Of a stretch of 64,000 bases of DNA, positions 1-64,000 are shown piece by piece (the first letter of the stretch is position 1; every line of letters begins with the position of its first letter). The position numbers and the translations under genes were made by a program. Where the stretch lies: assembly GCF_900109575.1 (NCBI RefSeq), contig NZ_FOAF01000006.1, positions 186,001-250,000 on the forward strand, read 5' to 3'. The stretch comes from Olivibacter domesticus. Lineage in GTDB: Bacteria; Bacteroidota; Bacteroidia; Sphingobacteriales; Sphingobacteriaceae. Under the pieces are notes generated by a model. It was given only the letters and a program-made list of their open reading frames with translations, was not told where the DNA came from and searched no databases.

Positions 1-490
1 ACTGATTTTGCTGCAAGTATCTATAAAAACCTCTGCCAGTAACGCCATCACCAATCACTATTGCCCGTTTACGCAAAAATCCTTTACCATACAAAAAGAA
101 AAAAAGCTTCTTAATAAAGATTTTGGATACGGGAAGAAATAGGATAAGTACGCTTCCATAGATGAGGGCGAAACGTCTGTAATATACATCTTCTTTAAAT
201 GCAAATATAAAGAGGATGATGAGCATTACCTGTACAATGATACAGTTAATGCTGTTAAAAATCTCTTTAATTCGAGTGTTGGGAGCCGATTGAGCATACA
301 ATTGGTAATAACGGCTTGACACATACCAACCACTGAGCAGAAATACGAGAAAACCGACATCAATTAAATTGATTTCTTGGAGACGGTGATCGCTCCCATA
401 TGTTATCCCTACGGCAAAGGCAATGCACAGCAGACAAACATCCGTAAGAATCTGAATAAAATAATATGATGTACGATTATTAATAATCAT
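1..490 (-). CDS. Undecaprenyl-phosphate sugar-phosphate transferase, N-terminal part (cut by window edge)
   Basis: Open frame from ATG (complement of 488-490) running off the left edge: 163 codons, no stop. The translation starts MIINNRTSYYFIQI and has several hydrophobic segments (about residues 10-27, 43-57, 78-98, 107-120), then KRAIVIGDGVTGRGFYRYL, a nucleotide-binding-like Rossmann stretch. This is the layout of the N-terminal half of WcaJ-type polyprenyl glycosylphosphotransferases (four membrane helices, then a CoA-binding-like domain); the catalytic domain lies outside the window. Such enzymes transfer a sugar 1-phosphate to undecaprenyl phosphate and start repeat-unit synthesis. It is last in the capsule operon, 38 nt after wzz. 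Family call is inferred from topology and context. Confidence 0.75.
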   Translation of the reverse strand, partial: MIINNRTSYYFIQILTDVCLLCIAFAVGITYGSDHRLQEINLIDVGFLVFLLSGWYVSSRYYQLYAQSAPNTRIKEIFNSINCIIVQVMLIILFIFAFKEDVYYRRFALIYGSVLILFLPVSKIFIKKLFFFLYGKGFLRKRAIVIGDGVTGRGFYRYLQQNQ

Positions 491-528
491 GACTGATTTT
501 AGATAATCTATTAAACGTCCATAACACG

Positions 529-1620
529 CTATTCCAATATTGATTGGAATATTCTACGTACTAATAAAATAATGGTACATAAAAAACCGGCAATAAAACC
601 ACCAATCACCACGCCAGTTACTTTACCTATTTTATTCTTTTCCAAAGGTAATATTGGCTTATCCAATACTTGAATGAGTGGCTTGGCATTGCGTACCGTC
701 ATCCTAGCTAGCTCTTGATTCTTCACCAATTCTGTAAGGATTGCTGTATTGGCTTGTACATCCACCGTCCTTAACTTGGACGCTACACCAAGAGTTTGAA
801 AAGCTTTATTGGGATTGGGATTCGCTTCGGTGGCCACCGCTACGCCGCCGATGGCACTATTTAGTTCACGTCTCACAGAATCTACCTGCTTGGTTAATAC
901 ATCAAGGTTATCCTGTGATTTCTTTGTACGGGTTCTTATATAAAATTCCGTAACATTGCTAATCAACTTTTCACAAAAGGCTTTAGCAAAAAGCTCGTCT
1001 TTTGCATTTACTACAATAGAAAGTATACTTAATTTTTTATCTAACTTATCAATGGTGAGATTATCTTTTAAGATAGCTTTATGATAAATCGCCAACAGAC
1101 TATCTTGCAAAAAGATACGCGACGTGTCAGCAACAAAATGAAAATCTTTCAACTTGGGCTGCTCTCCCCACTTCTCTTTTAGTTTATTCATTTCGGCGTA
1201 TCGATCAACTAACAGCTGCTTTTCACCGTCGAAATTTGCTTCTGTCAATAGTGTTTTTTGAATCATTCGCCGGGATTTTAAAAACTCAACGATATTATCT
1301 TTATTAAACAGCCCTTCTCCCTCCATGCCTCCCAAATTGATGCCGAATTGAGAAGCGATGCCTGCATAAGCACCTAAGGCTCCACTTCCGCCTTGCTCCT
1401 CTTCCAGTACGAAGGTAAGTTCTGCATCATAGGTTGGTTTCTTAAAAACTGCCACTAATAACCCTAGCACAGCGCCTACTATACCTACCAACAAGATTAA
1501 AATCCATTTGCTCCGTAAGTATTGCCACCCTTCTTTAAGCTTAATAATAAGTTCTTTCAAACTTACTTCGTCTTCGGCTTTATTTGTAGCGTTATTGGTG
1601 TTTATATTATTTTCTGCCAT
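529..1620 (-). CDS. Wzz-type chain length determinant protein (capsule/EPS)
   Basis: A 363-aa inner-membrane protein with one transmembrane helix near each end (about residues 37-58 and 331-355) and a large periplasmic coiled region between them, the standard Wzz/GumC topology. A proline-containing stretch, KPLIQVLDKPILPLEKNKIG, directly precedes the second helix, as in Wzz proteins. It has no cytoplasmic tyrosine-kinase domain, so it is the short Wzz form rather than a Wzc. It should set polymer length together with the Wzy polymerase of the same operon. It lies 19 nt downstream of the Wza-like gene and 38 nt upstream of the initiating transferase, so co-transcription is likely. Confidence 0.9.
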   Translation of the reverse strand: MAENNINTNNATNKAEDEVSLKELIIKLKEGWQYLRSKWILILLVGIVGAVLGLLVAVFKKPTYDAELTFVLEEEQGGSGALGAYAGIASQFGINLGGMEGEGLFNKDNIVEFLKSRRMIQKTLLTEANFDGEKQLLVDRYAEMNKLKEKWGEQPKLKDFHFVADTSRIFLQDSLLAIYHKAILKDNLTIDKLDKKLSILSIVVNAKDELFAKAFCEKLISNVTEFYIRTRTKKSQDNLDVLTKQVDSVRRELNSAIGGVAVATEANPNPNKAFQTLGVASKLRTVDVQANTAILTELVKNQELARMTVRNAKPLIQVLDKPILPLEKNKIGKVTGVVIGGFIAGFLCTIILLVRRIFQSILE

Positions 1621-1639
1621 TGCTATTGATTTAAGAAGA

Positions 1640-4168
1640 CTATCTAAATAAGGCTACAATTACTCCTAAAGCAGTAGCAATACCGCTTCCCAATCCTACC
1701 CATTGACCAGCATTCATCCGCTCGCGCTCTAACCGTTGTGGAACGAAAATTTCTGACCCTGGTTTAATTTTAGGATAGTTATTAAAGAATATAAACCTAC
1801 TGGTACTTCTGGCAGAACCATTAGCATATACCACATATGATCTTTTACGAAGCGCACGCTGTGAAAAGCCGCCCGCTTGCGAGATGTATTGTTTGAAACC
1901 TTTATTGTTACTGTATACCACTGTAACGGGAGACAGCACTTCTCCACTTACCTTAACCGTTTGCAACTGTTTTGGTACGCGCAAGATATCGCCTTCTTCT
2001 AATATCAAATCTGAAATATGACCTGGCTTTTTAAGGATTTCATTCATATTAATACCTACATAGCTGTTATTTAGGCTCTGCTGATCGGGTGCTGCGTTTG
2101 GATTAACCGTGCTTTGTTGCAACGCACTTAAACGGGCCACACGCTCTTGCCTCAATTCTTCTTGTGATTTTAAGCGCTGCTTTTCCAAATTACTTGTGGA
2201 ATCAATATGTGTAGCATCAAAATCCTTACGTTTAAGCGAAACACCGTCTACGTAGGCATAAGGTGTAAAGCCTCCAGCACGTTTAATGATGTCTGAGATA
2301 CGCTCGTCTTTACGGCTAATAGAATATTCGCCCGGATAAAGCACTTCCCCTTCCACTCGTACCATGCGCTGCTTTACGTAACCCGTCTCGGTACGGACAC
2401 TGATCATATCAAAAGGTTTTAACTCAAAATTTGCAGTTTCTTTTAAACCGCGATCTACATTTACATGATAAATTTCTGCGGTATTAGCCGACATAGACAT
2501 GGCCTCTGCATTTACCACTCGGCGGGCAATTTCAACTCTGTTTCCCGAACCGCTCTCGGTGAATCCGCCGGCCTGAATAATGAGTTCTTCTAGGGTCATC
2601 CCTTCTGCAAAATTATATTTACCTGGTTTACGAACTTCGCCGTTAATTTCGATTGTGTATTCATTGCGTAAATCAAAAATGGAAGATACGAACACCATAT
2701 CTTCACGTTTTAACGGAATATCCGGTGTGGTACCCGCCAAAATATCAGCCACATTAAAGCTCAATTGCTCGCGTTGAAAGTCGTCTTTTAAACGGATAAC
2801 ATAGCCCTTATTGGTAAAGGCATCTTCTTTAATCCCATCTGCCTTCTTGATTAACATCGAAAGCGTTAAACCGGTGCTCAACTCATATTCACCTGGCCTA
2901 AAAACAGCTCCCGAAATAGTAACACGATTGGTATAACGGTCTAGCAAGCGCTCAACACTAAACTTATCGCCAGTTTTTGGCTCAAACTGCGTATATTGGC
3001 TTTCTAAAATATCTTCTAACCTTCTCTCTTTTCCTGTATTACGAATGACACTGATACGTGCCTGATAGGCCTCTTCGGTAAAACCTCCTGCATATCGTAA
3101 AAGGTCTTCAAAGTTTTCGCCTGCTTTTACTTCGAAAAGCATCGGGCGTTTTACTTCACCTAACATTTCAACTCTGCTAAGATACGGTGAAACTTGGATC
3201 ACATCCTGATCGCGTAGACTCACATTTCCCTGCATACTGCCATTCTGGAGAAAATCGTATAGATCAAGATCAGCAATTGTTTTACCAGCACGGATAACCT
3301 TAATACTTCTAACGGAACCGTTTGAAGTAGGACCTCCCGAACTGTAAAGCGCATTAAACACAGTGGCGACGGAGGGTAAGGTATAGGTGCCTGGTTTTAC
3401 GACTTCGCCCGTTAGAATGACTTTGATACTTCTGATATTCCCCAATGTGATGTTAACTTTCGTAGTGCCTGCTTTAATGGCCGTATAAACGGTTGCCATT
3501 TTGGCTTTTACGCGCGCTGTGGCTTGCTCAATCGTTGCTCCGCCAACATCTACTACACCTACGTAGGGAATATTAATGGTACCATCTGGACTCACAACTA
3601 AACGATGGCTTACTTCGGAATTACCAAAAACATCGATGCGTAATTCGTCGTCTGGCCCAATGACATAATCTAAAGGGGTAGCAACGCGTAGATTGGGTTC
3701 AAAACGAGGTTGGCTGTTCAAAAATAGACTCCCGCCATAAATGCGCGCCCGAAGTGCTTCATCAATGCGCTGCGCAGGTGTTTTGGTCGCGGCTGAATCT
3801 TCATCATAAGCCGAACTATCTTCATCCATACCGCTCACAACACGTCCTTCTCCGCTTAATAAGCTATTACTTTTGGTATTATCTGTGGTAGTCGTTCCAC
3901 CTAGCTGTTCTACACGAGACCTTAGCTTTTCAATCTCCGTTTGATTCATGCCTCTGGCCTTAGCCATTTGGATCATGTCCGTTTCACTCAGGCCAGATGA
4001 TTCCGCTTGCTTCATAAATTCTCGGATCTGGTCGTCACTTAATTCGTCTACATTTACACTACTTAAGTTTTGTGGATCAATACTCTGAGCGCTTGCCGCT
4101 TGGGAGATAGTTACTATCGAAACAATAAGTAGGACTTGTGCTACATATAGAACGTACTTTTTAATCAT
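1640..4168 (-). CDS. Wza-like polysaccharide export outer-membrane protein with multiple SLBB domains
   Basis: 842 aa with a cleavable signal peptide (about residues 1-27, ending AASAQ). A helical, low-complexity region (30-130) is followed by the polysaccharide-export domain (about 160-245, DYVIGPDDELRIDVFGN) and a series of SLBB beta-grasp domains recognisable by repeated phrases such as GEVVKPGTY, GEVKRPMLF, GAVFRPGEY, GEVRKPGKY, GEVLYPGEY and GEVLSPVTV. A hydrophobic C-terminal helix (WVGLGSGIATALGVIVALFR) ends the protein. It is more than twice the length of E. coli Wza (379 aa), which is usual for Bacteroidota. It should form the outer-membrane exit channel for the polymer. Its position next to wzz supports the role. 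Confidence 0.92.
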   Translation of the reverse strand: MIKKYVLYVAQVLLIVSIVTISQAASAQSIDPQNLSSVNVDELSDDQIREFMKQAESSGLSETDMIQMAKARGMNQTEIEKLRSRVEQLGGTTTTDNTKSNSLLSGEGRVVSGMDEDSSAYDEDSAATKTPAQRIDEALRARIYGGSLFLNSQPRFEPNLRVATPLDYVIGPDDELRIDVFGNSEVSHRLVVSPDGTINIPYVGVVDVGGATIEQATARVKAKMATVYTAIKAGTTKVNITLGNIRSIKVILTGEVVKPGTYTLPSVATVFNALYSSGGPTSNGSVRSIKVIRAGKTIADLDLYDFLQNGSMQGNVSLRDQDVIQVSPYLSRVEMLGEVKRPMLFEVKAGENFEDLLRYAGGFTEEAYQARISVIRNTGKERRLEDILESQYTQFEPKTGDKFSVERLLDRYTNRVTISGAVFRPGEYELSTGLTLSMLIKKADGIKEDAFTNKGYVIRLKDDFQREQLSFNVADILAGTTPDIPLKREDMVFVSSIFDLRNEYTIEINGEVRKPGKYNFAEGMTLEELIIQAGGFTESGSGNRVEIARRVVNAEAMSMSANTAEIYHVNVDRGLKETANFELKPFDMISVRTETGYVKQRMVRVEGEVLYPGEYSISRKDERISDIIKRAGGFTPYAYVDGVSLKRKDFDATHIDSTSNLEKQRLKSQEELRQERVARLSALQQSTVNPNAAPDQQSLNNSYVGINMNEILKKPGHISDLILEEGDILRVPKQLQTVKVSGEVLSPVTVVYSNNKGFKQYISQAGGFSQRALRKRSYVVYANGSARSTSRFIFFNNYPKIKPGSEIFVPQRLERERMNAGQWVGLGSGIATALGVIVALFR

Positions 4169-4271
4169 TCTGTGCTTTATTTATTTAAGGCCCCTGTGTA
4201 GTAAATTAATGGGTTTTTTATGCAAATAAACTACTTTTTTGGCAGTCGACAAAACTTAAACGTAAACTGCC

Positions 4272-5975
4272 CTAAAAACGATACATCACACCTAACTGCA
4301 AATGCATATTCGCCTTATCTTGTTTAAAAAATTGCCAAAAATCTGTTCCTTGAGGATTTTCCTTTATTTCTTTTAACTCGTATTGATAATTTAAGCCATT
4401 GATGTATTGCAGCTTGGCATTGAAGAGGAAATTTTTGTAATTCCATTCGCCATAACCTGCTAAACTCAAATCTACCCAATTCTTTCTGATATCGCCGATC
4501 CAATTAAAATAAAAATCATTATTATGTTCGTAACGCTGAAACATGAGACCTATCTGCTTCATCCCTCTCAACCAGCTGAAATTAATGGTTTGTACGCTGG
4601 ACCCCGGGCCTGCTCCTGCGCCTAATATTTGCCCTCTATTGGTATAGCCATCTCGCACAATCCCACTCGCATACCATTGCGGACTGTTACGTATCGTACT
4701 GGTTCTAGAGCTTGCCAACTGGGTGAGTTCCAGGTTAAACTGTAGATGATCTTGATGAATGCCCGGTAATGTAAACAGTTTCCGTAAACCCAGTGTGTAA
4801 GCGCGTGAATGTTCTAGTTCAACCTTTAGGTCTCTACTATCCCAAGCTGGATCATTCCGCCCATATTCTCCATAAAATTCTGCCTGCCCTGCCGGAAGCA
4901 CCCACCGAAAGAAGAAGGATTTATACCCATCTCTGTTTTTGCGCTGTTCGGAATTTAAATTAATGGAGGGATCATTCGGATCTGTCCAAGAACCTGGCCC
5001 GAAAAATGGCAAGAAAGAGTTTAATCCGTTACCCATATCATGCCGGTATACAACATAACTGCGGGCATGGCCTAAAGATAAACCGGGTAACCATTTAGGC
5101 TGATAGGTCATGACAAAACCTGAAATGTACCGCCAGCCCGGGGGTTTTTCTTCGTATAGATAATCAAAATGTGTGGGGTTGCCAAAAGTGGTAGGCGTAT
5201 AACCCGATGATCTCAACTGTCCTCCAATTAATTGCCCCTCAAAGGAACCGATACCCGTTTTGATTGGCTTATTGGTATTAAGGGTAATGTGTAAAAACCC
5301 AGGTGCCGTATTACTCATCAATAACGAGTTATACATGCCAGGCCCCCACCATAAATTCTCTGAAGATACCCCTAAGCTAAGGGACCGATAATTATAGCGT
5401 ATATAGCTCTGTCCTAAATAAAGTTTTTTATAGGCGCCTTCTCCGAAACGTTCGGGCATATCAATGTTATTGTGTAAAGAATACCAGCCTTGCCAATGCA
5501 AAAGTTGATCGCTATCGAAACGCTGGTAGTCTTTGTTTTCTGCATAGATAAATTCGGGCCTTAATTGCACTTCGAAGCCTTTATAACGGGCATAAATACC
5601 GGCACTAACCTGCGTTTGATACCCACGAGCCGGAATCATCCCCCCGTCATTGTACCCGTAGGGGTATTTGGTGTTCACCTGCTGTACCCAGCTAAGCGGA
5701 AGCAATTGAATAGTTAAATCGGGGATACTGGTGCGTATAAAACTACGATCAATCGTTGTTAGACTATCTGGATTGTAAATATTGCCACGCTGAAGGCCCA
5801 TATTGTTTAGGGGTCTTATGGAAAAGCTAATGGTAGAATCTACTTTACCCAAAAGTTGCTGCCTCCTGTAATAATCATCAAGTACGGGGGTGCCCACAGG
5901 AAGAACTTGAGACTTCAGGGAGATACTAGAGCCTAGTAAAAGAATGATAAGAGATAGTTTTATGTATTGTCTCAT
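4272..5975 (-). CDS. Wzi-like capsule assembly outer-membrane barrel (copy 1)
   Basis: 567 aa, signal peptide about residues 1-22, then a beta-barrel protein ending in the aromatic residue pattern typical of outer-membrane proteins (QLGVMYRF). The phrase NLWWGPGMYNSLLMSNTAPG and the following GSFEGQLIGGQLRSSGYTP block are shared with the neighbouring 579-aa gene and match the Wzi capsule-assembly family. Wzi proteins anchor or organise capsule at the cell surface. It is a tandem paralogue of 6429-8168, separated by a 453-nt repeat-rich gap that holds no gene. Which surface polymer it binds cannot be seen from sequence. Confidence 0.85.
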   Translation of the reverse strand: MRQYIKLSLIILLLGSSISLKSQVLPVGTPVLDDYYRRQQLLGKVDSTISFSIRPLNNMGLQRGNIYNPDSLTTIDRSFIRTSIPDLTIQLLPLSWVQQVNTKYPYGYNDGGMIPARGYQTQVSAGIYARYKGFEVQLRPEFIYAENKDYQRFDSDQLLHWQGWYSLHNNIDMPERFGEGAYKKLYLGQSYIRYNYRSLSLGVSSENLWWGPGMYNSLLMSNTAPGFLHITLNTNKPIKTGIGSFEGQLIGGQLRSSGYTPTTFGNPTHFDYLYEEKPPGWRYISGFVMTYQPKWLPGLSLGHARSYVVYRHDMGNGLNSFLPFFGPGSWTDPNDPSINLNSEQRKNRDGYKSFFFRWVLPAGQAEFYGEYGRNDPAWDSRDLKVELEHSRAYTLGLRKLFTLPGIHQDHLQFNLELTQLASSRTSTIRNSPQWYASGIVRDGYTNRGQILGAGAGPGSSVQTINFSWLRGMKQIGLMFQRYEHNNDFYFNWIGDIRKNWVDLSLAGYGEWNYKNFLFNAKLQYINGLNYQYELKEIKENPQGTDFWQFFKQDKANMHLQLGVMYRF

Positions 5976-6250
5976 TTTTGTTCTTAATTTTTTTATTTAC
6001 TTTTCTTTTTTCCGCTAAAGAAAAGTAACAAAAGAAAACTCTCAGCTTAAAATCTTATTTATTAACTTTTGGCTTGGCCCAAAAGTTACAAAAATCCAAG
6101 GCTGCATAATCTTCGCTAAAAACAAACTTCCTTATTTATGCTGTGCAGCCGCTCCAATCTTATCCCCTCTTCGCTTCCTCACAGCATATCCCTAGCAACA
6201 GTTTATTTTTTTAACGCTCATCTTATGAGGCCGGTCCTAGCCCACATCAC
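5976..6250 (-). repeat. Structured intergenic element, copy A (reverse orientation)
   Basis: Read on the minus strand, 6240 to about 6001, this stretch matches the plus-strand region 36998-37180 in ordered blocks: GACCGGCCTCAT, ATGAGCGTTAAAAA, GTGAGGAAGCGAAG, GGAGCGGCTGCACA, TTTAGCGAAG and CCTTG(G)ATTTTTG. Two stems are preserved although their bases differ: 6137-6145 pairs with 6180-6188 (TATGCTGTG/CACAGCATA), and 6063-6072 pairs with 6079-6088 around the loop CTTGGC. An extra hairpin of the TTACTTTTCTTT type lies near 6000-6030. No open frame here looks real. It could be a non-coding RNA or a MITE-like palindromic element. Confidence 0.75.
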
Positions 6251-6274
6251 TAAAGCCCCATTATCCTTTATACC

Positions 6275-6425
6275 TCTGTACTTATGTCTTGCTACTGGCG
6301 TCTTGCTACTTATGTCTTACGTCTTGATACCAATAGCTCACAACTCGTAACTGGCAACTCACAACTAATATAATCTTGCTATTAATAACGAATAACTACC
6401 AACGAACAACCAATAACTAAATAAT
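6275..6425 (+). repeat. Composite modular repeat R1
   Basis: Contains the motifs GTCTTGCTAC, TTATGTCTTACGTCTTGATA, AACTGGCAACTCACAACTAA and a tail of AATAACGAATAACTACCAAC type. The same modules recur at ten other places in the window. It begins just beyond the stop codon of the wzi-like gene whose 3' end is at 6429. Confidence 0.75.
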
Positions 6426-6428
6426 ATT

Positions 6429-8168
6429 CTAAAACCTATACATCATGCCCAATTGCAACTGGAAATTAAACTTATCAACTCCTTTGAATCCCCAATAATC
6501 CACAGGGTTATCTTTGATTTGATATTGATAGTTGTAGGCTTTCATAAATTGCGTTTTGCCATAGAAAAGAAATTGTTTATAATCCCATTCTCCATGGAAG
6601 GCTAAGCTGTAATCTACCCAGTTCCGTCTTAAATCTCTGGAAACAACATAGTAGTACAGATCGTTATTATGCACGTATCGCTCTAACTGTACACCTACTT
6701 GTTTTAGGCCGCGCAACCAGCTAACATTGATTGATTGCAGGTTGCTTCCCGGGCCGATACCTGCTCCCAGTACCTGCCCTTGGTGCGTATAACCGTCTAA
6801 TACCTGATAATGCACATAAAAAGGTGTGCTTTCTCTTTGGCTGGCCGTTTTCGGCATTTCTAGCTGCGTAATTTCAAAATTAACCTGCAACAAATCTTGG
6901 TGGACATTATTTAAGGGAACTAATTTGCGCATCCCAATTATATAAGCACGCGAATGATTGGGCATCACTGTTAAGTCACGCTGGTTCCAGGGGTGATCAT
7001 TTCTTCCATACTCCCCGTACACTTCAAATTTAGCGGCAGGCAGTACCAATCGGCCAAAAAAAGACACATATTGATCTTGTGCACCCTCGTCTTGCCGATT
7101 TTCGCCATCAGGCCCCACATAATTTGCTTTTGAACCTGATTGAAATAAAGGAATGTAATCGCCCAATTTATTCCCCATATCTTTACTATAGACAATAAAA
7201 CTTCTGGTTAATCCAAAAGAAAGGCCAGGTAACCATTTAGGCTGGTAGGATAGCACTAAACCCGAAAAATACCGCCAATCGTCTGGTTTGTTGATATAAT
7301 AATGATCATATTCTGTAGGAATACCTTTAAAAGGTCTGGGAGTATAACCAGAGGAATTTAATCGCCCCCCTACAATCTGCCCTTCGAACGATCCAATAGG
7401 TGTACGTATAGGTCGTGTAGTATTAATAGTAGCATGTAAAAAGCCTGGGGCAGTATTACTCATAAGCAATGAATTGCGCATACCTGGCCCCCACCAAAGG
7501 TTCTCTGTAGAAACGCCTACCGAAATAGGATGAAAATTAAGTCGGACACTGCTTTGCCCTGGAAAAAATTTAGTATAACCGCCATTACCAAAACGCTCAG
7601 GATAATCAATTCTATTAGCAAAATTAAAATAATAATTATACCACCCTTCTTCTGAGTTCCCGTTAAAGCCCTGATAGGCTGCATTTTGGGCAAAAACGAA
7701 TTCCGGTCTGAATTGAACGCTAAGAAATTTATATTCGGCATACACCCCAGCGCTGAACATCGTTTGATATCCCTTGGATGGAATCATTGCCCCATCATTC
7801 CACCCATAGGGGTAGGCGGTGGTAATTTGATGCTGCCAGTTAATAGGTAACAACTGCACAAAACCTTTTTTATTGGCTGTATGAAAGATACTTCTATCAT
7901 TTTGCAAAGAGCTGTCCGGATTATAAATGTTTTGCCGTCGTATAACTTGATTGCTCAAGGGCTTTATAGCAAAGGAAACAGTTGAGTCTAATCGTCCTAA
8001 CAATTGTTCGCGCCGATAATAATCATCAAAAAAGGGGGTACCTACCGGCAATGTCTGCCCTTTAGCAGCGACTGCTACAGACAGGATGATTAGTATAAAT
8101 ACAACTCTATAGATGGCGGCATTATTTTCGAAAAACCGCCTTGCGTTTGGGTTAATTATCTTTACCAT
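6429..8168 (-). CDS. Wzi-like capsule assembly outer-membrane barrel (copy 2)
   Basis: 579 aa; hydrophobic signal segment about residues 20-38 ending AKGQ, then an outer-membrane barrel ending QLQLGMMYRF. Close paralogue of 4272-5975: both have LPVGTP near the mature start, NLWWGPGM(R/Y)NSLLMSN in the middle, and a GSFEGQ(I/L)(V/I)GG block. Wzi family members attach or organise capsule on the cell surface. The first 19 residues before the hydrophobic stretch are long for a signal peptide, so an internal start is possible, although no better-placed ATG is seen. A promoter-like -7 element lies just upstream (8183-8190), so the gene may be transcribed on its own as well as from the operon. Confidence 0.85.
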   Translation of the reverse strand: MVKIINPNARRFFENNAAIYRVVFILIILSVAVAAKGQTLPVGTPFFDDYYRREQLLGRLDSTVSFAIKPLSNQVIRRQNIYNPDSSLQNDRSIFHTANKKGFVQLLPINWQHQITTAYPYGWNDGAMIPSKGYQTMFSAGVYAEYKFLSVQFRPEFVFAQNAAYQGFNGNSEEGWYNYYFNFANRIDYPERFGNGGYTKFFPGQSSVRLNFHPISVGVSTENLWWGPGMRNSLLMSNTAPGFLHATINTTRPIRTPIGSFEGQIVGGRLNSSGYTPRPFKGIPTEYDHYYINKPDDWRYFSGLVLSYQPKWLPGLSFGLTRSFIVYSKDMGNKLGDYIPLFQSGSKANYVGPDGENRQDEGAQDQYVSFFGRLVLPAAKFEVYGEYGRNDHPWNQRDLTVMPNHSRAYIIGMRKLVPLNNVHQDLLQVNFEITQLEMPKTASQRESTPFYVHYQVLDGYTHQGQVLGAGIGPGSNLQSINVSWLRGLKQVGVQLERYVHNNDLYYYVVSRDLRRNWVDYSLAFHGEWDYKQFLFYGKTQFMKAYNYQYQIKDNPVDYWGFKGVDKFNFQLQLGMMYRF

Positions 8169-8182
8169 AATTAAATATGCCG

Positions 8183-8190
8183 CAAAGGTA
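8183..8190 (-). promoter_or_regulatory. Candidate -7 element for wzi copy 2
   Basis: The minus-strand sequence TACCTTTG fits the Bacteroidota -7 consensus TAnnTTTG and sits 14 nt before the ATG at 8168, in the 22-nt gap between the glycosyltransferase and wzi genes. No well-spaced -33 TTG was found, so this is only a candidate. Confidence 0.4.
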
Positions 8191-9006
8191 TCATAATTTA
8201 TGCTTTGCTATCCTATCAAGTGTAATTTTATTTAATTTTCTTCTTTCCGAATCTATAAACCAACCCCATTTATTAAAATATTTAATAGCCGATTGAATAT
8301 GGAAGCGCATGAGCCTACCATTAGCGTAAGAACCTTTTCGATAACCATGGTAAATACTTACAAATGGATAAAAAACAGTCCGTGCATGCTGGCCGATGCG
8401 CCGTACGAGGTCTACATCTTCTAAATACATAAAATAACGGGGGTCAAAACCACCTATTTCTTTTAGAAGGGATGTACGTGCAAACATAAAACAGCCGGAA
8501 AGATTAGGTACATCTAAAACATAATCATAAGTAAAATCATATAATTCATAGGAAGCATCTAATGCCTTACCCCACTTACTTCCCCCTGCAAAACGCCTTC
8601 CAAACAGGTTCATCGGACTGGGCAGTAACTTACATAAACGCTGTATTTCACCTTGATTGTAAAGAACTTTGGGCATGACGGTGCCTATATCTTGATGTTC
8701 CTCCATAAAACTTGCTAATTGTTCAATAACACCCGTTAAAAAGCTAATGTCTGGATTGAGAATAAGATGATAGGTGCTGTTTGTTTGATGAATAGCTATA
8801 TTATGGGCTGCTCCAAAACCTATATTTTTTGGATTATGAATGTATGCAATACGTTCATCTTTTTTTACATGGGCTAATTTTTGTGTTGTGGAATTATCTA
8901 TTAAATATAACTTGCTAATTAATGAAGAGGCTAAACAGCTATCGATTGCCTGCGCTAACTCCACTTCATCATTTTCGTATAATACAATCGCTGCCGTAAT
9001 GTTCAT
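8191..9006 (-). CDS. Glycosyltransferase family 2 (rhamnosyltransferase-like)
   Basis: 271 aa, GT-A fold. The N-terminus ITAAIVLYE leads into the nucleotide-binding region; NPDI at residues 84-87 takes the place of the DXD motif, and YFMYLEDVDLVRR near residues 191-203 is the ED motif typical of the WbbL/RfbN-like rhamnosyltransferase subgroup. Cytoplasmic, acting on the lipid-linked repeat unit at the membrane face. It is the last glycosyltransferase in the operon in transcription order, 29 nt after the acyltransferase gene. Donor and acceptor sugars cannot be read from the sequence. Confidence 0.88.
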   Translation of the reverse strand: MNITAAIVLYENDEVELAQAIDSCLASSLISKLYLIDNSTTQKLAHVKKDERIAYIHNPKNIGFGAAHNIAIHQTNSTYHLILNPDISFLTGVIEQLASFMEEHQDIGTVMPKVLYNQGEIQRLCKLLPSPMNLFGRRFAGGSKWGKALDASYELYDFTYDYVLDVPNLSGCFMFARTSLLKEIGGFDPRYFMYLEDVDLVRRIGQHARTVFYPFVSIYHGYRKGSYANGRLMRFHIQSAIKYFNKWGWFIDSERRKLNKITLDRIAKHKL

Positions 9007-9035
9007 TTAGTATAGCTTTTTTTATAATATTCTAT

Positions 9036-9635
9036 TTAATTATCGGCTAATTCCCACCTATCTGTATCAAAATTAAATCGCTTATATAAGCGCCCTGGAT
9101 TTCCTATTATGAGCGAATAAGGTGGAAAGCTTTTGGTAACTACGGCACTCGCACCCACCACACAGCCTTCTCCCAACGAAACACCGGGTAAAACAACTAC
9201 ATTTTCACCCAACCAGCAACGGGCACCTATGTGAACGGGGCTGGCATATAATGGACGACGGATCGGTGCCATCAATAATTCTTCACTGCTTGTATGGTGG
9301 TCGAATGTGCCATGATTGTGATCGGTGATAAATACTTTGCTCGCAATGAGCACATCATCTCCTATGGTTATCTCTTGAATCGCGCCTATATGTACGTAAT
9401 CGTTTAATTGTACGTGTTTGCCAAATCGGATGCAGGGTTTGTTTGGTTTCTGAGATGGCAACGCTTCTAAACGACATCCTGTACCTGTTGTTAACCCCTG
9501 GCCTAAATCTATATAACGATGATTTCTTATTTCAAAAGGAAAGCGGATAAGCCGCGCGCCCGGAAAGAACAACCGGGTGCGAAAAATATGTAGAAATAAA
9601 CGTACAATACCTATTAGACCGTATTTTTTTAGCAT
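9036..9635 (-). CDS. Left-handed beta-helix (hexapeptide) acyltransferase, WcaF/Vat type
   Basis: 199 aa. The C-terminal half is built of hexapeptide-repeat turns (IGDDVLIASKVFI, IGARCWLGENVVVLPGVSLG, VVGASAVVTKSFPPYSLIIG). DHNHGTFDHH around residue 107 carries the histidine expected at the acetyl-transfer site of this family. Ending IGNPGRLYKRF is typical of sugar O-acetyltransferases. It should O-acetylate (or otherwise acylate) a sugar of the repeat unit in the cytoplasm. It has only 1 nt between its start and the stop of the preceding glycosyltransferase, a strong sign of one transcript. Confidence 0.85.
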   Translation of the reverse strand: MLKKYGLIGIVRLFLHIFRTRLFFPGARLIRFPFEIRNHRYIDLGQGLTTGTGCRLEALPSQKPNKPCIRFGKHVQLNDYVHIGAIQEITIGDDVLIASKVFITDHNHGTFDHHTSSEELLMAPIRRPLYASPVHIGARCWLGENVVVLPGVSLGEGCVVGASAVVTKSFPPYSLIIGNPGRLYKRFNFDTDRWELADN

Positions 9636-9636
9636 A

Positions 9637-10446
9637 TTATCCTCTTAATTTCACAATGGCAATACGGCGAATATACTTGATAAGTGAATAAATTACCAAA
9701 AATAGATACTCCATTCTTCCAACGACACCTAAATCATAGCCTAAACGCATATTTTTTAGCTCTCCTTTTTCCATCTCTTTGAGGTTGGACGACAGTCCCG
9801 AGAAGCCAAAATTGGGCTTTCCATCTCCGGTTATGACTAAACTTTCGTTCAATAATACGCAATGATGTTGATGACAAACCCTGATCCAATAATTCCCTTC
9901 TTCTGCATAACGTTGTGTTTCATCGAAAAAACCGGTTTTTGTAAGCACAGAACGTTTAAAAATCACCGTGGGGGTAACAAAAAAGGTTTTATATAAGAGT
10001 AATTTGGCGGAAATAGGGGTAAGATGATTGAACTTTTTAAAAAGCCACTGCTTCCAGTGCTCACCATTCCGATTGCTTCCTAAAAAATCGATCGTAGGGT
10101 GCTTCTGCAGAATTGCCAATTGTCGTGCTAATTTTTCTGGTTGCCACCAATCATCGGCATCTAATAAAGCAATATAATCGCACACAGCATGTTTCATACC
10201 TACATTCCGGGCACGTGAAACACCTGAATTGGGCTGTTGAAATATGTAGATCTGAATAGGCCCCTTATAGTGAAGTATATAATTGTTGACCAAGGCAAAT
10301 GAACCATCGGTGCTTCCGTCATCTATCACAATAAGCTCTTTTGGCTGACATGTTTGCTCACTAACGGAGGCTAATGTGCGGAGAATAGTATGTTCTGCAT
10401 TATATAAAGGAATCACCACGCTGACGGATGGAATATTGCTCATCAA
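9637..10446 (-). CDS. Glycosyltransferase family 2
   Basis: 269 aa. GT2 signature from the start: VSVVIPLYNAE, then VIDDGSTDGS at about residues 40-49, SGVSRARNVGM at 74-84 and the metal-binding LLDADDWW at 94-101. Single catalytic GT-A domain with a basic, mildly hydrophobic C-terminus, consistent with peripheral membrane association. It adds one sugar to the lipid-linked capsule repeat; the sugar is unknown. Flanked closely by the acyltransferase (1 nt) and another glycosyltransferase (29 nt). Confidence 0.9.
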   Translation of the reverse strand: MMSNIPSVSVVIPLYNAEHTILRTLASVSEQTCQPKELIVIDDGSTDGSFALVNNYILHYKGPIQIYIFQQPNSGVSRARNVGMKHAVCDYIALLDADDWWQPEKLARQLAILQKHPTIDFLGSNRNGEHWKQWLFKKFNHLTPISAKLLLYKTFFVTPTVIFKRSVLTKTGFFDETQRYAEEGNYWIRVCHQHHCVLLNESLVITGDGKPNFGFSGLSSNLKEMEKGELKNMRLGYDLGVVGRMEYLFLVIYSLIKYIRRIAIVKLRG

Positions 10447-10475
10447 TATTTATTTTATCAATTAATAAACGATTA

Positions 10476-11642
10476 TTATGAAGGCATTTTTACTTGGCTA
10501 TTAACTAACTGCGCCACGCGATCTATGCTATAATGATGCTGCAAAACTACAAAAGACTCCTGAAACTGTGTATATTCTTGCGGATGATTTTGTACTAGCT
10601 CCCTGATGTCCTGTTGCAAGCTATCAAAGTTGTTATAAAGTTTTCCGGGGAAAGACGCAGCAGACAATATTGCATCAAATGCGGGACTATCTAAGCCTAA
10701 TATAGGGAGCTGATAGGCGATGGCATCGATGATAGCACCACTACTTGTTAATGTATAGCTTGATTCATCATAAAAGAACAGGGCATAATGCGCTTGTAAG
10801 CATTGTTGCTGATAGGTAGCTTGGTCAAGCATTATTTCTGTACTTTGGTAATTTACCCAAGGGTTAAGGTGGGGTTTCATTTCTGGAAGTACGGGGCCAA
10901 TCACTTGAAAAACAATCTTACCTTCTTCCACCATATCCGAACAACGGGCTGCCAACTCAAAAAATGCAGCTGCATGCTTGTCTAAGCGTGCCACGCCTAA
11001 ATGCGCAAACACGATAGGGGCAGTTGATTTCTTTACCGGTTGTGTATCGAATTGATAAGGGTGTGGAATTTGGATAATTTCTTCTTGTTGCAGATAACCT
11101 TTTGAAAGTAGGTAGTTGGCTATGCGTTCTTCAAGTACCACATATCGCTTAGCCTTGCTGGTACGGTAAAAGGCATGCTTTATTAGCTTTGCATAAAAAC
11201 GGTCGATTCGTTTTCGAGGTTTATCATCACGGAGCAGATCTAAACCATGGAGGGTAACGATTATCTGTTGCCCTTTGACAGGAAAATACCGGGTATAAAG
11301 GCTTACTACACATTGGCCGATGGGCGACAGAAATGCAAAATATACCAACTCCACTGATTTTACTCGGGTGATAAATAGTATGCGAAAAATCTGTATGAAC
11401 TCGTTGATAAACTTTAAAAGCCAACGAACAATGTTGCCGCTTTTATTTGATATGATATAGGTGGATGACCATAAAAAGGGTTCAACAGAACCAATATGCT
11501 TTTTAAGCTGCTGATAGTGACTGGGAGCTGCAAATAATTTAATCTGTTGTGATGGAAAGGCCTTTGCAAATACCTGTAACATCCCTGCGTTAAACGCTGC
11601 ATGCTGCCCTCCTGTCATAAATAGCTCTGCAAAGTAAATCAT
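10476..11642 (-). CDS. Glycosyltransferase, probable GT-B fold (GT4-like)
   Basis: 388 aa. No clear GT2 motif. The N-terminal half (MIYFAELFMTGGQHAAFNAG) and the later block VFAHLGVARLDKHAAAFFEL followed by SSGAIIDAIAYQLPILGLDS resemble the acceptor domain and the donor-binding E/D-x7-E-type region of GT-B enzymes of family GT4. The usual EX7E motif is not well conserved, so the assignment is by overall layout and operon position. It lies 5 nt downstream of the polymerase gene. It should add a sugar to the repeat unit on the cytoplasmic face of the inner membrane. Confidence 0.7.
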   Translation of the reverse strand: MIYFAELFMTGGQHAAFNAGMLQVFAKAFPSQQIKLFAAPSHYQQLKKHIGSVEPFLWSSTYIISNKSGNIVRWLLKFINEFIQIFRILFITRVKSVELVYFAFLSPIGQCVVSLYTRYFPVKGQQIIVTLHGLDLLRDDKPRKRIDRFYAKLIKHAFYRTSKAKRYVVLEERIANYLLSKGYLQQEEIIQIPHPYQFDTQPVKKSTAPIVFAHLGVARLDKHAAAFFELAARCSDMVEEGKIVFQVIGPVLPEMKPHLNPWVNYQSTEIMLDQATYQQQCLQAHYALFFYDESSYTLTSSGAIIDAIAYQLPILGLDSPAFDAILSAASFPGKLYNNFDSLQQDIRELVQNHPQEYTQFQESFVVLQHHYSIDRVAQLVNSQVKMPS

Positions 11643-11647
11643 AGGCC

Positions 11648-12760
11648 TTATTCTCTTATAACGTTAGATGGTGCAAAGATAGTTTCAAATGGGATATAAA
11701 GATCCCAGTAAACAGCTATAAGATTATAGAGTCTAAAAGCGCCGAACAACATTACCAGAAGAAAGGCGAGCATCCGCAGCCATTTATTTTGAACGGTAAT
11801 AACTAAATAGCCTAGTATAAAAATCTCGAACAATAGAAAACCGGTCGACAGCCGAGCGATAACGGGTAAACTGATCATGAACAGCAGGTAGATGATATTA
11901 CCAAAAATCAGCAGATTCAGGTATCCGGTATACCTGCTTTGATATAAGGGTGAAATAAAGCGCTGGCAGCTGATAAATAATGGAAGAAATAAGGCGCGCT
12001 TCGCTACACCCACCGCAAAAGCAATATAGGGATTGCCTTGCGCCGTATCCATACCATCACTTCCATATATCTTAAGTTTTTCTCCCACCCGAGAATCTAA
12101 ACCCACAATATTTAAAGCCGTATCGACGGCAAAGCCACCGATATCCATGAAACCCAATAAAAGTGCTGCCAGCAAGACACCATATAACAGCTTGGGGGAA
12201 TATTTAATATGATACACCCAATAAGAGAATATAAAAAAGATGGCAGTGATATGAATGCTAGAAGCAATTAACACAACTAAAAGAAAAGGTACGAAACGTT
12301 TGTCAATAATAAACCGTACACTATACAGGGTTAAAGAAATGGCCAGGGACTGACGAACACCAAAAATATCAGCAAAAAAATAACAGTAGTACAAAAAGAG
12401 GCTGATCATCATAATCTGCCGATGCTCAAAGGTCACTTTTGCCTTGATGCCAATCATTAGGATGGCCATCAGGCTTAACATAGCGGTATACCCTAAGTTT
12501 AAACTGGCTGCAAAGTAATTGATATAGGTGAAGCCCCGCTCCATCATATTAAGTTCGGGGTGCGCAACGTAGGTTTGAATGTTGCTAAAAAACTCGATGT
12601 AGGAGTACCAATCGGTACCCACATTCCATCGGATTGAACTGATAAAAATCAACAGGAACACGCTCGCCCAAAACACCAAGGGTTTTACTTGATTGCCATT
12701 TTTTAGCAAATCAAGCAAAGCGAAAAGTGCCAAAAGAATATAGAGCGCGATATAGATCAC
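11648..12760 (-). CDS. EpsG-family O-antigen/capsule polymerase (Wzy)
   Basis: 370 aa, strongly hydrophobic with about ten predicted membrane helices. SIRWNVGTDWYSYIEFF at residues 42-58 is the hallmark of the EpsG family, and AKRALFLPLF in the later half is also typical. It should polymerise lipid-linked repeat units on the periplasmic side, with wzz controlling length and wzx supplying substrate. A 145-nt gap separates it from the preceding glycosyltransferase gene; no convincing promoter was found there. A TATCTTTG-type -7 box inside its 3' end (11674-11681, minus strand) could serve the following gene but lacks a -33 partner. Confidence 0.88.
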   Translation of the reverse strand: MIYIALYILLALFALLDLLKNGNQVKPLVFWASVFLLIFISSIRWNVGTDWYSYIEFFSNIQTYVAHPELNMMERGFTYINYFAASLNLGYTAMLSLMAILMIGIKAKVTFEHRQIMMISLFLYYCYFFADIFGVRQSLAISLTLYSVRFIIDKRFVPFLLVVLIASSIHITAIFFIFSYWVYHIKYSPKLLYGVLLAALLLGFMDIGGFAVDTALNIVGLDSRVGEKLKIYGSDGMDTAQGNPYIAFAVGVAKRALFLPLFISCQRFISPLYQSRYTGYLNLLIFGNIIYLLFMISLPVIARLSTGFLLFEIFILGYLVITVQNKWLRMLAFLLVMLFGAFRLYNLIAVYWDLYIPFETIFAPSNVIRE

Positions 12761-12905
12761 AAATTTTTTATGCTTTAATGCTGATTATTAGATAATATTG
12801 ATTCCTTCATACCTCTTCTGTTGCTTGCATTATCCAACACGGATATTTTGCGTCTGCCTAAACAAAAGGTACTGACCATACGTAAAACTTTACTCGTTGA
12901 ACAAC

Positions 12906-14006
12906 TCATTTAAAAATCCTTCGCTTAGCCATAAATTGAAAATGAAAATAAATATTTTTAAGTCGTCCGAGGTGAAAGCTTCGGAAAAAATATTTCGGTA
13001 ACAGTAAAAAGACCACATAGAGCTTACTACTGGCCGACAATTTAGACCGCACGCTTGAAAGCCATAACACCCGGAGGATGCGCTCGTTACACCACGCTCT
13101 TATTGATCTGGAACATTTCTCATCTCGGCTGTACGTTGATATATACTGGTTCGCAACTTCTTCCAGATAATGGATGCTAGCTACCAACTCGTCTAAAGAC
13201 TGTATTTTATCAGCGCCCTGCCGCAGAATAGTGAACCATAACACATTTGGATGTATGCCTAAAATGTCATAAAAATATTGTGTAGCCATGTGTAGGCCTC
13301 TCGAGAATTGAAGTTCACTATTGCTTTGACTAACACCCTGATAACTGACACGATAAGACATCAGCCGCTCGGGAATGATTTCTAAACGATGGCCCGCTCT
13401 GATCAATTGCATCCACAGAGCATAATCTTCGATGTGATAAGTCGCTGGTTGATCCGGATACCCAACATTACGTAGCAATTCGCCCTTTATCACAATACTT
13501 GGATGCAAAAATGGGCATTCAAAAATGGTTACAAATGCTGCACTGACGGCATCGTAACAACCATGAAAATTTAAACGGCCCAACGAAAAACCTTTTTCAC
13601 TGATATAAGTTGCGCAGGTAGCCACCATATCGACGTCCCTATCTTGCTCAAGATAAGCCACTTGCTTTCCAATCCTGGCTGGATCGCTCATGTCATCTGC
13701 ATCCATACGAGCGATATATTGACCTCGGGATAATTGTATTCCTTTATTTAAAGTTTTTATAAGCCGCAGGTTCTCCTCATTTCTTACAGCCAAAATTCGT
13801 GTATCTTCTAGCGCTAATGCCTGGATGATTTCCCAGCTACTATCACTCGATCGGTCATCTATAACAATAATTTCTAAGTTAGGGTAATCTTGCTGCATAA
13901 TAGACCGTAGCGCTGATTCTATATGATTTTCTGTATTGTAGCAAGGAAGTATTACCGAAACTAATGGCAGCATATGGTTTGTGCTTAAATCTTCAAAGTT
14001 ACGCAT
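12906..14006 (-). CDS. Glycosyltransferase family 2
   Basis: 366 aa. GT-A domain with LVSVILPCYNTE (residues 14-25), VIDDRSSDSSWE (48-59), KGIQLSRGQYIARMDADD with the DXD metal site at about 102-104, then a helical C-terminal region of about 130 residues without recognised domain. The start codon overlaps the stop of the upstream gene by one base (TAATG), which supports this ATG over the internal methionine at residue 12 and implies translational coupling. Cytoplasmic, repeat-unit assembly. Substrate not determinable. Confidence 0.9.
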   Translation of the reverse strand: MRNFEDLSTNHMLPLVSVILPCYNTENHIESALRSIMQQDYPNLEIIVIDDRSSDSSWEIIQALALEDTRILAVRNEENLRLIKTLNKGIQLSRGQYIARMDADDMSDPARIGKQVAYLEQDRDVDMVATCATYISEKGFSLGRLNFHGCYDAVSAAFVTIFECPFLHPSIVIKGELLRNVGYPDQPATYHIEDYALWMQLIRAGHRLEIIPERLMSYRVSYQGVSQSNSELQFSRGLHMATQYFYDILGIHPNVLWFTILRQGADKIQSLDELVASIHYLEEVANQYISTYSRDEKCSRSIRAWCNERILRVLWLSSVRSKLSASSKLYVVFLLLPKYFFRSFHLGRLKNIYFHFQFMAKRRIFK

Positions 14007-15010
14007 TATAACAAACCTGGAAAGCTTTTATAAAAATTCTCGAGCGACATCTTCTCTGCCTGATGACGTGCGCTGTTTTTCATGGAAGTAACAAGCGCTA
14101 AATTTTGCGACAAAAAGGATAAGGCCTCTGTGAAGTCGGTCACACTGGCACATAAAATACTATTACTTTCGTTACAGTAATCTCTAATCGAGCCGACGTC
14201 AGAAACAACCTGCACCAACCCAACGGCCATGGCCGAGGTGATGGCGTTACTTCCCACCGTATCTTCTAGCACGGCAAGATGAACATCGCATGTTTGCATG
14301 CGTTTTAAAAGCTCCTCTTCGCTCAGAAAACCATAGGCCTTGACATTATTTTGTTTTTTAAAGATTTCGGGTAAGGGTTTATTTCCTAGACAAAGATGGA
14401 AAACTACGTTATCAGCTGTTTTTGTGATGATCTCGTTTAACTGCTCGAAATTGCGTTTGAGGCTACCCACAATAATGACCTGTAACTGTTTGCTCGCACC
14501 ATTATCCTCTTGGGGATGGTAAAAAGTGGAGTCCACATAGTGGTGGCAAATAGTAATCTCCTTATTAAATCCGCGTTCCCGTATAAAGGTTGCCAGGGAA
14601 GATCCAAATACGACAATCTTATCGAGGAAGGAAAGCTTTTGGCTTATTATTTTCTCGTCACCGTAGAGATCAAGTAAGTGAGATCCTGCCAAATGCACCA
14701 AACCAATGAGCTTATTTGATTTACCTGCGCTTTTAAGCCATCTTGCTATTCGATCTTGAAAAGCTACTCCATACGTAAGGTATTCCATAAAGAATACTTT
14801 ATCGCCTGGCTTTAAGGAGATGAATAAATAACAAAATAGCAGTACGGAGTGAATGTGCACCCAAAACCTTCCCCCTTTTACTTCCTGTGGAAAATGTTTG
14901 ATCAGTCGAACCTCAGGAAATTGTGTCTTGAGTTTCCTTGCTAGATAACTCATGCCTGCATGGTTCCCTGAGGTGCTCGCAAAATCATAATAAAGTATAT
15001 AAACCGCCAT
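14006..15010 (-). CDS. Glycosyltransferase, GT-B fold (GT4-like)
   Basis: 334 aa. Two Rossmann-like halves: the N-terminal one starts MAVYILYYDFASTSGNHAGM, and the C-terminal one contains LQVIIVGSLKRNFEQL and VHLAVLEDTVGSNAITSAMA, placed like the donor-binding region of GT4 enzymes. It overlaps the next gene by one base and follows the preceding one by one base, so it sits inside a tightly packed operon. Likely adds a hexose to the lipid-linked intermediate. The family call rests on fold pattern rather than a strict motif. Confidence 0.75.
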   Translation of the reverse strand: MAVYILYYDFASTSGNHAGMSYLARKLKTQFPEVRLIKHFPQEVKGGRFWVHIHSVLLFCYLFISLKPGDKVFFMEYLTYGVAFQDRIARWLKSAGKSNKLIGLVHLAGSHLLDLYGDEKIISQKLSFLDKIVVFGSSLATFIRERGFNKEITICHHYVDSTFYHPQEDNGASKQLQVIIVGSLKRNFEQLNEIITKTADNVVFHLCLGNKPLPEIFKKQNNVKAYGFLSEEELLKRMQTCDVHLAVLEDTVGSNAITSAMAVGLVQVVSDVGSIRDYCNESNSILCASVTDFTEALSFLSQNLALVTSMKNSARHQAEKMSLENFYKSFPGLL

Positions 15011-15011
15011 T

Positions 15012-15959
15012 TTAATTCTTTTTCTTTCGTAGGGAGCGAAATACCCTCAGTACATCAAATAAGGATAATTGATAGTTTTTTGCATGCTTTAACCAGTACC
15101 ACAAACGCTGTAAACTACTTCCCTTTAGTAAATCATTATGCAAAATTACGAGTCGTTTTACGCGCATAAACTCATTGAACGAATTTAAGATGTTTTGATG
15201 GACGAGCCGTTCAAGAGGACTATCAGGAATTACTTGCAAAAACGATTGGTACCATTTACCTTGCTCAACTACCGCTTTCATCTTCAAATCAATTGCACCT
15301 GATTTACTTATGGTACCGTCGAATTGGCGATAGTTAAATACCGCTTTATGGGTATGTGCTATCCCCTTTTTGCCACACATAATAAAGGAAGTGATATCGT
15401 CCGTTCCCCAAGCAAGGGGTAAATGGAAAAATCCACCTATCTCTCTCAATTGACTGGTACGGAAAACAAAGTCTGAAATATATTGATCGCGCATCAGTTT
15501 AAGGCGATAAAATATATTGTCATAAACGCCTTCAACTTCGGGACAAGAAGGTGTTAAACCAATAAGCTGATCGTGTTCGTTAATTATTTTGGACCGGCAA
15601 TGATAAATATCAAGCGTAGGATAACGTGCTATCAACTCATCAAAGCTTTCGAGATAATTGTGATCGAGCAAATCATCATCTCCCAATAAAACAAAATAAT
15701 CGCCATTGGCTAATGCCAAGCATCTATTCCAATTATCGACCATATGTTCCGCCCCGGCATTCGTTTCGTTCTTATAGTAGCGTATTCGATTATCTGAATA
15801 AGTGGATATAAGCGTATCAATAGCATCTGGTGAGCAATCATTTACGATAACCAGCTCATAGTTATTAACTGTCTGGGCAAGTACACTATCTATGCATGCT
15901 TTTAGGTAAGCCGCTTTGAAGGCCGGAATAGCAATGGTATATCTAGGATTATCCTTCAT
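15012..15959 (-). CDS. Glycosyltransferase family 2
   Basis: 315 aa. YTIAIPAFKAAYLKACIDSV opens the GT2 nucleotide-binding fold; VNDCSPD follows at 39-45 and LLGDDDLLD with the metal-binding aspartates at 91-99. A basic C-terminus (RVFRSLRKKKN) may hold it to the membrane. Its start overlaps the end of the flippase gene by 11 nt, so it is likely translationally coupled. First glycosyltransferase in transcription order, therefore possibly, but not necessarily, early in repeat-unit assembly. Confidence 0.9.
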   Translation of the reverse strand: MKDNPRYTIAIPAFKAAYLKACIDSVLAQTVNNYELVIVNDCSPDAIDTLISTYSDNRIRYYKNETNAGAEHMVDNWNRCLALANGDYFVLLGDDDLLDHNYLESFDELIARYPTLDIYHCRSKIINEHDQLIGLTPSCPEVEGVYDNIFYRLKLMRDQYISDFVFRTSQLREIGGFFHLPLAWGTDDITSFIMCGKKGIAHTHKAVFNYRQFDGTISKSGAIDLKMKAVVEQGKWYQSFLQVIPDSPLERLVHQNILNSFNEFMRVKRLVILHNDLLKGSSLQRLWYWLKHAKNYQLSLFDVLRVFRSLRKKKN

Positions 15960-17397
15960 TCCCTTTGTTGGTTTTCTTTAACAGTGTTAGCATTTCTAGA
16001 AGTAAATCATTCTTCCAGATAAAATGTTGGATGCTAATATAGCTAGCCCCGCTAAATAATATAATAACTATCAATTGAATGAGAGGCGACAAAAGGGTGT
16101 TTTCTACCCAATAGGTTATTAAAAAGAACGGCAAACAGGAAATAAATGCCTTCGCCAAATTAGACCATTGCGGATGAAAAGGAATTTTTTGAAGCGCCGA
16201 CCGTGTTAATAATAGCATCACGGTGAATTCCACCAAAAGGTTGGTAATGGCTGCTCCTGTTTGTTTTATGTGGGGGATTAAAAGTAAATTAAATCCTATA
16301 CTGATGACCATGCCTATCAATGCCGCCTTTAAGAAGTATTGCTCATTACCGGTTGCGTTGATAATTTGCTGTCCGAAAACATAGCTAAGACCAATAATAA
16401 GCACCGTGGGCGACAGTATTTTTAGGGAAAGCGCCGCAGGTAAAAAATCGGCACCGGAAAATAGGAGGATAAGCGGTCCCGCTATTACGTAAATGCCAAC
16501 GCTTAAGGGTACACTCATAAAAACTACGTAATTGAATGATTTACTGAGAAGCGTTTTGGCATCGGCATACCTGCTTTCCTTGTATGCCAAAGATAAGGGG
16601 GGCATAAGCACCGTCGTAAATGCCACCAAGATCATAATTAATATTTTACTCAATTTAACCGCTGTTGTATAAAAGCCCACTTGTGTGGTATCGGTAAGGA
16701 AACCTAACACAACGCTGTCCAATAAGGTGTACACATGCGTTACCAAACCCGTGCTGAAAATATATAAAAGTGGGGTGAAGTGCCTTTTTAGAGAGAGCTG
16801 GTGGAAAGATATTTTTACAAACTTTCGTGCATATAAGCAATTTATTATCGCATTAATAAATACCGAAGCACAATTGATCGCATAATACAAAGAGGTATCT
16901 GCCGGACTTTTCACAAAAATAAAAACAGCAACAACTGTTAATATACGGATGCAGAGGGTTCTTAAGGTAATAAATGGAAATTGCTCCATCCCCTGAAAGA
17001 ACCACTCCATCATGAAGACGTTCGATAATAGCAAACTACTGCCTATCCAAAATAGCTGACTATGGCCCTTCAACGGTGATAGGGTTAAGAAACTTACTAT
17101 ATAAAATAAAGAAACAAATACACTAACCAGCAGATGGATGCTTAACAGCTCGGTAAAAACCTGCGAACGATCAACAAGGTTCTTCTTTGCTTTGGCAATT
17201 TCACGCATACCATAAATAGGAATACCGAGGGCGGCAATTAAGACGAAATATTGCGTGTAACTGTCAACAAAGGTATACGTACCCACTCCTTGGGGCAATA
17301 ATACACGTGATATATAAGGAAAGGTAACAAGGGGAAGTAAAACCTGACTTACTGCTAATAAAATATTATATACTGCATTTCTTTTGATGCTTCCCAC
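15949..17397 (-). CDS. Wzx-type polysaccharide flippase (first gene of the capsule operon)
   Basis: About 480 aa with 12-14 hydrophobic helices; SIKRNAVYNILLAVSQVLLP and FPYISRVLLPQGVGTYTF are characteristic of the MOP/PST superfamily of Wzx flippases, which move undecaprenyl-diphosphate-linked repeat units across the inner membrane. There is no ATG near the N-terminus. The frame can start at TTG (17440-17442) or GTG (17395-17397). GTG is chosen because it puts the conserved SIKRN at residue 3 as in relatives, and because a -7-like box covers the TTG. The TTG start would add 15 mostly charged residues. Divergent from the RemB-like gene at 17611. Confidence 0.88.
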   Translation of the reverse strand: MGSIKRNAVYNILLAVSQVLLPLVTFPYISRVLLPQGVGTYTFVDSYTQYFVLIAALGIPIYGMREIAKAKKNLVDRSQVFTELLSIHLLVSVFVSLFYIVSFLTLSPLKGHSQLFWIGSSLLLSNVFMMEWFFQGMEQFPFITLRTLCIRILTVVAVFIFVKSPADTSLYYAINCASVFINAIINCLYARKFVKISFHQLSLKRHFTPLLYIFSTGLVTHVYTLLDSVVLGFLTDTTQVGFYTTAVKLSKILIMILVAFTTVLMPPLSLAYKESRYADAKTLLSKSFNYVVFMSVPLSVGIYVIAGPLILLFSGADFLPAALSLKILSPTVLIIGLSYVFGQQIINATGNEQYFLKAALIGMVISIGFNLLLIPHIKQTGAAITNLLVEFTVMLLLTRSALQKIPFHPQWSNLAKAFISCLPFFLITYWVENTLLSPLIQLIVIILFSGASYISIQHFIWKNDLLLEMLTLLKKTNKGNEG

Positions 17398-17439
17398 GCC
17401 ATTTGTTTTTGATTCCTTCCTCTTTGGAATAATTTTTGG

Positions 17440-17468
17440 CAAATATACTTTTTTAGCACCAAAGACAA
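17440..17468 (-). promoter_or_regulatory. Candidate promoter of the capsule operon
   Basis: On the minus strand TTG (17466-17468), 18 nt, then TATATTTG (17440-17447), fitting the Bacteroidota TTTG/TAnnTTTG promoter form. Predicted start of transcription is about 17433, leaving about 36 nt of leader before the GTG start of wzx. Confidence 0.5.
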
Positions 17469-17549
17469 GTTAGTGACTTATTGTAAATAATGACTTTTTT
17501 AAGATATAATCACTATTTATAAGAATGCAAAACTTAATCATCAAAATAT

Positions 17550-17557
17550 TACCTTTG
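17550..17557 (+). promoter_or_regulatory. Candidate -7 element for the RemB-like gene
   Basis: TACCTTTG, an exact TAnnTTTG match, 53 nt before the ATG at 17611. No properly spaced -33 TTTG is visible. Together with the minus-strand box at 17440 it makes the 17398-17610 gap a divergent promoter region. Confidence 0.5.
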
Positions 17558-17610
17558 CGCTGTGGCAAAACATACTGGATTTATACTCCATCAAAATTAG
17601 ACGCAAAACA

Positions 17611-19248
17611 ATGAAGGTAAAATTACCCGCTTTAATAGCCTCCATTTTATTCATTTGGAATCTACAAAACACATACGCTCAATCTTATTACCAACCTTAC
17701 TCTTATCATTTCTATCAAAAAATGAATAAGGTGCTGTATAGTAAAGATACGCGATTACATACCAGTATCAAACCTTTTATCATTGACTCTGTTCTCCAAC
17801 CAACCTACGATTCTTTAATGAATGTAGGCGTGAGCGAAAAGAATACCTGGTTAGGAAGAAAGTTATTTAATGAACATTTAATTGATATAAAGAAAGAAGA
17901 TTATACTTTTTATGCCGATTTCATACCTGATTTTCAAATAGGCCGTTCTTTTAATGAAGGAAGAAACCCTTGGACGAATACGCGGGGATTTCAGGCGGGC
18001 GTTACAATTGGCAAAAATTTCTCCTTTTATACGAGTGCCTATGAAAACCAAGCGCTTTTTCCTGATTACGTGACCTCTTATATTGAGAAAAACAAAGTGA
18101 TACCCGGGCAATTTGGTAAATTATACGATCAACGTACCGGAAGGAATCAAGACTGGGCCTATGTAACGGCAAATGTTTCTTATACACCGATTAAGTATCT
18201 TAATGTGACCTTAGGATATGATAAAAACTTTATTGGAGATGGCTACCGCTCGATGCTCTTATCGGACGTATCTTCTCCTTATACGTTTCTTAAGTTAACA
18301 GGTACTTTAGGAAATGTGCGGTACATGAGTATGTGGGCATATATGTTAGACCCTTTTGCCTCGAGAGACAGCAGTACGGTTATTGATGTCAATAATAGGC
18401 AGAATATGGGTGACCTAGGAAAATGGGGCGCTTTTCAGTATCTAAGCTGGAATGTAAATAACCGCCTTTCAATAGGTCTTTTTCAATCGATACTATGGGC
18501 TCCAAAAAATGCAGCGGGTAATCGAGGTTTTGATGTAAATTACCTGAACCCGATTATTTTTATGCGCCCTATGGAAACGGCTAATAGTAACTCGCCCGAC
18601 AAAGTGCATATTGGTGCTACTGCTAAGTATAAGGTGCTGGATAATGTATCTGTGTACGGACAACTGCTACTGGGAGAGCTTTATACCAAAGAGCTTTTTA
18701 GCGGCAATGGCTACATGAATAATAAAAATGCGGTTCAATTAGGTTTTAGAGGTTTCGATGCGTTTAGAATAAAGAATTTGAACTTCTTGGCCGAATACAA
18801 TTCTGCACGGCCCTACACCTATCAACACTTTACGCCGATTACTGCTTATACGAATTATAACCAACCACTCGCACATATATTGGGCGCGAACTTTAGAGAA
18901 TACCTAGGAATTATGAACTATTCTTACGGGCGATTTGATTTTTCTTTGCAAGCCAATTATGCACGGTACGGGCTTGACCCCACCGATAGTTTAAATTATG
19001 GTGGAAATATTTTTAAATCATATGAAAACTATATTAATGAATATGGCAATTTTATTGGACAAGGGATTGCTACAAATTTAACATACCTGGATGCTAAAGT
19101 TGCTTATTTAATTAACCCGAAATATAATTTACGCTTGGAGCTTGGGGGAGCCTTTCGGCAAGAGAAAAATGATTTATGGACAAATAGAACCACTATCTTG
19201 AATATCGGGCTTAGGGCATCGTTTAGAAACTGGTATCAGGACTTTTAA
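17611..19248 (+). CDS. RemB-like outer-membrane protein
   Basis: 545 aa with a signal peptide (about residues 1-23, ending NTYAQ). The rest alternates beta strands and ends in FRNWYQDF, as in an outer-membrane barrel. DKNFIGDGYRSMLLSD around residues 205-220 and the region on both sides resemble the RemB family, first described among gliding-motility proteins of flavobacteria; non-gliding Bacteroidota also carry members, so motility is not implied. Divergent from the capsule operon and next to sugar-lipid genes, which fits a surface-polysaccharide role. Family assignment from memory of motifs. Confidence 0.65.
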   Translation: MKVKLPALIASILFIWNLQNTYAQSYYQPYSYHFYQKMNKVLYSKDTRLHTSIKPFIIDSVLQPTYDSLMNVGVSEKNTWLGRKLFNEHLIDIKKEDYTFYADFIPDFQIGRSFNEGRNPWTNTRGFQAGVTIGKNFSFYTSAYENQALFPDYVTSYIEKNKVIPGQFGKLYDQRTGRNQDWAYVTANVSYTPIKYLNVTLGYDKNFIGDGYRSMLLSDVSSPYTFLKLTGTLGNVRYMSMWAYMLDPFASRDSSTVIDVNNRQNMGDLGKWGAFQYLSWNVNNRLSIGLFQSILWAPKNAAGNRGFDVNYLNPIIFMRPMETANSNSPDKVHIGATAKYKVLDNVSVYGQLLLGELYTKELFSGNGYMNNKNAVQLGFRGFDAFRIKNLNFLAEYNSARPYTYQHFTPITAYTNYNQPLAHILGANFREYLGIMNYSYGRFDFSLQANYARYGLDPTDSLNYGGNIFKSYENYINEYGNFIGQGIATNLTYLDAKVAYLINPKYNLRLELGGAFRQEKNDLWTNRTTILNIGLRASFRNWYQDF

Positions 19249-19358
19249 AAAAAACAATCTGGTTTTTTCTAAATTATTTATGGTGCTAGTTTCTTATTAT
19301 TTTTTTCGATTTAAGAAAATTAATTTTAGCAAAATAGAAAGCGTAATGAAAGAATAGC

Positions 19359-19366
19359 TACTTTTG
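19359..19366 (+). promoter_or_regulatory. Candidate -7 element upstream of the WecA-like gene
   Basis: TACTTTTG matches TAnnTTTG and would give a leader of about 140 nt before the ATG at 19516. No -33 partner at the right distance. The 267-nt gap otherwise shows only A/T-rich sequence. Confidence 0.35.
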
Positions 19367-19515
19367 TGTGGAGTTTGGCCGAATTGTTGTAGCGAATCTT
19401 GAGTTTATGCGTTATACATGGAAAATCCCCTTAAAAGGAATTGAGCGTAAATAAACACATATAATTATACCGCTTATTATAAGCTTGCAATATTGCATTA
19501 TTTAAATTAGATGAA

Positions 19516-20721
19516 ATGTTAACAACTTTACTACCCTTTTCTTTAGCCCTTGTTGCCTCCTTAATTGTGGTCCCTGCTATTATTAAGGTAGCCTATCATA
19601 AACGATTGGTAGACGACCCGAGGTTGGAAGACAGAAAAATACATCGATACAGCGTGCCTAATCTTGGTGGGGTAGCTGTTTTTAGTATCTTCGCTTTGGT
19701 AAGCTGCTTGTTTACTTCTTCAAACTCTCTTCAACAAGGAAATTTTATTTTTGCAGCAGGTATTATCATTTTTTCAATAGGTCTAAAAGATGATCTAGTT
19801 TCTTTAGATCCATATAAGAAGTTTTTGGCACAATTTATTACGGCCTTTATTACGGTCTATCTTGCGGATATTAGGTTTACGAGTTTTTACGGTGTGCTGG
19901 GTATGGAAGAGATTACACCAATCTTGAGTTATCTCTTCACAAGCGTTGCCATGGTATTCATTATAAATGCTTTCAATCTTATTGATGGAATTAATGGTTT
20001 ACTGGGAGGCATCACACTTCTTATATCATTGACTTACGGCACTTTGTTTTATTTTATGAATGAACAAGGCCTTTCTGTATTATCATTCAGCTTGGCCGGA
20101 GCAGTATTAGGTTTCCTAAAATATAATGTAGGAAGAGCGCGGATCTTCATGGGGGATGCTGGAGCCTACTCCATTGGTTTTGTGATTGCTTTACTGTCTA
20201 TAAAATTTATTGAATTAAACAAAGATGCAGCATTGGGAGGAGACAGTTTTCATTTCATTAAATCGGCTCCTGCGATTGCATTGGCTATACTCATTATCCC
20301 TACCTATGACACCTTACGTGTTTTCACCAAAAGAATAATAGATGGCAAATCTCCCTTCTTTGCCGATAGAAACCATATACACCACCGCTTGCTGAATGTA
20401 GGTTTTACGCATTCACAGGCTAGCGCAATCTTGGTTGCAACAAATCTCGTATTCATAGCATTAGCGTTAGGATTAGATCAGATAGGTACTACTCAACTGA
20501 TGTTGGTAGTAATTCTTACTGCACAATTTATAAGTGCTATGTTTTGGCTATATGATGCTAAGCGGAACTTAATAGCGACCAATAAAGCAAAAGATGCTTT
20601 GCTACCAGCTGAAGAACCAAGTGATATCTCACTGAATACCGCTGCAATACCAATCAAAAAAGTTGTATCTAAAGAAATTAAAGAAGAATTATTGGAACGC
20701 CTAGAAGATCAGAAGAGTTAG
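19516..20721 (+). CDS. WecA/MraY-family undecaprenyl-phosphate sugar-1-phosphate transferase
   Basis: 401 aa, about ten membrane helices. Family hallmarks: KIHRYSVPNLGGVAVF (residues 41-56), GLKDDLVSLDPYKK with the metal-binding aspartates, FNLIDGINGL, RIFMGDAGAYSIGF and RNHIHHRLL with the conserved histidines. This is the WecA type that transfers GlcNAc-1-phosphate (or a related HexNAc) from UDP-sugar to undecaprenyl phosphate. The hydrophilic tail (about 350-401) is extra and rich in lysine and glutamate. A second initiating enzyme beside the WcaJ-like one at the left edge suggests two lipid-linked pathways. An imperfect hairpin follows (20784-20814). Confidence 0.9.
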   Translation: MLTTLLPFSLALVASLIVVPAIIKVAYHKRLVDDPRLEDRKIHRYSVPNLGGVAVFSIFALVSCLFTSSNSLQQGNFIFAAGIIIFSIGLKDDLVSLDPYKKFLAQFITAFITVYLADIRFTSFYGVLGMEEITPILSYLFTSVAMVFIINAFNLIDGINGLLGGITLLISLTYGTLFYFMNEQGLSVLSFSLAGAVLGFLKYNVGRARIFMGDAGAYSIGFVIALLSIKFIELNKDAALGGDSFHFIKSAPAIALAILIIPTYDTLRVFTKRIIDGKSPFFADRNHIHHRLLNVGFTHSQASAILVATNLVFIALALGLDQIGTTQLMLVVILTAQFISAMFWLYDAKRNLIATNKAKDALLPAEEPSDISLNTAAIPIKKVVSKEIKEELLERLEDQKS

Positions 20722-20783
20722 TTTATATCTTGTTAGACAATAGATTACTGCTACTATTTACGCAGTTTCTTTTAAAGATAAAG

Positions 20784-20814
20784 ATGCCCAAAAGGATTTC
20801 TTCCCCTTGGGCAT
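20784..20814 (+). terminator. Hairpin after the WecA-like gene
   Basis: ATGCCCAA (20784-20791) pairs with TTGGGCAT (20807-20814), and part of the interior also pairs. Only a weak T-run (TTTCTCC) follows, so termination is likely but not certain. Confidence 0.5.
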
Positions 20815-20986
20815 TTCTCCTTTGGATCATCATATTTGATGGCACCTGTCGGTACGTAATCCATCCGTGTGTTTAAAAAATCATAGATTAATAAAAACCA
20901 AAGGAGGACTAGTATACACCGTCCAACAAATTATATACAAACATATTGTCTTTCTACAAAGATGGAAGCTTAGCAACTTAATAAGT

Positions 20987-21139
20987 TTATTTGCTAGTTT
21001 GCACGAATTCACTGCCTTCACTGAGCATCATACTCTCTTCGTTTTCTTCTGTAATATCGATTGCTTGATTCATTTCACTGAAAATCCAAACCCAAGCAAC
21101 AAAAAATAAAATGGAAATAACTGCAATGAACAAATACAT
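20987..21139 (-). CDS. Small single-pass membrane protein, function unknown
   Basis: 50 codons from the ATG at 21137-21139 (MYLFIAVISILFFVAWVWIF followed by an acidic tail SEMNQAIDITEENEES). The frame extends 15 codons further upstream to another ATG (21184), but starting there would place a polar stretch before the helix; the inner ATG gives a normal N-out or N-in anchor. One transmembrane helix, then about 30 acidic residues. No family recognised. A well-formed minus-strand promoter at 21335-21366 points at it, although it implies a leader of about 190 nt. Convergent with the WecA-like gene and divergent from the flippase. Confidence 0.45.
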   Translation of the reverse strand: MYLFIAVISILFFVAWVWIFSEMNQAIDITEENEESMMLSEGSEFVQTSK

Positions 21140-21574
21140 AATATTGTTTTTTAAATGGTTAGCTGAAACATAATTAATTAGCATTTAATTATATGCCTAT
21201 TTTACACGTAAAAACCTACCCATTGAAGAATACGCTAAGTCTTTTTACTTGCCGAATAACTGTTCTTCACAAACCAAACTCACTATTAAGTTAAGTGGTT
21301 AATTATTACGATTATATAGGATATAATGTAATAACAAACATATGTGCTTGACACCAACAATCCAAATTTTTTAACATTATTTTTATTTTTTCTTCATATT
21401 AGCTATCACAAAAAGCGCTCTTTTACGACTCAATTTCTTGTGCCAAATTACACAATATGCTTACCGGTGCTAGAAATAACGAAAATTTATGGGAGCTTTG
21501 AAGGTAATATATAGCTTAAAAAAATAAGCACAAATTCATTATTTGTTTTATTTTCAAATATTGATGACTTCTTC
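21140..21574. other. 435-nt gap between divergent genes
   Basis: A/T-rich. Holds the minus-strand promoter at 21335-21366. On the plus strand an element resembling a promoter for the flippase is not clear. No repeat, RNA gene or open frame was recognised. Confidence 0.5.
21335..21366 (-). promoter_or_regulatory. Bacteroidota-type promoter facing the small membrane protein
   Basis: On the minus strand TTTG (21363-21366), 20 nt, TATGTTTG (21335-21342): both boxes match the consensus at the right spacing. Predicted transcription start is about 21328. Confidence 0.55.
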
Positions 21575-23023
21575 ATGTCACTAAAAAACAAAGCATTTAA
21601 GGGTTTTGCCTGGAACTCATTGGAGAGTCTCGTGGTAAAGGGCGTAAGTTTTATAATCAGTATCCTCGTAGCACGCCTAGTAAGCCCGGAAGCTTATGGA
21701 TTGATAGGCATGCTGACCGTTTTTTTATCGGTCTCTACGTTGTTTATAGAAGGTGGTTTTAGCAAGGCGCTGGTACAACGTAAAGATTGTACGCAAACGG
21801 ATTTTAGTACCGTTTTTTATTTTAACTTCTTGGTAAGTATTCTCATCTATATTGTATTATTCTTCTCTGCTCCTTTTATTGCCGCTTTCTATAATACTCC
21901 TGACCTCATATTGCTTACGCGGGTAATGGGCCTTCAGTTTATTATAGCAGCACTTATAGTGGTACAAAAGGCGAAATTACTGATTGATATAGATTTTAAA
22001 ACGCAAGCCAGGATTAATATACTAGCGGTATTAATAAGTGGAGCAGTAGGGCTATACATGGCTTATAGCAATTATGGCGTTTGGGCTTTGGTTGGTCAAA
22101 ATCTTTCGCTGGCACTGGCTACTACATTATTAATGTGGGTAAATGGCAAATGGAGGCCTAGCTGGGACTTTTCTACGCAGGCTTTTCGCGAAATGTTTGG
22201 TTTTGGCTCTAAGATTTTAGCAGCAGGCCTATATTCTACTATTTTAACTAATATTTATACTATTGTGATAGGTAAATGGTACCAATCGAAAGCGTTGGGC
22301 TATTATACACGTGCCAATACATTGGCAGAAATGTCATCCGGAACACTCAATATTATCATTACCAATGTTACCTTTCCACTATTGACGTCCATACAGCACG
22401 ACCGTGATAAACTGCTCTCTGTATATAGTAGAATGTTATCAATGACTGCTTTTATCATTTTTCCTTGTATGACGCTTTTTGCAATTATTGCAGAACCTTT
22501 TATTCGCTTGTTTTTAACAGATAAGTGGCTTCCGGCAACTGCTCTTCTGCAGTGGCTCTGTTTAGCAAAAATGTTTATGCCGATCAGCTCGTTAAACCTA
22601 AATTTATTAAATGCTGTTGGACGATCGGATCTATTCCTTAAAACAGATCTTTCAAAATTGCCCGTTATTGTAATTGGCATGATCATTACTTTACCAATGG
22701 GTACGCAGGCCGTGGTGATAGGAAGCTTTGTGATAACGGTTATCAGCTATTTTATCAATGCCTTTCCTTCTGGTTTATTATTTGGATATGGCCCAATTAA
22801 ACAGTTAAAAGATTGTTATAAAATTCTACTTTCTACCCTCATTATGGCAGGATGTACGTACGCGTCGATGCGATTTTTCGATGCGCCACTATTGCAATTG
22901 ATAACAGCGATGATAGTGGCTTTAATTTCATATTTAGGTGCTGCAATTACGCTACGGGTAAAGGAGATGAATGAATTAAAATATGCAGCGAATAAAATAA
23001 TGACTAAAAAAAAGCGGCTGTAA
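21575..23023 (+). CDS. Lipopolysaccharide/teichuronic-type flippase (MOP superfamily, WzxC/TuaB-like)
   Basis: 482 aa with about 12-14 membrane helices. SLKNKAFKGFAWNSLESLVV followed by FIISILVARLVSPEAYGLIG is the characteristic opening of WzxC/TuaB-like exporters, and FIEGGFSKALVQRKD is likewise conserved in the group. It should flip lipid-linked oligosaccharides across the inner membrane. It differs from the capsule-operon Wzx and stands close to the WecA-like gene, so it may serve a separate glycan. The last 24 nt of the gene form one arm of the terminator hairpin at 23000-23051. Confidence 0.88.
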   Translation: MSLKNKAFKGFAWNSLESLVVKGVSFIISILVARLVSPEAYGLIGMLTVFLSVSTLFIEGGFSKALVQRKDCTQTDFSTVFYFNFLVSILIYIVLFFSAPFIAAFYNTPDLILLTRVMGLQFIIAALIVVQKAKLLIDIDFKTQARINILAVLISGAVGLYMAYSNYGVWALVGQNLSLALATTLLMWVNGKWRPSWDFSTQAFREMFGFGSKILAAGLYSTILTNIYTIVIGKWYQSKALGYYTRANTLAEMSSGTLNIIITNVTFPLLTSIQHDRDKLLSVYSRMLSMTAFIIFPCMTLFAIIAEPFIRLFLTDKWLPATALLQWLCLAKMFMPISSLNLNLLNAVGRSDLFLKTDLSKLPVIVIGMIITLPMGTQAVVIGSFVITVISYFINAFPSGLLFGYGPIKQLKDCYKILLSTLIMAGCTYASMRFFDAPLLQLITAMIVALISYLGAAITLRVKEMNELKYAANKIMTKKKRL

Positions 23024-23051
23024 TTATCTTACAACCACTTTTTTTAGTCAT
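23000..23051. terminator. Bidirectional terminator between convergent genes
   Basis: Arms 23000-23023 and 23029-23051 pair almost perfectly (ATGACTAAAAAAA on one side, TTTTTTTAGTCAT on the other) around a 5-nt loop. The left arm includes the end of the flippase coding sequence. A-runs and T-runs on both sides allow use in both directions, serving the flippase (+) and SusD (-). Confidence 0.8.
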
Positions 23052-23060
23052 TCTATCTAA

Positions 23061-24554
23061 TTATTGCAAATTAGGATTTTGCTGTACCTCCTCCAATGGA
23101 ATGGCAAACAGGTAGTATTTGCTGTTCGCGACAAAGGGGCTGCCATCTGGTAGGTTGACAATACGATGCCCCTGGCCATTCACCACTTTACTTGCACCGC
23201 TTGGTGTTATCACCGTTACTTTGATAGGGTTTTTATTTGCATCTACATAAGCTTTACGAACTACTGTACCTTGGGTGCGTAGAATGTCTGACAAGGAAAA
23301 ACCTTCTCCCCACAACTCCTTACGTCGTTCTACCAATATGGCCTGAACAAGTTCTTCTTGTGAACCTCCGCTGAACAGAACAGCCTTACGTGCATTTCTG
23401 AGGGCATTCAATGCTTCAATAGCCTGCTGTGTTTGCCCACTACGGGCATATCCTTCTGCTTCGATTAAATACATTTCTGCCGAACGCATGTAGACGATGT
23501 CACCGATGAGGTTAGATTTAAACTTAAACTTTTTATAACGTAGAAATCCTTCACGCCCCTCCTGCCCGTCCCACTCAAATAATTGACTTCGGATATCTTG
23601 CGCATCGAACAGTTCTTTAAAATAAGGATCGGCCATGAAACTATAATAGTACGATCCAGAAGATGATACATCCAAAAAGTGGAACGTATAGCTTGCAGTA
23701 TTCTGTTCGGTTGTTTGGCCATGTCCCCATATCCATTCACTATTCTGTAGATCGTTAAAGCCATCGCTATAATTGACTGCTGCCATTAGTTCATAACCTT
23801 GCCTTGCTGCTTGCGCTGATTGGGCGGCCAGGGCCCACTCACCCATGTTTAGATAGGTACGCGCCAACAAACCATTTACTATCGACTGATCAATTTTGTA
23901 TTTCTCGGCTGACGGACGGCTATAACCTTCAAGATTCACTAAGGCATCTTTTAGATCTGCTGTAATAAGGGCATAAACTTCCTCTAAACTTGCTTTTGGC
24001 TTCCCTTCTGTTTCTACTGTTGTTGGCTCCGTGTATATCGGAACAGCTAAGGCTTGTGGATCTTTTTGATAACTAAATTGATAATAGGTAGCTAAATTTA
24101 GATAGCAAAACGCACGAAGTGCCTCCGCTTGCCCCTTAAGCTGCGCCTTTTTACGCGCATCGCCCTCCGCTGCATCTACCTTTGCTATGACATTATTGCA
24201 ATTATCGATTACTTTATAAAGTAGCGTCCAAAAAGACTTTACGCGATTAGTACTACGATCGAATAACTCGGTAAATGCATAGGCATCGCGGTACCCGTAT
24301 TTGGTGGTGAGGGCTACATCACTTCCCATAGCGTCTCCGGTTCGCATAATTGCGCTATACCCTGGGTTGGCAAAGGTAAAATAGGTGTCATTAAAATAAG
24401 CCCAAGTGCCGTTGATAACGGTTTCTATATTATCTGCCGTTTTATATATTTCTGAATCTGCCACCGCATCTGTGGGCGACGTGTTAAGGTCTTTTTTACA
24501 GCTAACTAATAGTGCTATAAATAGACTTGTGATATATATGATATTTTTGTTCAT
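23061..24554 (-). CDS. SusD/RagB-family nutrient-binding outer-membrane lipoprotein
   Basis: 497 aa. Lipoprotein signal ends LVSC with the acylated cysteine at residue 19. The SusD fold is shown by SEIYKTADNIETVINGTWAY near the N-terminus, AEALRAFCYLNLATYYQ, EVYALITADLKDAL and the C-terminal MYLIEAEGYARSGQTQQAIE plus RRKELWGEGFSLSDILR. It caps the partner SusC pore on the cell surface and captures the ligand. It lies 130 nt after susC, transcribed with it, hence also under the SAM-I riboswitch. The ligand cannot be read from sequence; the regulation argues for a methionine- or sulfur-linked compound. Confidence 0.93.
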   Translation of the reverse strand: MNKNIIYITSLFIALLVSCKKDLNTSPTDAVADSEIYKTADNIETVINGTWAYFNDTYFTFANPGYSAIMRTGDAMGSDVALTTKYGYRDAYAFTELFDRSTNRVKSFWTLLYKVIDNCNNVIAKVDAAEGDARKKAQLKGQAEALRAFCYLNLATYYQFSYQKDPQALAVPIYTEPTTVETEGKPKASLEEVYALITADLKDALVNLEGYSRPSAEKYKIDQSIVNGLLARTYLNMGEWALAAQSAQAARQGYELMAAVNYSDGFNDLQNSEWIWGHGQTTEQNTASYTFHFLDVSSSGSYYYSFMADPYFKELFDAQDIRSQLFEWDGQEGREGFLRYKKFKFKSNLIGDIVYMRSAEMYLIEAEGYARSGQTQQAIEALNALRNARKAVLFSGGSQEELVQAILVERRKELWGEGFSLSDILRTQGTVVRKAYVDANKNPIKVTVITPSGASKVVNGQGHRIVNLPDGSPFVANSKYYLFAIPLEEVQQNPNLQ

Positions 24555-24556
24555 TT

Positions 24557-24605
24557 TAATAATTCGTTATTAGTTATTTGTTATTAGTTGCTAGTCAATT
24601 CACTA
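24557..24605 (-). repeat. Composite repeat R2 (module D only)
   Basis: TTCGTTATTAGTTATTTGTT and following TATTAGTTGCTAG correspond, in reverse, to the AATAACGAATAAC module seen at R1 and R6. Lies between susC and susD. Confidence 0.5.
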
Positions 24606-24684
24606 TATTAATTGCGGAAAGGCGATTTCAATTTCAACCGCGTATGAATTAAGCTACTATATATTTAACACTAACACTTTGCTT

Positions 24685-27600
24685 CTATAACGTTAATTGC
24701 AAACCCGCTGTTATTGATCTCATTGCCGGATACCGGAAATAGGTTGCGCCGTTAACCGTTTGCTCCGGATCCATTCCTTTATGTTTATAAAAGGTAAGTA
24801 GGTTCTCTCCCTGTAAAAATACGCGTAGATTTCCGATGCCTATCCGCTCTATTAAATGCTTAGAGAAATTATAACCCAAACTCACATTCTTCAAGCGGGC
24901 GTAGGTTGCCGAATAAAGGAAACGGGTGGAAGCGGATGTCCAGGTTAAATTATCAGTAGTTAGGCGTGGAACATCTGTATTTGGCTGTTCAGGAGTCCAA
25001 CGATTAAGTATTTCAGTACTCCATGATCTACCAGGGTTGTTTCCGTTATGCATCAATTGTGTATAGTCATTGTCTAAAATTTTGCCCCCTAGGCTAAAGG
25101 TCAATAATGCTGAAAGATCAAAATTCTTATAGGTAAAGGTATTACTCAAACCGCCCACGAGATCTGGCAGTGAGCTCTCTTGAATAAATCGCCCAGCCTC
25201 TCCATATACAGAAGTGGTTTCATTGGTTTGGTTACCTGCATCATCGGCCAGATACCATTGTGGTGATCCTGTAGCTGGGTCTACACCGGCCCATGTTGGC
25301 AAATAAAAATCGTAAATGGAACCACCTACTGCTAATCGTTTATTGCCATTGTCTATAGGCTTATTGTTGTTAGGAAGCTCGGTAATTTTATTTGTATAGT
25401 GATTGAGGTTTAAATCTAAGTTCCAACGGAAGTGCTCGTTACGAATGGGCACCGTTTGCAAATTGACATCTATGCCCTTATTAGTGACAGCACCAATATT
25501 GGCATCATATCCTGAAAAGCCGGTGGAAGGTGCCATGGGGATTGTATATAAGAGATCTTTACTTTTACGGTTGAAGTATTCCACTGTAGCTGCGATACGC
25601 TGGTCGAGGATCGCGATATCTAAACCAACATTAAAGTTAAGGTTGGTTTCCCATTGCAAATCGGGCGTTGGTAAGCGACGCGTAACGGTACCTCCTTGTC
25701 CAAGGTTGTTCGATATAGCATACAAACCTTGATAGGCATAATAAATAGAGGCGCCATCTTGATCTTGTAACTTGTCATTTCCCTGCCCTCCATAACTTGC
25801 CCGTAAGGTTAATTGATCAATCAGGCTGTTATCTTTCAGGAAATCTTCCTGTGAAATTTTCCAGGAACCACCTACCGACCAAAAGGTACCCCACCTGGTT
25901 TCTGGTGCAAAACGGGAAGAACCATCGGTCCGCAAGGAACCGGATAAGAAATAACGACCCTTGTAATCATATTCTGCACGCCCCAAAAAACTTAGCAGGC
26001 TATAATCGACTGAAAAACCGTTAAATGAATTCAGCTGTGAGGCTGCATCTGGCTCGTAAAAACCGGGCAGTACAAAACGTTCGCGACTGCCATCGATGTC
26101 GGTATTCTGATATTTATAAAATTCCTGGCCCGCCAATAGGTTCAAATGGTGATCATTGAAAGTTTTGTCGTACGTAATAATGTTATTCCAAGTGTAAGAT
26201 ACTCTCCTGCGATTGGATTTGCTTACAGAACCTTGGTATTCAGCTCCGTCACCCAATACAGGATTTACATAGTCATGTGTGTTCCTATTCAGGTAATCGA
26301 TACTATAGGTAGTACGAAACTTTAGTTCGGGGGTAATAATCGCTTCTAAAAAGGCTCTACCCGAAAGATTTTCGCTTTGCCGATCATTCTTATCAAGCGG
26401 AAGGGAGGCTGCCATGTTGCTGCGCGGAATAGCAGCGCTTGGCCGGTATTCTCCAAAGTCATAGATTTTATTGCCGTTTTCATCGTAACGATAGGATCCA
26501 TCGTTGTTCCGCTCATAATATGGATAGAAGGAGGCGACTAAGCGCGGAAAATTCACGATATTGGCGGTGTTGCTATCTTCGGACTGCGGGAACTTCTGTT
26601 GGGAACTGCTCACCGCGACATTCAAGCCCGCGTTTAACCATTTTTTTGCCTGTGTAGTCACATTGATACGCGCGTTATAGCGTTTAAAACCGGATTCGAT
26701 GGCTATACCTTGATCGTTTAAATAACCACCTGAAAAATAATAACTGCTTTTTTCATTGCCGCCGCTGAAGCTAAGATCTGCTTGTGTACGTTGCCCCGTG
26801 CGCTGTAATACATCGGCCCAGTTGTCATTCCAAAGCGGTGCCGCGCCGGCTACGATGCGCCCGTCTAAACCTACCGGATTGGGGTAGTTGGAGCCATATG
26901 GATTAATATTAAGATCAGTTAATACCTGACTGCTTGCATTCTGTGCTGCTTGATCGCTGGTTAAACCGCTGGAAAGATTTTTATTACGTAAAGCTTCCCA
27001 GTATAACTCAAAATACTGATTGGTACTTACCTGTTCATAATCTTTTACGGCTCTATCAGATATGCCCTGTGTGAAATTGAAATTGATAGTAGTTTTACCG
27101 TCTTTCTGCCCTTCTTTGGTTGTGATAATGATAACGCCATTGGCGCCCCTAGATCCATATAAGGCGCTCGCTGCTGCATCTTTTAATACACTAATGGATT
27201 TGATATCATTGGGGTTAATTGCATTAATATCTCCTTCATAAGGGTTTCCATCGAGCACATATAAAGGAGAGCTGGAAGCATTAATGGAACCGATTCCGCG
27301 AATACGGATCTCCGCATCAGTACCTGGTTGCCCGGATGAAGAGACAGATTGTAACCCGGGTACCAAGCCTTGCAATGCTTTACTGACATTGCCTACCGGC
27401 CTGTTTGTTATCTTATCTTGCGGTATGGATGCTACAGACCCCGTAAAATTTGCTCTATTGGCGGTACCATAAGCTACTACGACTACTTCATTCAAGTCGT
27501 TGCTGGCTGGTTTAAGGGCTACTGTAAGATTGGCAACGCTTACATCTACTTCTTGTGGTTCATAACCTATGTAACTGAACCGTAATTTGATTTGCCCTGC

Positions 27601-27825
27601 TGGAACGGAAATGGAAAATTGTCCGTCTTGATTGGTATGGGCCGATTGGGTACCCCCCACTAAAACGATATTAACACCGGGTAGGGGTTCTTGATTAAAT
27701 GCATCTGTTACGGTACCTTGTACCGCCGTTTCTTGTGCATAGCTATTACTCAGATTGACAAGTAATATCAATAACAATAGAAATGAGCATGCGTTAAATT
27801 TGTTTAGTAACGTTTTTCTGTTCAT
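24685..27825 (-). CDS. SusC/RagA-family TonB-dependent outer-membrane receptor, S-box controlled
   Basis: 1046 aa from the ATG at 27823-27825; an upstream in-frame ATG (27858) would add 11 residues ahead of a good signal peptide (MNRKTLLNKFNACSF...SNSYAQ), so the inner start is preferred. After the signal come a carboxypeptidase-regulatory-like beta domain (VQGTVTDAFNQEPLPGVNIV), a TonB-box-like EVVVVAYGT, the plug with LYVLDGNPYEGDINAI and ASALYGSRGANGVIIITTK, the SusC signature, and a barrel ending AGLQLTL. There is no STN domain, so no anti-sigma signalling. It imports a ligand bound by SusD using TonB energy. A SAM-I aptamer lies in its leader (27935-28037). Confidence 0.95.
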   Translation of the reverse strand: MNRKTLLNKFNACSFLLLLILLVNLSNSYAQETAVQGTVTDAFNQEPLPGVNIVLVGGTQSAHTNQDGQFSISVPAGQIKLRFSYIGYEPQEVDVSVANLTVALKPASNDLNEVVVVAYGTANRANFTGSVASIPQDKITNRPVGNVSKALQGLVPGLQSVSSSGQPGTDAEIRIRGIGSINASSSPLYVLDGNPYEGDINAINPNDIKSISVLKDAAASALYGSRGANGVIIITTKEGQKDGKTTINFNFTQGISDRAVKDYEQVSTNQYFELYWEALRNKNLSSGLTSDQAAQNASSQVLTDLNINPYGSNYPNPVGLDGRIVAGAAPLWNDNWADVLQRTGQRTQADLSFSGGNEKSSYYFSGGYLNDQGIAIESGFKRYNARINVTTQAKKWLNAGLNVAVSSSQQKFPQSEDSNTANIVNFPRLVASFYPYYERNNDGSYRYDENGNKIYDFGEYRPSAAIPRSNMAASLPLDKNDRQSENLSGRAFLEAIITPELKFRTTYSIDYLNRNTHDYVNPVLGDGAEYQGSVSKSNRRRVSYTWNNIITYDKTFNDHHLNLLAGQEFYKYQNTDIDGSRERFVLPGFYEPDAASQLNSFNGFSVDYSLLSFLGRAEYDYKGRYFLSGSLRTDGSSRFAPETRWGTFWSVGGSWKISQEDFLKDNSLIDQLTLRASYGGQGNDKLQDQDGASIYYAYQGLYAISNNLGQGGTVTRRLPTPDLQWETNLNFNVGLDIAILDQRIAATVEYFNRKSKDLLYTIPMAPSTGFSGYDANIGAVTNKGIDVNLQTVPIRNEHFRWNLDLNLNHYTNKITELPNNNKPIDNGNKRLAVGGSIYDFYLPTWAGVDPATGSPQWYLADDAGNQTNETTSVYGEAGRFIQESSLPDLVGGLSNTFTYKNFDLSALLTFSLGGKILDNDYTQLMHNGNNPGRSWSTEILNRWTPEQPNTDVPRLTTDNLTWTSASTRFLYSATYARLKNVSLGYNFSKHLIERIGIGNLRVFLQGENLLTFYKHKGMDPEQTVNGATYFRYPAMRSITAGLQLTL

Positions 27826-27934
27826 ATGAAAAATTTTAAATGAACGCAGCAATGCCATACAATGCTTGTGGCAAGATGTTGGTTGGATGCGAAGGGAACC
27901 GTATCTAATCCGGAATTGGATAGGAACCTGTTCG

Positions 27935-28037
27935 ACTTATCGGCTCTGCATTTTGCAGAAAGGAATTAGCACCTTGCGCATGGGCTACGGGTTGCTAAGA
28001 TTTCATAGGGCCTTTCCCTCCATCTTTCTTGATAAGT
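27935..28037 (-). ncRNA. SAM-I (S-box) riboswitch aptamer in the susC leader
   Basis: Read on the minus strand. P1 is ACTTATC (28031-28037) paired with GATAAGT (27935-27941). In between come the invariant blocks in order: GATGGAGGGA, GGCCCTATGAAAT, TTAGCAACCC, then AAGGTGCTAATTCC, then the P4 hairpin CTGCA-AAA-TGCAG. This is a complete match to the SAM-I consensus, including the purine-rich kink-turn side of P2 and the A/U-rich SAM pocket. Downstream (27826-27934) there is a small hairpin but no U-tract, so control of translation or a non-canonical terminator is more likely than simple intrinsic termination. Expected effect: susC/susD expressed when S-adenosylmethionine is low. Confidence 0.95.
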
Positions 28038-28062
28038 ATGTTTTGTTAGCGTTTTGATGACG

Positions 28063-28070
28063 CAAATATA
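28063..28070 (-). promoter_or_regulatory. Candidate -7 element of the riboswitch-susCD transcript
   Basis: TATATTTG on the minus strand, 26 nt upstream of the aptamer P1; predicted start of transcription about 28056. A clear -33 box was not found. Confidence 0.5.
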
Positions 28071-28124
28071 TACATATTATTTAAAGTATATCGAACTAGT
28101 AGACATTAGTTACAAAAAGAAGAC

Positions 28125-28262
28125 ATTAATAGTTGCGAGTTGCCGGTTGCGAGTTGCCAGTTATGAGTTGCCAGTTATGAGTTGTGAGTTTGGTATTGAA
28201 AACTCAACTATTGAACAACTCAACCATTTAACAATTCAACTACTTAACAATTTAACATTAGC
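28125..28262 (-). repeat. Composite modular repeat R3
   Basis: On the plus strand GAGTTGCCAGTTATGAGTTG occurs in tandem variants (module B reversed), followed by AACTCAACTATTGAACAACT and similar phrases (module C reversed). Begins about 10 nt past the stop of the small lipoprotein gene. Confidence 0.8.
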
Positions 28263-28269
28263 AATCCAA

Positions 28270-28593
28270 TTAATAAACATGTATGGCATGCGTATTTATA
28301 TCACCATTTTTTAACAATACGGATAAATAACTATTGTTGGCAGTCTTTATGTTGTATTGGAGTGCTTCTTTCTCTGGACAAATTCTTTTTATACGAACAT
28401 AATCGCCATCTAACACGCGAATGGTAGTGGTTTCTTGTTTCTTTGTTAAGGTGTCTATTTTATTAGGCATATAATGAATCTCCAAAATGCCGCTTTTACT
28501 TGTGATCGTAATTTCTACGGGAACCAGGGGTGACTCTTCCTTGGTGCAACCATAAACAAAGACCATACATAATAATGGTAAAAAAAATTTCAT
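28270..28593 (-). CDS. Small lipoprotein, function unknown
   Basis: 107 aa from the ATG at 28591-28593 (MKFFLPLLCMVFVYGCTKEE). A TTG two codons upstream is in frame but unnecessary. The signal peptide ends VYGC, a lipobox with cysteine at residue 16, so the protein should be lipid-anchored in the outer or inner membrane. The mature part, about 90 residues, looks beta-rich (VEITITSKSGILEIHYMP, TTTIRVLDGDYVRIKRI) and may form a single immunoglobulin-like sandwich. No family recognised. Preceded by a perfect 15-bp hairpin (28622-28661) and followed by repeat R3 and the riboswitch leader. Confidence 0.7.
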   Translation of the reverse strand: MKFFLPLLCMVFVYGCTKEESPLVPVEITITSKSGILEIHYMPNKIDTLTKKQETTTIRVLDGDYVRIKRICPEKEALQYNIKTANNSYLSVLLKNGDINTHAIHVY

Positions 28594-28621
28594 ATGCAAT
28601 AAGATTTAGCTTGTTGAACAG

Positions 28622-28661
28622 GTATACTAGACAAGGGTTAAAAAAACCTTGTCTAGTATAC
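28622..28661. terminator. Perfect 15-bp inverted repeat between the fucosidase and the lipoprotein gene
   Basis: GTATACTAGACAAGG (28622-28636) and its exact complement (28647-28661) flank a 10-nt loop GTTAAAAAAA. No T-run follows on either strand, so it may be a terminator, a leader structure or a protein-binding palindrome. Confidence 0.55.
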
Positions 28662-28770
28662 TACAAACATAAATCTTAACGAAGTAATTTGTGTTTACAT
28701 CTACAGCACAAAATCTGTATACTTTATCGCTAAATATCTCATTTAGCCATTCTTTTGGACTGAAAACACC

Positions 28771-30150
28771 TTATAGCGCATTTTCTAATTTGTAAACCCA
28801 CGCATAATTGGATGGTGTAGTTGCAGGACTAAGCGCTGTTGGTATGATCTGTAGCTGACTGCCTTTATATTGGGTTTTAATTGTTCCTGTATATCCTAAC
28901 AAGCTTATACTGCTTGGTTTTTTAATATTTTTTACCCTAATCGGCATATCCGTCCATTTGGTACAGAGCACGTACAGATCCTTGCCCTTACGTGTATAGT
29001 AAACACTATTTGCTTTCATATCCGCAGGCCTACTATCCCAAGCTTGCGTATCATAGATGGCCTCCCCATTGAGCGCTAACCAGTTGCCCATATCTAACAA
29101 CCGCTCTTGCATAATGACCGGTATCATGCCATCGGCGGTTGGGCCTACATTCAACAATAGATTTCCACCATTACTGACCTTATCAATCAAGAGATCGATT
29201 AATTGCTTCGAGCTAAAATAGTGGTCGGTCGTTTCAAAACGATTATAACCATAGGATGTACCAATACCTCTACTTTCTTCCCAAGGGTGAGCGGCTTGAT
29301 CGCCGATGCCTTTTTGATCATGTACTAAATCATACTCAGTGGTATAGTATCCGCCATGTTTGCTGCGCGTTTCTTTACCCCAACGATCGTTTACTACTAC
29401 GGTCTCTTTTACGGGCGATTCATTGTATAACCAGGCAAGGAATTCGGCACTTTTCAATGTGTCGCTAGCATAATCCCATTCGCCATCTGAAAAAATCACT
29501 TCTGGTTGATAGGCGTTTACCAGCTCCTTCATCTGAGGGATCATATGCTGATCGACCCATTGATTGATAGTTTCCTTTTTATATAGGGGGTGACTCCATT
29601 CAAGTAGGGAATAATAAAATCCCATATGTAGGCCCGACTTTTTTACCGCATCACTTAACTCACCGGCAAGATCTCGATGGGCACCGATTGCTACACTGTT
29701 CCACTTCGGACTGTACTGACTAGGCCATAAGCAGAAACCGTCATGATGCTTGGAGGTCAGTACCACATATTTTGCACCGGCTTTCTTAAATAGTGTTGCC
29801 CACTTATTTGGATTGAAATGCTCGGCCTTGAACATGGGAGCAAAATCCTGATAAGTGAAATTTTCTCCGTATGTTCTACGATGGTAATCCATAAACAATT
29901 TGTTTTTACTGATTAACCGATTTTCATAGTGTTCTGCATATTTTTCATATACGCCTTCTACTTCATCAACAGGTGCATAAGCAGGTACAGAATAGGGCCC
30001 CCAATGTATAAATATACCGAACTTAGCATTGCTCCACCACGCGGGTGTTTCACGTGTATCAACGGAAGGCCAGTTGGGCTGATAGGTTTGGCCATTTAAT
30101 TCGCGTACGGCTAACAAGCTTAAAAACAGGAAACAACAGTATCTGATCAT
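28771..30150 (-). CDS. GH29 alpha-L-fucosidase, secreted
   Basis: 459 aa with a signal peptide (about residues 1-20). GH29 features: FGIFIHWGPYSVPAYAP at 44-60, KYVVLTSKHHDGFCLWPS at 127-144, and PEVIFSDGEWDYA, where the aspartate near residue 222 is in the position of the GH29 catalytic nucleophile. The TIM barrel fills most of the protein and a short beta region ends it; there is no extra carbohydrate-binding domain. It hydrolyses terminal alpha-L-fucose from glycans, probably in the periplasm. It is 38 nt downstream of a small membrane protein gene. It is transcribed toward susCD but separated from it by the riboswitch leader, so it is probably not in the same regulon. Confidence 0.93.
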   Translation of the reverse strand: MIRYCCFLFLSLLAVRELNGQTYQPNWPSVDTRETPAWWSNAKFGIFIHWGPYSVPAYAPVDEVEGVYEKYAEHYENRLISKNKLFMDYHRRTYGENFTYQDFAPMFKAEHFNPNKWATLFKKAGAKYVVLTSKHHDGFCLWPSQYSPKWNSVAIGAHRDLAGELSDAVKKSGLHMGFYYSLLEWSHPLYKKETINQWVDQHMIPQMKELVNAYQPEVIFSDGEWDYASDTLKSAEFLAWLYNESPVKETVVVNDRWGKETRSKHGGYYTTEYDLVHDQKGIGDQAAHPWEESRGIGTSYGYNRFETTDHYFSSKQLIDLLIDKVSNGGNLLLNVGPTADGMIPVIMQERLLDMGNWLALNGEAIYDTQAWDSRPADMKANSVYYTRKGKDLYVLCTKWTDMPIRVKNIKKPSSISLLGYTGTIKTQYKGSQLQIIPTALSPATTPSNYAWVYKLENAL

Positions 30151-30187
30151 AATTTATTGGCTATATATTGGTTAAAATTAATTCTCC

Positions 30188-30400
30188 TTACTCTTTGGAT
30201 TTCGGAGAGTGCTTTGTATAGGTTTGCTGCCGGTTATAATACCGTTTACAATAAAAAAATAATGTTAAAAACAACAGCGTACTCAGTACCCCAATAAGGC
30301 CGCCTAATGTAACGCCATTCTTAATTAAAAACACTACATCTATCGCCAATAAGAGCAATGCTAATACGAGCATAAGATTAATTAACTCTTTCCTTTTCAA
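30188..30400 (-). CDS. Small two-helix membrane protein, function unknown
   Basis: 70 aa: KRKELINLMLVLALLLLAID with a first helix (about 8-26), a second helix at about 31-50 (TLGGLIGVLSTLLFLTLFFY), then a basic tail (CKRYYNRQQTYTKHSPKSKE). It looks like a short inner-membrane protein with the tail inside the cell. No family recognised. Its spacing of 38 nt to the fucosidase gene suggests one transcript, with this gene first. Confidence 0.6.
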   Translation of the reverse strand: MKRKELINLMLVLALLLLAIDVVFLIKNGVTLGGLIGVLSTLLFLTLFFYCKRYYNRQQTYTKHSPKSKE

Positions 30401-30860
30401 CTTAATTGAAACCTATATTTTCACCCGTTCAAGGTACATATTTTCACGCTTTTATACAAATGAGTTGTTGATCTTTAAAATTTTCATTTTTATTAGCTAG
30501 ATGGTATATAGTGAGGCTTCTTAATATGTATCGGAAACTAAAATCTTCTGACAAAGCCGCTGCCTCTACTTAGATAGTGCTACCAGAATATTTGAGGCCA
30601 ATTTTAGGCTAACAAACAGTTATCCCTTCGACCATATACATAGCTTGATGCGCTTCTGTAAATAATTCATGTAATAGATATGGGCATTTTTATTCTTTCT
30701 CTTTACGAATATTGTGAAAATATGAAATATTAGTAGCTTTGAAATTATACAGAAACCAATTAACGATTTGAAACCTAAAACGCATTACGTAAAAATAATA
30801 TAGCGGTTCGCTAATTTTAACAACAAAGCAATAACTTGCTCTTTCAGATACTAATTCGTC
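30401..30860. other. 460-nt gap between divergent genes
   Basis: Carries the plus-strand promoter at 30712-30741 for the phospholipase gene. The rest is A/T-rich; no repeat, riboswitch or plausible small gene was recognised. Confidence 0.5.
30712..30741 (+). promoter_or_regulatory. Promoter of the phospholipase C / esterase operon
   Basis: TTG (30712-30714), 19 nt, TAGCTTTG (30734-30741): both elements and the spacing fit the Bacteroidota consensus. Predicted start about 30748, leader about 110 nt. Confidence 0.6.
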
Positions 30861-33353
30861 ATGGATGATAGAAGAAATTTTATAAAAAAAGCACTGCTTC
30901 TGGCAGGAACAACTGGATTGGTCAATACGATTCCTCCCGCCATCCAAAGGGCTTTAGCGATTGAACCGATTGCCGGTAGCACCTTTATGGATGCTGAACA
31001 CATTGTGATTTTAATGCAAGAGAACAGATCGTTCGACCATGCTTTCGGAACATTAAAAGGTGTGAGGGGCTTTAACGATCCCCGTTTTATCCGCTTACCG
31101 AACGGCAACCCGGTATGGTTTCAGCCAGACACGCACGGAAGTGCTTATGCTCCTTTCCGCTTGGATCTCAAGAACTCGAAAGCTACCTGGATGGGCGCCG
31201 TCCCGCATTCCCGGCAGAGCCAGGTGGATGCTTTTAATGATGGCAAACATGATAACTGGATAGAAGCCAAAAGAAAAAGCAAACCTTATGCTGATATACC
31301 TTTAACAATGGGTTATCATAATAGACAGGATATTCCTTTTAATTATGCTTTAGCAGATGCTTTTACTATTTGTGATCAAAACTTCTGCTCGGGTATGACA
31401 AGTACTTGGCCTAACAGGTTCTTTTTCTGGACAGGCACCGTTCGGGAGGCTCCTAACGCTGAAAGCAAGGCCTGGATGCGAAATGACTTACCGCTTGGAC
31501 AAGGGAAATGGAAAACTTTCCCTGAACGACTGGAGGAGGCAGGGGTTCCTTGGAAGGTTTATCAAAACGACATCACCTGTGGTGGTGGTTTTGTTGGAGA
31601 GGAAAGGTCATGGCTTGCCAACTTCGGTTGTAACCCCCTGGAACTTTTTGAACGGTATCATGTTAAATTTTCTTCGAGATACGTAAAAACATTAAAAAAG
31701 CAAACGGAGACCCTTCCTACGGAAATTGCTGATCTTGAAAATACGTTAAAAGGTTTGAAATTGCAGGATGCTGCCTATGCTAAAACACAAAAGGCTATTC
31801 AGAAAAAACGGGAAGTGCTACAACATGCTTATAAAGAGGTTGAACAATGGGCCGACAAATATTTCAACAACTTAAGTAATACGGAGAAAAATTTATTTAA
31901 TAAAGCTTTCTCTACCAATGCGGAGGATCCGGATTACCACCATCTGGATATATTAAAGTATACGGACGACCAAGGTAAACAGCAAGAGCTAAATGTACCA
32001 AAGGGCGATATTTTGCATCAGTTTAGAGCGGATGTGGAAAATGGCACTTTACCGACCGTTTCCTGGATGGTACCCGCTGAAAAATATTCGGACCACCCCA
32101 CGGCTCCCTGGTATGGCTCTTGGTATGTATCAGAAATAATGGATATTCTTACCAAAAACCCGGAAGTATGGCAGAAAACTATTTTTATTATGACGTATGA
32201 TGAAAATGATGGTTACTTTGATCATGTCCCCCCTTTTGTCCCTCCTAACCCTTATAGGGCAAATAGCGGAAAATGTTCGGACGGTATCGACACAAAAGTA
32301 GAATATACTGTACTGGCGCAAGAGCTTGCCGAAGGAAAGTCGGAAGAGGAAGCAAGGGGGGCGGCAATAGGATTAGGATTTAGGGTCCCTATGATTGTAG
32401 CCTCACCTTGGACGAGAGGTGGAAAGGTCTGCTCACAAGTGTTCGATCATACTTCCACCTTACAGTTCTTGGAAAAATTCCTAAATAGCAAGTTTAATCA
32501 TACTATTGAAGAAAAAAACATAAGTAAGTGGCGACGGACCATATGCGGCGATCTCACGACGGTCTTTCAACCGGCGGATGAGCAGAAAGACAAAGAAAAC
32601 CTACCTTTTATTCAGCGCAACACCTATTTGGAAGACATACATCAGGCGAAGTTCAAAAACTCTCCCAGTGATTTTAGAAAGTTATCACAACAGGATATCA
32701 ACCCCGCAAAGGTTAGGCCTTGGTTGTTGACTGATATGCCAAAGCAGGAAGAGGGTATAAAAGCATCTTGCCCCCTCCCTTACGAATTATATGCAGATAT
32801 TGAACCAATGGAAGAGGGCATCTCCCTCAGATTGGCTGCAGGTAATAACATCTTCAAGGATAAAAGTGTGGGCGCTCCTTTCACCGTTTATACATCAGCG
32901 GGAATCCGATCTTATGCAGTTGCTCCTGGCGATCATTTGCAGGATAATTTTGAGGTAAAAAATCAGCAATATAATCTAGAGATACATGGACCCAATGGAT
33001 TTTATCGTGCCGTGAAAGGAAAATCTTCGAAACGAATGCTTACTTTGGATGCTTCTTATGAACTAAAGGAAGGGCAGGCAACAGGAAATTTAGTTATTAC
33101 GGCAAACAGCCGCATGACAGACGCCTGCACCTTACAAATACTTGATAATGCTTATGCCCAACCATCTATCGAGAAGCATTTACTGCCTCAGGAAAAACTG
33201 CGCTTTATCATTCCCTTACAACATAATCATGGCTGGTACGACTTTACAATAATGGTGAAAGAGAATCCAACGGTTCAATGGCTTTATGCGGGCAGAGTAG
33301 AAACTGGGAAATTTACGTATACTGATCCACAGATGGGGAAATTAACGACATAA
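30861..33353 (+). CDS. Phosphocholine-specific phospholipase C, Tat-exported
   Basis: 830 aa. A twin-arginine signal starts the protein (MDDRRNFIKKALLLAGTTGL; RR at residues 4-5). The phosphoesterase domain opens with HIVILMQENRSFDHAFGTLK, and metal-ligand regions follow in NRFFFWTGT, MTYDENDGYFDHVPPF and QVFDHTSTLQFLEKFL. Two small beta domains fill the C-terminus (about 630-830). This is the architecture of the non-haemolytic/phosphocholine-preferring PLC family, which cleaves phosphatidylcholine and sphingomyelin head groups in the periplasm or outside. The insertion at about 285-345 is coiled-coil-like. Followed after 5 nt by an SGNH esterase gene. Confidence 0.92.
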   Translation: MDDRRNFIKKALLLAGTTGLVNTIPPAIQRALAIEPIAGSTFMDAEHIVILMQENRSFDHAFGTLKGVRGFNDPRFIRLPNGNPVWFQPDTHGSAYAPFRLDLKNSKATWMGAVPHSRQSQVDAFNDGKHDNWIEAKRKSKPYADIPLTMGYHNRQDIPFNYALADAFTICDQNFCSGMTSTWPNRFFFWTGTVREAPNAESKAWMRNDLPLGQGKWKTFPERLEEAGVPWKVYQNDITCGGGFVGEERSWLANFGCNPLELFERYHVKFSSRYVKTLKKQTETLPTEIADLENTLKGLKLQDAAYAKTQKAIQKKREVLQHAYKEVEQWADKYFNNLSNTEKNLFNKAFSTNAEDPDYHHLDILKYTDDQGKQQELNVPKGDILHQFRADVENGTLPTVSWMVPAEKYSDHPTAPWYGSWYVSEIMDILTKNPEVWQKTIFIMTYDENDGYFDHVPPFVPPNPYRANSGKCSDGIDTKVEYTVLAQELAEGKSEEEARGAAIGLGFRVPMIVASPWTRGGKVCSQVFDHTSTLQFLEKFLNSKFNHTIEEKNISKWRRTICGDLTTVFQPADEQKDKENLPFIQRNTYLEDIHQAKFKNSPSDFRKLSQQDINPAKVRPWLLTDMPKQEEGIKASCPLPYELYADIEPMEEGISLRLAAGNNIFKDKSVGAPFTVYTSAGIRSYAVAPGDHLQDNFEVKNQQYNLEIHGPNGFYRAVKGKSSKRMLTLDASYELKEGQATGNLVITANSRMTDACTLQILDNAYAQPSIEKHLLPQEKLRFIIPLQHNHGWYDFTIMVKENPTVQWLYAGRVETGKFTYTDPQMGKLTT

Positions 33354-33358
33354 GCAAC

Positions 33359-34471
33359 ATGGGTATGAAAGGTTTGCAAAAAATAACGCTTCTTGGTCAA
33401 TTAACTACTTGTTTGCTAGTACTTTCTTTTCATGCTGTTATGGCTCAGACACCCTCTTCTTATAAATATAAAAGGGCTGAAGAGCTTACGATGATTGGAA
33501 AAGCTTTTGCTAACAAGCAATTTTATCATCGTATTGATACGGCTGATTACCCTGACCTACCGACACCGGTTAAGTCACTTCTTACCCACTCGGCGGGTCT
33601 AGCCATTGCTTTTAAAACGAATAGCACTGCTATTGCCGCTAAATGGCAAACTTCCGCCCGCAAGCCATCGGCAAATATGACGGCCATTGCTTTTGAAGGT
33701 CTAGACCTATATATTAAAAAGGATGGTAAATGGCAATTTGCAGGTGTAGGTAAACCAACTAACGATACTACTGAAGCGGTAGTAGTGCAGCACATGGACA
33801 GTGGTGAGAAAGAGTGTTTACTGTATTTACCTCTTTACGATGAAGTTACTAATGTGTCAATTGGTATTGATGAGACGGGCAGCATTGTAGCGCTGCCCGA
33901 TCCTTTTAAAAAGAAAATAGCCTTATATGGCTCGAGTATTGTTCAGGGGGCGTCTGCAAGTAGACCAGGACTGGCATATCCTGCGCGATTATCACGAGAA
34001 ACGGGTTTGAACTTCATTAATCTGGGTGTAAGTGGAAACGCCAAAATGGAGAAAGCAACGGCGGATATGCTAGCTATGATAGATGCCGATGCTTTTGTGC
34101 TCGACTGCATTCCGAATTCCTCTCCACAAGAAATTGAGGAGCGTACCGCTTATTTAATACGGACGATCAGGGCCCATCATCCAGAGGCTCCTATTGTGAT
34201 GATACAAACATTGATCAGAGAGCATGGGTATTTTGACCAAGTAGTAGGTAATAAAACACGCGATCAGAATAGCATGATAACACAGCAAATTGAATCGCTG
34301 CAAAAAGAAATTAATAATTTATATTTTATTAAAGGGGATGATTTACTGGGAACGGATCATGAAGGCACTACAGATGGCACGCACCCGAACGATTTAGGAT
34401 TTGATAGAATGCTACAAGTGATAAAGCCTTTTCTGACCACTCATCTGCCAATAGCCGGGCAGATACGTTAA
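33359..34471 (+). CDS. SGNH/GDSL-type esterase with N-terminal GxDLY domain
   Basis: 370 aa, signal peptide about residues 1-29 (ending AVMAQ). An N-terminal beta domain contains FEGLDLYIKKDGKWQF, matching the GxDLY family that precedes GDSL lipases in Bacteroidota. The SGNH hydrolase domain starts with KKIALYGSSIVQGASAS, where serine replaces the usual GDS aspartate (GSS), continues with NLGVSGNAKM and ends with the catalytic pair in DGTHPNDLGFDRM. It should be a secreted carbohydrate or lipid esterase. It lies 5 nt after the phospholipase C gene and so is probably co-transcribed. Repeat R4 follows the stop codon directly. Confidence 0.88.
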   Translation: MGMKGLQKITLLGQLTTCLLVLSFHAVMAQTPSSYKYKRAEELTMIGKAFANKQFYHRIDTADYPDLPTPVKSLLTHSAGLAIAFKTNSTAIAAKWQTSARKPSANMTAIAFEGLDLYIKKDGKWQFAGVGKPTNDTTEAVVVQHMDSGEKECLLYLPLYDEVTNVSIGIDETGSIVALPDPFKKKIALYGSSIVQGASASRPGLAYPARLSRETGLNFINLGVSGNAKMEKATADMLAMIDADAFVLDCIPNSSPQEIEERTAYLIRTIRAHHPEAPIVMIQTLIREHGYFDQVVGNKTRDQNSMITQQIESLQKEINNLYFIKGDDLLGTDHEGTTDGTHPNDLGFDRMLQVIKPFLTTHLPIAGQIR

Positions 34472-34578
34472 ATGGTTGAGTTGTTGAATCGTGAGTAGTT
34501 GAATAGTTAATCGTTAAGAGACCAAACTCACAACTGGCAACTCACAACCCACAACTAATATAGTCTTGATAACGAATA
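34472..34578 (+). repeat. Composite modular repeat R4
   Basis: Modules in forward order: TGGTTGAGTTGTTGAATCG and GAGTAGTTGAATAGTTAATC (C), CAACTGGCAACTCACAACCC (B), then ATAGTCTTGATAACGAATAA (A/D remnants). Starts right at the stop of the esterase gene. Positions 34512-34534 are repeated exactly, inverted, at 35688-35710. Confidence 0.8.
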
Positions 34579-34600
34579 AAACCCCTATCTTAGCCTTGCT

Positions 34601-35668
34601 ATGGCACTGAAAACAAATGGACCAGTACCTGACGGAGACGTAAAGATTTCGAGGAAAAAGCCTATTTTTCCTGTGAAACCTGCTTTGCGCAGGTACTTAC
34701 GGGAATATCAACGGGAATCTAAACTTCCTATCAGCTATAAAGAGCTTCGCAACTTTAGCGATAGCATACCTGTATATGACAAAGATGGTAAGGATACACT
34801 TTGGGAAACACCTTTATATCCGCCACACGAAATAGCCCATATACATGAGGGGCTTAAACATATTTATGCTTTATTGAAAGCCTCTGGCAATAATCGCATT
34901 GTTGAACATAAATTTATTGACCGTATAGATTACTGTACATTTGGCAATACGCATCCCTTCCGAATCCGGATTGTAAACCGGCTAAATGATGTGTACGACT
35001 ATTTTTACGTTAAACAGGCAGATGCCTCACGTATTTATGGCCTTGAGCTGGAAGAGATTATGTCGCCCAACAGGGTAAACTTCACGGTTGACACAGAAAC
35101 ATTGGTGGAAGAACATATTGTAGGTATACCGGGCGATGTTTTTAGTAGGCAATTAATGGAAAATCCCGATTATAACCCCATTAGAATTGCGAAGGAATTT
35201 GTAAAATTTAATGAACGCTGTTTTATCATGCTACTCGGAGATATGCGTTCTTATAACTATGTAATGCAGATTACCCCAGATTTTGATGATTTCCAGTTTA
35301 GAATCAGGGCAATTGACTTTGATCAAGAGTTCTATGAAGGAAATATGAAAGTTTATATGCCTCAGTTCTTTAAAGAAAATCTTCCTTACGTAAAACTTTC
35401 TATGGAGCACTTGACGGAAAAAACTGTTTTACAATATCAACAGGAAGAACGCTCTTCCATTGTACATCGGGTGCGAATTGAAAGACATCGATTGGCCGCC
35501 TTAAGAGATGTATCTCAACATGAACAGTTATCGCCCCCGGCAAATATTGCAACACTCAAAACACAATTAGCAGCCCACTATAAAAATCAGGATTACTATT
35601 CGTGTAAAACGATGACAGATATAATTGAACTGAATATTAAGAATATTATCAGGCAGGTGAAGCTTTAA
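34601..35668 (+). CDS. Protein of unknown function with a protein-kinase-like signature
   Basis: 355 aa, no signal peptide, no membrane helix, so cytoplasmic. No family is recognised with certainty. Three spaced features resemble a kinase or aminoglycoside-phosphotransferase core: a lysine in DYFYVKQADAS (K138), a catalytic-loop-like LLGDMRSYNYVMQ (D214, N219) and a metal-motif-like RAIDFDQEFYEG (D239). The N-terminal 100 residues are charged and basic. This resemblance is inference and there is no glycine-rich loop to support it. The gene is alone between inverted composite repeats R4 and R5. A -7-like TATCTTAG (34586-34593) precedes the ATG by 7 nt. Confidence 0.8.
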   Translation: MALKTNGPVPDGDVKISRKKPIFPVKPALRRYLREYQRESKLPISYKELRNFSDSIPVYDKDGKDTLWETPLYPPHEIAHIHEGLKHIYALLKASGNNRIVEHKFIDRIDYCTFGNTHPFRIRIVNRLNDVYDYFYVKQADASRIYGLELEEIMSPNRVNFTVDTETLVEEHIVGIPGDVFSRQLMENPDYNPIRIAKEFVKFNERCFIMLLGDMRSYNYVMQITPDFDDFQFRIRAIDFDQEFYEGNMKVYMPQFFKENLPYVKLSMEHLTEKTVLQYQQEERSSIVHRVRIERHRLAALRDVSQHEQLSPPANIATLKTQLAAHYKNQDYYSCKTMTDIIELNIKNIIRQVKL

Positions 35669-35750
35669 TATTAGTTGCCAGTTGCGCGTTGTGAGTTTGG
35701 TCTCTTAACGTTTTGACTACTTAACAACTCAACGATTCTACTACTTAAGA
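35666..35750 (-). repeat. Composite modular repeat R5 (inverted relative to R4)
   Basis: Reads, on the plus strand, TTAGTTGCCAGTTGCGCGTT then TGAGTTTGGTCTCTTAACG then ACTACTTAACAACTCAACG. It starts at the stop codon of the preceding gene and shares a 23-nt identical segment with R4 in the opposite orientation. Confidence 0.8.
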
Positions 35751-35832
35751 AGCATCAATTCCTAAAAAAATCTCATTAATAATCAGCCACTTAATTTCAC
35801 ACAAAAACACATCCGGCACATATTTTCCTAAT

Positions 35833-35847
35833 TGGCACGATATTAGT
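35833..35847 (+). promoter_or_regulatory. Sigma-54-like promoter of the 51-aa gene
   Basis: TTGGCACG (from 35832) fits the -24 box exactly; ten bases after the GG comes a GT where sigma-54 promoters usually have GC. The predicted start is about 35858. GG to ATG distance is 62 nt, the same as at dnaK. Confidence 0.4.
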
Positions 35848-35896
35848 ATTAATGAGAAGGCTATTTTGAATGTTTAACTAAATAATTTTTGAAGAC

Positions 35897-36052
35897 ATGA
35901 AAAGAAACAAGAAGGAAACAGGAGTAAAGTTTGAAAAACTATCTAAGTTAGCTAGAAAAATTGATAAGCAATTGATGGAGCTGTTGGTAAATGAATTGGA
36001 AAATTTCAAGCTGAACGCCAGTGCGCAATCTTCAACAATAAAAATAGCATAA
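35897..36052 (+). CDS. Small charged protein, 51 aa, function unknown
   Basis: Open frame from ATG 35897-35899 to TAA 36050-36052: MKRNKKETGVKFEKLSKLAR, then KIDKQLMELLVNELENF, then KLNASAQSSTIKIA. The first two thirds are predicted to be amphipathic helix, strongly basic then acidic, and the last 14 residues are small and polar. It has its own promoter-like element upstream and an intrinsic terminator at 36105-36141, making a complete short transcription unit. No family recognised. A peptide-precursor role (leader plus Ser/Thr-containing core) could be imagined, but no modification gene lies nearby. It may instead be a small regulator. Confidence 0.6.
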   Translation: MKRNKKETGVKFEKLSKLARKIDKQLMELLVNELENFKLNASAQSSTIKIA

Positions 36053-36104
36053 TTGTAATTACATCTACCTTTATTACATATACTATCTATCTATGAAAAA
36101 CTTT

Positions 36105-36141
36105 CCCCAAGTTTGGTAACACAAACCTGGGGATTTTTTTT
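36105..36141 (+). terminator. Intrinsic terminator of the 51-aa gene
   Basis: CCCCAAGTTTG (36105-36115) pairs with CAAACCTGGGG (36122-36132) with one mismatch, followed by a run of eight T. Confidence 0.85.
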
Positions 36142-36251
36142 GTATTGATTATTGGACACCTTTATTGCCAAAACGCTACATATAAAGACATAGACTCCAT
36201 TTTATGTACTAAATGGTTATCTTCGTTACATCTTAATACTTCTTCATCACA

Positions 36252-36764
36252 ATGAATGACATAAACACTATCCTACATTTTAAGGATGCACTCATAACAG
36301 ACTTGCCCAACATTGTTGACATCTATAACAGTACAGTATCCAGTAGAATGGTCACCGCCGATACTGAAATGGTTACGGTAGAAAGCAAAGTGCAATGGTT
36401 TCACGAGCATAATAGCTTAACCAGGCCCTTATATGTCATACAAAATGAGCAGCGGGAAACAATTGGGTGGTTAAGTTTTCAATCATTTTATGGTCGGCCG
36501 GCCTATGACGGTACGGCTGAAGTGAGTATATACCTCGACGAAAAGGCTAGGGGAAAAGGCGTAGGCAAAAAAACGTTAAAATATGCAATAGAAAAGGCTC
36601 CATCACTGAAAATTGATATTATTTTGGCTTTTATCTTCGCTCATAATATGCCTAGTATAAATTTATTTCACCAAGAAGGATTTGAAGACTGGGGCAATCT
36701 TCCGGACATAGCTGTATTAGATGGCATACATAGAAGCTTGTTGATATTAGGACGAAAGGTGTAG
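36252..36764 (+). CDS. GNAT-family N-acetyltransferase (phosphinothricin acetyltransferase-like)
   Basis: 170 aa, a single GNAT domain. The acetyl-CoA pyrophosphate loop is EKARGKGVGKKTLKYA (around residues 97-112) and the strand before it, AEVSIYLDEKAR, is typical. IVDIYNSTVSSRMVTADTEM near the N-terminus and INLFHQEGFEDWG near the end match the Pat/YncA-like amino-acid or xenobiotic acetyltransferase subgroup. Cytoplasmic; the substrate is probably a small amine, not known. It stands alone: terminator upstream, repeat R6 directly after the stop. Confidence 0.87.
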   Translation: MNDINTILHFKDALITDLPNIVDIYNSTVSSRMVTADTEMVTVESKVQWFHEHNSLTRPLYVIQNEQRETIGWLSFQSFYGRPAYDGTAEVSIYLDEKARGKGVGKKTLKYAIEKAPSLKIDIILAFIFAHNMPSINLFHQEGFEDWGNLPDIAVLDGIHRSLLILGRKV

Positions 36765-36885
36765 ATTGGTTATTCGTTATTAGTTGTTGGTTATTGGTTG
36801 TTAGTAGCAAGACATCAGTATCAAGTATCAAGACAATATTAGTTACGAGTTGTCCGTTGTGAGTTGTTAGCATGACCCGATACTG
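36765..36885 (-). repeat. Composite modular repeat R6
   Basis: Modules reversed on the plus strand: TTATTCGTTATTAGTTGTTG (D), AGTAGCAAGACATCAGTATC (A), then TTAGTTACGAGTTGTCCG (B). Starts at the stop codon of the acetyltransferase. Confidence 0.75.
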
Positions 36886-36997
36886 AATAGCGTTGATGTT
36901 TTTTATTAGACTTATGTAGATAAAAATATGTTTTCATTTTTTCAATTGTTTGATGTCGATATTGAAAGTAAATGCAATGGTACGCTACGGCACGTAT

Positions 36998-37182
36998 GCA
37001 CGACCGGCCTCATGGAATGAGCGTTAAAAAGATTCAGGAAAGGGTTGGCCAAAAAATCATGTGAGGAAGCGAAGCCCGGATATGAGTTGGGAGCGGCTGC
37101 ACATGATTGTGGGTAAGACCCGAATCTTTAGCGAAGTCCATGAAACCTTGATTTTTGGTTCTTTTTGTCAAGAAAAAGAACA
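36998..37182 (+). repeat. Structured intergenic element, copy B
   Basis: Same ordered blocks as copy A (6001-6240, opposite strand). CTCAT-GGA-ATGAG forms a small hairpin at the 5' end (A has CTCAT-AAG-ATGAG). The long-range stem is 37055-37063 with 37100-37108 (AATCATGTG/CACATGATT); the 3' hairpin is 37159-37166 with 37173-37180 around loop GTCAAG. Stem bases differ from copy A but pairing is kept. No open frame. Confidence 0.75.
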
Positions 37183-37253
37183 TAGAAAGTTAATGTATGT
37201 TAAAAATTTTGTGGATGGATAAGGAAGATATTACTTTGTGAAGAGCAAAAGCA

Positions 37254-37285
37254 TTTGCTACATATTTTTAATTCACTTATCTTTG
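37254..37285 (+). promoter_or_regulatory. Promoter of the bamD operon
   Basis: TTTG (37254-37257), 20 nt, TATCTTTG (37278-37285). The -7 box ends only 4 nt before the ATG, so transcription may start at or next to the start codon. Confidence 0.6.
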
Positions 37286-37289
37286 CAGA

Positions 37290-38216
37290 ATGTTTAAAAA
37301 CAAGCGTTTAATGATCTGGGCTTCAGCACTACTATTTTCTTTCGGGATGGTGGGATGTAAAAGTAAATTTGAGAAGCTGAGGACCGGTAATGATAATGTG
37401 GCTAAATACCGCGAAGCCATTAATCTGTACAACGACAAGAAGTACTCTAAAGCGCTCGTTTTGTTTGAAGATTTATCAAACAAATATAGAGGAAGGCCTG
37501 AAAATGAAGAACTTTTATATTATTTTGCATATACAAATTACCGCTTAAGGGATTATACATCAGCGCGATTTCACTTCAAAAATTTCACAGACCAGTATCC
37601 GCAAAGTGGGAAAGCAGAAGAGTGTAGGTTCATGGGAGCATATTGCTATTACCTGGAATCTCCGGTTTATTCATTGGATCAGGACAATACATTAAAAGCA
37701 ATAGAATCACTGCAGTTATTTATTAACCTGTATCCAAAAAGCGACCGTGCGGAAGAGGCTGCTAAGTTTATACAAGATCTTCGCGATAAATTAGAACGTA
37801 AATCTTTTGCTAATGCCCGTCTTTATTTGGATGTTGGCGACTATAAAGCGGCAGTAATTGCGTTTCAAAACTCTCTCCGTGATTATCCGGACACGAAGTT
37901 TGCCGAAGAAATGGAATATTTAGCTGTCAAAGCACAGTATTTATATGCGAAAAACAGCATGCTAAACAGCCAAACTGGCCGCTATGAGGAAGCAATACAG
38001 TTTTCGGATCATTTTACTGATAACTACCCTGAAAGTAAATTCAAAAAAGATGCGGAAGGGTTGAAAAAAGATTCGCAAAAAGATATTGAAAACGTAAAAA
38101 AATTAATTGCTTCTTTAACACCAAACCAGAAGAAACAGGAAGAAGAAAAGCAAAAACAGAACGAAGAACAAAACAATTCACCTAAAGGAGCTTTGCCCCA
38201 ACAGACTATACAATAA
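37290..38216 (+). CDS. bamD: Outer-membrane protein assembly factor BamD
   Basis: 308 aa lipoprotein; signal ends FGMVGC with the acylated cysteine at residue 23. The mature protein is made of tetratricopeptide-like helix pairs (KYREAINLYNDKKYSKALVL, LRDYTSARFHFKNFTDQYP, YPKSDRAEEAAKFIQDL, VGDYKAAVIAFQNSLRDYP), the BamD/YfiO layout. It works on the periplasmic side of the outer membrane with BamA in folding barrels such as SusC and Wzi. The tail (about 270-308) is rich in Glu/Lys/Gln. It heads the conserved Bacteroidota group bamD-rpoZ-coaBC; rpoZ starts 4 nt later. Confidence 0.93.
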   Translation: MFKNKRLMIWASALLFSFGMVGCKSKFEKLRTGNDNVAKYREAINLYNDKKYSKALVLFEDLSNKYRGRPENEELLYYFAYTNYRLRDYTSARFHFKNFTDQYPQSGKAEECRFMGAYCYYLESPVYSLDQDNTLKAIESLQLFINLYPKSDRAEEAAKFIQDLRDKLERKSFANARLYLDVGDYKAAVIAFQNSLRDYPDTKFAEEMEYLAVKAQYLYAKNSMLNSQTGRYEEAIQFSDHFTDNYPESKFKKDAEGLKKDSQKDIENVKKLIASLTPNQKKQEEEKQKQNEEQNNSPKGALPQQTIQ

Positions 38217-38220
38217 GACT

Positions 38221-38550
38221 ATGAGTAATACACAAAAAAATATCGTCCCTAGCAGTACTGTAACACGCGACTTACGCGAGTTGGATGTGGAAACAGACAA
38301 CATTTATGAATCTATTGTTATCATGGGACGCCGTGCTAACCAGATTGCAAGTAATGTAAAAGAAGAATTGCACAGCAAACTTGCTGAATTTGCTACTTCA
38401 AATGATAATCTGGAAGAAATTTTCGAAAACCGCGAGCAAATTGAAATTTCTAAACATTATGAGCGTATGCCAAAACCTTCATTAATAGCTATTGATGAGT
38501 TTTTGAATGACAAGGTGTACTTTAGAAACCCTTCTAAAGAACAAAAATAG
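38221..38550 (+). CDS. rpoZ: DNA-directed RNA polymerase omega subunit
   Basis: 109 aa, the Bacteroidota form of omega. NIYESIVIMGRRANQIASNV (about residues 36-55) matches the conserved omega core that packs against the beta-prime subunit. The C-terminal part (KPSLIAIDEFLNDKVYFRNP) is the extension usual in this phylum. It helps assembly of RNA polymerase in the cytoplasm. Identification is helped by the conserved position between bamD (4 nt upstream) and coaBC (22 nt downstream). Confidence 0.9.
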   Translation: MSNTQKNIVPSSTVTRDLRELDVETDNIYESIVIMGRRANQIASNVKEELHSKLAEFATSNDNLEEIFENREQIEISKHYERMPKPSLIAIDEFLNDKVYFRNPSKEQK

Positions 38551-38572
38551 AAAATCACTCATTTAGCAAACA

Positions 38573-39787
38573 ATGCTAAAGGGAAAAAAGATTATACTCG
38601 GTATTTGCGGGAGCATTGCTGCCTATAAGGCAGCGGCCTTGACTAGATTGCTGGTTAAGGCCGGCGCCGAAGTACAGGTAATAATGACACCCGATGCTAC
38701 GGCTTTTATAACTCCTCTAACACTTTCTACGCTCTCTAATAAACCGGTACTTTCCCAATATTTTGATAAAGAAACCGGCGAATGGAGTCGCCATGTACAC
38801 CTAGGATTATGGGCTGATTTAATGCTTATTGCTCCTGCCAGTGCAAACACACTGGCGAAACTAGCAAACGGCATGTGCGATAATCTTTTATGCGCGGTTT
38901 ACCTTTCTGCAAAGTGCCCCGTTTACTTAGCTCCGGCAATGGATCTCGACATGTGGGCCCACCCTGCAACGCAAAGAAATGTTAAACGATTACAGCAATT
39001 TGGAAATAAAATTATCAATCCTGGAAAGGGAGAATTGGCAAGTGGCCTAGTTGGTGAAGGGAGGTTAGCTGAGCCCGAAGAAATTATAGATTACCTATCT
39101 AAAGGTATTACAAATTCTTCTCCCTCGGATCTTCCTTTAACAGGTAAAAAAGCTTTGGTAAGTGCTGGCCCTACTTATGAAGCAATCGATCCTGTACGGT
39201 TTATTGGAAATCATAGCAGCGGTAAAATGGGCTATGCTATCGCTCAAAGACTTCATGATTTAGGGGCAGAGGTGACGCTGGTAAGCGGCCCTACTCACTT
39301 AAATATCAGCGACCAAATTCACCGGATTAATGTAACATCTGCACGGGAAATGTTAGCTGCTTGTACGAAAGCATTTGCAGCCGCTGACATCACCATCATG
39401 AGTGCCGCAGTGGCCGACTATACACCTGAACAGGTAGCTACTTATAAAATAAAAAAGAAAGACGACCATTTCTCGATTGCCTTAACAAAAACAACGGATA
39501 TCCTCGCTACACTGGGCGCTGCGAAACAACCACATCAGCTTTTAGCTGGATTTGCCCTCGAAACGGATAATGAATTAGGCAATGCGCAAGCTAAGCTTGA
39601 AAAAAAGAATCTTGATTTTATTGTGCTCAACTCTATGCAAGATAAAGGGGCCGGATTTGCTGGTGACGATAATAAAATAACGATTATTGATCGTAATAAG
39701 GATCAAATCACCTTTCCGCTAAAATCTAAACAGGCCGTTGCTGAGGATATTTGTGACTTTATTTTAGCAAGATATAAGTATTATTAA
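38573..39787 (+). CDS. coaBC: Bifunctional phosphopantothenoylcysteine decarboxylase / phosphopantothenate-cysteine ligase
   Basis: 404 aa. The CoaC flavoprotein half opens GKKIILGICGSIAAYKAAAL; the histidine in VHLGLWADLMLIAPAS and the PAMDLDMW motif (usually PAMNxxMW) are the active-site region. The CoaB half starts about residue 187 with GKKALVSAGPTYEAIDPVRF and IGNHSSGKMGYAIAQ and contains the phosphopantothenate/CTP-binding KIKKKDD and ALTKTTDIL. It makes 4'-phosphopantetheine from 4'-phosphopantothenate and cysteine in coenzyme A synthesis. Last of the bamD operon. Confidence 0.96.
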   Translation: MLKGKKIILGICGSIAAYKAAALTRLLVKAGAEVQVIMTPDATAFITPLTLSTLSNKPVLSQYFDKETGEWSRHVHLGLWADLMLIAPASANTLAKLANGMCDNLLCAVYLSAKCPVYLAPAMDLDMWAHPATQRNVKRLQQFGNKIINPGKGELASGLVGEGRLAEPEEIIDYLSKGITNSSPSDLPLTGKKALVSAGPTYEAIDPVRFIGNHSSGKMGYAIAQRLHDLGAEVTLVSGPTHLNISDQIHRINVTSAREMLAACTKAFAAADITIMSAAVADYTPEQVATYKIKKKDDHFSIALTKTTDILATLGAAKQPHQLLAGFALETDNELGNAQAKLEKKNLDFIVLNSMQDKGAGFAGDDNKITIIDRNKDQITFPLKSKQAVAEDICDFILARYKYY

Positions 39788-39835
39788 TAAAACAATATTG
39801 ATACTTGAGACTTCAGCCTTGCTACTTATTATCCA
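39788..39835 (+). repeat. Composite repeat R7 (module A, degenerate)
   Basis: TTGATACTTGAGACTTCAGC followed by CTTGCTACTT resembles the GTCTTGATACTTACGTCTTG module. Directly after the coaBC stop. The -33 TTG of the next promoter falls inside it. Confidence 0.5.
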
Positions 39836-39849
39836 AATAATTACCTTTG
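39819..39849 (+). promoter_or_regulatory. Promoter of the DUF1080 gene
   Basis: TTG (39819-39821), 20 nt, TACCTTTG (39842-39849); predicted start about 39855, leader about 58 nt. Confidence 0.55.
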
Positions 39850-39912
39850 ATTAGCGTACTTTGAACACTTAGTATGTAATGGCTAATTTAATTTGTAACT
39901 TATAGACTTAAA

Positions 39913-40680
39913 ATGTTAAAGAATCAATTATTAATAGCAGCTCTGCTTATGGGCACAGCGGCTTCTACTTTTGCACAGGAAAAAATGAAACCAGAAGACA
40001 CGGAAGTTTGGGAACCGGTACCGCACGTAGTGGCTACGCCTTTACATCAGGCACCCTCTGACGCTATCGTATTATTTGATGGAAAAGATCTTAGCGCGTG
40101 GGAATCACAACGCAATCCAGGCAAACCGGCAGAATGGACAGTAGCCGGTGGAACGTTTACTGTAAATAAAAAAGCGGGTAATATTATCACCAAACAAAAA
40201 TTCAGTAGTTACCAGTTACATTTGGAATATTATATCCCAGCAGATATTGAAGGAGAAGGCCAAGGAAGAGGAAACAGCGGTCTTTTTGTGGCGGCTATTG
40301 GTACTGGTGATGAAGGATATGAATTACAAATATTAGATTCTTACGAAAATAAAACCTATGTAAATGGACAGTTAGGTTCTGTTTATAAACAAAGGATACC
40401 ACTTGCGAACCCAGCTAGAAAACCTGGTGAATGGCAAACATATGATGTAATCTGGACAGCTCCTACCTTTAAACAGGATGGATCTTTGGAATCACCGGCA
40501 AGGGTAACTTCCATCATAAATGGTGTACTCGTTCAAAATAATGTTGAACTCACAGGTGGTACCAAATATATTGGTAAACCTGAATATAAAGCGCACGGCC
40601 CGTCTCCTATCATGCTACAAGCCCACGGCGATCCCAGCCAACCTATAAGCTTTAAAAACATTTGGGTGAGACCGCTCTAA
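39913..40680 (+). CDS. Secreted DUF1080 (3-keto-disaccharide hydrolase-like) protein
   Basis: 255 aa with a signal peptide (about residues 1-21, ending STFAQ). The mature part is one concanavalin-like jelly-roll of the DUF1080 family: IVLFDGKDLSAWESQ near the start, GNSGLFVAAIG, YELQILDSYENKTYVNGQLG in the middle and ISFKNIWVRPL at the end. Family members hydrolyse 3-ketoglycosides or act in carbohydrate breakdown in the periplasm. No partner 3-keto-forming dehydrogenase is in the window. It has its own promoter and is followed by palindromic repeat R8. Confidence 0.88.
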   Translation: MLKNQLLIAALLMGTAASTFAQEKMKPEDTEVWEPVPHVVATPLHQAPSDAIVLFDGKDLSAWESQRNPGKPAEWTVAGGTFTVNKKAGNIITKQKFSSYQLHLEYYIPADIEGEGQGRGNSGLFVAAIGTGDEGYELQILDSYENKTYVNGQLGSVYKQRIPLANPARKPGEWQTYDVIWTAPTFKQDGSLESPARVTSIINGVLVQNNVELTGGTKYIGKPEYKAHGPSPIMLQAHGDPSQPISFKNIWVRPL

Positions 40681-40755
40681 AAAGTTGTAAGTTGTGGGTT
40701 GTGAGTTATGCGTAACATGCTTGCAACTTACAACTCATAACTGGCAACTTATTTA
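40681..40755. repeat. Composite repeat R8, palindromic (module B in both orientations)
   Basis: AAGTTGTAAGTTGTGGGTTG at the left and ACAACTCATAACTGGCAACT at the right form an imperfect hairpin starting at the DUF1080 stop codon. Could act as terminator. The rest of the gap to 41050 holds a -7-like TATCTTTG at 40947-40954 and no gene. Confidence 0.65.
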
Positions 40756-40946
40756 AAACCCCGCAGCAGCTGGCTGTTTGTTCTCACACTTTAGTAACAC
40801 TTTCCATAGTATGGTCGGGCAACGTCCTACTGATTTCCAACACCTCAACAAAACACTTTTAAACGTCAAAAAAGAGGATAAATCCTAAAAAGAACTTCTC
40901 TTTATACGTTACTGCAAACTATTACGTTCTAGTATCAGTAAAATGA

Positions 40947-40954
40947 TATCTTTG
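40947..40954 (+). promoter_or_regulatory. Candidate -7 element of the beta-galactosidase gene
   Basis: TATCTTTG, exact TAnnTTTG match; no clear -33 box. Implies a leader of about 90 nt, in which AACTGA/TCAGTT could form a short stem. Confidence 0.45.
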
Positions 40955-41038
40955 CCAAACACAAAACCTGTACAATTCATTAACTGATAGATTCCGAAGG
41001 CTCAGGCTCTTCAGTTATACGGGTCCTTAGGCCACTAA

Positions 41039-44275
<3,237 letters not shown>

Positions 44276-44277
44276 TT

Positions 44278-44465
44278 TAAAAGAAGTAGCAAGACATAAG
44301 TAGCAAGTAGCAAGACATGGTTATCGTTGTTCAATAATTAACTATTCAACGCCTTGACTACTCAACAAATTTAATTTGGCAATAAGACATCTGAAGGCGT
44401 ATATAAAACAAAGTATCAAGATGGGTACTAATCTTGATACTTATGTCTAGCGTCTTGCTACTAAA
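44278..44465. repeat. Composite repeat R9 with inverted ends
   Basis: Left end AGTAGCAAGACATAAGTAGC (module A reversed), middle ACTATTCAACGCCTTGACTA (module C reversed), right end ATCTTGATACTTATGTCTAG and CGTCTTGCTACT (module A forward). The outer modules pair with each other over about 23 nt apart from a 7-nt insertion, so this convergent gap can fold into a large hairpin. Confidence 0.75.
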
Positions 44466-44467
44466 CC

Positions 44468-45604
44468 TTATTCAAAATAATTCAACGTTTGGAAACCACC
44501 TTTTTTTAGGTACTCTTCCTTACGCATAAGGTGCAGATCTGCATCCATCATATCTGTTACAAGCGCCTTTAAGTCGTACTTTGGTTTCCATCCCAATTTC
44601 GTTTGTGCTTTAGTAGCATCGCCTATTAACAAATCTACTTCTGTCGGTCTAAAATAAGTCGGATCTACTTTGACAACTGTTTGGCCAAATTTAATAGTAC
44701 TGGGATCTATACCTAAGGCTGACAACCTTTCTTCATCTACATCGATAATGACGCCTTTTTCCTGCTCATTCTTGCCACTGAATTCAATTTCAATCCCTAC
44801 ATGCGCAAAGCTCATTCGAACGAAATCTCGAACGGTAGTGGTTACACCTGTGGCTATAACATAATCTTCAGGTTGATCTTGCTGCAAAATAAGCCACATC
44901 GCTTCTACATAGTCTTTTGCATGCCCCCAATCGCGCTGTGCAGATAAATTCCCTAAGAACAATCTTTCTTGCAGACCCAATGCTATTTTTGAAACTGCTC
45001 GGGTAATTTTCCTGGTAACGAATGTTTCTCCCCGTATAGGGCTTTCATGATTAAAGAGAATACCATTACAAGCGTACATCTTATACGCTTCACGGTAGTT
45101 TACGGTGATCCAATAAGCATACATCTTTGCAACGGCATAAGGTGAACGTGGATAAAAGGGTGTTGTTTCAGATTGGGGAACAGCCTGAACTAATCCATAC
45201 AGTTCGGACGTTGATGCCTGATAAACACGACACTTATCTGTCATACCCAATAATCTCACCGCCTCTAAAATACGTAACATACCTAAACCGTCGGCATTAG
45301 CCGTATATTCGGGTGTGTCGAAACTAACTTTTACGTGACTTTGGGCAGCCAAATTATAAATTTCATCTGGTTGTGTTTCCTGTACAAGACGAATAAGGTT
45401 TGTGGAATCTGTTAAATCACCATAGTGCAACGTAAATTTGCGCCCCGTTTCATGTGGGTCATGGTACAAGTGGTCAATACGATCGGTATTAAACAAAGAG
45501 CTCCGACGTTTTACCCCGTGAACCTCATAGCCTTTCTTCAATAGGAATTCAGCCAAATAGGCTCCGTCCTGTCCTGTTATCCCTGTGATTAATGCTGTTT
45601 TCAT
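44468..45604 (-). CDS. gmd: GDP-mannose 4,6-dehydratase
   Basis: 378 aa short-chain dehydrogenase/reductase. Dinucleotide-binding [17 protein letters not shown] (residues 6-22), [17 protein letters not shown], active-site STSELYG and [15 protein letters not shown] with the catalytic Tyr-x3-Lys, and [17 protein letters not shown], all diagnostic of Gmd. It converts GDP-mannose to GDP-4-keto-6-deoxy-mannose in the cytoplasm, the precursor of GDP-fucose, GDP-rhamnose or GDP-perosamine. No fcl or rmd partner is in the window. Lies 36 nt downstream of rfbA. Confidence 0.96.
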
Positions 45605-45640
45605 ATGTTAGCTATTCCTATTAACACGTTATTTATCTCC

Positions 45641-46501
45641 TTACTTAACCAAACGAAGCAGGTATTCACCGTACCCACTTTTCACCAGTGGCTGTGCAAT
45701 ATTTTTTAGCTGCTCTGCATTGATATATCCCATACGATAGGCAACTTCTTCAATACACCCTATTTTAAGTCCTTGCCGTTCTTCAATCACCTGAACAAAT
45801 TGGCCCGCTTGCATAAGGGAGGCAATAGTGCCCGTATCTAGCCACGCAGTACCCCTACTGAAGACTCCTACTTTTAATCGGCCAGCCTGCAAATATGCTT
45901 TATTTACATCGGTAATCTCATATTCACCACGCGGAGAGGGCTTTATTTGTTTGGCAATAGTTACAACTGAATTATCATAGAAATAAATACCTGGAACCGC
46001 ATAATTCGATTTTGGCTGCGTAGGTTTTTCTTCAATAGAGAGCACACGATTGCTTTTATCAAATTCTACCACACCATATCGCTCCGGATCAGATACCGGA
46101 TAGGCAAACACCACCCCTCCTTCAGGATTTACACTTTGCTGCAATAGCTTGGATAAACCATCACCGTGAAAAATATTATCACCCAAAATGAGCGCAACCT
46201 TATCGTTACCTATAAATTCTTCCCCAATAACAAATGCTTGTGCTAAACCATTGGGCTCTTCTTGCACAGCATATGAGAATTTACATCCGATCTGTGCACC
46301 ATCTCCCAAAAGTTTTTCAAAGTGAGGTAAATCATGGGGAGTTGAGATAATTAAAATCTCACTAATACCTGCCAGCATCAAGGTAGATAGCGGGTAGTAA
46401 ATCATCGGTTTGTCGTAAACGGGCATCAGTTGTTTGCTTACCGCTAAAGTCAATGGATGTAAACGGGTGCCGGATCCCCCTGCTAAAATAATCCCTTTCA
46501 T
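45641..46501 (-). CDS. rfbA: Glucose-1-phosphate thymidylyltransferase
   Basis: 286 aa. The N-terminal nucleotidyl-transfer motif [17 protein letters not shown] is followed by [18 protein letters not shown], then the substrate-binding [17 protein letters not shown] and [20 protein letters not shown] and the conserved [10 protein letters not shown]. This is RfbA/RmlA, making dTDP-glucose from dTTP and glucose-1-phosphate, the first step toward dTDP-rhamnose and other dTDP-sugars. rfbB, rfbC and rfbD are not in the window. First of a two-gene unit with gmd; the region upstream is a 637-nt repeat-bearing gap. Confidence 0.96.
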
Positions 46502-46639
46502 GAATATGTTTTTTCTTATTAGATGATCTGTTCTATTGCATTTTTAATTATTTCATCGTAAAAGTATTGATTTTTTGCCATATCGAAGAACGAAAGTAAG
46601 CTATAATAGGATGTTAGTATTAAAGGAATATTTTTCTTT

Positions 46640-47025
46640 AATCAATTTTTTTGTCGCTTTGGCTTGATCCAAACCGACGCAAAGATCAAGGCGGTGTAGG
46701 CTACCTTGCAACTGATTGCAAAGCATCACTGGCGCGTATTGGAGCCGTTTCACTTCCTCAATCCGCTTGGATATTGCAAGACGAGCAGATGTTCAAATGC
46801 TTTGCTGCTCGTTGCGTCGATATCCTCCAAGGCCGTTCTTTCCACTCACAGGCCTATATTTAAGGCTGAAGATAATACGTTTGGTTAAAAGTAAAGCCCT
46901 TCGTTCTGCCAAAATATCGCCTAGGAAATTTGCGGTTTGCACGTTGATGCACGACCGCTTGTAGCAAAGTTCCAAGCGATGAGTTTCTTTGACTACTTTC
47001 TTTGCGGAAAAGAAAGTAGTTGGCG
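46640..47025. repeat. Intergenic repeat region, copy C (divergent promoter gap)
   Basis: Fills most of the 637-nt gap between rfbA (-) and the HAD gene (+). At 46653-46678 a hairpin GTCG-C-TTTGG / CCAAA-C-CGAC with loop CTTGAT, followed by CAAAGATCAAGGC, equals the end module of copies A and B. A long imperfect palindrome lies at 46766-46788 / 46805-46831 (GACGAGCAG/CTGCTCGT core). A perfect 12-bp hairpin ACTACTTTCTTT / AAAGAAAGTAGT with loop GCGGA lies at 46992-47020. Open frames across it look like by-products of the repeats. Confidence 0.65.
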
Positions 47026-47138
47026 GAGTCGCTGCCATCAAGCGACAAAATAAACGTTCCTTTTTCGGAAATAAACAACCATAGCTCACCTTGCATATAC
47101 AAGCAACTTTAGTTATGTTTAACCTACAAATTTTAAAT

Positions 47139-47747
47139 ATGATCAAGAACATTATATTCGACTTTGGAGGCGTATTAGTCGATTGGAATCCAAAGTATCT
47201 TTATAAAAAGCTTTTCGCAAACGAAGCCGACATGGCAGACTTTTTGGAAAACATCTGCACGTCAGACTGGAATGAGCAACAAGATGAAGGAAGAACACTA
47301 AGAGCGGGAACAGATTCTTTAGTAGCACTCCACCCCGAAAAGACCGCGCTAATTGAAGCGTATTATAGCCGATGGGAAGAAATGCTAGCGGGCCCGATTG
47401 AAGGTACGGTGGATATCTTGCAGAAATTAAAGAATGCAGGCACTTATGGTTTGTATGGCTTAACCAACTGGTCAACTGAAACATTCCCTATTGCACTTGC
47501 CAGATTTGACTTTTTTTCTTTATTTGATGGAATACTTGTTTCCGGCACCGAGAAAATCCGTAAGCCTGATCCGGCCTTTTATCGATTACTGCTAAGCCGA
47601 TACAACCTACAGGCTGGTGAGTGTCTGTTTATAGATGACAATCAAAGGAATACGGATGCCGCTATCAAATTTGGTATTCAATCTATTAACTTTAAACATC
47701 CGGAACAATTATTAAAAGAGCTAAATGCTCATGGGGTATTTTTATAA
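47139..47747 (+). CDS. HAD superfamily hydrolase (subfamily IA), phosphatase-like
   Basis: 202 aa from ATG 47139; the frame extends 16 codons upstream, but the HAD fold begins with this methionine (MIKNIIFDFGGVLVDWNP). Motif I DFGGV, motif II TNWSTE (about 123-128), motif III lysine in EKIRKPDP, motif IV FIDDNQRN are all present. The second aspartate of motif I, normally two residues after the nucleophile, is replaced (DFG), as in a subset of HAD-IA proteins such as YihX-like sugar phosphatases. Substrate probably a sugar phosphate or nucleotide, not known. Convergent with a small lipoprotein gene, 2 nt apart. Confidence 0.9.
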   Translation: MIKNIIFDFGGVLVDWNPKYLYKKLFANEADMADFLENICTSDWNEQQDEGRTLRAGTDSLVALHPEKTALIEAYYSRWEEMLAGPIEGTVDILQKLKNAGTYGLYGLTNWSTETFPIALARFDFFSLFDGILVSGTEKIRKPDPAFYRLLLSRYNLQAGECLFIDDNQRNTDAAIKFGIQSINFKHPEQLLKELNAHGVFL

Positions 47748-47749
47748 CC

Positions 47750-47920
47750 CTATCTTTTGGTACGGCTAACAAGCCAGATAATAATTGCGATTACTATTAA
47801 TACGAGGAATACTCCTACATATACACCTCCTTTAAAAACACCTGCAATAAAATCGCAGCCACTAATTGTAGTTAATAAAAGGAGAGCAACGGGCCAAATA
47901 ATATATTGTGTTCTTTTCAT
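47750..47920 (-). CDS. Small lipoprotein with one transmembrane helix (56 aa)
   Basis: ATG at 47918-47920, TAG at 47750-47752: MKRTQYIIWPVALLLLTTIS, then GCDFIAGVFKGGVYVG, a second hydrophobic stretch VFLVLIVIAIIIWLV and a basic end SRTKR. A lipobox ISGC puts the acylated cysteine at residue 22. The same plan (lipobox, short glycine-rich turn, hydrophobic helix, basic tail) is seen in conserved small Bacteroidota proteins of unknown function, as I remember them. Its 3' end lies 2 nt from that of the HAD gene. Function unknown. Confidence 0.7.
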   Translation of the reverse strand: MKRTQYIIWPVALLLLTTISGCDFIAGVFKGGVYVGVFLVLIVIAIIIWLVSRTKR

Positions 47921-47963
47921 GTAATTGATGTTTTTCTATTAACTTGACGTAGGTCCAAAAAGT

Positions 47964-47993
47964 TTTTGCTGCATGAAAAATTTCTTAAGTTTG
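47964..47993 (+). promoter_or_regulatory. Candidate promoter of folB
   Basis: TTTTG (47964-47968), 17 nt, TAAGTTTG (47986-47993). As at bamD, the -7 box ends 4 nt before the ATG (47998). Confidence 0.45.
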
Positions 47994-47997
47994 TTAG

Positions 47998-48366
47998 ATG
48001 GAAAGCTATAAACAGAAGATAGCATTAAGCAATGTACGATTTTTTGCTCATCACGGATATTACCCTGAAGAACAGATACTTGGAAATGAATTTTTATTAA
48101 ACATTGAATGCTACGTTGCTTATATAGGTGGGAAAGAAGACTTGCTGGAGAATACTGCAAATTATGAAACACTGTACCAGCTTGCGAAACAGCAAATGCA
48201 ACAACCTAAAAAATTACTGGAAACAGTAGTCGAAAATATCTTACATGCAATAAAAGATAAATTCCCACAGCTAAGCGAAATAACTGTTAACATCAGAAAA
48301 AGTAACCCTCCATTTGGAGGAGATACCGCAACAGCAGAGGTAAGTTTAACCTGGGAAAAGCATTAA
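47998..48366 (+). CDS. folB: Dihydroneopterin aldolase
   Basis: 122 aa, a single tunnelling-fold domain. IALSNVRFFAHHGYYPEEQI (residues 8-27) holds the FolB signature with the conserved glutamate region, LLETVVENI lies in the middle helix, and VNIRKSNPPFGGDTATAEV contains the active-site lysine. It converts dihydroneopterin to 6-hydroxymethyl-dihydropterin in folate synthesis. The length is normal for the family. A GlcD-like oxidase gene follows after 37 nt and may be co-transcribed, without a known functional link. Confidence 0.93.
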   Translation: MESYKQKIALSNVRFFAHHGYYPEEQILGNEFLLNIECYVAYIGGKEDLLENTANYETLYQLAKQQMQQPKKLLETVVENILHAIKDKFPQLSEITVNIRKSNPPFGGDTATAEVSLTWEKH

Positions 48367-48403
48367 TAAAAAACCTAATTGATAAATAACTCATAATATT
48401 TAC

Positions 48404-49798
48404 ATGCATAACCATATTACATCCGATATACTGGATCTATTTAAACAAGTTATAGGTGAGAGCAGATTGATCTATACTGTTGAAGAACTTGACACGTATG
48501 CGCACGATGAGACTGAAGATTTACGTTTCTACCCAGAAGTGGTGGCTTTACCTGAAACACCTGAAGAAATTGCAGCGCTTATTAAAATATGTAATAACCA
48601 TCAGGTTCCGGTGACTCCTCGAGGAGCTGGAACAGGTCTTTCAGGCGGATCGTTGGCTATTAATGGGGGATTGATGATTGCTATGCAACGGATGAATAAA
48701 ATTATTGAGATTGACGAACGTAATTTGCAGGCAATTGTAGAGCCCGGCGTTATAACCGAAACATTTATCAATACGGTTGCAGAAAAAGGATTCTTGTATC
48801 CCGTTGATCCGGCAAGCAAAGGTTCTTGCTTTATCGGTGGCAATATTTCCCACGGAAGTGGCGGGCCGAGGGTGGTAAAGTATGGAACGATCAGGGAATA
48901 TGTACTGAACCTGCAAGTGGTGCTTCCTAATGGGGAGATCATATGGACGGGTGCCAATACGCTAAAGTATGCGGCGGGTTATAACCTTACCCAGCTATTT
49001 ATCGGATCGGAAGGCACATTAGGTATTGTATGCAAAGCCGTACTAAAACTGATACCCAAACCTAGTCAGGATATTCTGTTATTAGCTTCTTTCGCTTCAA
49101 ACGAAGAGGCCTGTGAAGCCGTTGGTGCTATCTTTAGGCAGGGAATCGTTCCTTCTGCGCTCGAATTTATGGAGAGAAGAGGTGTTGAATGGGTGATGGA
49201 ACATGATCAAATTCAGTTCGATCTTCAGGATAACATGCAAGCTTTCTTATTAATAGAGGTAGATGGCAATAGTATGGATGAACTGCTTACCCAATGTGAG
49301 CAAGTAAATATAGTATTGGAAGAAAATAACTGTATAGATGTGTTGCTGGCAGATGCAGCAAGCCAGAAAGAATCTTTATGGCACTTGCGCCGTACAATGG
49401 CAGTGTCTATCAAATCCAACTCTATCTATAAGGAGGAAGATACCGTTGTACCAAGGGCAACCCTTCCTGCTCTTATCAAAGGGATAAAAGAGATCGGTGC
49501 CGTTTATGGGTTTGAGTCGGTTTGTTATGGACATGCCGGCGATGGTAACTTACATGTGAACATACTGAAAGGAAGGATGACCGACGAAGATTGGAAGCAC
49601 AAATTAAAAGAAGGTATCAAAGAAATTTTTGAGCTCACCATTCATTTGGGAGGAACTATTTCAGGTGAACATGGCATAGGCTTGGTACAACGTGAATACA
49701 TGCCTTTGAAATATTCGGAACTGCATCTTAACCTCATGCGCGGCATAAAAAAAGTATTCGACCCGAACAATATCTTAAACGCTGGGAAAATATTTTAA
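48404..49798 (+). CDS. FAD-linked oxidase, glycolate/D-lactate dehydrogenase (GlcD) family
   Basis: 464 aa. The PCMH-type FAD domain includes VPVTPRGAGTGLSGGSLAIN (residues 66-85), VEPGVITETFI and GSCFIGGNISHGSGGPRVVK. The C-terminal substrate domain carries GHAGDGNLHVNIL and SGEHGIGLVQREYMPLKYS, with histidines that bind substrate carboxylate in GlcD/Dld2-type enzymes. Predicted reaction: oxidation of a 2-hydroxy acid (glycolate or D-lactate) to the keto acid. No iron-sulfur partner gene (glcF) is adjacent. Repeat R10 starts at its stop codon. Confidence 0.92.
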   Translation: MHNHITSDILDLFKQVIGESRLIYTVEELDTYAHDETEDLRFYPEVVALPETPEEIAALIKICNNHQVPVTPRGAGTGLSGGSLAINGGLMIAMQRMNKIIEIDERNLQAIVEPGVITETFINTVAEKGFLYPVDPASKGSCFIGGNISHGSGGPRVVKYGTIREYVLNLQVVLPNGEIIWTGANTLKYAAGYNLTQLFIGSEGTLGIVCKAVLKLIPKPSQDILLLASFASNEEACEAVGAIFRQGIVPSALEFMERRGVEWVMEHDQIQFDLQDNMQAFLLIEVDGNSMDELLTQCEQVNIVLEENNCIDVLLADAASQKESLWHLRRTMAVSIKSNSIYKEEDTVVPRATLPALIKGIKEIGAVYGFESVCYGHAGDGNLHVNILKGRMTDEDWKHKLKEGIKEIFELTIHLGGTISGEHGIGLVQREYMPLKYSELHLNLMRGIKKVFDPNNILNAGKIF

Positions 49799-49982
49799 AA
49801 GACACAAGTAGTAAGATAAAGCGCAGTGTCAAGTAAATTGTTGAATCGTTAAGTAGTTGAATCGTTAAATGGTTGAATTGTGCATAACCAGCAATCTTGA
49901 TACCAATAACTCGTAACTGGCAACTCACAACTAAGATAGTCTTGATACTTACGTCTTGCTACTTGATACTAATATTAACACA
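49799..49982 (+). repeat. Composite modular repeat R10 (most complete copy)
   Basis: Order: GTTGAATCGTTAAGTAGTTG (C), TCGTTAAATGGTTGAATTG (C again), AACTCGTAACTGGCAACTCA (B), then GTCTTGATACTTACGTCTTG and CTACTTGATAC (A). Begins at the stop of the GlcD-like gene and ends about 9 nt before the next ATG. Confidence 0.85.
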
Positions 49983-49990
49983 TAAAACAC

Positions 49991-52033
49991 ATGAACAAAA
50001 CATTGATTTTAGCCACCATTCTTGCCGCAGGCACCGCCAAAGCTCAACAAAATCAACAAATCCTCACACCGGAGCTTTTATGGAAATTGGGTCGGGTTTC
50101 TGCCGAGACAATAAGTCCGGATGGGAAAACTGCCATCTATGGCGTCACGTATTACAATCTTGACGAAAATAATAGTGAGCGAAACTTATACCAGATACCC
50201 CTTCAGGGTGGTAAAGCCACGCAATTAACAAACACACCTGGCGGTGAATCTGTAGTGCATATTGATAAGGCGACGGGCGACATCATTTATCTTAGCAAGG
50301 GCCAGTTGTGGCTATTAGAACACCAAACGCAAGCAGCAAAACAGCTCACCAAATTTGAAGGTTCACTCAGCAACGTAAAGCGTTCACCTGATGGTAAACA
50401 TCTGTTATTTTCACAGGAAGTAGCGCTTCAACAAGTCCAAAGTGCCGACAAATATGCCGACTTAAAAAAATCAAATGCTTACATTTTTGATGCGTTAAAC
50501 AATAGACATTGGGATACTTGGTTCAATGGAAAATTCTCTCATGTTTTTTATGCTTCTTATGAAGATGGTGTAGTAGGCAAAGCTGTCGACATCATGAAAG
50601 ATGAGCCCTATTTTAGTCCACAACAACCTTTTGGAGGAGCAGAAGATATAACCTGGAGCCCAGATGGAAAACAGATTATTTATGTATGTAAAAAGAAGTT
50701 TGGTACCGAATATGCCGTAAGTACAAATACAGATCTTTACTTATATGATCTGGGAAGTAAGCAAACAACAAATCTTACGGAAGGCCGGATGGGATATGAT
50801 GTAGCTCCCTCATTTAGTCCGAACACCCAACAACTAGCTTGGCTAAGTATGAAAGAAGATGGTTATGAATCTGATAAGAATGACATTATCGTGCGTGATC
50901 TGGCATCGTCTAACACCTTTAATCTTACTGAAAAATGGGACGAAACCGTTTCTAGTTATAGCTGGAGCAATGACGGTTCCAAGATATGGTTCATAGCACC
51001 CACCAAAGGGACTATGCAGCTTTTTGAGATTAGCCTTAACAAAGATTTAAGCAAAGTTGGCGCGAATCAAATAAAACAATTAACTACTGGCGATTTTGAT
51101 ATTACAAACATCAATGGACAACAAGGAAATGTACTCTTACTAACCCGCACAGACATGAATCATGCTGCTGAACTTTATACTTTTAATATAAAGAATAAGG
51201 AATTAAAGCAGCTTACTACTGTTAACGATATGCTAAATGCTTCGCTGGCAAAGAGTAAGGTAGTTGGAAGGACAACCAAGGCTACTGATGGAAAAGATCT
51301 CTTTTCTTGGGTAATCTACCCACCAGACTTTGATGCCAATAAGAAATATCCAACCCTATTATATTGCCAAGGTGGTCCACAAGCTGCGTTATCACAATTT
51401 TATTCTTACCGTTGGAATATGCAGTTGATAGCCGCACAGGGTTACATTGTGATTGCTCCAAATAGAAGAGGCATGCCCGGTCATGGTGTAGAATGGAACA
51501 AATCAATCAGTGGGGACTGGGGGGGACAGCCTATTAGGGATTATTTATCTGCTATTGATGATTTAACCAAGGAACCATATGTGGATAAAGATCGTTTGGG
51601 CGCTGTTGGTGCCAGTTATGGTGGGTACTCCGTATATATGCTTGCAGGTGTACATGAAAACAGATTTAAAACCTTTATCGCACACGACGGTCTCTTCGAT
51701 ATGCGGAGTTGGTATGGCACTACCGAAGAACTCTTCTTTGCTAATAAGGAGCTAGGCGGAGCATATTGGGGCGAGAATCCGCCTGCGGGGTATACAAAAT
51801 TTAATCCTATTTCTTATGCCGACAAGTGGAATACTCCTATTCTTGTGGTACAAGGAGGTCAGGATTTTAGAGTAGGCGTTGAACAAGGCTTAGGTGCTTT
51901 TCAATTGGCACAACTTAAAGGTATAAAAAGTAGACTACTCTACTTGCCAGATGAAAACCACTGGGTTTTACAACCTCAAAATGCTATTGTATGGCAACGA
52001 GAGTTTTTTAACTGGTTGAAAGAAACCCTGTAG
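49991..52033 (+). CDS. S9 family peptidase (DPP/acylaminoacyl-peptidase-like), exported
   Basis: 680 aa with a signal peptide (about residues 1-18, ending GTAKAQ). A beta-propeller of WD40-like strands (ISPDGKTAIYG, RSPDGKHLLFSQ, WSPDGKQIIYV) covers about 30-410, then the alpha/beta hydrolase: catalytic serine in GASYGGYSVY (about S542), aspartate in GGQDFRVG (about D625), histidine in DENHWVLQP (about H657). Expected to release dipeptides or short peptides from the N-terminus of oligopeptides in the periplasm. Flanked by repeats R10 and R11, with no clear operon partner. Confidence 0.93.
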   Translation: MNKTLILATILAAGTAKAQQNQQILTPELLWKLGRVSAETISPDGKTAIYGVTYYNLDENNSERNLYQIPLQGGKATQLTNTPGGESVVHIDKATGDIIYLSKGQLWLLEHQTQAAKQLTKFEGSLSNVKRSPDGKHLLFSQEVALQQVQSADKYADLKKSNAYIFDALNNRHWDTWFNGKFSHVFYASYEDGVVGKAVDIMKDEPYFSPQQPFGGAEDITWSPDGKQIIYVCKKKFGTEYAVSTNTDLYLYDLGSKQTTNLTEGRMGYDVAPSFSPNTQQLAWLSMKEDGYESDKNDIIVRDLASSNTFNLTEKWDETVSSYSWSNDGSKIWFIAPTKGTMQLFEISLNKDLSKVGANQIKQLTTGDFDITNINGQQGNVLLLTRTDMNHAAELYTFNIKNKELKQLTTVNDMLNASLAKSKVVGRTTKATDGKDLFSWVIYPPDFDANKKYPTLLYCQGGPQAALSQFYSYRWNMQLIAAQGYIVIAPNRRGMPGHGVEWNKSISGDWGGQPIRDYLSAIDDLTKEPYVDKDRLGAVGASYGGYSVYMLAGVHENRFKTFIAHDGLFDMRSWYGTTEELFFANKELGGAYWGENPPAGYTKFNPISYADKWNTPILVVQGGQDFRVGVEQGLGAFQLAQLKGIKSRLLYLPDENHWVLQPQNAIVWQREFFNWLKETL

Positions 52034-52170
52034 ATTTGTTGATCGCGGAGACGTTAAGTAGTTGAGTATAAAAGTAGTTAACCTTCCTACTCAACTACTT
52101 TTATACCTAACGATTCAACTATTTCCCTATTTAACGTCTCCACTATCTCCCTAATTAACGACTCAACTAC
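52034..52170. repeat. Composite repeat R11 and bidirectional hairpin
   Basis: Module C copies in both orientations. GTATAAAAGTAGTT (52066-52079) and its exact complement (52093-52106) form a 14-bp hairpin between convergent genes, a plausible terminator for both. Confidence 0.75.
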
Positions 52171-52172
52171 TT

Positions 52173-53081
52173 CTAAAATAATTTCGCTGGATAAACCCCT
52201 TTTTCTACAAGCGATGAAATACACTTTTGCACAATCGGTTTATCTTCCTTATAAGTCACGCCAAACCATACTTCTGAAGTAGGAATAACTTTAAAAGTTG
52301 CTTTTCCAGACTTTATCAATTTATCTGCCACCAAGGGAATAAAGAACTCGGCTTTTGGTTTATCCAGATTCGCTTCCACGAAGTCGACAAAAAGCTTTTT
52401 GCTTTCCTCAAAAACAGCTGGCGTGAAGCCCCAGAAATTCATGGATACACGCGTATCTTTGGAAATCTCTGTTTCTACCCCCCCTTCTTCATAGAAAACC
52501 TTTTTTTCGCCATTCACTTCCTTAAAGTACACTTGTGTACGTTCGTTAATGCCTACCATGTTGCCGGCACTATTCACTTCGCACACTCCTCTAGAAACGG
52601 TACCATGATCTGACAACGTTTTATCCACCTGGTATCCCATTAGTGAAAAGGTATGATCATTTACCTCAGAAGTCAGAAATTTTGCCATTTTCTCAAAGGC
52701 TTCGTATCCATAAAAATCGTCCGCATTAATCACACAAAAAGGTTCCTTTACTTGCGCATGAGCTTCCAATACGGCATGTGCTGTTCCCCAAGGTTTTGCT
52801 CTTTCAACCTCTTTATCAATTCCGTATTTTCTGAGGTCTGTTCCTTGATATACATAGTCAGTTTCTATTTTTCCTTGTAATTTTGGTTCAAAGATAGCTT
52901 TGAAGGCATCAGCAAATTCCTCGCGAATAATAAAGCTCACTTTTCCGAACCCTGCTTTGATAGCATCATAAATTGAATAATCGATAATTGTTTCGCCATT
53001 CGGACCAAAGGCATCTATTTGTTTCATACTTCCGTAACGGCTAGCCATTCCTGCTGCTAGAATTAGTAGGGTGGGTTTCAT
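52173..53081 (-). CDS. Sugar-phosphate nucleotidyltransferase-like protein
   Basis: 302 aa. The N-terminus TLLILAAGMASRYGSMKQID is a variant of the nucleotidyltransferase motif (GMASRYGSMKQ in place of GxGTRLxPxTK). FCVINADDFYGYEAFEKM provides the metal-binding aspartates (about residues 110-130), and EGGVETEISKDTRVSMNFWG the sugar-binding part. This is the UTP/GTP-dependent NDP-sugar pyrophosphorylase fold. Substrate cannot be decided; the linked genes do not help. Cytoplasmic. Starts 42 nt downstream of the HerA-like gene stop on the same strand, so co-transcription is possible. Confidence 0.82.
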   Translation of the reverse strand: MKPTLLILAAGMASRYGSMKQIDAFGPNGETIIDYSIYDAIKAGFGKVSFIIREEFADAFKAIFEPKLQGKIETDYVYQGTDLRKYGIDKEVERAKPWGTAHAVLEAHAQVKEPFCVINADDFYGYEAFEKMAKFLTSEVNDHTFSLMGYQVDKTLSDHGTVSRGVCEVNSAGNMVGINERTQVYFKEVNGEKKVFYEEGGVETEISKDTRVSMNFWGFTPAVFEESKKLFVDFVEANLDKPKAEFFIPLVADKLIKSGKATFKVIPTSEVWFGVTYKEDKPIVQKCISSLVEKGVYPAKLF

Positions 53082-53123
53082 TTTCTCCTTTTTTTTGTTT
53101 AATAAATTTTATAATTCGTATGG

Positions 53124-54656
53124 TTATTTTCGTTTTCTTCCTATTAAAGAAGCAATAATAGCGGTACCTAATTTAGCCAAAAATTTTACTCCTTCTCGTC
53201 CTAACGTGCGGGAGGCCGTTTTTGTCATAGCTTCCATCGGAGTATCTCCTCGGCTTGTGCGTTGCGTAGGCTTTTTTTCCTGTTCCTGCTCCGTCACTTG
53301 TCTGCTGGCGTTTTGTTCTTCTAAGATATCGGCTGCACTCCTCGAATTAATTGGATTTTTATACTTTGCAAAAATTTCGGATTGTTGTATCAACGCATCA
53401 TAACTTGCTTTATCTAACGGCCCCATATTTGCTCTTGGTGGAATAAGGTGTGTAGCAACAACTTCCGTAGGAATTCCTTTATCATTCAAAACGGTTATGA
53501 CGGCTTGCCCAGTACCTAAGCTGGTGAGCGTTTTGTCGATTTCATAAAAATCCGAATGAGGGTATGTTTTCGCAGTCTTTCTTAGTGCTTCTGCATCATT
53601 GGGTGTAAAAGCACGTAAGGCATGCTGTATTCTATTACCTAACTGTCCAAGCACTGTGTCTGGCACATCAGTAGCAGCTTGTGTACAGAAAAATACACCA
53701 ACTCCTTTTGACCGAATCAAGCGGACAATTTGTTCAATCTTATTCAAAAAGGCTTTGGAAGCACCATTAAAAAGGAGATGGGCTTCATCAAAAAAGAAGA
53801 TAAGCTTTGGTTTATCAAGATCTCCTACTTCCGGTAAATTAGTAAATAGCTGTGAGAGCAAGCTTAATAAAAAGGTCGAAAATAGTAGCGGTTGGGATTG
53901 AATATCAGAAATGTTCAAGAGACTAATAACTCCCTTGCCATCTACACGCTGAAATAAATCATTGATATCCAAGGCAGGTTCTCCAAAAATTTGGGCAATA
54001 CCCTGCTGTTCCAGTGCAACTACTTTACGCAATATAGTTGTAGATGTAGACGAACTGATTTTCCCATAGCTCTCCTTTATTTCGTTAGCGCCTTCTTCTG
54101 TTGTTAAATAATTGAGCAATTTCTTGAGATCGGCTAGGTCGATAACAGCCAGCGATTTATCTTCAGCGTACTTAAAGAGAACCGAAAGAACACCCGTTTG
54201 CGTGTCATTCAAATCTAATACTCTGCCAAGAAGTATGGGGCCGAAGTCAATCACTTTAACCCGCATGGGGGCGCCTAATTTACCTGTTAAAGAATAAAGC
54301 TCTACCGGAAAACCTGCTGGCACGAAAGGTCGTCCCAACGCTTGTCCACGCTCTTCTAAGGCAGGGTTTGTTTTCCCAGGCTCATGTAAGCCGGATAAAT
54401 CACCTTTTACATCTAACATAAAAACAGGCACGTTCGCATCCGACAATTGCTCTGCAATCAGCTGTAAGGTACGCGTTTTTCCCGTTCCTGTGGCACCGGC
54501 GATTAAGCCATGCCTGTTCATCATTTTAAGGGCGAGATTTACCTCGGCCTTTGCGATGATCTCTCCGTTTAATAAACCTGCTCCAAGGTAAATAAAGTCA
54601 CCTTTAGGCTGGTAGGAGGCGGTTATTTTAGATACAAATTGTTCTTGATCAGCCAT
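53124..54656 (-). CDS. HerA-like ATPase (DUF853 family)
   Basis: 510 aa. Walker A GATGTGKT at residues 54-61, preceded by the KMMNRHGLIAG strand; Walker B KLIFFFDEAHLLF near the middle, then a QAATDVPDTVLGQLGNRIQH segment with the sensor glutamine and arginine-finger-like region. This is the DUF853/HerA helicase-like family of RecA-fold ATPases, often called YjgR. The C-terminal 100 residues are polar and low-complexity (SRSAADILEEQNASRQ, EQEQEKKPTQRTSRGD) and end in a basic, mildly hydrophobic stretch. Role unknown; family members form hexameric rings. No NurA nuclease partner is adjacent. Confidence 0.9.
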   Translation of the reverse strand: MADQEQFVSKITASYQPKGDFIYLGAGLLNGEIIAKAEVNLALKMMNRHGLIAGATGTGKTRTLQLIAEQLSDANVPVFMLDVKGDLSGLHEPGKTNPALEERGQALGRPFVPAGFPVELYSLTGKLGAPMRVKVIDFGPILLGRVLDLNDTQTGVLSVLFKYAEDKSLAVIDLADLKKLLNYLTTEEGANEIKESYGKISSSTSTTILRKVVALEQQGIAQIFGEPALDINDLFQRVDGKGVISLLNISDIQSQPLLFSTFLLSLLSQLFTNLPEVGDLDKPKLIFFFDEAHLLFNGASKAFLNKIEQIVRLIRSKGVGVFFCTQAATDVPDTVLGQLGNRIQHALRAFTPNDAEALRKTAKTYPHSDFYEIDKTLTSLGTGQAVITVLNDKGIPTEVVATHLIPPRANMGPLDKASYDALIQQSEIFAKYKNPINSRSAADILEEQNASRQVTEQEQEKKPTQRTSRGDTPMEAMTKTASRTLGREGVKFLAKLGTAIIASLIGRKRK

Positions 54657-54749
54657 ATATCATAAAGTTAAGCTGGCGAAAGTTACATAATTAGACCTTC
54701 ACCGCAAAATTATCGCGAATTTCACACAAGAATTATTCCGTTATAGCTT

Positions 54750-57155
54750 TTATTTACGGTTCTTGACGTATTTTTCCAGCCAGGTATCCATTTCCCAAAA
54801 CGTATGCATAATAGATTCTTTCGCTCTATAGCCATGAAATTCTTTCGGTAATAAAACTAAACGAACGATACCGCCATGTCCTTTGATAGCGCTGTATAAG
54901 CGTTCACTTTGAACAGGGAAAGTACCAGAGTTTTCATCATCGATACCGTGGGTCATCAACAAAGGTGTTTTTATTTTATTAGCAAAACTAAAAGGCGACA
55001 TCTGGTAGTAAACTGATGGGGCCTCCCAGTAGGTACGTTCTTCATATTGAAAACCAAATGGTGTGAGTGTTCTGTTATAAGCACCACTACGTGCAATACC
55101 AGCCGCAAAATAGTCGGTATGCGCCAATAGATTGGCCGTCATAAATGCCCCATAAGAATGCCCCCCGACAGCAATTCTGTTTCTATCCGCTACCCCCATT
55201 CCTACCACATAATCTATTACCGCCCGAGCATTTTCCTGTACTTGCGCTACAAAAGTATCATTGGGCTCCTCGTCTCCTTCACCTACAATAGGCATATCTG
55301 TTTGATCCAAAATGGCATAACCTCTTGTTACCCAGTAAACAGGTGACCTAAAGGCTAATCGGGTAAAACGATAAGGGGATCCCTTTACCTGTCCTGCTGC
55401 TTTCAAACTTTTAAACTCCCTAGGATATGCCCACATCAATACGGGTAGGGGCCCCTGCTCTTTTGTATAACCCTTAGGTAAATATAAAGTGGCCGTTAAT
55501 TTGATACCGTCTTTACGGGGATACGACAATTGTTGCTTGCTAACACCTTTTAAACTTGGATATGGATCAGGAAAGGACGTCAATGATACACCATTTCTAT
55601 TTTTGAGGTCGATACGGTATAAATTTGGGGGCTCTTCGGTTGATTCACGCGATACATATACAATGCCCTTATTATTAAAAAAGATTGGTTCTTCATAATA
55701 AGGCGCACGCGATTTAAAAAGGGTATCCTTTTTATCTGTCATCAAATCCCACTTCAGCAGGAACGGTCGATCGCCTTCTGGCGAGGCGCCCGTTCCTATT
55801 GTAAAGGTAACTGGCAAAGTGCCCTTTTCGAAAAGTAACACCTTTGTATGGAACTTTCCATTTACAGTAACAAAATCACCGGGGTCGCTATAGCTATCTT
55901 CTGTAGATCTATCTGCTACAATTTTTACTACTTGCAGATTGCTTGGATTTAACAAGGTTATTTTTTCACTGCGATCTTTTTGCCATTGCTCTCGTAACAG
56001 GGCATATTGCCCATTACCCCAAACTATATTACTAAAACGCAAGGTAGTTTCAGCAAACTTTCTTTTATCTTCACCGAAGGGTGCCTTCAGGGTATAAACC
56101 AAATCCCGTATAGATGCTTTTTTATTTGGATCTCCCCCATCTTGTGCCTCAACCCAGTATAAGGTTGATGGCATATCAGTACGCCAGGAATAATTTCTCG
56201 GTCCTTTGATAACAGCATCAAAACCGGTTGGCAAATTTTCAGCCAGTGGAGATAAATGGAGGGCCTTCACTTCTTTTCCTTTTGCATTGTATATACTGGT
56301 TTGAAAGGGAAAAGAATAAATAGGCACTAGATAGGAGTAAGGTTTCTGAACCTTCTGTACCAACAGGTATTTACCGTCGGGTGAAAATGATATTTCTCGA
56401 TAGATGGCAGGAGTGGCAACAGCCACTTCTTTCCCTTCCACGTCTACGTTATATAACTGCGAGCTAAGAAAATAATCCATTAACTTTTCATCATATGGAT
56501 TCTTTAAAAGATTCTGGTAGGTGCGCGAAGGAGCAGCTTTGCCTAAATTTTCTTGTATAATTGGGCCTTTCGGTACCGCATCTTCTACTGGTCTTTCTCC
56601 TCTGTTATCAACAATAAATTGCGCTAAAATATATGCTCCATTGGGAGCCCACTGTAACGTATTCCCATAGGCATCATTTAAATACCTGCTACTCAATTTT
56701 CGGGCAATACGCCTTTCAACATCTGCCAACCACAACTCTACTCCTTCTTTAGTAGCATTGCTGAAGGCGATATACTTCTCATCTGGACTCCAGGTAATAT
56801 TCCCAATGCGTGCGTTCGCTGGCAATCCCTCAAATGTTTGGTCATCAGTCGACTTAATTTCCTGCAGAGACATTTTTGTATAAGTAATCGCTACCGCAGA
56901 AGCGTTATTTAATGGGTTGATGCGTAGCCCCGCCAAACCTAATATAGGTTGCGAAACATCTTCGATACTTGGATAGTCGGGAGATTGCAGCAATAGGAGC
57001 TTATTTCCGCTTTTAGAGAAATGCACTATTGGTGTACTGGGCGCCTCTAGCAGTTCTTGTATGCTGGCGGGAGGTGTTTGATAGGTAAGATTTATCTGAG
57101 CGGAAACGCTTAAAATATTGAGAAGTACAAATAAACTAAGTAGAGTTTTTTTCAT
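54750..57155 (-). CDS. S9 family peptidase (prolyl oligopeptidase / glutamyl endopeptidase-like), exported
   Basis: 801 aa, signal peptide about residues 1-19 (ending VSAQ). An N-terminal beta-propeller (WSPDEKYIAFSNATK, FSPDGKYLLVQKVQ) is followed by the alpha/beta hydrolase domain with the catalytic triad in GGHSYGAFMTANLL (about S667), THGIDDENSGT (about D740) and LPKEFHGYR (about H774). Closest in plan to the long S9 peptidases of Bacteroidota and plant glutamyl endopeptidases. Periplasmic breakdown of oligopeptides is likely. It is a different subfamily from the 680-aa S9 peptidase at 49991. No close operon partner. Confidence 0.92.
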   Translation of the reverse strand: MKKTLLSLFVLLNILSVSAQINLTYQTPPASIQELLEAPSTPIVHFSKSGNKLLLLQSPDYPSIEDVSQPILGLAGLRINPLNNASAVAITYTKMSLQEIKSTDDQTFEGLPANARIGNITWSPDEKYIAFSNATKEGVELWLADVERRIARKLSSRYLNDAYGNTLQWAPNGAYILAQFIVDNRGERPVEDAVPKGPIIQENLGKAAPSRTYQNLLKNPYDEKLMDYFLSSQLYNVDVEGKEVAVATPAIYREISFSPDGKYLLVQKVQKPYSYLVPIYSFPFQTSIYNAKGKEVKALHLSPLAENLPTGFDAVIKGPRNYSWRTDMPSTLYWVEAQDGGDPNKKASIRDLVYTLKAPFGEDKRKFAETTLRFSNIVWGNGQYALLREQWQKDRSEKITLLNPSNLQVVKIVADRSTEDSYSDPGDFVTVNGKFHTKVLLFEKGTLPVTFTIGTGASPEGDRPFLLKWDLMTDKKDTLFKSRAPYYEEPIFFNNKGIVYVSRESTEEPPNLYRIDLKNRNGVSLTSFPDPYPSLKGVSKQQLSYPRKDGIKLTATLYLPKGYTKEQGPLPVLMWAYPREFKSLKAAGQVKGSPYRFTRLAFRSPVYWVTRGYAILDQTDMPIVGEGDEEPNDTFVAQVQENARAVIDYVVGMGVADRNRIAVGGHSYGAFMTANLLAHTDYFAAGIARSGAYNRTLTPFGFQYEERTYWEAPSVYYQMSPFSFANKIKTPLLMTHGIDDENSGTFPVQSERLYSAIKGHGGIVRLVLLPKEFHGYRAKESIMHTFWEMDTWLEKYVKNRK

Positions 57156-57533
57156 CTGTATATAATTATTTATGAGTAAAGTTTCTCATTGGCATAAATG
57201 AGCTCGTTACACTCGGTTTGTTTTTTAAAGGTGATAAAGCTATCATGATTTATTTTTCACTTTTTGTATGTTTTTCAGCTGCGTTCAAGAAAGCGCTACG
57301 CTTAGTTCATTCCACTATGTGATTGGCAAATCATGATGGTTTCATTGAAATAGCTAGTTTTTATCGTTGATGATGTTCAATATATATGCAGGCTTGACAC
57401 AGCATATGCCCCTGCCCGTAAATTTATTTAAAAACAAAGAAATAGTATTTTTTTAGGATGCACCACTTGTTGATTTTTTAGATTTTGCTGCAATATGACA
57501 ATAATTGCTTAAAATACATAGCTAAAACAAACA
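57156..57533. other. Gap between the dnaK terminator and the S9 peptidase start
   Basis: About 380 nt, A/T-rich. No open frame, repeat or consensus promoter could be supported, although a promoter for the peptidase must lie here. Confidence 0.4.
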
Positions 57534-57568
57534 AAAAAGCCGCAAATGTGAAGACATTGCGGCTTTTT
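57534..57568 (-). terminator. Intrinsic terminator of dnaK
   Basis: On the minus strand AAAAAGCCGCAATGT pairs with ACATTTGCGGCTTTTTT (one bulge) around CTTC, ending in a run of T. Stem is G/C-rich and lies 17 nt past the dnaK stop. Confidence 0.85.
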
Positions 57569-57584
57569 CATTGAATAATTCTAT

Positions 57585-59501
57585 TTATTTCTTGTCGTCA
57601 TCTTTTACCTCTTCAAAATCAACGTCCGTAACCTCATCAGGGTTTCCGGCTTGTTGAGACGGTTCACCTTGAGGAGCTTCTTGTGCGCCTGCTTCTTGTG
57701 AAGCTTTATACATTTCTTCAGAAGCAGCATTCCATGAGGCTTGAAGTTCATTTTGTGCAGTCTCCATCGCGGCGAAATCTTTAGCGGCATAGGCCTCTTT
57801 CAATTTCGTTAAACCACTTTCTATAGGAGCCTTCTTATCTGCACCAATTTTATCTCCATATTCTTTCAGTTGTTTTTCTGTAGAGAATATGAGTGCATCA
57901 GCTGCATTCAGCTTATCGACTTCCTCCTTAGCTTTTCTATCTGCATCTGCATTTGCTTCCGCATCTGCTTTCATTTTCTTGATCTCTTCATCACTCAATC
58001 CTGAAGAAGCTTCGATACGGATTTTTTGTTCCTTACCTGTTGCTTTATCTTTGGCAGATACATGCAATATACCATTTGCATCGATGTCAAATGTTACTTC
58101 AATTTGAGGTACGCCACGAGGTGCAGCAGGAATACCATCCAAGTGGAAACGACCAATGGTACGGTTCTGTGCAGCCATAGGGCGTTCACCTTGTAAAATA
58201 TGTATCTCTACAGAAGGCTGATTATCCGAAGCAGTAGAGAAAGTTTCTGATTTCTTAGTTGGAATAGTTGTATTGGCTTCAATAAGCTTTGTCATAACAC
58301 CACCCATTGTTTCAATACCCAGTGATAAAGGTGTAACGTCTAACAACAATACATCTTTTACTTCACCAGTTAACACGCCACCTTGTATTGCAGCCCCTAA
58401 TGCAACCACCTCATCTGGGTTAACCCCTTTTGAAGGTTCTTTGCCAAAGAAACTTTTAACAGCCTCTTGAATAGCAGGGATACGGGTTGACCCACCAACC
58501 AAGATGATTTCATCAATATCACTTGTGGATAGACCTGCATTTTTCAATGCTGACTTACAAGGATCAATGGTACGCTTAATTAAATCAGCTGCTAAGGACT
58601 CAAATTTAGCACGACTCAATGTACGCACCAAATGTTTAGGCCCAGTTGCATCTGCCGTAATGTAAGGTAAATTAATTTCAGTAGAGGAGGTACTTGACAA
58701 CTCAATTTTAGCTTTCTCAGCAGCCTCTTTCAAGCGTTGCAATGCCATTGCATCTTTGCTTAAATCTAAACCAGCATTATCTGTTTTGAATTCTTCTACC
58801 AACCAATCAATAATTACTTGGTCAAAATCATCACCACCTAAGTGTGTATCGCCATCTGTAGATTTCACCTCAAATACACCATCTCCTAATTCTAAAACAG
58901 ACACGTCATGTGTTCCACCACCACAGTCGAACACCGCGATCTTCATATCTTTATGCGCTTTATCTAAGCCATACGCTAATGCAGCTGCAGTAGGTTCATT
59001 AATGATACGTTTCACATTTAAACCCGCTATTTCACCTGCCTCCTTGGTTGCTTGACGTTCAGCATCGTTAAAATAAGCTGGTACCGTAATAACCGCATCT
59101 GTAACTTCTTGTCCTAAAAAGTCCTCAGCAGTTTTTTTCATTTTCTGCAAGATCATGGCAGAAAGTTCCTGTGGAGTATATTTACGGTCGCCAATCTCCA
59201 CACGTGGCGTATTGTTATCGCCTTTAATCACTTTATAAGGAACGCGAGAAGCTTCAGTGGTTACTTCATCAAAGCTCCTTCCCATAAACCTCTTGATGGA
59301 GTAAACGGTTTTCTGAGGATTTGTTATCGCTTGACGTTTAGCAGGGTCACCTACTTTACGTTCTCCATTATCAACAAAACCTATAATTGAAGGAGTGGTA
59401 CGTTTTCCTTCGTTGTTTGCTATAACTACCGGCTCATTACCTTCCATTACTGCAACGCAAGAGTTGGTAGTACCTAAGTCAATTCCAATAATTTTAGACA
59501 T
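57585..59501 (-). CDS. dnaK: Molecular chaperone DnaK (Hsp70)
   Basis: 638 aa, normal length. [20 protein letters not shown] starts the ATPase domain; [34 protein letters not shown] and [17 protein letters not shown] are the standard Hsp70 phosphate and connect motifs. The substrate-binding domain begins about residue 390 ([20 protein letters not shown]), followed by the helical lid and the C-terminal [22 protein letters not shown] has His where most have Phe/Tyr. It stands alone here, without grpE or dnaJ. Upstream there is no CIRCE element; a sigma-54-like promoter is the best candidate (59550-59567). Confidence 0.98.
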
Positions 59502-59549
59502 ATCGTATTTATTTTTTTAATTTACTAATTGCTTTGTTTTATTGTATTT

Positions 59550-59567
59550 ATCAATGCCTATGCCAAG
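59550..59567 (-). promoter_or_regulatory. Sigma-54-like promoter of dnaK
   Basis: On the minus strand CTTGGCATAGGCATTGAT: the GG is followed, ten bases later, by GA (usual GC), with TTGGCA and TTGA boxes. Predicted start about 59540. The GG lies 62 nt from the ATG, as at the 51-aa gene. Confidence 0.4.
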
Positions 59568-59650
59568 CCTTATTTTACGACATATTGGCAGTGCACAACA
59601 AGGTATTAACTGATAGTGAGTGGATAGTAATTATTAAACTATCTGACGGC

Positions 59651-60838
59651 TCAGATAGTTAGGAGCACTTCTAACTGATGCTTACTAATACCAAAATAGC
59701 TTTTCGTTTGCGCTATTTGCTGTCGTATACGTTCTTTTTTATCAAGAGAAATCTCTTTCGTGCGAACGCCAACAATGAGCACATTCTTGGGAGTATGGGC
59801 ATCTGAAATGAATTCGATTACCTTGGTTTTATAACCAAAATATTCCAGGATCAATGCGCGCAACCCATCTGTCAACATTTCAGCCTGTCGTTCTAGAAAA
59901 ATGCCATATCTGGTAAGTACCTCAAGTTCATTGGTTACTTTATGCTGCTCCATTTGACGACGGATCTGTTTATGGCAACAGGGTGCCACAACGATGAGTT
60001 TAGCTCCGGATTTGATTCCTTGATAAATAGCATCGTCTGTAGCCGTGTCACAGGCATGCAAGGCAATAAGCAGATCAATATTATCGCATCTATAGTCGGC
60101 TATGGAGCCTTCCTCAAATGTTAATAAATTGAAACCAGTTTTCTGTGCGATCTTATTACATAAATCAACCAGGTCTTTTCGATACTCAACCCCTGTTATA
60201 TGTGTTTGTTCGAGCTTTAATACCTGATGCAAGTAATCATAGAGCGCAAAAGTTAAATACCCTTTTCCAGATCCCATATCTACCACGTGCTTAATATGTT
60301 CTCCACCAACCTCATTTATTAATGGCCTGAGTAATTCTATATAGTGGTTTATCTGCTTATACTTGTCTTGTGCATTCTTATAAACATTGCCAGCTGCATC
60401 GGTAATATTCAAATCATGCAAATATCCTTTTTCGGAAGAGGCTGTAATCGCTCGCTTTTTCTGCTTGTCGTGCACCACATCTGGCCTTTGAATGAAGCTG
60501 GGTTTCTCTTTTCTAAGTGCTATTTTTCCCTTATTTTTAAATTGGATGATGCTATCAAATTGGGTGGTAAATAAGGTAGCCATCTTAAAATCATGCTGCA
60601 AATAAGAAAGGAGTAAATCTATTCCTTCTTTACGATTATAATTCTTGACGACATCGCGTGTCTTATAGCGGTAGGTAAAAGTCAGCTTCAGTTCACCTTT
60701 TAAAAGAACTTCTCTTATATAAATATTTTTGAGCTGCTCTTCTGCACCTTTATAATTTCCCAAAGATAATTTAACAAAAGTTGCTGTTTCAAAGCTATCC
60801 TTGAGCAATAATTCAAACTCCTCGATTGGCAATATCAT
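59651..60838 (-). CDS. SAM-dependent methyltransferase (Methyltransf_32 / METTL25-like)
   Basis: 395 aa. The C-terminal two thirds hold a Rossmann methyltransferase: HVVDMGSGKGYLTFALYDYL (motif I, about residues 184-203), ITGVEYRKDLVDLCNKIAQ, then LLIALHACDTATDDAIYQGI and KLIVVAPCCHKQIRRQM. The LHACDTATD and PCCHK phrases are typical of the family that includes eukaryotic METTL25 and Trm13-related proteins. The N-terminal 150 residues are an uncharacterised domain. The substrate may be an RNA, but this is inference. Has its own -7-like box (60864-60871). Confidence 0.85.
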   Translation of the reverse strand: MILPIEEFELLLKDSFETATFVKLSLGNYKGAEEQLKNIYIREVLLKGELKLTFTYRYKTRDVVKNYNRKEGIDLLLSYLQHDFKMATLFTTQFDSIIQFKNKGKIALRKEKPSFIQRPDVVHDKQKKRAITASSEKGYLHDLNITDAAGNVYKNAQDKYKQINHYIELLRPLINEVGGEHIKHVVDMGSGKGYLTFALYDYLHQVLKLEQTHITGVEYRKDLVDLCNKIAQKTGFNLLTFEEGSIADYRCDNIDLLIALHACDTATDDAIYQGIKSGAKLIVVAPCCHKQIRRQMEQHKVTNELEVLTRYGIFLERQAEMLTDGLRALILEYFGYKTKVIEFISDAHTPKNVLIVGVRTKEISLDKKERIRQQIAQTKSYFGISKHQLEVLLTI

Positions 60839-60863
60839 TTATTAAAAATTTTCATTTTAAATG

Positions 60864-60871
60864 CAAAGGTA
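60864..60871 (-). promoter_or_regulatory. Candidate -7 element of the methyltransferase gene
   Basis: TACCTTTG on the minus strand, 25 nt before the ATG at 60838. No -33 box at the usual distance. Confidence 0.45.
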
Positions 60872-60904
60872 GGTATAATCATTTCAATCATAATAGCGCA
60901 CTAT

Positions 60905-60950
60905 TTATAAAAAAAAATCCCCTACGATTGCAGGGGATTTTCTTTTTTTT
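60905..60950. terminator. Terminator of the ribosomal operon
   Basis: AAAATCCCCT (60914-60923) pairs with AGGGGATTTT (60932-60941), loop ACGATTGC. On the minus strand it is followed by a run of T, on the plus strand by TCTTTTTTTT. It closes the rpsK-rpsD-rpoA-rplQ transcript. Confidence 0.88.
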
Positions 60951-60958
60951 GAAAGGAA

Positions 60959-61768
60959 CTAATCTTCCTTTGTTTCTTCGTCTGCCTCTTTTCCACCATC
61001 CAACTCATCTTGCCATTTTTTTAGCTCGTCAAGTTTACCATCAGCAGCTAATTTAGCTTGCTCAGGCCAAGTATCAGTAACAGCAGTGTTAAACTGATCG
61101 CCAGCTTCCGAAAGGATTGCTTTCAACTCCTCAGCAGTTTTAGCAGCTACATCGCTGAAGCTTACTACGCCCGCCGCAACAAATACCTCAGCAATCTTAG
61201 GGCCTACACCTTCAATGATAGTAAGGTCATCACCTTTAGCCGCTTTCTTCGTTCCGCTTGCTTTAGCCTTTGTTTCAACTTTATCAGTCTCTACTTTATC
61301 GGCTTCCACTTTATCGGTCGCTTCTACTGCTATCGCTTCAGTTTTCTTCTTACCTGAACGACGACGTGTGGTTTTCTTTTCTACTTTGGCTTCACCTTTT
61401 GCATAAATCTCATTATAATCTACCAACTCGATTAGTGCAACTTCAGCGTTATCTCCAGCGCGATTGGCCAGTTTGACAATACGTGTGTAACCGCCCGGGC
61501 GATTTGCTACTTTCTCAGAAATTTCGCGGAACAAAATAGTTACCGCCTCTTTATCTTTAACATAGCTAAATACAGTACGACGTGAATGTGTAGTATCATT
61601 CTTTGATTTAGTAATCAAAGGTTCTACATAGCTACGTAATGCTCTAGCTTTTGCCAATGTAGTCGTAATACGCTTATGTTTGATAAGCGAAACAGCCATG
61701 TTAGACAATAAGGCCTTACGATGGCTATCAGTGCGGCCTAAGTGATTGATTTTTTTTCCGTGTCTCAT
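60959..61768 (-). CDS. rplQ: Ribosomal protein L17 with C-terminal helix-hairpin-helix extension
   Basis: 269 aa, about twice the common L17 length. Residues 1-118 are L17 ([59 protein letters not shown]). A charged linker with a repeated VE(A/T)DK unit spans about 120-178. Then comes an HhH motif, [20 protein letters not shown] (about 182-201), and a C-terminal [20 protein letters not shown] (233-252). L17 sits on the 50S subunit near the tunnel exit. The extension could bind nucleic acid. Similar HhH tails occur on some ribosomal proteins of Bacteroidota (recalled, not checked). Last gene of the operon. Confidence 0.95.
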
Positions 61769-61853
61769 TTTGTTTTGTTTTGTGCATACCGTCTCCGCAT
61801 CGTATCGAGCAATGGAGGGAATTATGCAACAGGTCGCTAAATATTAAATAATT

Positions 61854-62846
61854 TTATTCTTCGTCTAATTTATACTTAGACAGATTCATACCAAAAGACA
61901 AGCCCTTTGATTTAACCAGTTCCTGAATCTCAGTAAGTGACTTTTTACCAAAATTTCTGAACTTAAGCATATCTGCCACATCATAAGAAACTAGTTCTGC
62001 AAGACTGCGGATATCCGCTGCTTTTAAACAATTCAAAGCCCTTACTGAAAGATCTAGATCAACTAGTTCCGTTTTTAGAATCTTACGCATATGCAAGATC
62101 TCTTCATCTACCTCTTTAGTTTCTTCTTTTGTTTGAGACTCTAATAAGATGTTCTCATCGGAGAATAACATAAAGTGATGAATCAAGATTTTAGCAGCTT
62201 CTTTCAATGCATCCTCAGGATGGATTGAACCATCCGTAGAAATATCCAATAAAAGTTTTTCGTAATCTGTTTTCTGCTCTACACGAAAGTTCTCAATTGT
62301 GTACTTTACATTCTTGATTGGTGTATAGATAGAATCAATTGCTATTACTCCTACTGCTGCATCGGCAACTTTATTTTCTTCAGCATTGATGTAACCACGA
62401 CCCTTATTTACAGTAAGCTCAACCTCTAAAGTTACGGAGCTTTCCATATTACAGATCACTAAATCAGGATTAAGTACGGTAAAATTGTTAGAATGATTGG
62501 TAATATCACCAGCTTTAAATTGATCCTGACCGTTGATGATTACAAAAATCTTCTCAGAATCTCCAGATTCACCTGTCTTTTTGAAACGTACTTGCTTCAA
62601 ATTTAAGATGATCTCAGTAACATCTTCAACAACACCTGTGATGGTTGAAAATTCATGAGAAACACCAGAGAAACGAACAGAAGTAATTGCATAACCTTCT
62701 AGCGAAGATAACAAAATACGGCGTAGAGCATTACCTATGGTTACACCGAAACCCGGCTCTAACGGACGAAATTCAAACGTTCCGTCAAACTCCGTGGATT
62801 TTTGCATGATAACTTTATCCGGTTTCTGAAATGCTAAGATTGCCAT
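61854..62846 (-). CDS. rpoA: DNA-directed RNA polymerase alpha subunit
   Basis: 330 aa. The N-terminal dimerisation domain shows [20 protein letters not shown] and [20 protein letters not shown], where beta/beta-prime contacts occur. The C-terminal domain (about 255-330) contains [20 protein letters not shown] and [20 protein letters not shown], the helix-hairpin-helix alpha-CTD that contacts promoter UP elements and activators. Length and domain order are normal. It lies 85 nt upstream of rplQ and 88 nt downstream of rpsD in the standard S11-S4-alpha-L17 order. Confidence 0.98.
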
Positions 62847-62934
62847 TTATTTCTAATTAATTATTTGATTGAAATGATTGCTGTATAAACAGGTAAGCAA
62901 ACCAATAATATGGCATGCTTACTTGCTGCATAGA

Positions 62935-63543
62935 CTATTTAGAATATAATTCGACGATTAATTGTTCCTTGATATTTTCAGGAATTTCATCGCGACTAGG
63001 ATAGTTTAAGAACTTACCAGTAAGTCCATTAGCATCCCATTCTAACCAGCTATATTTATTTAGTTTTCTACCTGCAACAGAGCTTGAAATAGCTTCCAAA
63101 GTCTTTGAACGTTCCCTAACAGCGATAACATCGCCAGGTTTCACGCTAAAAGAAGGAATATTTACTACTGCTCCGTTTACGGTGATATGTTTGTGTCCTA
63201 CTAATTGACGGGCTCCAGAACGTGTAGGTGCAATACCTAAACGGTAAACCGTATTGTCTAAACGAGCCTCTAAAAATCTAAGCAAATTCTCCCCTGTAAT
63301 TCCTTCTTTTGCAGAAGCTTTAACAAACAGGTTTGCAAATTGACGCTCCAATACACCGTACGTGTATTTAGCTTTTTGTTTTTCTAGCAACTGAATAGCG
63401 TATTCAGATTGCTTTCCACGACGTTTTGAAACACCGTGCATCCCTGGAGGATAATTTTTACGCTCCAATGCTTTATCAGGACCAAAAATTGGTTCTCTGA
63501 ATCTACGGGCGATTTTGGACTTAGGTCCGGTATATCTTGCCAT
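62935..63543 (-). CDS. rpsD: Ribosomal protein S4
   Basis: 202 aa. [20 protein letters not shown] at the start, [20 protein letters not shown], and the S4 RNA-binding domain [20 protein letters not shown], with [19 protein letters not shown]. The zinc-binding cysteines of some S4 proteins are absent, as in many Bacteroidota. S4 binds 16S rRNA first in 30S assembly and in some bacteria represses its own operon. The gap to rpoA (62847-62934) contains a weak stem, GTAAGCA (62893-62899) with TGCTTAC (62916-62922). Confidence 0.98.
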
Positions 63544-63607
63544 TTTTTTCTCTTTAAAGTATCATCTAGCCCAAGGCTAGTGAATCTTAGCTTTAAACTC
63601 TATTAAA

Positions 63608-63997
63608 TTAAACTCTTCTCCTTTTTGGTGGACGACAACCATTGTGCGGAAGCGGTGTAATATCTTTGATTGAAGTTACTTCAATTCCTTGTGTCTGTAA
63701 AGTACGGATAGCCGACTCGCGCCCTGCTCCAGGTCCTTTAACAAACACTTCAACTTTACGCAAACCTAAATCATGCGCCACTTTACCGCAGTCATTGGCA
63801 GCTTGAGAAGCTGCATATGGGGTATTCTTTTTAGAACCTTTGAAGCCCATCTTACCAGCAGACGACCAAGAAATCGTTTGACCTTGGTTATTCGTAAGTG
63901 TTACGATGATATTATTAAAAGTTGCATTGATATGAGCCTGGCCAACAGGTTCAATCACCACAATACGCTTCTTGGTTACTTTTTTACTTTTAGCCAT
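63608..63997 (-). CDS. rpsK: Ribosomal protein S11
   Basis: 129 aa, complete; its ATG lies three bases from the right edge. [40 protein letters not shown] and the C-terminal [16 protein letters not shown] are S11 hallmarks. It is part of the 30S platform that contacts mRNA at the exit site. The first gene of the visible part of the operon; rpsM, expected next, would be outside the window. 64 nt before rpsD. Confidence 0.98.
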
Positions 63998-64000
63998 TGT

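What the first reader, a model, noticed from the sequence alone, without database searches (positions are those of the whole stretch)
23061..28070. SAM-I (S-box) riboswitch controlling a SusC/SusD outer-membrane pair
Seen: a complete SAM-I aptamer on the minus strand (27935-28037; P1 pairing, GATGGAGGGA, CCTATGAAAT, AGCAACCC, AAGGTGCTAATTCC and P4) lies between a -7 box and the susC start. Known: SAM-I riboswitches usually control methionine/SAM synthesis and methionine transport genes; SusCD pairs usually take up glycans or peptides and are mostly controlled by ECF sigma/anti-sigma or hybrid two-component systems. Inference: this pair imports a methionine-, SAM- or sulfur-linked compound when SAM is low. 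The receptor has no STN domain, in line with RNA control. I do not know whether such linkage has been described for this family.
Basis: partly seen in the sequence, partly recalled or inferred. Interest (0 to 1): 0.8.

Follow-up and report, generated by a model that had tools for sequence, protein, structure and literature searches.

The report
SAM-sensing switch on outer-membrane importer
A standard RNA switch that senses the methionine product SAM sits in front of a SusC/SusD nutrient importer in an Olivibacter-like bacterium and in several relatives, which suggests that this importer, of a kind usually tied to sugars, brings in a methionine or sulfur source, perhaps peptides.

Summary
A complete SAM-I aptamer (RF00162, 80.3 bits, cut-off 44.4) lies at 27934-28038 (-), behind a Bacteroidota -7 box and ahead of susC-susD. 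The genome search found three SAM-I elements; the other two precede metY-metX-hom and metH-metF, so the importer shares the methionine biosynthesis switch. At least 56 SusC genes pass the family cut-off in this genome.

The linkage recurs. Of 80 fetched SusD relatives, SAM-I precedes susC in Olivibacter jilunii (1 of 1) and Chryseobacterium/Elizabethkingia (44 of 44); it is missing in Sphingobacterium (0 of 23), Pedobacter (0 of 9) and Chitinophaga (0 of 2), and decayed in Arcticibacter. Three more distant members in family genomes are also in SAM-I operons, two of them with a peptidase and a redoxin. A second, distantly related SusCD lineage carries SAM-I too.

Most likely high SAM turns the pair off, so it imports a methionine/sulfur source, best guess peptides; substrate, SAM binding and repression are inferred. 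Chryseobacterium-type leaders look like SAM-dependent terminators in part of the species; in the window the off-switch stays unresolved. Ten searches of an open-access library (listings capped) showed no report of SAM-I controlling SusCD.

The parts
28063..28070 (-). -7 box TATATTTG; predicted transcription start near 28058
   Evidence: TAnnTTTG match 32 nt before the aptamer, kept in O. jilunii; consensus and its place -12 to -5 as given for F. psychrophilum in PMC9723704 passages
27934..28038 (-). SAM-I riboswitch aptamer, RF00162
   Evidence: 80.3 bits, gathering score 44.4, whole model; 99.7 bits with a model built from 21 family aptamers, this one included
27826..27933 (-). leader between aptamer and susC; holds the expression platform, which could not be resolved
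   Evidence: no convincing terminator and no P1-dependent start-codon access
24685..27825 (-). susC, TonB-dependent SusC/RagA receptor, 1046 aa
   Evidence: TIGR04056 883.5 bits, TIGR04057, Pfam Plug and CarbopepD_reg_2
23061..24554 (-). susD, surface lipoprotein, 497 aa
   Evidence: Pfam SusD_RagB and SusD-like_3; 3lew and 3snx at 398 bits

Best explanation
The SAM-I aptamer is the first structured part of the susCD mRNA. When SAM is plentiful the aptamer closes and susC-susD is switched off; when SAM falls the importer is made together with MetY/MetX/Hom and MetH/MetF. SusCD is therefore the uptake arm of the methionine regulon and brings a methionine or other sulfur amino-acid source through the outer membrane, most likely peptides. 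Shown by computation: the aptamer, its promoter context, the shared regulon, recurrence of the linkage. Inferred: SAM binding, direction of control (from the known behaviour of SAM-I, recalled) and substrate. Rough odds: working switch 0.9; methionine- or sulfur-linked substrate 0.7; peptides in particular 0.5. Whether the window's off-switch is termination or blocked translation is not settled.
For: Full RF00162 match. Three SAM-I in the genome, the other two before metY-metX-hom and metH-metF. SAM-I before the orthologous susC in O. jilunii and 44 of 44 Chryseobacterium/Elizabethkingia loci; Rfam's own model agrees for 7 of 7 of these put to it. In 34 family-level genomes, 4 of the 5 SusD matches of 380 bits or more lie in SAM-I operons, none of the 23 weaker ones within 10 kb of a listed SAM-I. 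A TAnnTTTG box within 60 nt upstream of the aptamer in 49 of 49 leaders, shuffles 212 of 2450. Of 98 family SAM-I places 63 have a methionine biosynthesis gene first. Window-type operons L138 and L177 hold an M28 or M20 peptidase and a redoxin.
Against: No SAM-I in 23 Sphingobacterium, 9 Pedobacter and 2 Chitinophaga orthologues nor before a 53% identical homologue in genus mate G004, so the linkage is not essential to the family. No platform found in the window or O. jilunii. The third window-type operon, L149, has neither peptidase nor redoxin, and the window pair stands alone. None of 40 SAM-I places chosen outside the family precedes SusCD. Close SusD relatives are deposited as putative carbohydrate binders.
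Confidence: 0.6

Rival explanations
1. The switch works as above, but the pair imports a cofactor needed to make methionine, such as folate or a corrinoid, rather than a sulfur compound.
For: MetH and MetF share the switch. The M28/TFR_dimer and M20 peptidases of related SAM-I operons belong to superfamilies that, as I recall, include folate hydrolases.
Against: Redoxins in the same operons do not fit folate uptake; both peptidase families are broad; no folate or cobalamin gene was seen beside the pair in the window ORF list.
Confidence: 0.12
2. The pair imports a glycan or sulfated compound, and SAM-I control reflects sulfur demand rather than methionine uptake.
For: SusCD pairs mostly import glycans (recalled); an alpha-L-fucosidase gene lies upstream at 28771-30150 (-).
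Against: In O. jilunii a phospholipase gene on the other strand lies between the fucosidase and the pair, so they are not a fixed unit; no sulfatase or glycosidase follows susD in the window; related SAM-I operons hold peptidases instead.
Confidence: 0.12
3. The aptamer is a relic or nearly idle element and does not regulate susCD in this species.
For: No clear platform in the two Olivibacter leaders; the element is absent or decayed in sister lineages.
Against: The window aptamer is full length and carries the columns invariant among 21 aptamers, itself included; O. jilunii keeps it too although its SusC has drifted to 84% identity. A relic would be expected to decay as in Arcticibacter.
Confidence: 0.08

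Closest known systems
SAM-I (S-box) riboswitch, RF00162
   Same: Sequence and structure of the whole aptamer; same genome uses it before methionine biosynthesis genes
   Different: Target is an outer-membrane SusCD importer instead of a biosynthesis gene or an inner-membrane transporter (usual targets recalled)
Cobalamin-riboswitch-controlled outer-membrane B12 receptors of Bacteroidota
   Same: A riboswitch for the end product sits before a TonB-dependent importer (passages of PMC6143338, and PMC9723704)
   Different: Ligand and riboswitch class differ; here the receptor is SusC with a SusD lid and the imported compound is unknown
RagAB, oligopeptide SusCD of Porphyromonas gingivalis
   Same: RagA is the best solved relative of SusC (417.8 bits)
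   Different: Only slightly ahead of other SusC proteins (411.8 and 372.3 bits); RagB is a weak SusD match (36.7 bits)
SusD proteins 3lew and 3snx (3snx recalled as BT1439 of Bacteroides thetaiotaomicron)
   Same: Closest solved SusD relatives, 398 bits each over nearly the whole protein
   Different: Deposited as putative carbohydrate binders. BT1439: insertion mutant grows slowly, gene cited as important in mono-colonised mice and for vancomycin uptake (PMC9758874 passages). Among the 14 control genomes SAM-I rings in three, none a Bacteroides; one search names Bacteroides ihuae as a control

Membership tests
SAM-I riboswitch (RF00162) | Covariance-model score over the curated gathering score, whole model | tested here: met
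   80.3 against 44.4 bits, positions 1-108 of 108
SAM-I riboswitch (RF00162) | In the 5' leader, same strand, behind a promoter | tested here: met
   -7 box 32 nt upstream, susC ATG 109 nt downstream
SAM-I riboswitch (RF00162) | Expression platform that responds to P1 | tested here: inconclusive
   Window and O. jilunii: none found. Weeksellaceae orthologues: P1-dependent hairpin in 18 of 44
SAM-I riboswitch (RF00162) | Binds SAM and lowers expression | not testable with these tools
   needs in-line probing and expression tests
SusC/RagA receptor | TIGR04056 over its cut-off and TIGR04057 signature | tested here: met
   883.5 against 368.25 and 64.9 against 46.2 bits
SusD/RagB lipoprotein | Pfam SusD_RagB and SusD-like_3 over gathering score, next to susC | tested here: met
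   61.5 against 23.1 and 52.3 against 27 bits; genes 130 nt apart
Starch SusD or sialic-acid NanU | NCBIfam NF033071 or NF033072 over cut-off | tested here: not met
   33.3 against 725 and 26.9 against 425 bits
RagAB-type peptide importer | Both partners closest to RagA and RagB; peptide bound | tested here: inconclusive
   RagA first for SusC, RagB weak for SusD; peptide binding not testable here

The most novel reading that the evidence does not exclude
Two distantly related SusCD lineages of Bacteroidota have become outer-membrane importers of methionine or sulfur-containing peptides under direct SAM sensing, partnered in some operons by peptidases and redoxins. This would be a riboswitch-defined, non-glycan class of SusCD and would give a nutrient to an orphan family with close relatives in Bacteroides.
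Probability: 0.42. Interest if true: 0.72.

Novelty: new variant of a known kind. Interest (0 to 1): 0.55.

Why it matters
SusCD substrates are mostly guessed from neighbouring glycan enzymes, and this pair has none in its own unit. A riboswitch names the metabolite that should shut the importer off, so it points to the nutrient. If right, it links a patchy orphan SusCD family (Sphingobacteriaceae, Weeksellaceae, close solved relatives in the PDB) to methionine nutrition and gives a clean, testable prediction.

Tried and rejected
Translation control in the window: the start-codon region is equally open with P1 on or off in the window (mean unpaired 0.60 and 0.60) and in O. jilunii (0.58 and 0.61), so I do not claim it.

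A terminator in the window leader: one weak five-pair hairpin, none in O. jilunii; dinucleotide shuffles of the 46 leaders give such hits in 210 of 1840. A separate scan finds terminator-like sites at background and none in the leader.

One origin or several for the aptamers: the aptamer trees are poorly resolved (75 rows; 70 rows after five were dropped) and the AU test does not reject one clade for the window-type aptamers (p 0.126), so this stays open.

Another riboswitch in place of SAM-I in negative orthologues: none in the leader of the 8 loci put to Rfam. SAM-I remnants: of 36 leaders searched with four short patterns only Arcticibacter L098 has any.

Orthologues in the wider class: at E 1e-100 none in 246 other genomes, so the family is patchy; a weaker cut-off was not tried there.

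Literature: ten searches. Listings were capped (for example 20 of 555 and 15 of 2,918), and the term SusC also matched words such as susceptible. Of the three papers I looked at passages of two. None of what I saw describes SAM-I before SusCD; most subscription papers are not held.

Structure of SusD: no model was obtained, so there is no fold comparison.
Full report
1. Observation. Rfam finds one family over its gathering score in the 64-kb window: SAM-I, RF00162, at 27934-28038 (-), 80.3 bits against 44.4, whole model. Downstream on the same strand are susC (24685-27825; the mechanical ORF starts at 27858, but the ATG at 27825 is the one conserved in O. jilunii) and susD (23061-24554). NCBIfam and Pfam confirm both. 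A TAnnTTTG box starts 32 nt before the aptamer. Such a box lies within 60 nt upstream of the aptamer in 49 of 49 SAM-I SusCD leaders examined (window, G001, 44 Weeksellaceae, L138, L149, L177), against 212 of 2450 mononucleotide shuffles; it starts 12 to 38 nt upstream, and at 12 nt in 9 of the 44 Weeksellaceae leaders. The aptamer is thus placed to be the first structured element of the mRNA.

2. The regulon in this genome. The genome search finds SAM-I three times. The other two precede metY-metX-hom (L004) and metH, a small ORF and metF (L005); these gene names are my reading of the proteins, not a family search. At least 56 SusC genes pass TIGR04056 (56 of 215 first-look candidates were scored, so this is a lower bound); the window SusC is the only one of those 56 placed beside a SAM-I. 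The genome is very probably an Olivibacter: genus mate G001 has a contig of the same length, 1,443,183, as NZ_LR027848.1 of Olivibacter jilunii P8502, and the two leaders are identical over the stretch compared.

3. Conservation of the linkage. A scan of named genomes with SusD returned 212 relatives, of which the best 80 were kept. A covariance model built from 21 family aptamers, the window's and G001's included, finds SAM-I upstream of the orthologous susC in Olivibacter jilunii (1 of 1) and in Chryseobacterium and Elizabethkingia (44 of 44), in none of 23 Sphingobacterium, 9 Pedobacter and 2 Chitinophaga loci, and as a weak 41-bit match in Arcticibacter. Two more matches (E 0.34 and 0.65, elsewhere in L090 and L071) are at chance level. 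Rfam's own model confirms 7 of 7 Weeksellaceae loci put to it and does not pass the Arcticibacter element. That element keeps the 5' half and has lost most of the 3' half, so it looks like a decayed riboswitch.

4. The family genomes. With the window SusD as query over 34 genomes of the same family code (at most 45 candidates scored per genome), 28 matches reach E 1e-40. Five score 380 bits or more; four of these lie in SAM-I operons (G001, G028, G075, G007) and one does not (G004, 53% identical, no SAM-I in the 14 kb around it). None of the 23 weaker matches lies within 10 kb of a SAM-I place or 27 (my comparison of coordinates). Window SusC is 52% identical to that of L138 (G075) over almost its whole length. 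A SusC tree of 52 rows (35 of 78 available orthologues, the window, 11 SAM-I SusC proteins, 5 others; quick method) puts L138, L149 and L177 in one 40-row group with the orthologues (support 100) and needs at least 4 changes of SAM-I state. In it Arcticibacter was scored as having SAM-I, and the program warns of long branches. Trees cannot tell gain from loss; the Arcticibacter relic favours loss in some lineages. Aptamer trees do not settle whether the element was attached once or more often (AU p 0.126).

5. What else SAM-I controls. It is found in 298 of 301 family genomes and 178 of 247 genomes of the class. I classified the genes behind all 98 places in 30 family genomes; 8 of the 30 were picked because they hold many copies, so shares are biased. 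By first gene: metY-like 24, metH 24, metE 5, metX 4, hom-like 4, metF 2 (63 in all); SusC-containing operons 11; cysteine-desulfurase-like 6; two-domain redoxin ahead of YceI, MauG and a TonB receptor 4 places (3 arrays); redoxin 2; DUF4833 2; peroxiredoxin, OsmC, DsbD_N and PAPS reductase 1 each; none called 6 (met names by clustering with the window genome's genes, metE recalled; Pfam names, rest of each cluster by similarity). Among the 30 loci fetched, the best-scoring ones, 15 have SusC downstream and 3 a redoxin and then SusC. Seven of the 11 SusC operons have another SusD type, PF12771 (three members scanned); the SusC of one of them, L125, is only distantly related to the window's (37% over 244 residues). 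L138, L149 and L177 are the window type. L156 has a protein that Pfam does not name. An M28 peptidase with TFR_dimer occurs in L138 and L156, an M20 peptidase in L177, redoxins in L134, L135, L136, L138, L156 and L177 (L135 and L136 by cluster); L149 has neither. Of 40 places chosen outside the family none precedes SusCD; one precedes an amino-acid permease (L239) and one a redoxin with a class V aminotransferase-type protein (L223).

6. How it may switch. In Weeksellaceae leaders a hairpin, often CCCUUUGC...GCAAAGGG, followed by a U-rich stretch lies between aptamer and susC in 33 of 44 by a strict scan; dinucleotide shuffles of all 46 leaders scanned give 210 of 1840. With P1 enforced the best hairpin has probability over 0.5 in 39 of 44; with the 5' strand of P1 blocked it is under 0.5 in 23 of 44; both hold in 18 of 44. 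In the control, with eight other aptamer bases blocked, it is under 0.5 in 16 of 44, and in 11 of those 39. Median probabilities are 0.976 (P1 on), 0.27 (P1 off) and 0.83 (control). This fits SAM-dependent termination in part of the species, not all. In the window and O. jilunii neither a convincing terminator nor a start-codon trap emerges. PMC2258182 (passages) says that translation attenuation is the commonest riboswitch mechanism outside Firmicutes, so either is possible.

7. Substrate. The best solved relatives are RagA for SusC (417.8 bits, just ahead of other SusC proteins) and 3lew and 3snx for SusD (398 bits). I recall 3snx as BT1439. PMC9758874 (passages) reports slow growth of a BT1439 insertion mutant and cites the gene as important in mono-colonised mice and for uptake of vancomycin, a peptide-like compound. 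Together with peptidases in two of three window-type SAM-I operons this favours peptides, but it is inference. In the window susD is followed by a convergent gene, so the pair is a two-gene unit and gives no substrate hint by itself.

8. Known or new. The aptamer is an ordinary RF00162 member, and riboswitch control of outer-membrane importers is known for cobalamin (passages). I saw no description of SAM-I before SusCD in ten searches of the open-access library, whose listings were capped and which lacks most subscription papers. I rate it a new variant of a known kind.

Noticed in passing
L098 4750-4825: Arcticibacter susC leader holds a decayed SAM-I element: 5' half intact, most of the 3' half gone.
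   Followed up: yes
L161 301-416 and 1034-1137; G293:C16:35018 and 36227: SAM-I elements in tandem, 0.7 to 1.2 kb apart, ahead of a redoxin, YceI, MauG-type peroxidase and TonB-receptor array; in G293 a DsbD_N gene lies between them.
   Followed up: partly
G144:C10:152610-153795; G087:C2:920232-921266: Two divergent SAM-I elements about 0.9 to 1 kb apart; one of each pair precedes a DUF4833 gene.
   Followed up: no
L128, L129, L133, L148, L153, L183; L223: SAM-I before cysteine-desulfurase-like class V aminotransferase genes, with a redoxin in L153 and L223: a sulfur and thiol side of the SAM-I regulon.
   Followed up: partly
L239 7275-8804 (-): SAM-I before an amino-acid permease gene in another family of the class, a candidate inner-membrane methionine transporter.
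   Followed up: no
L118 4570-7983: A Pedobacter cryoconitis orthologue of the SusC has an STN domain and no SAM-I, as if one mode of control had replaced the other.
   Followed up: partly
28131-28257: Imperfect 14- and 16-base tandem repeats just upstream of the susC promoter region.
   Followed up: no
L045 10020-14586: Olivibacter jilunii has another SusC-SusD pair on the opposite strand downstream of the SAM-I pair, which the window lacks.
   Followed up: no
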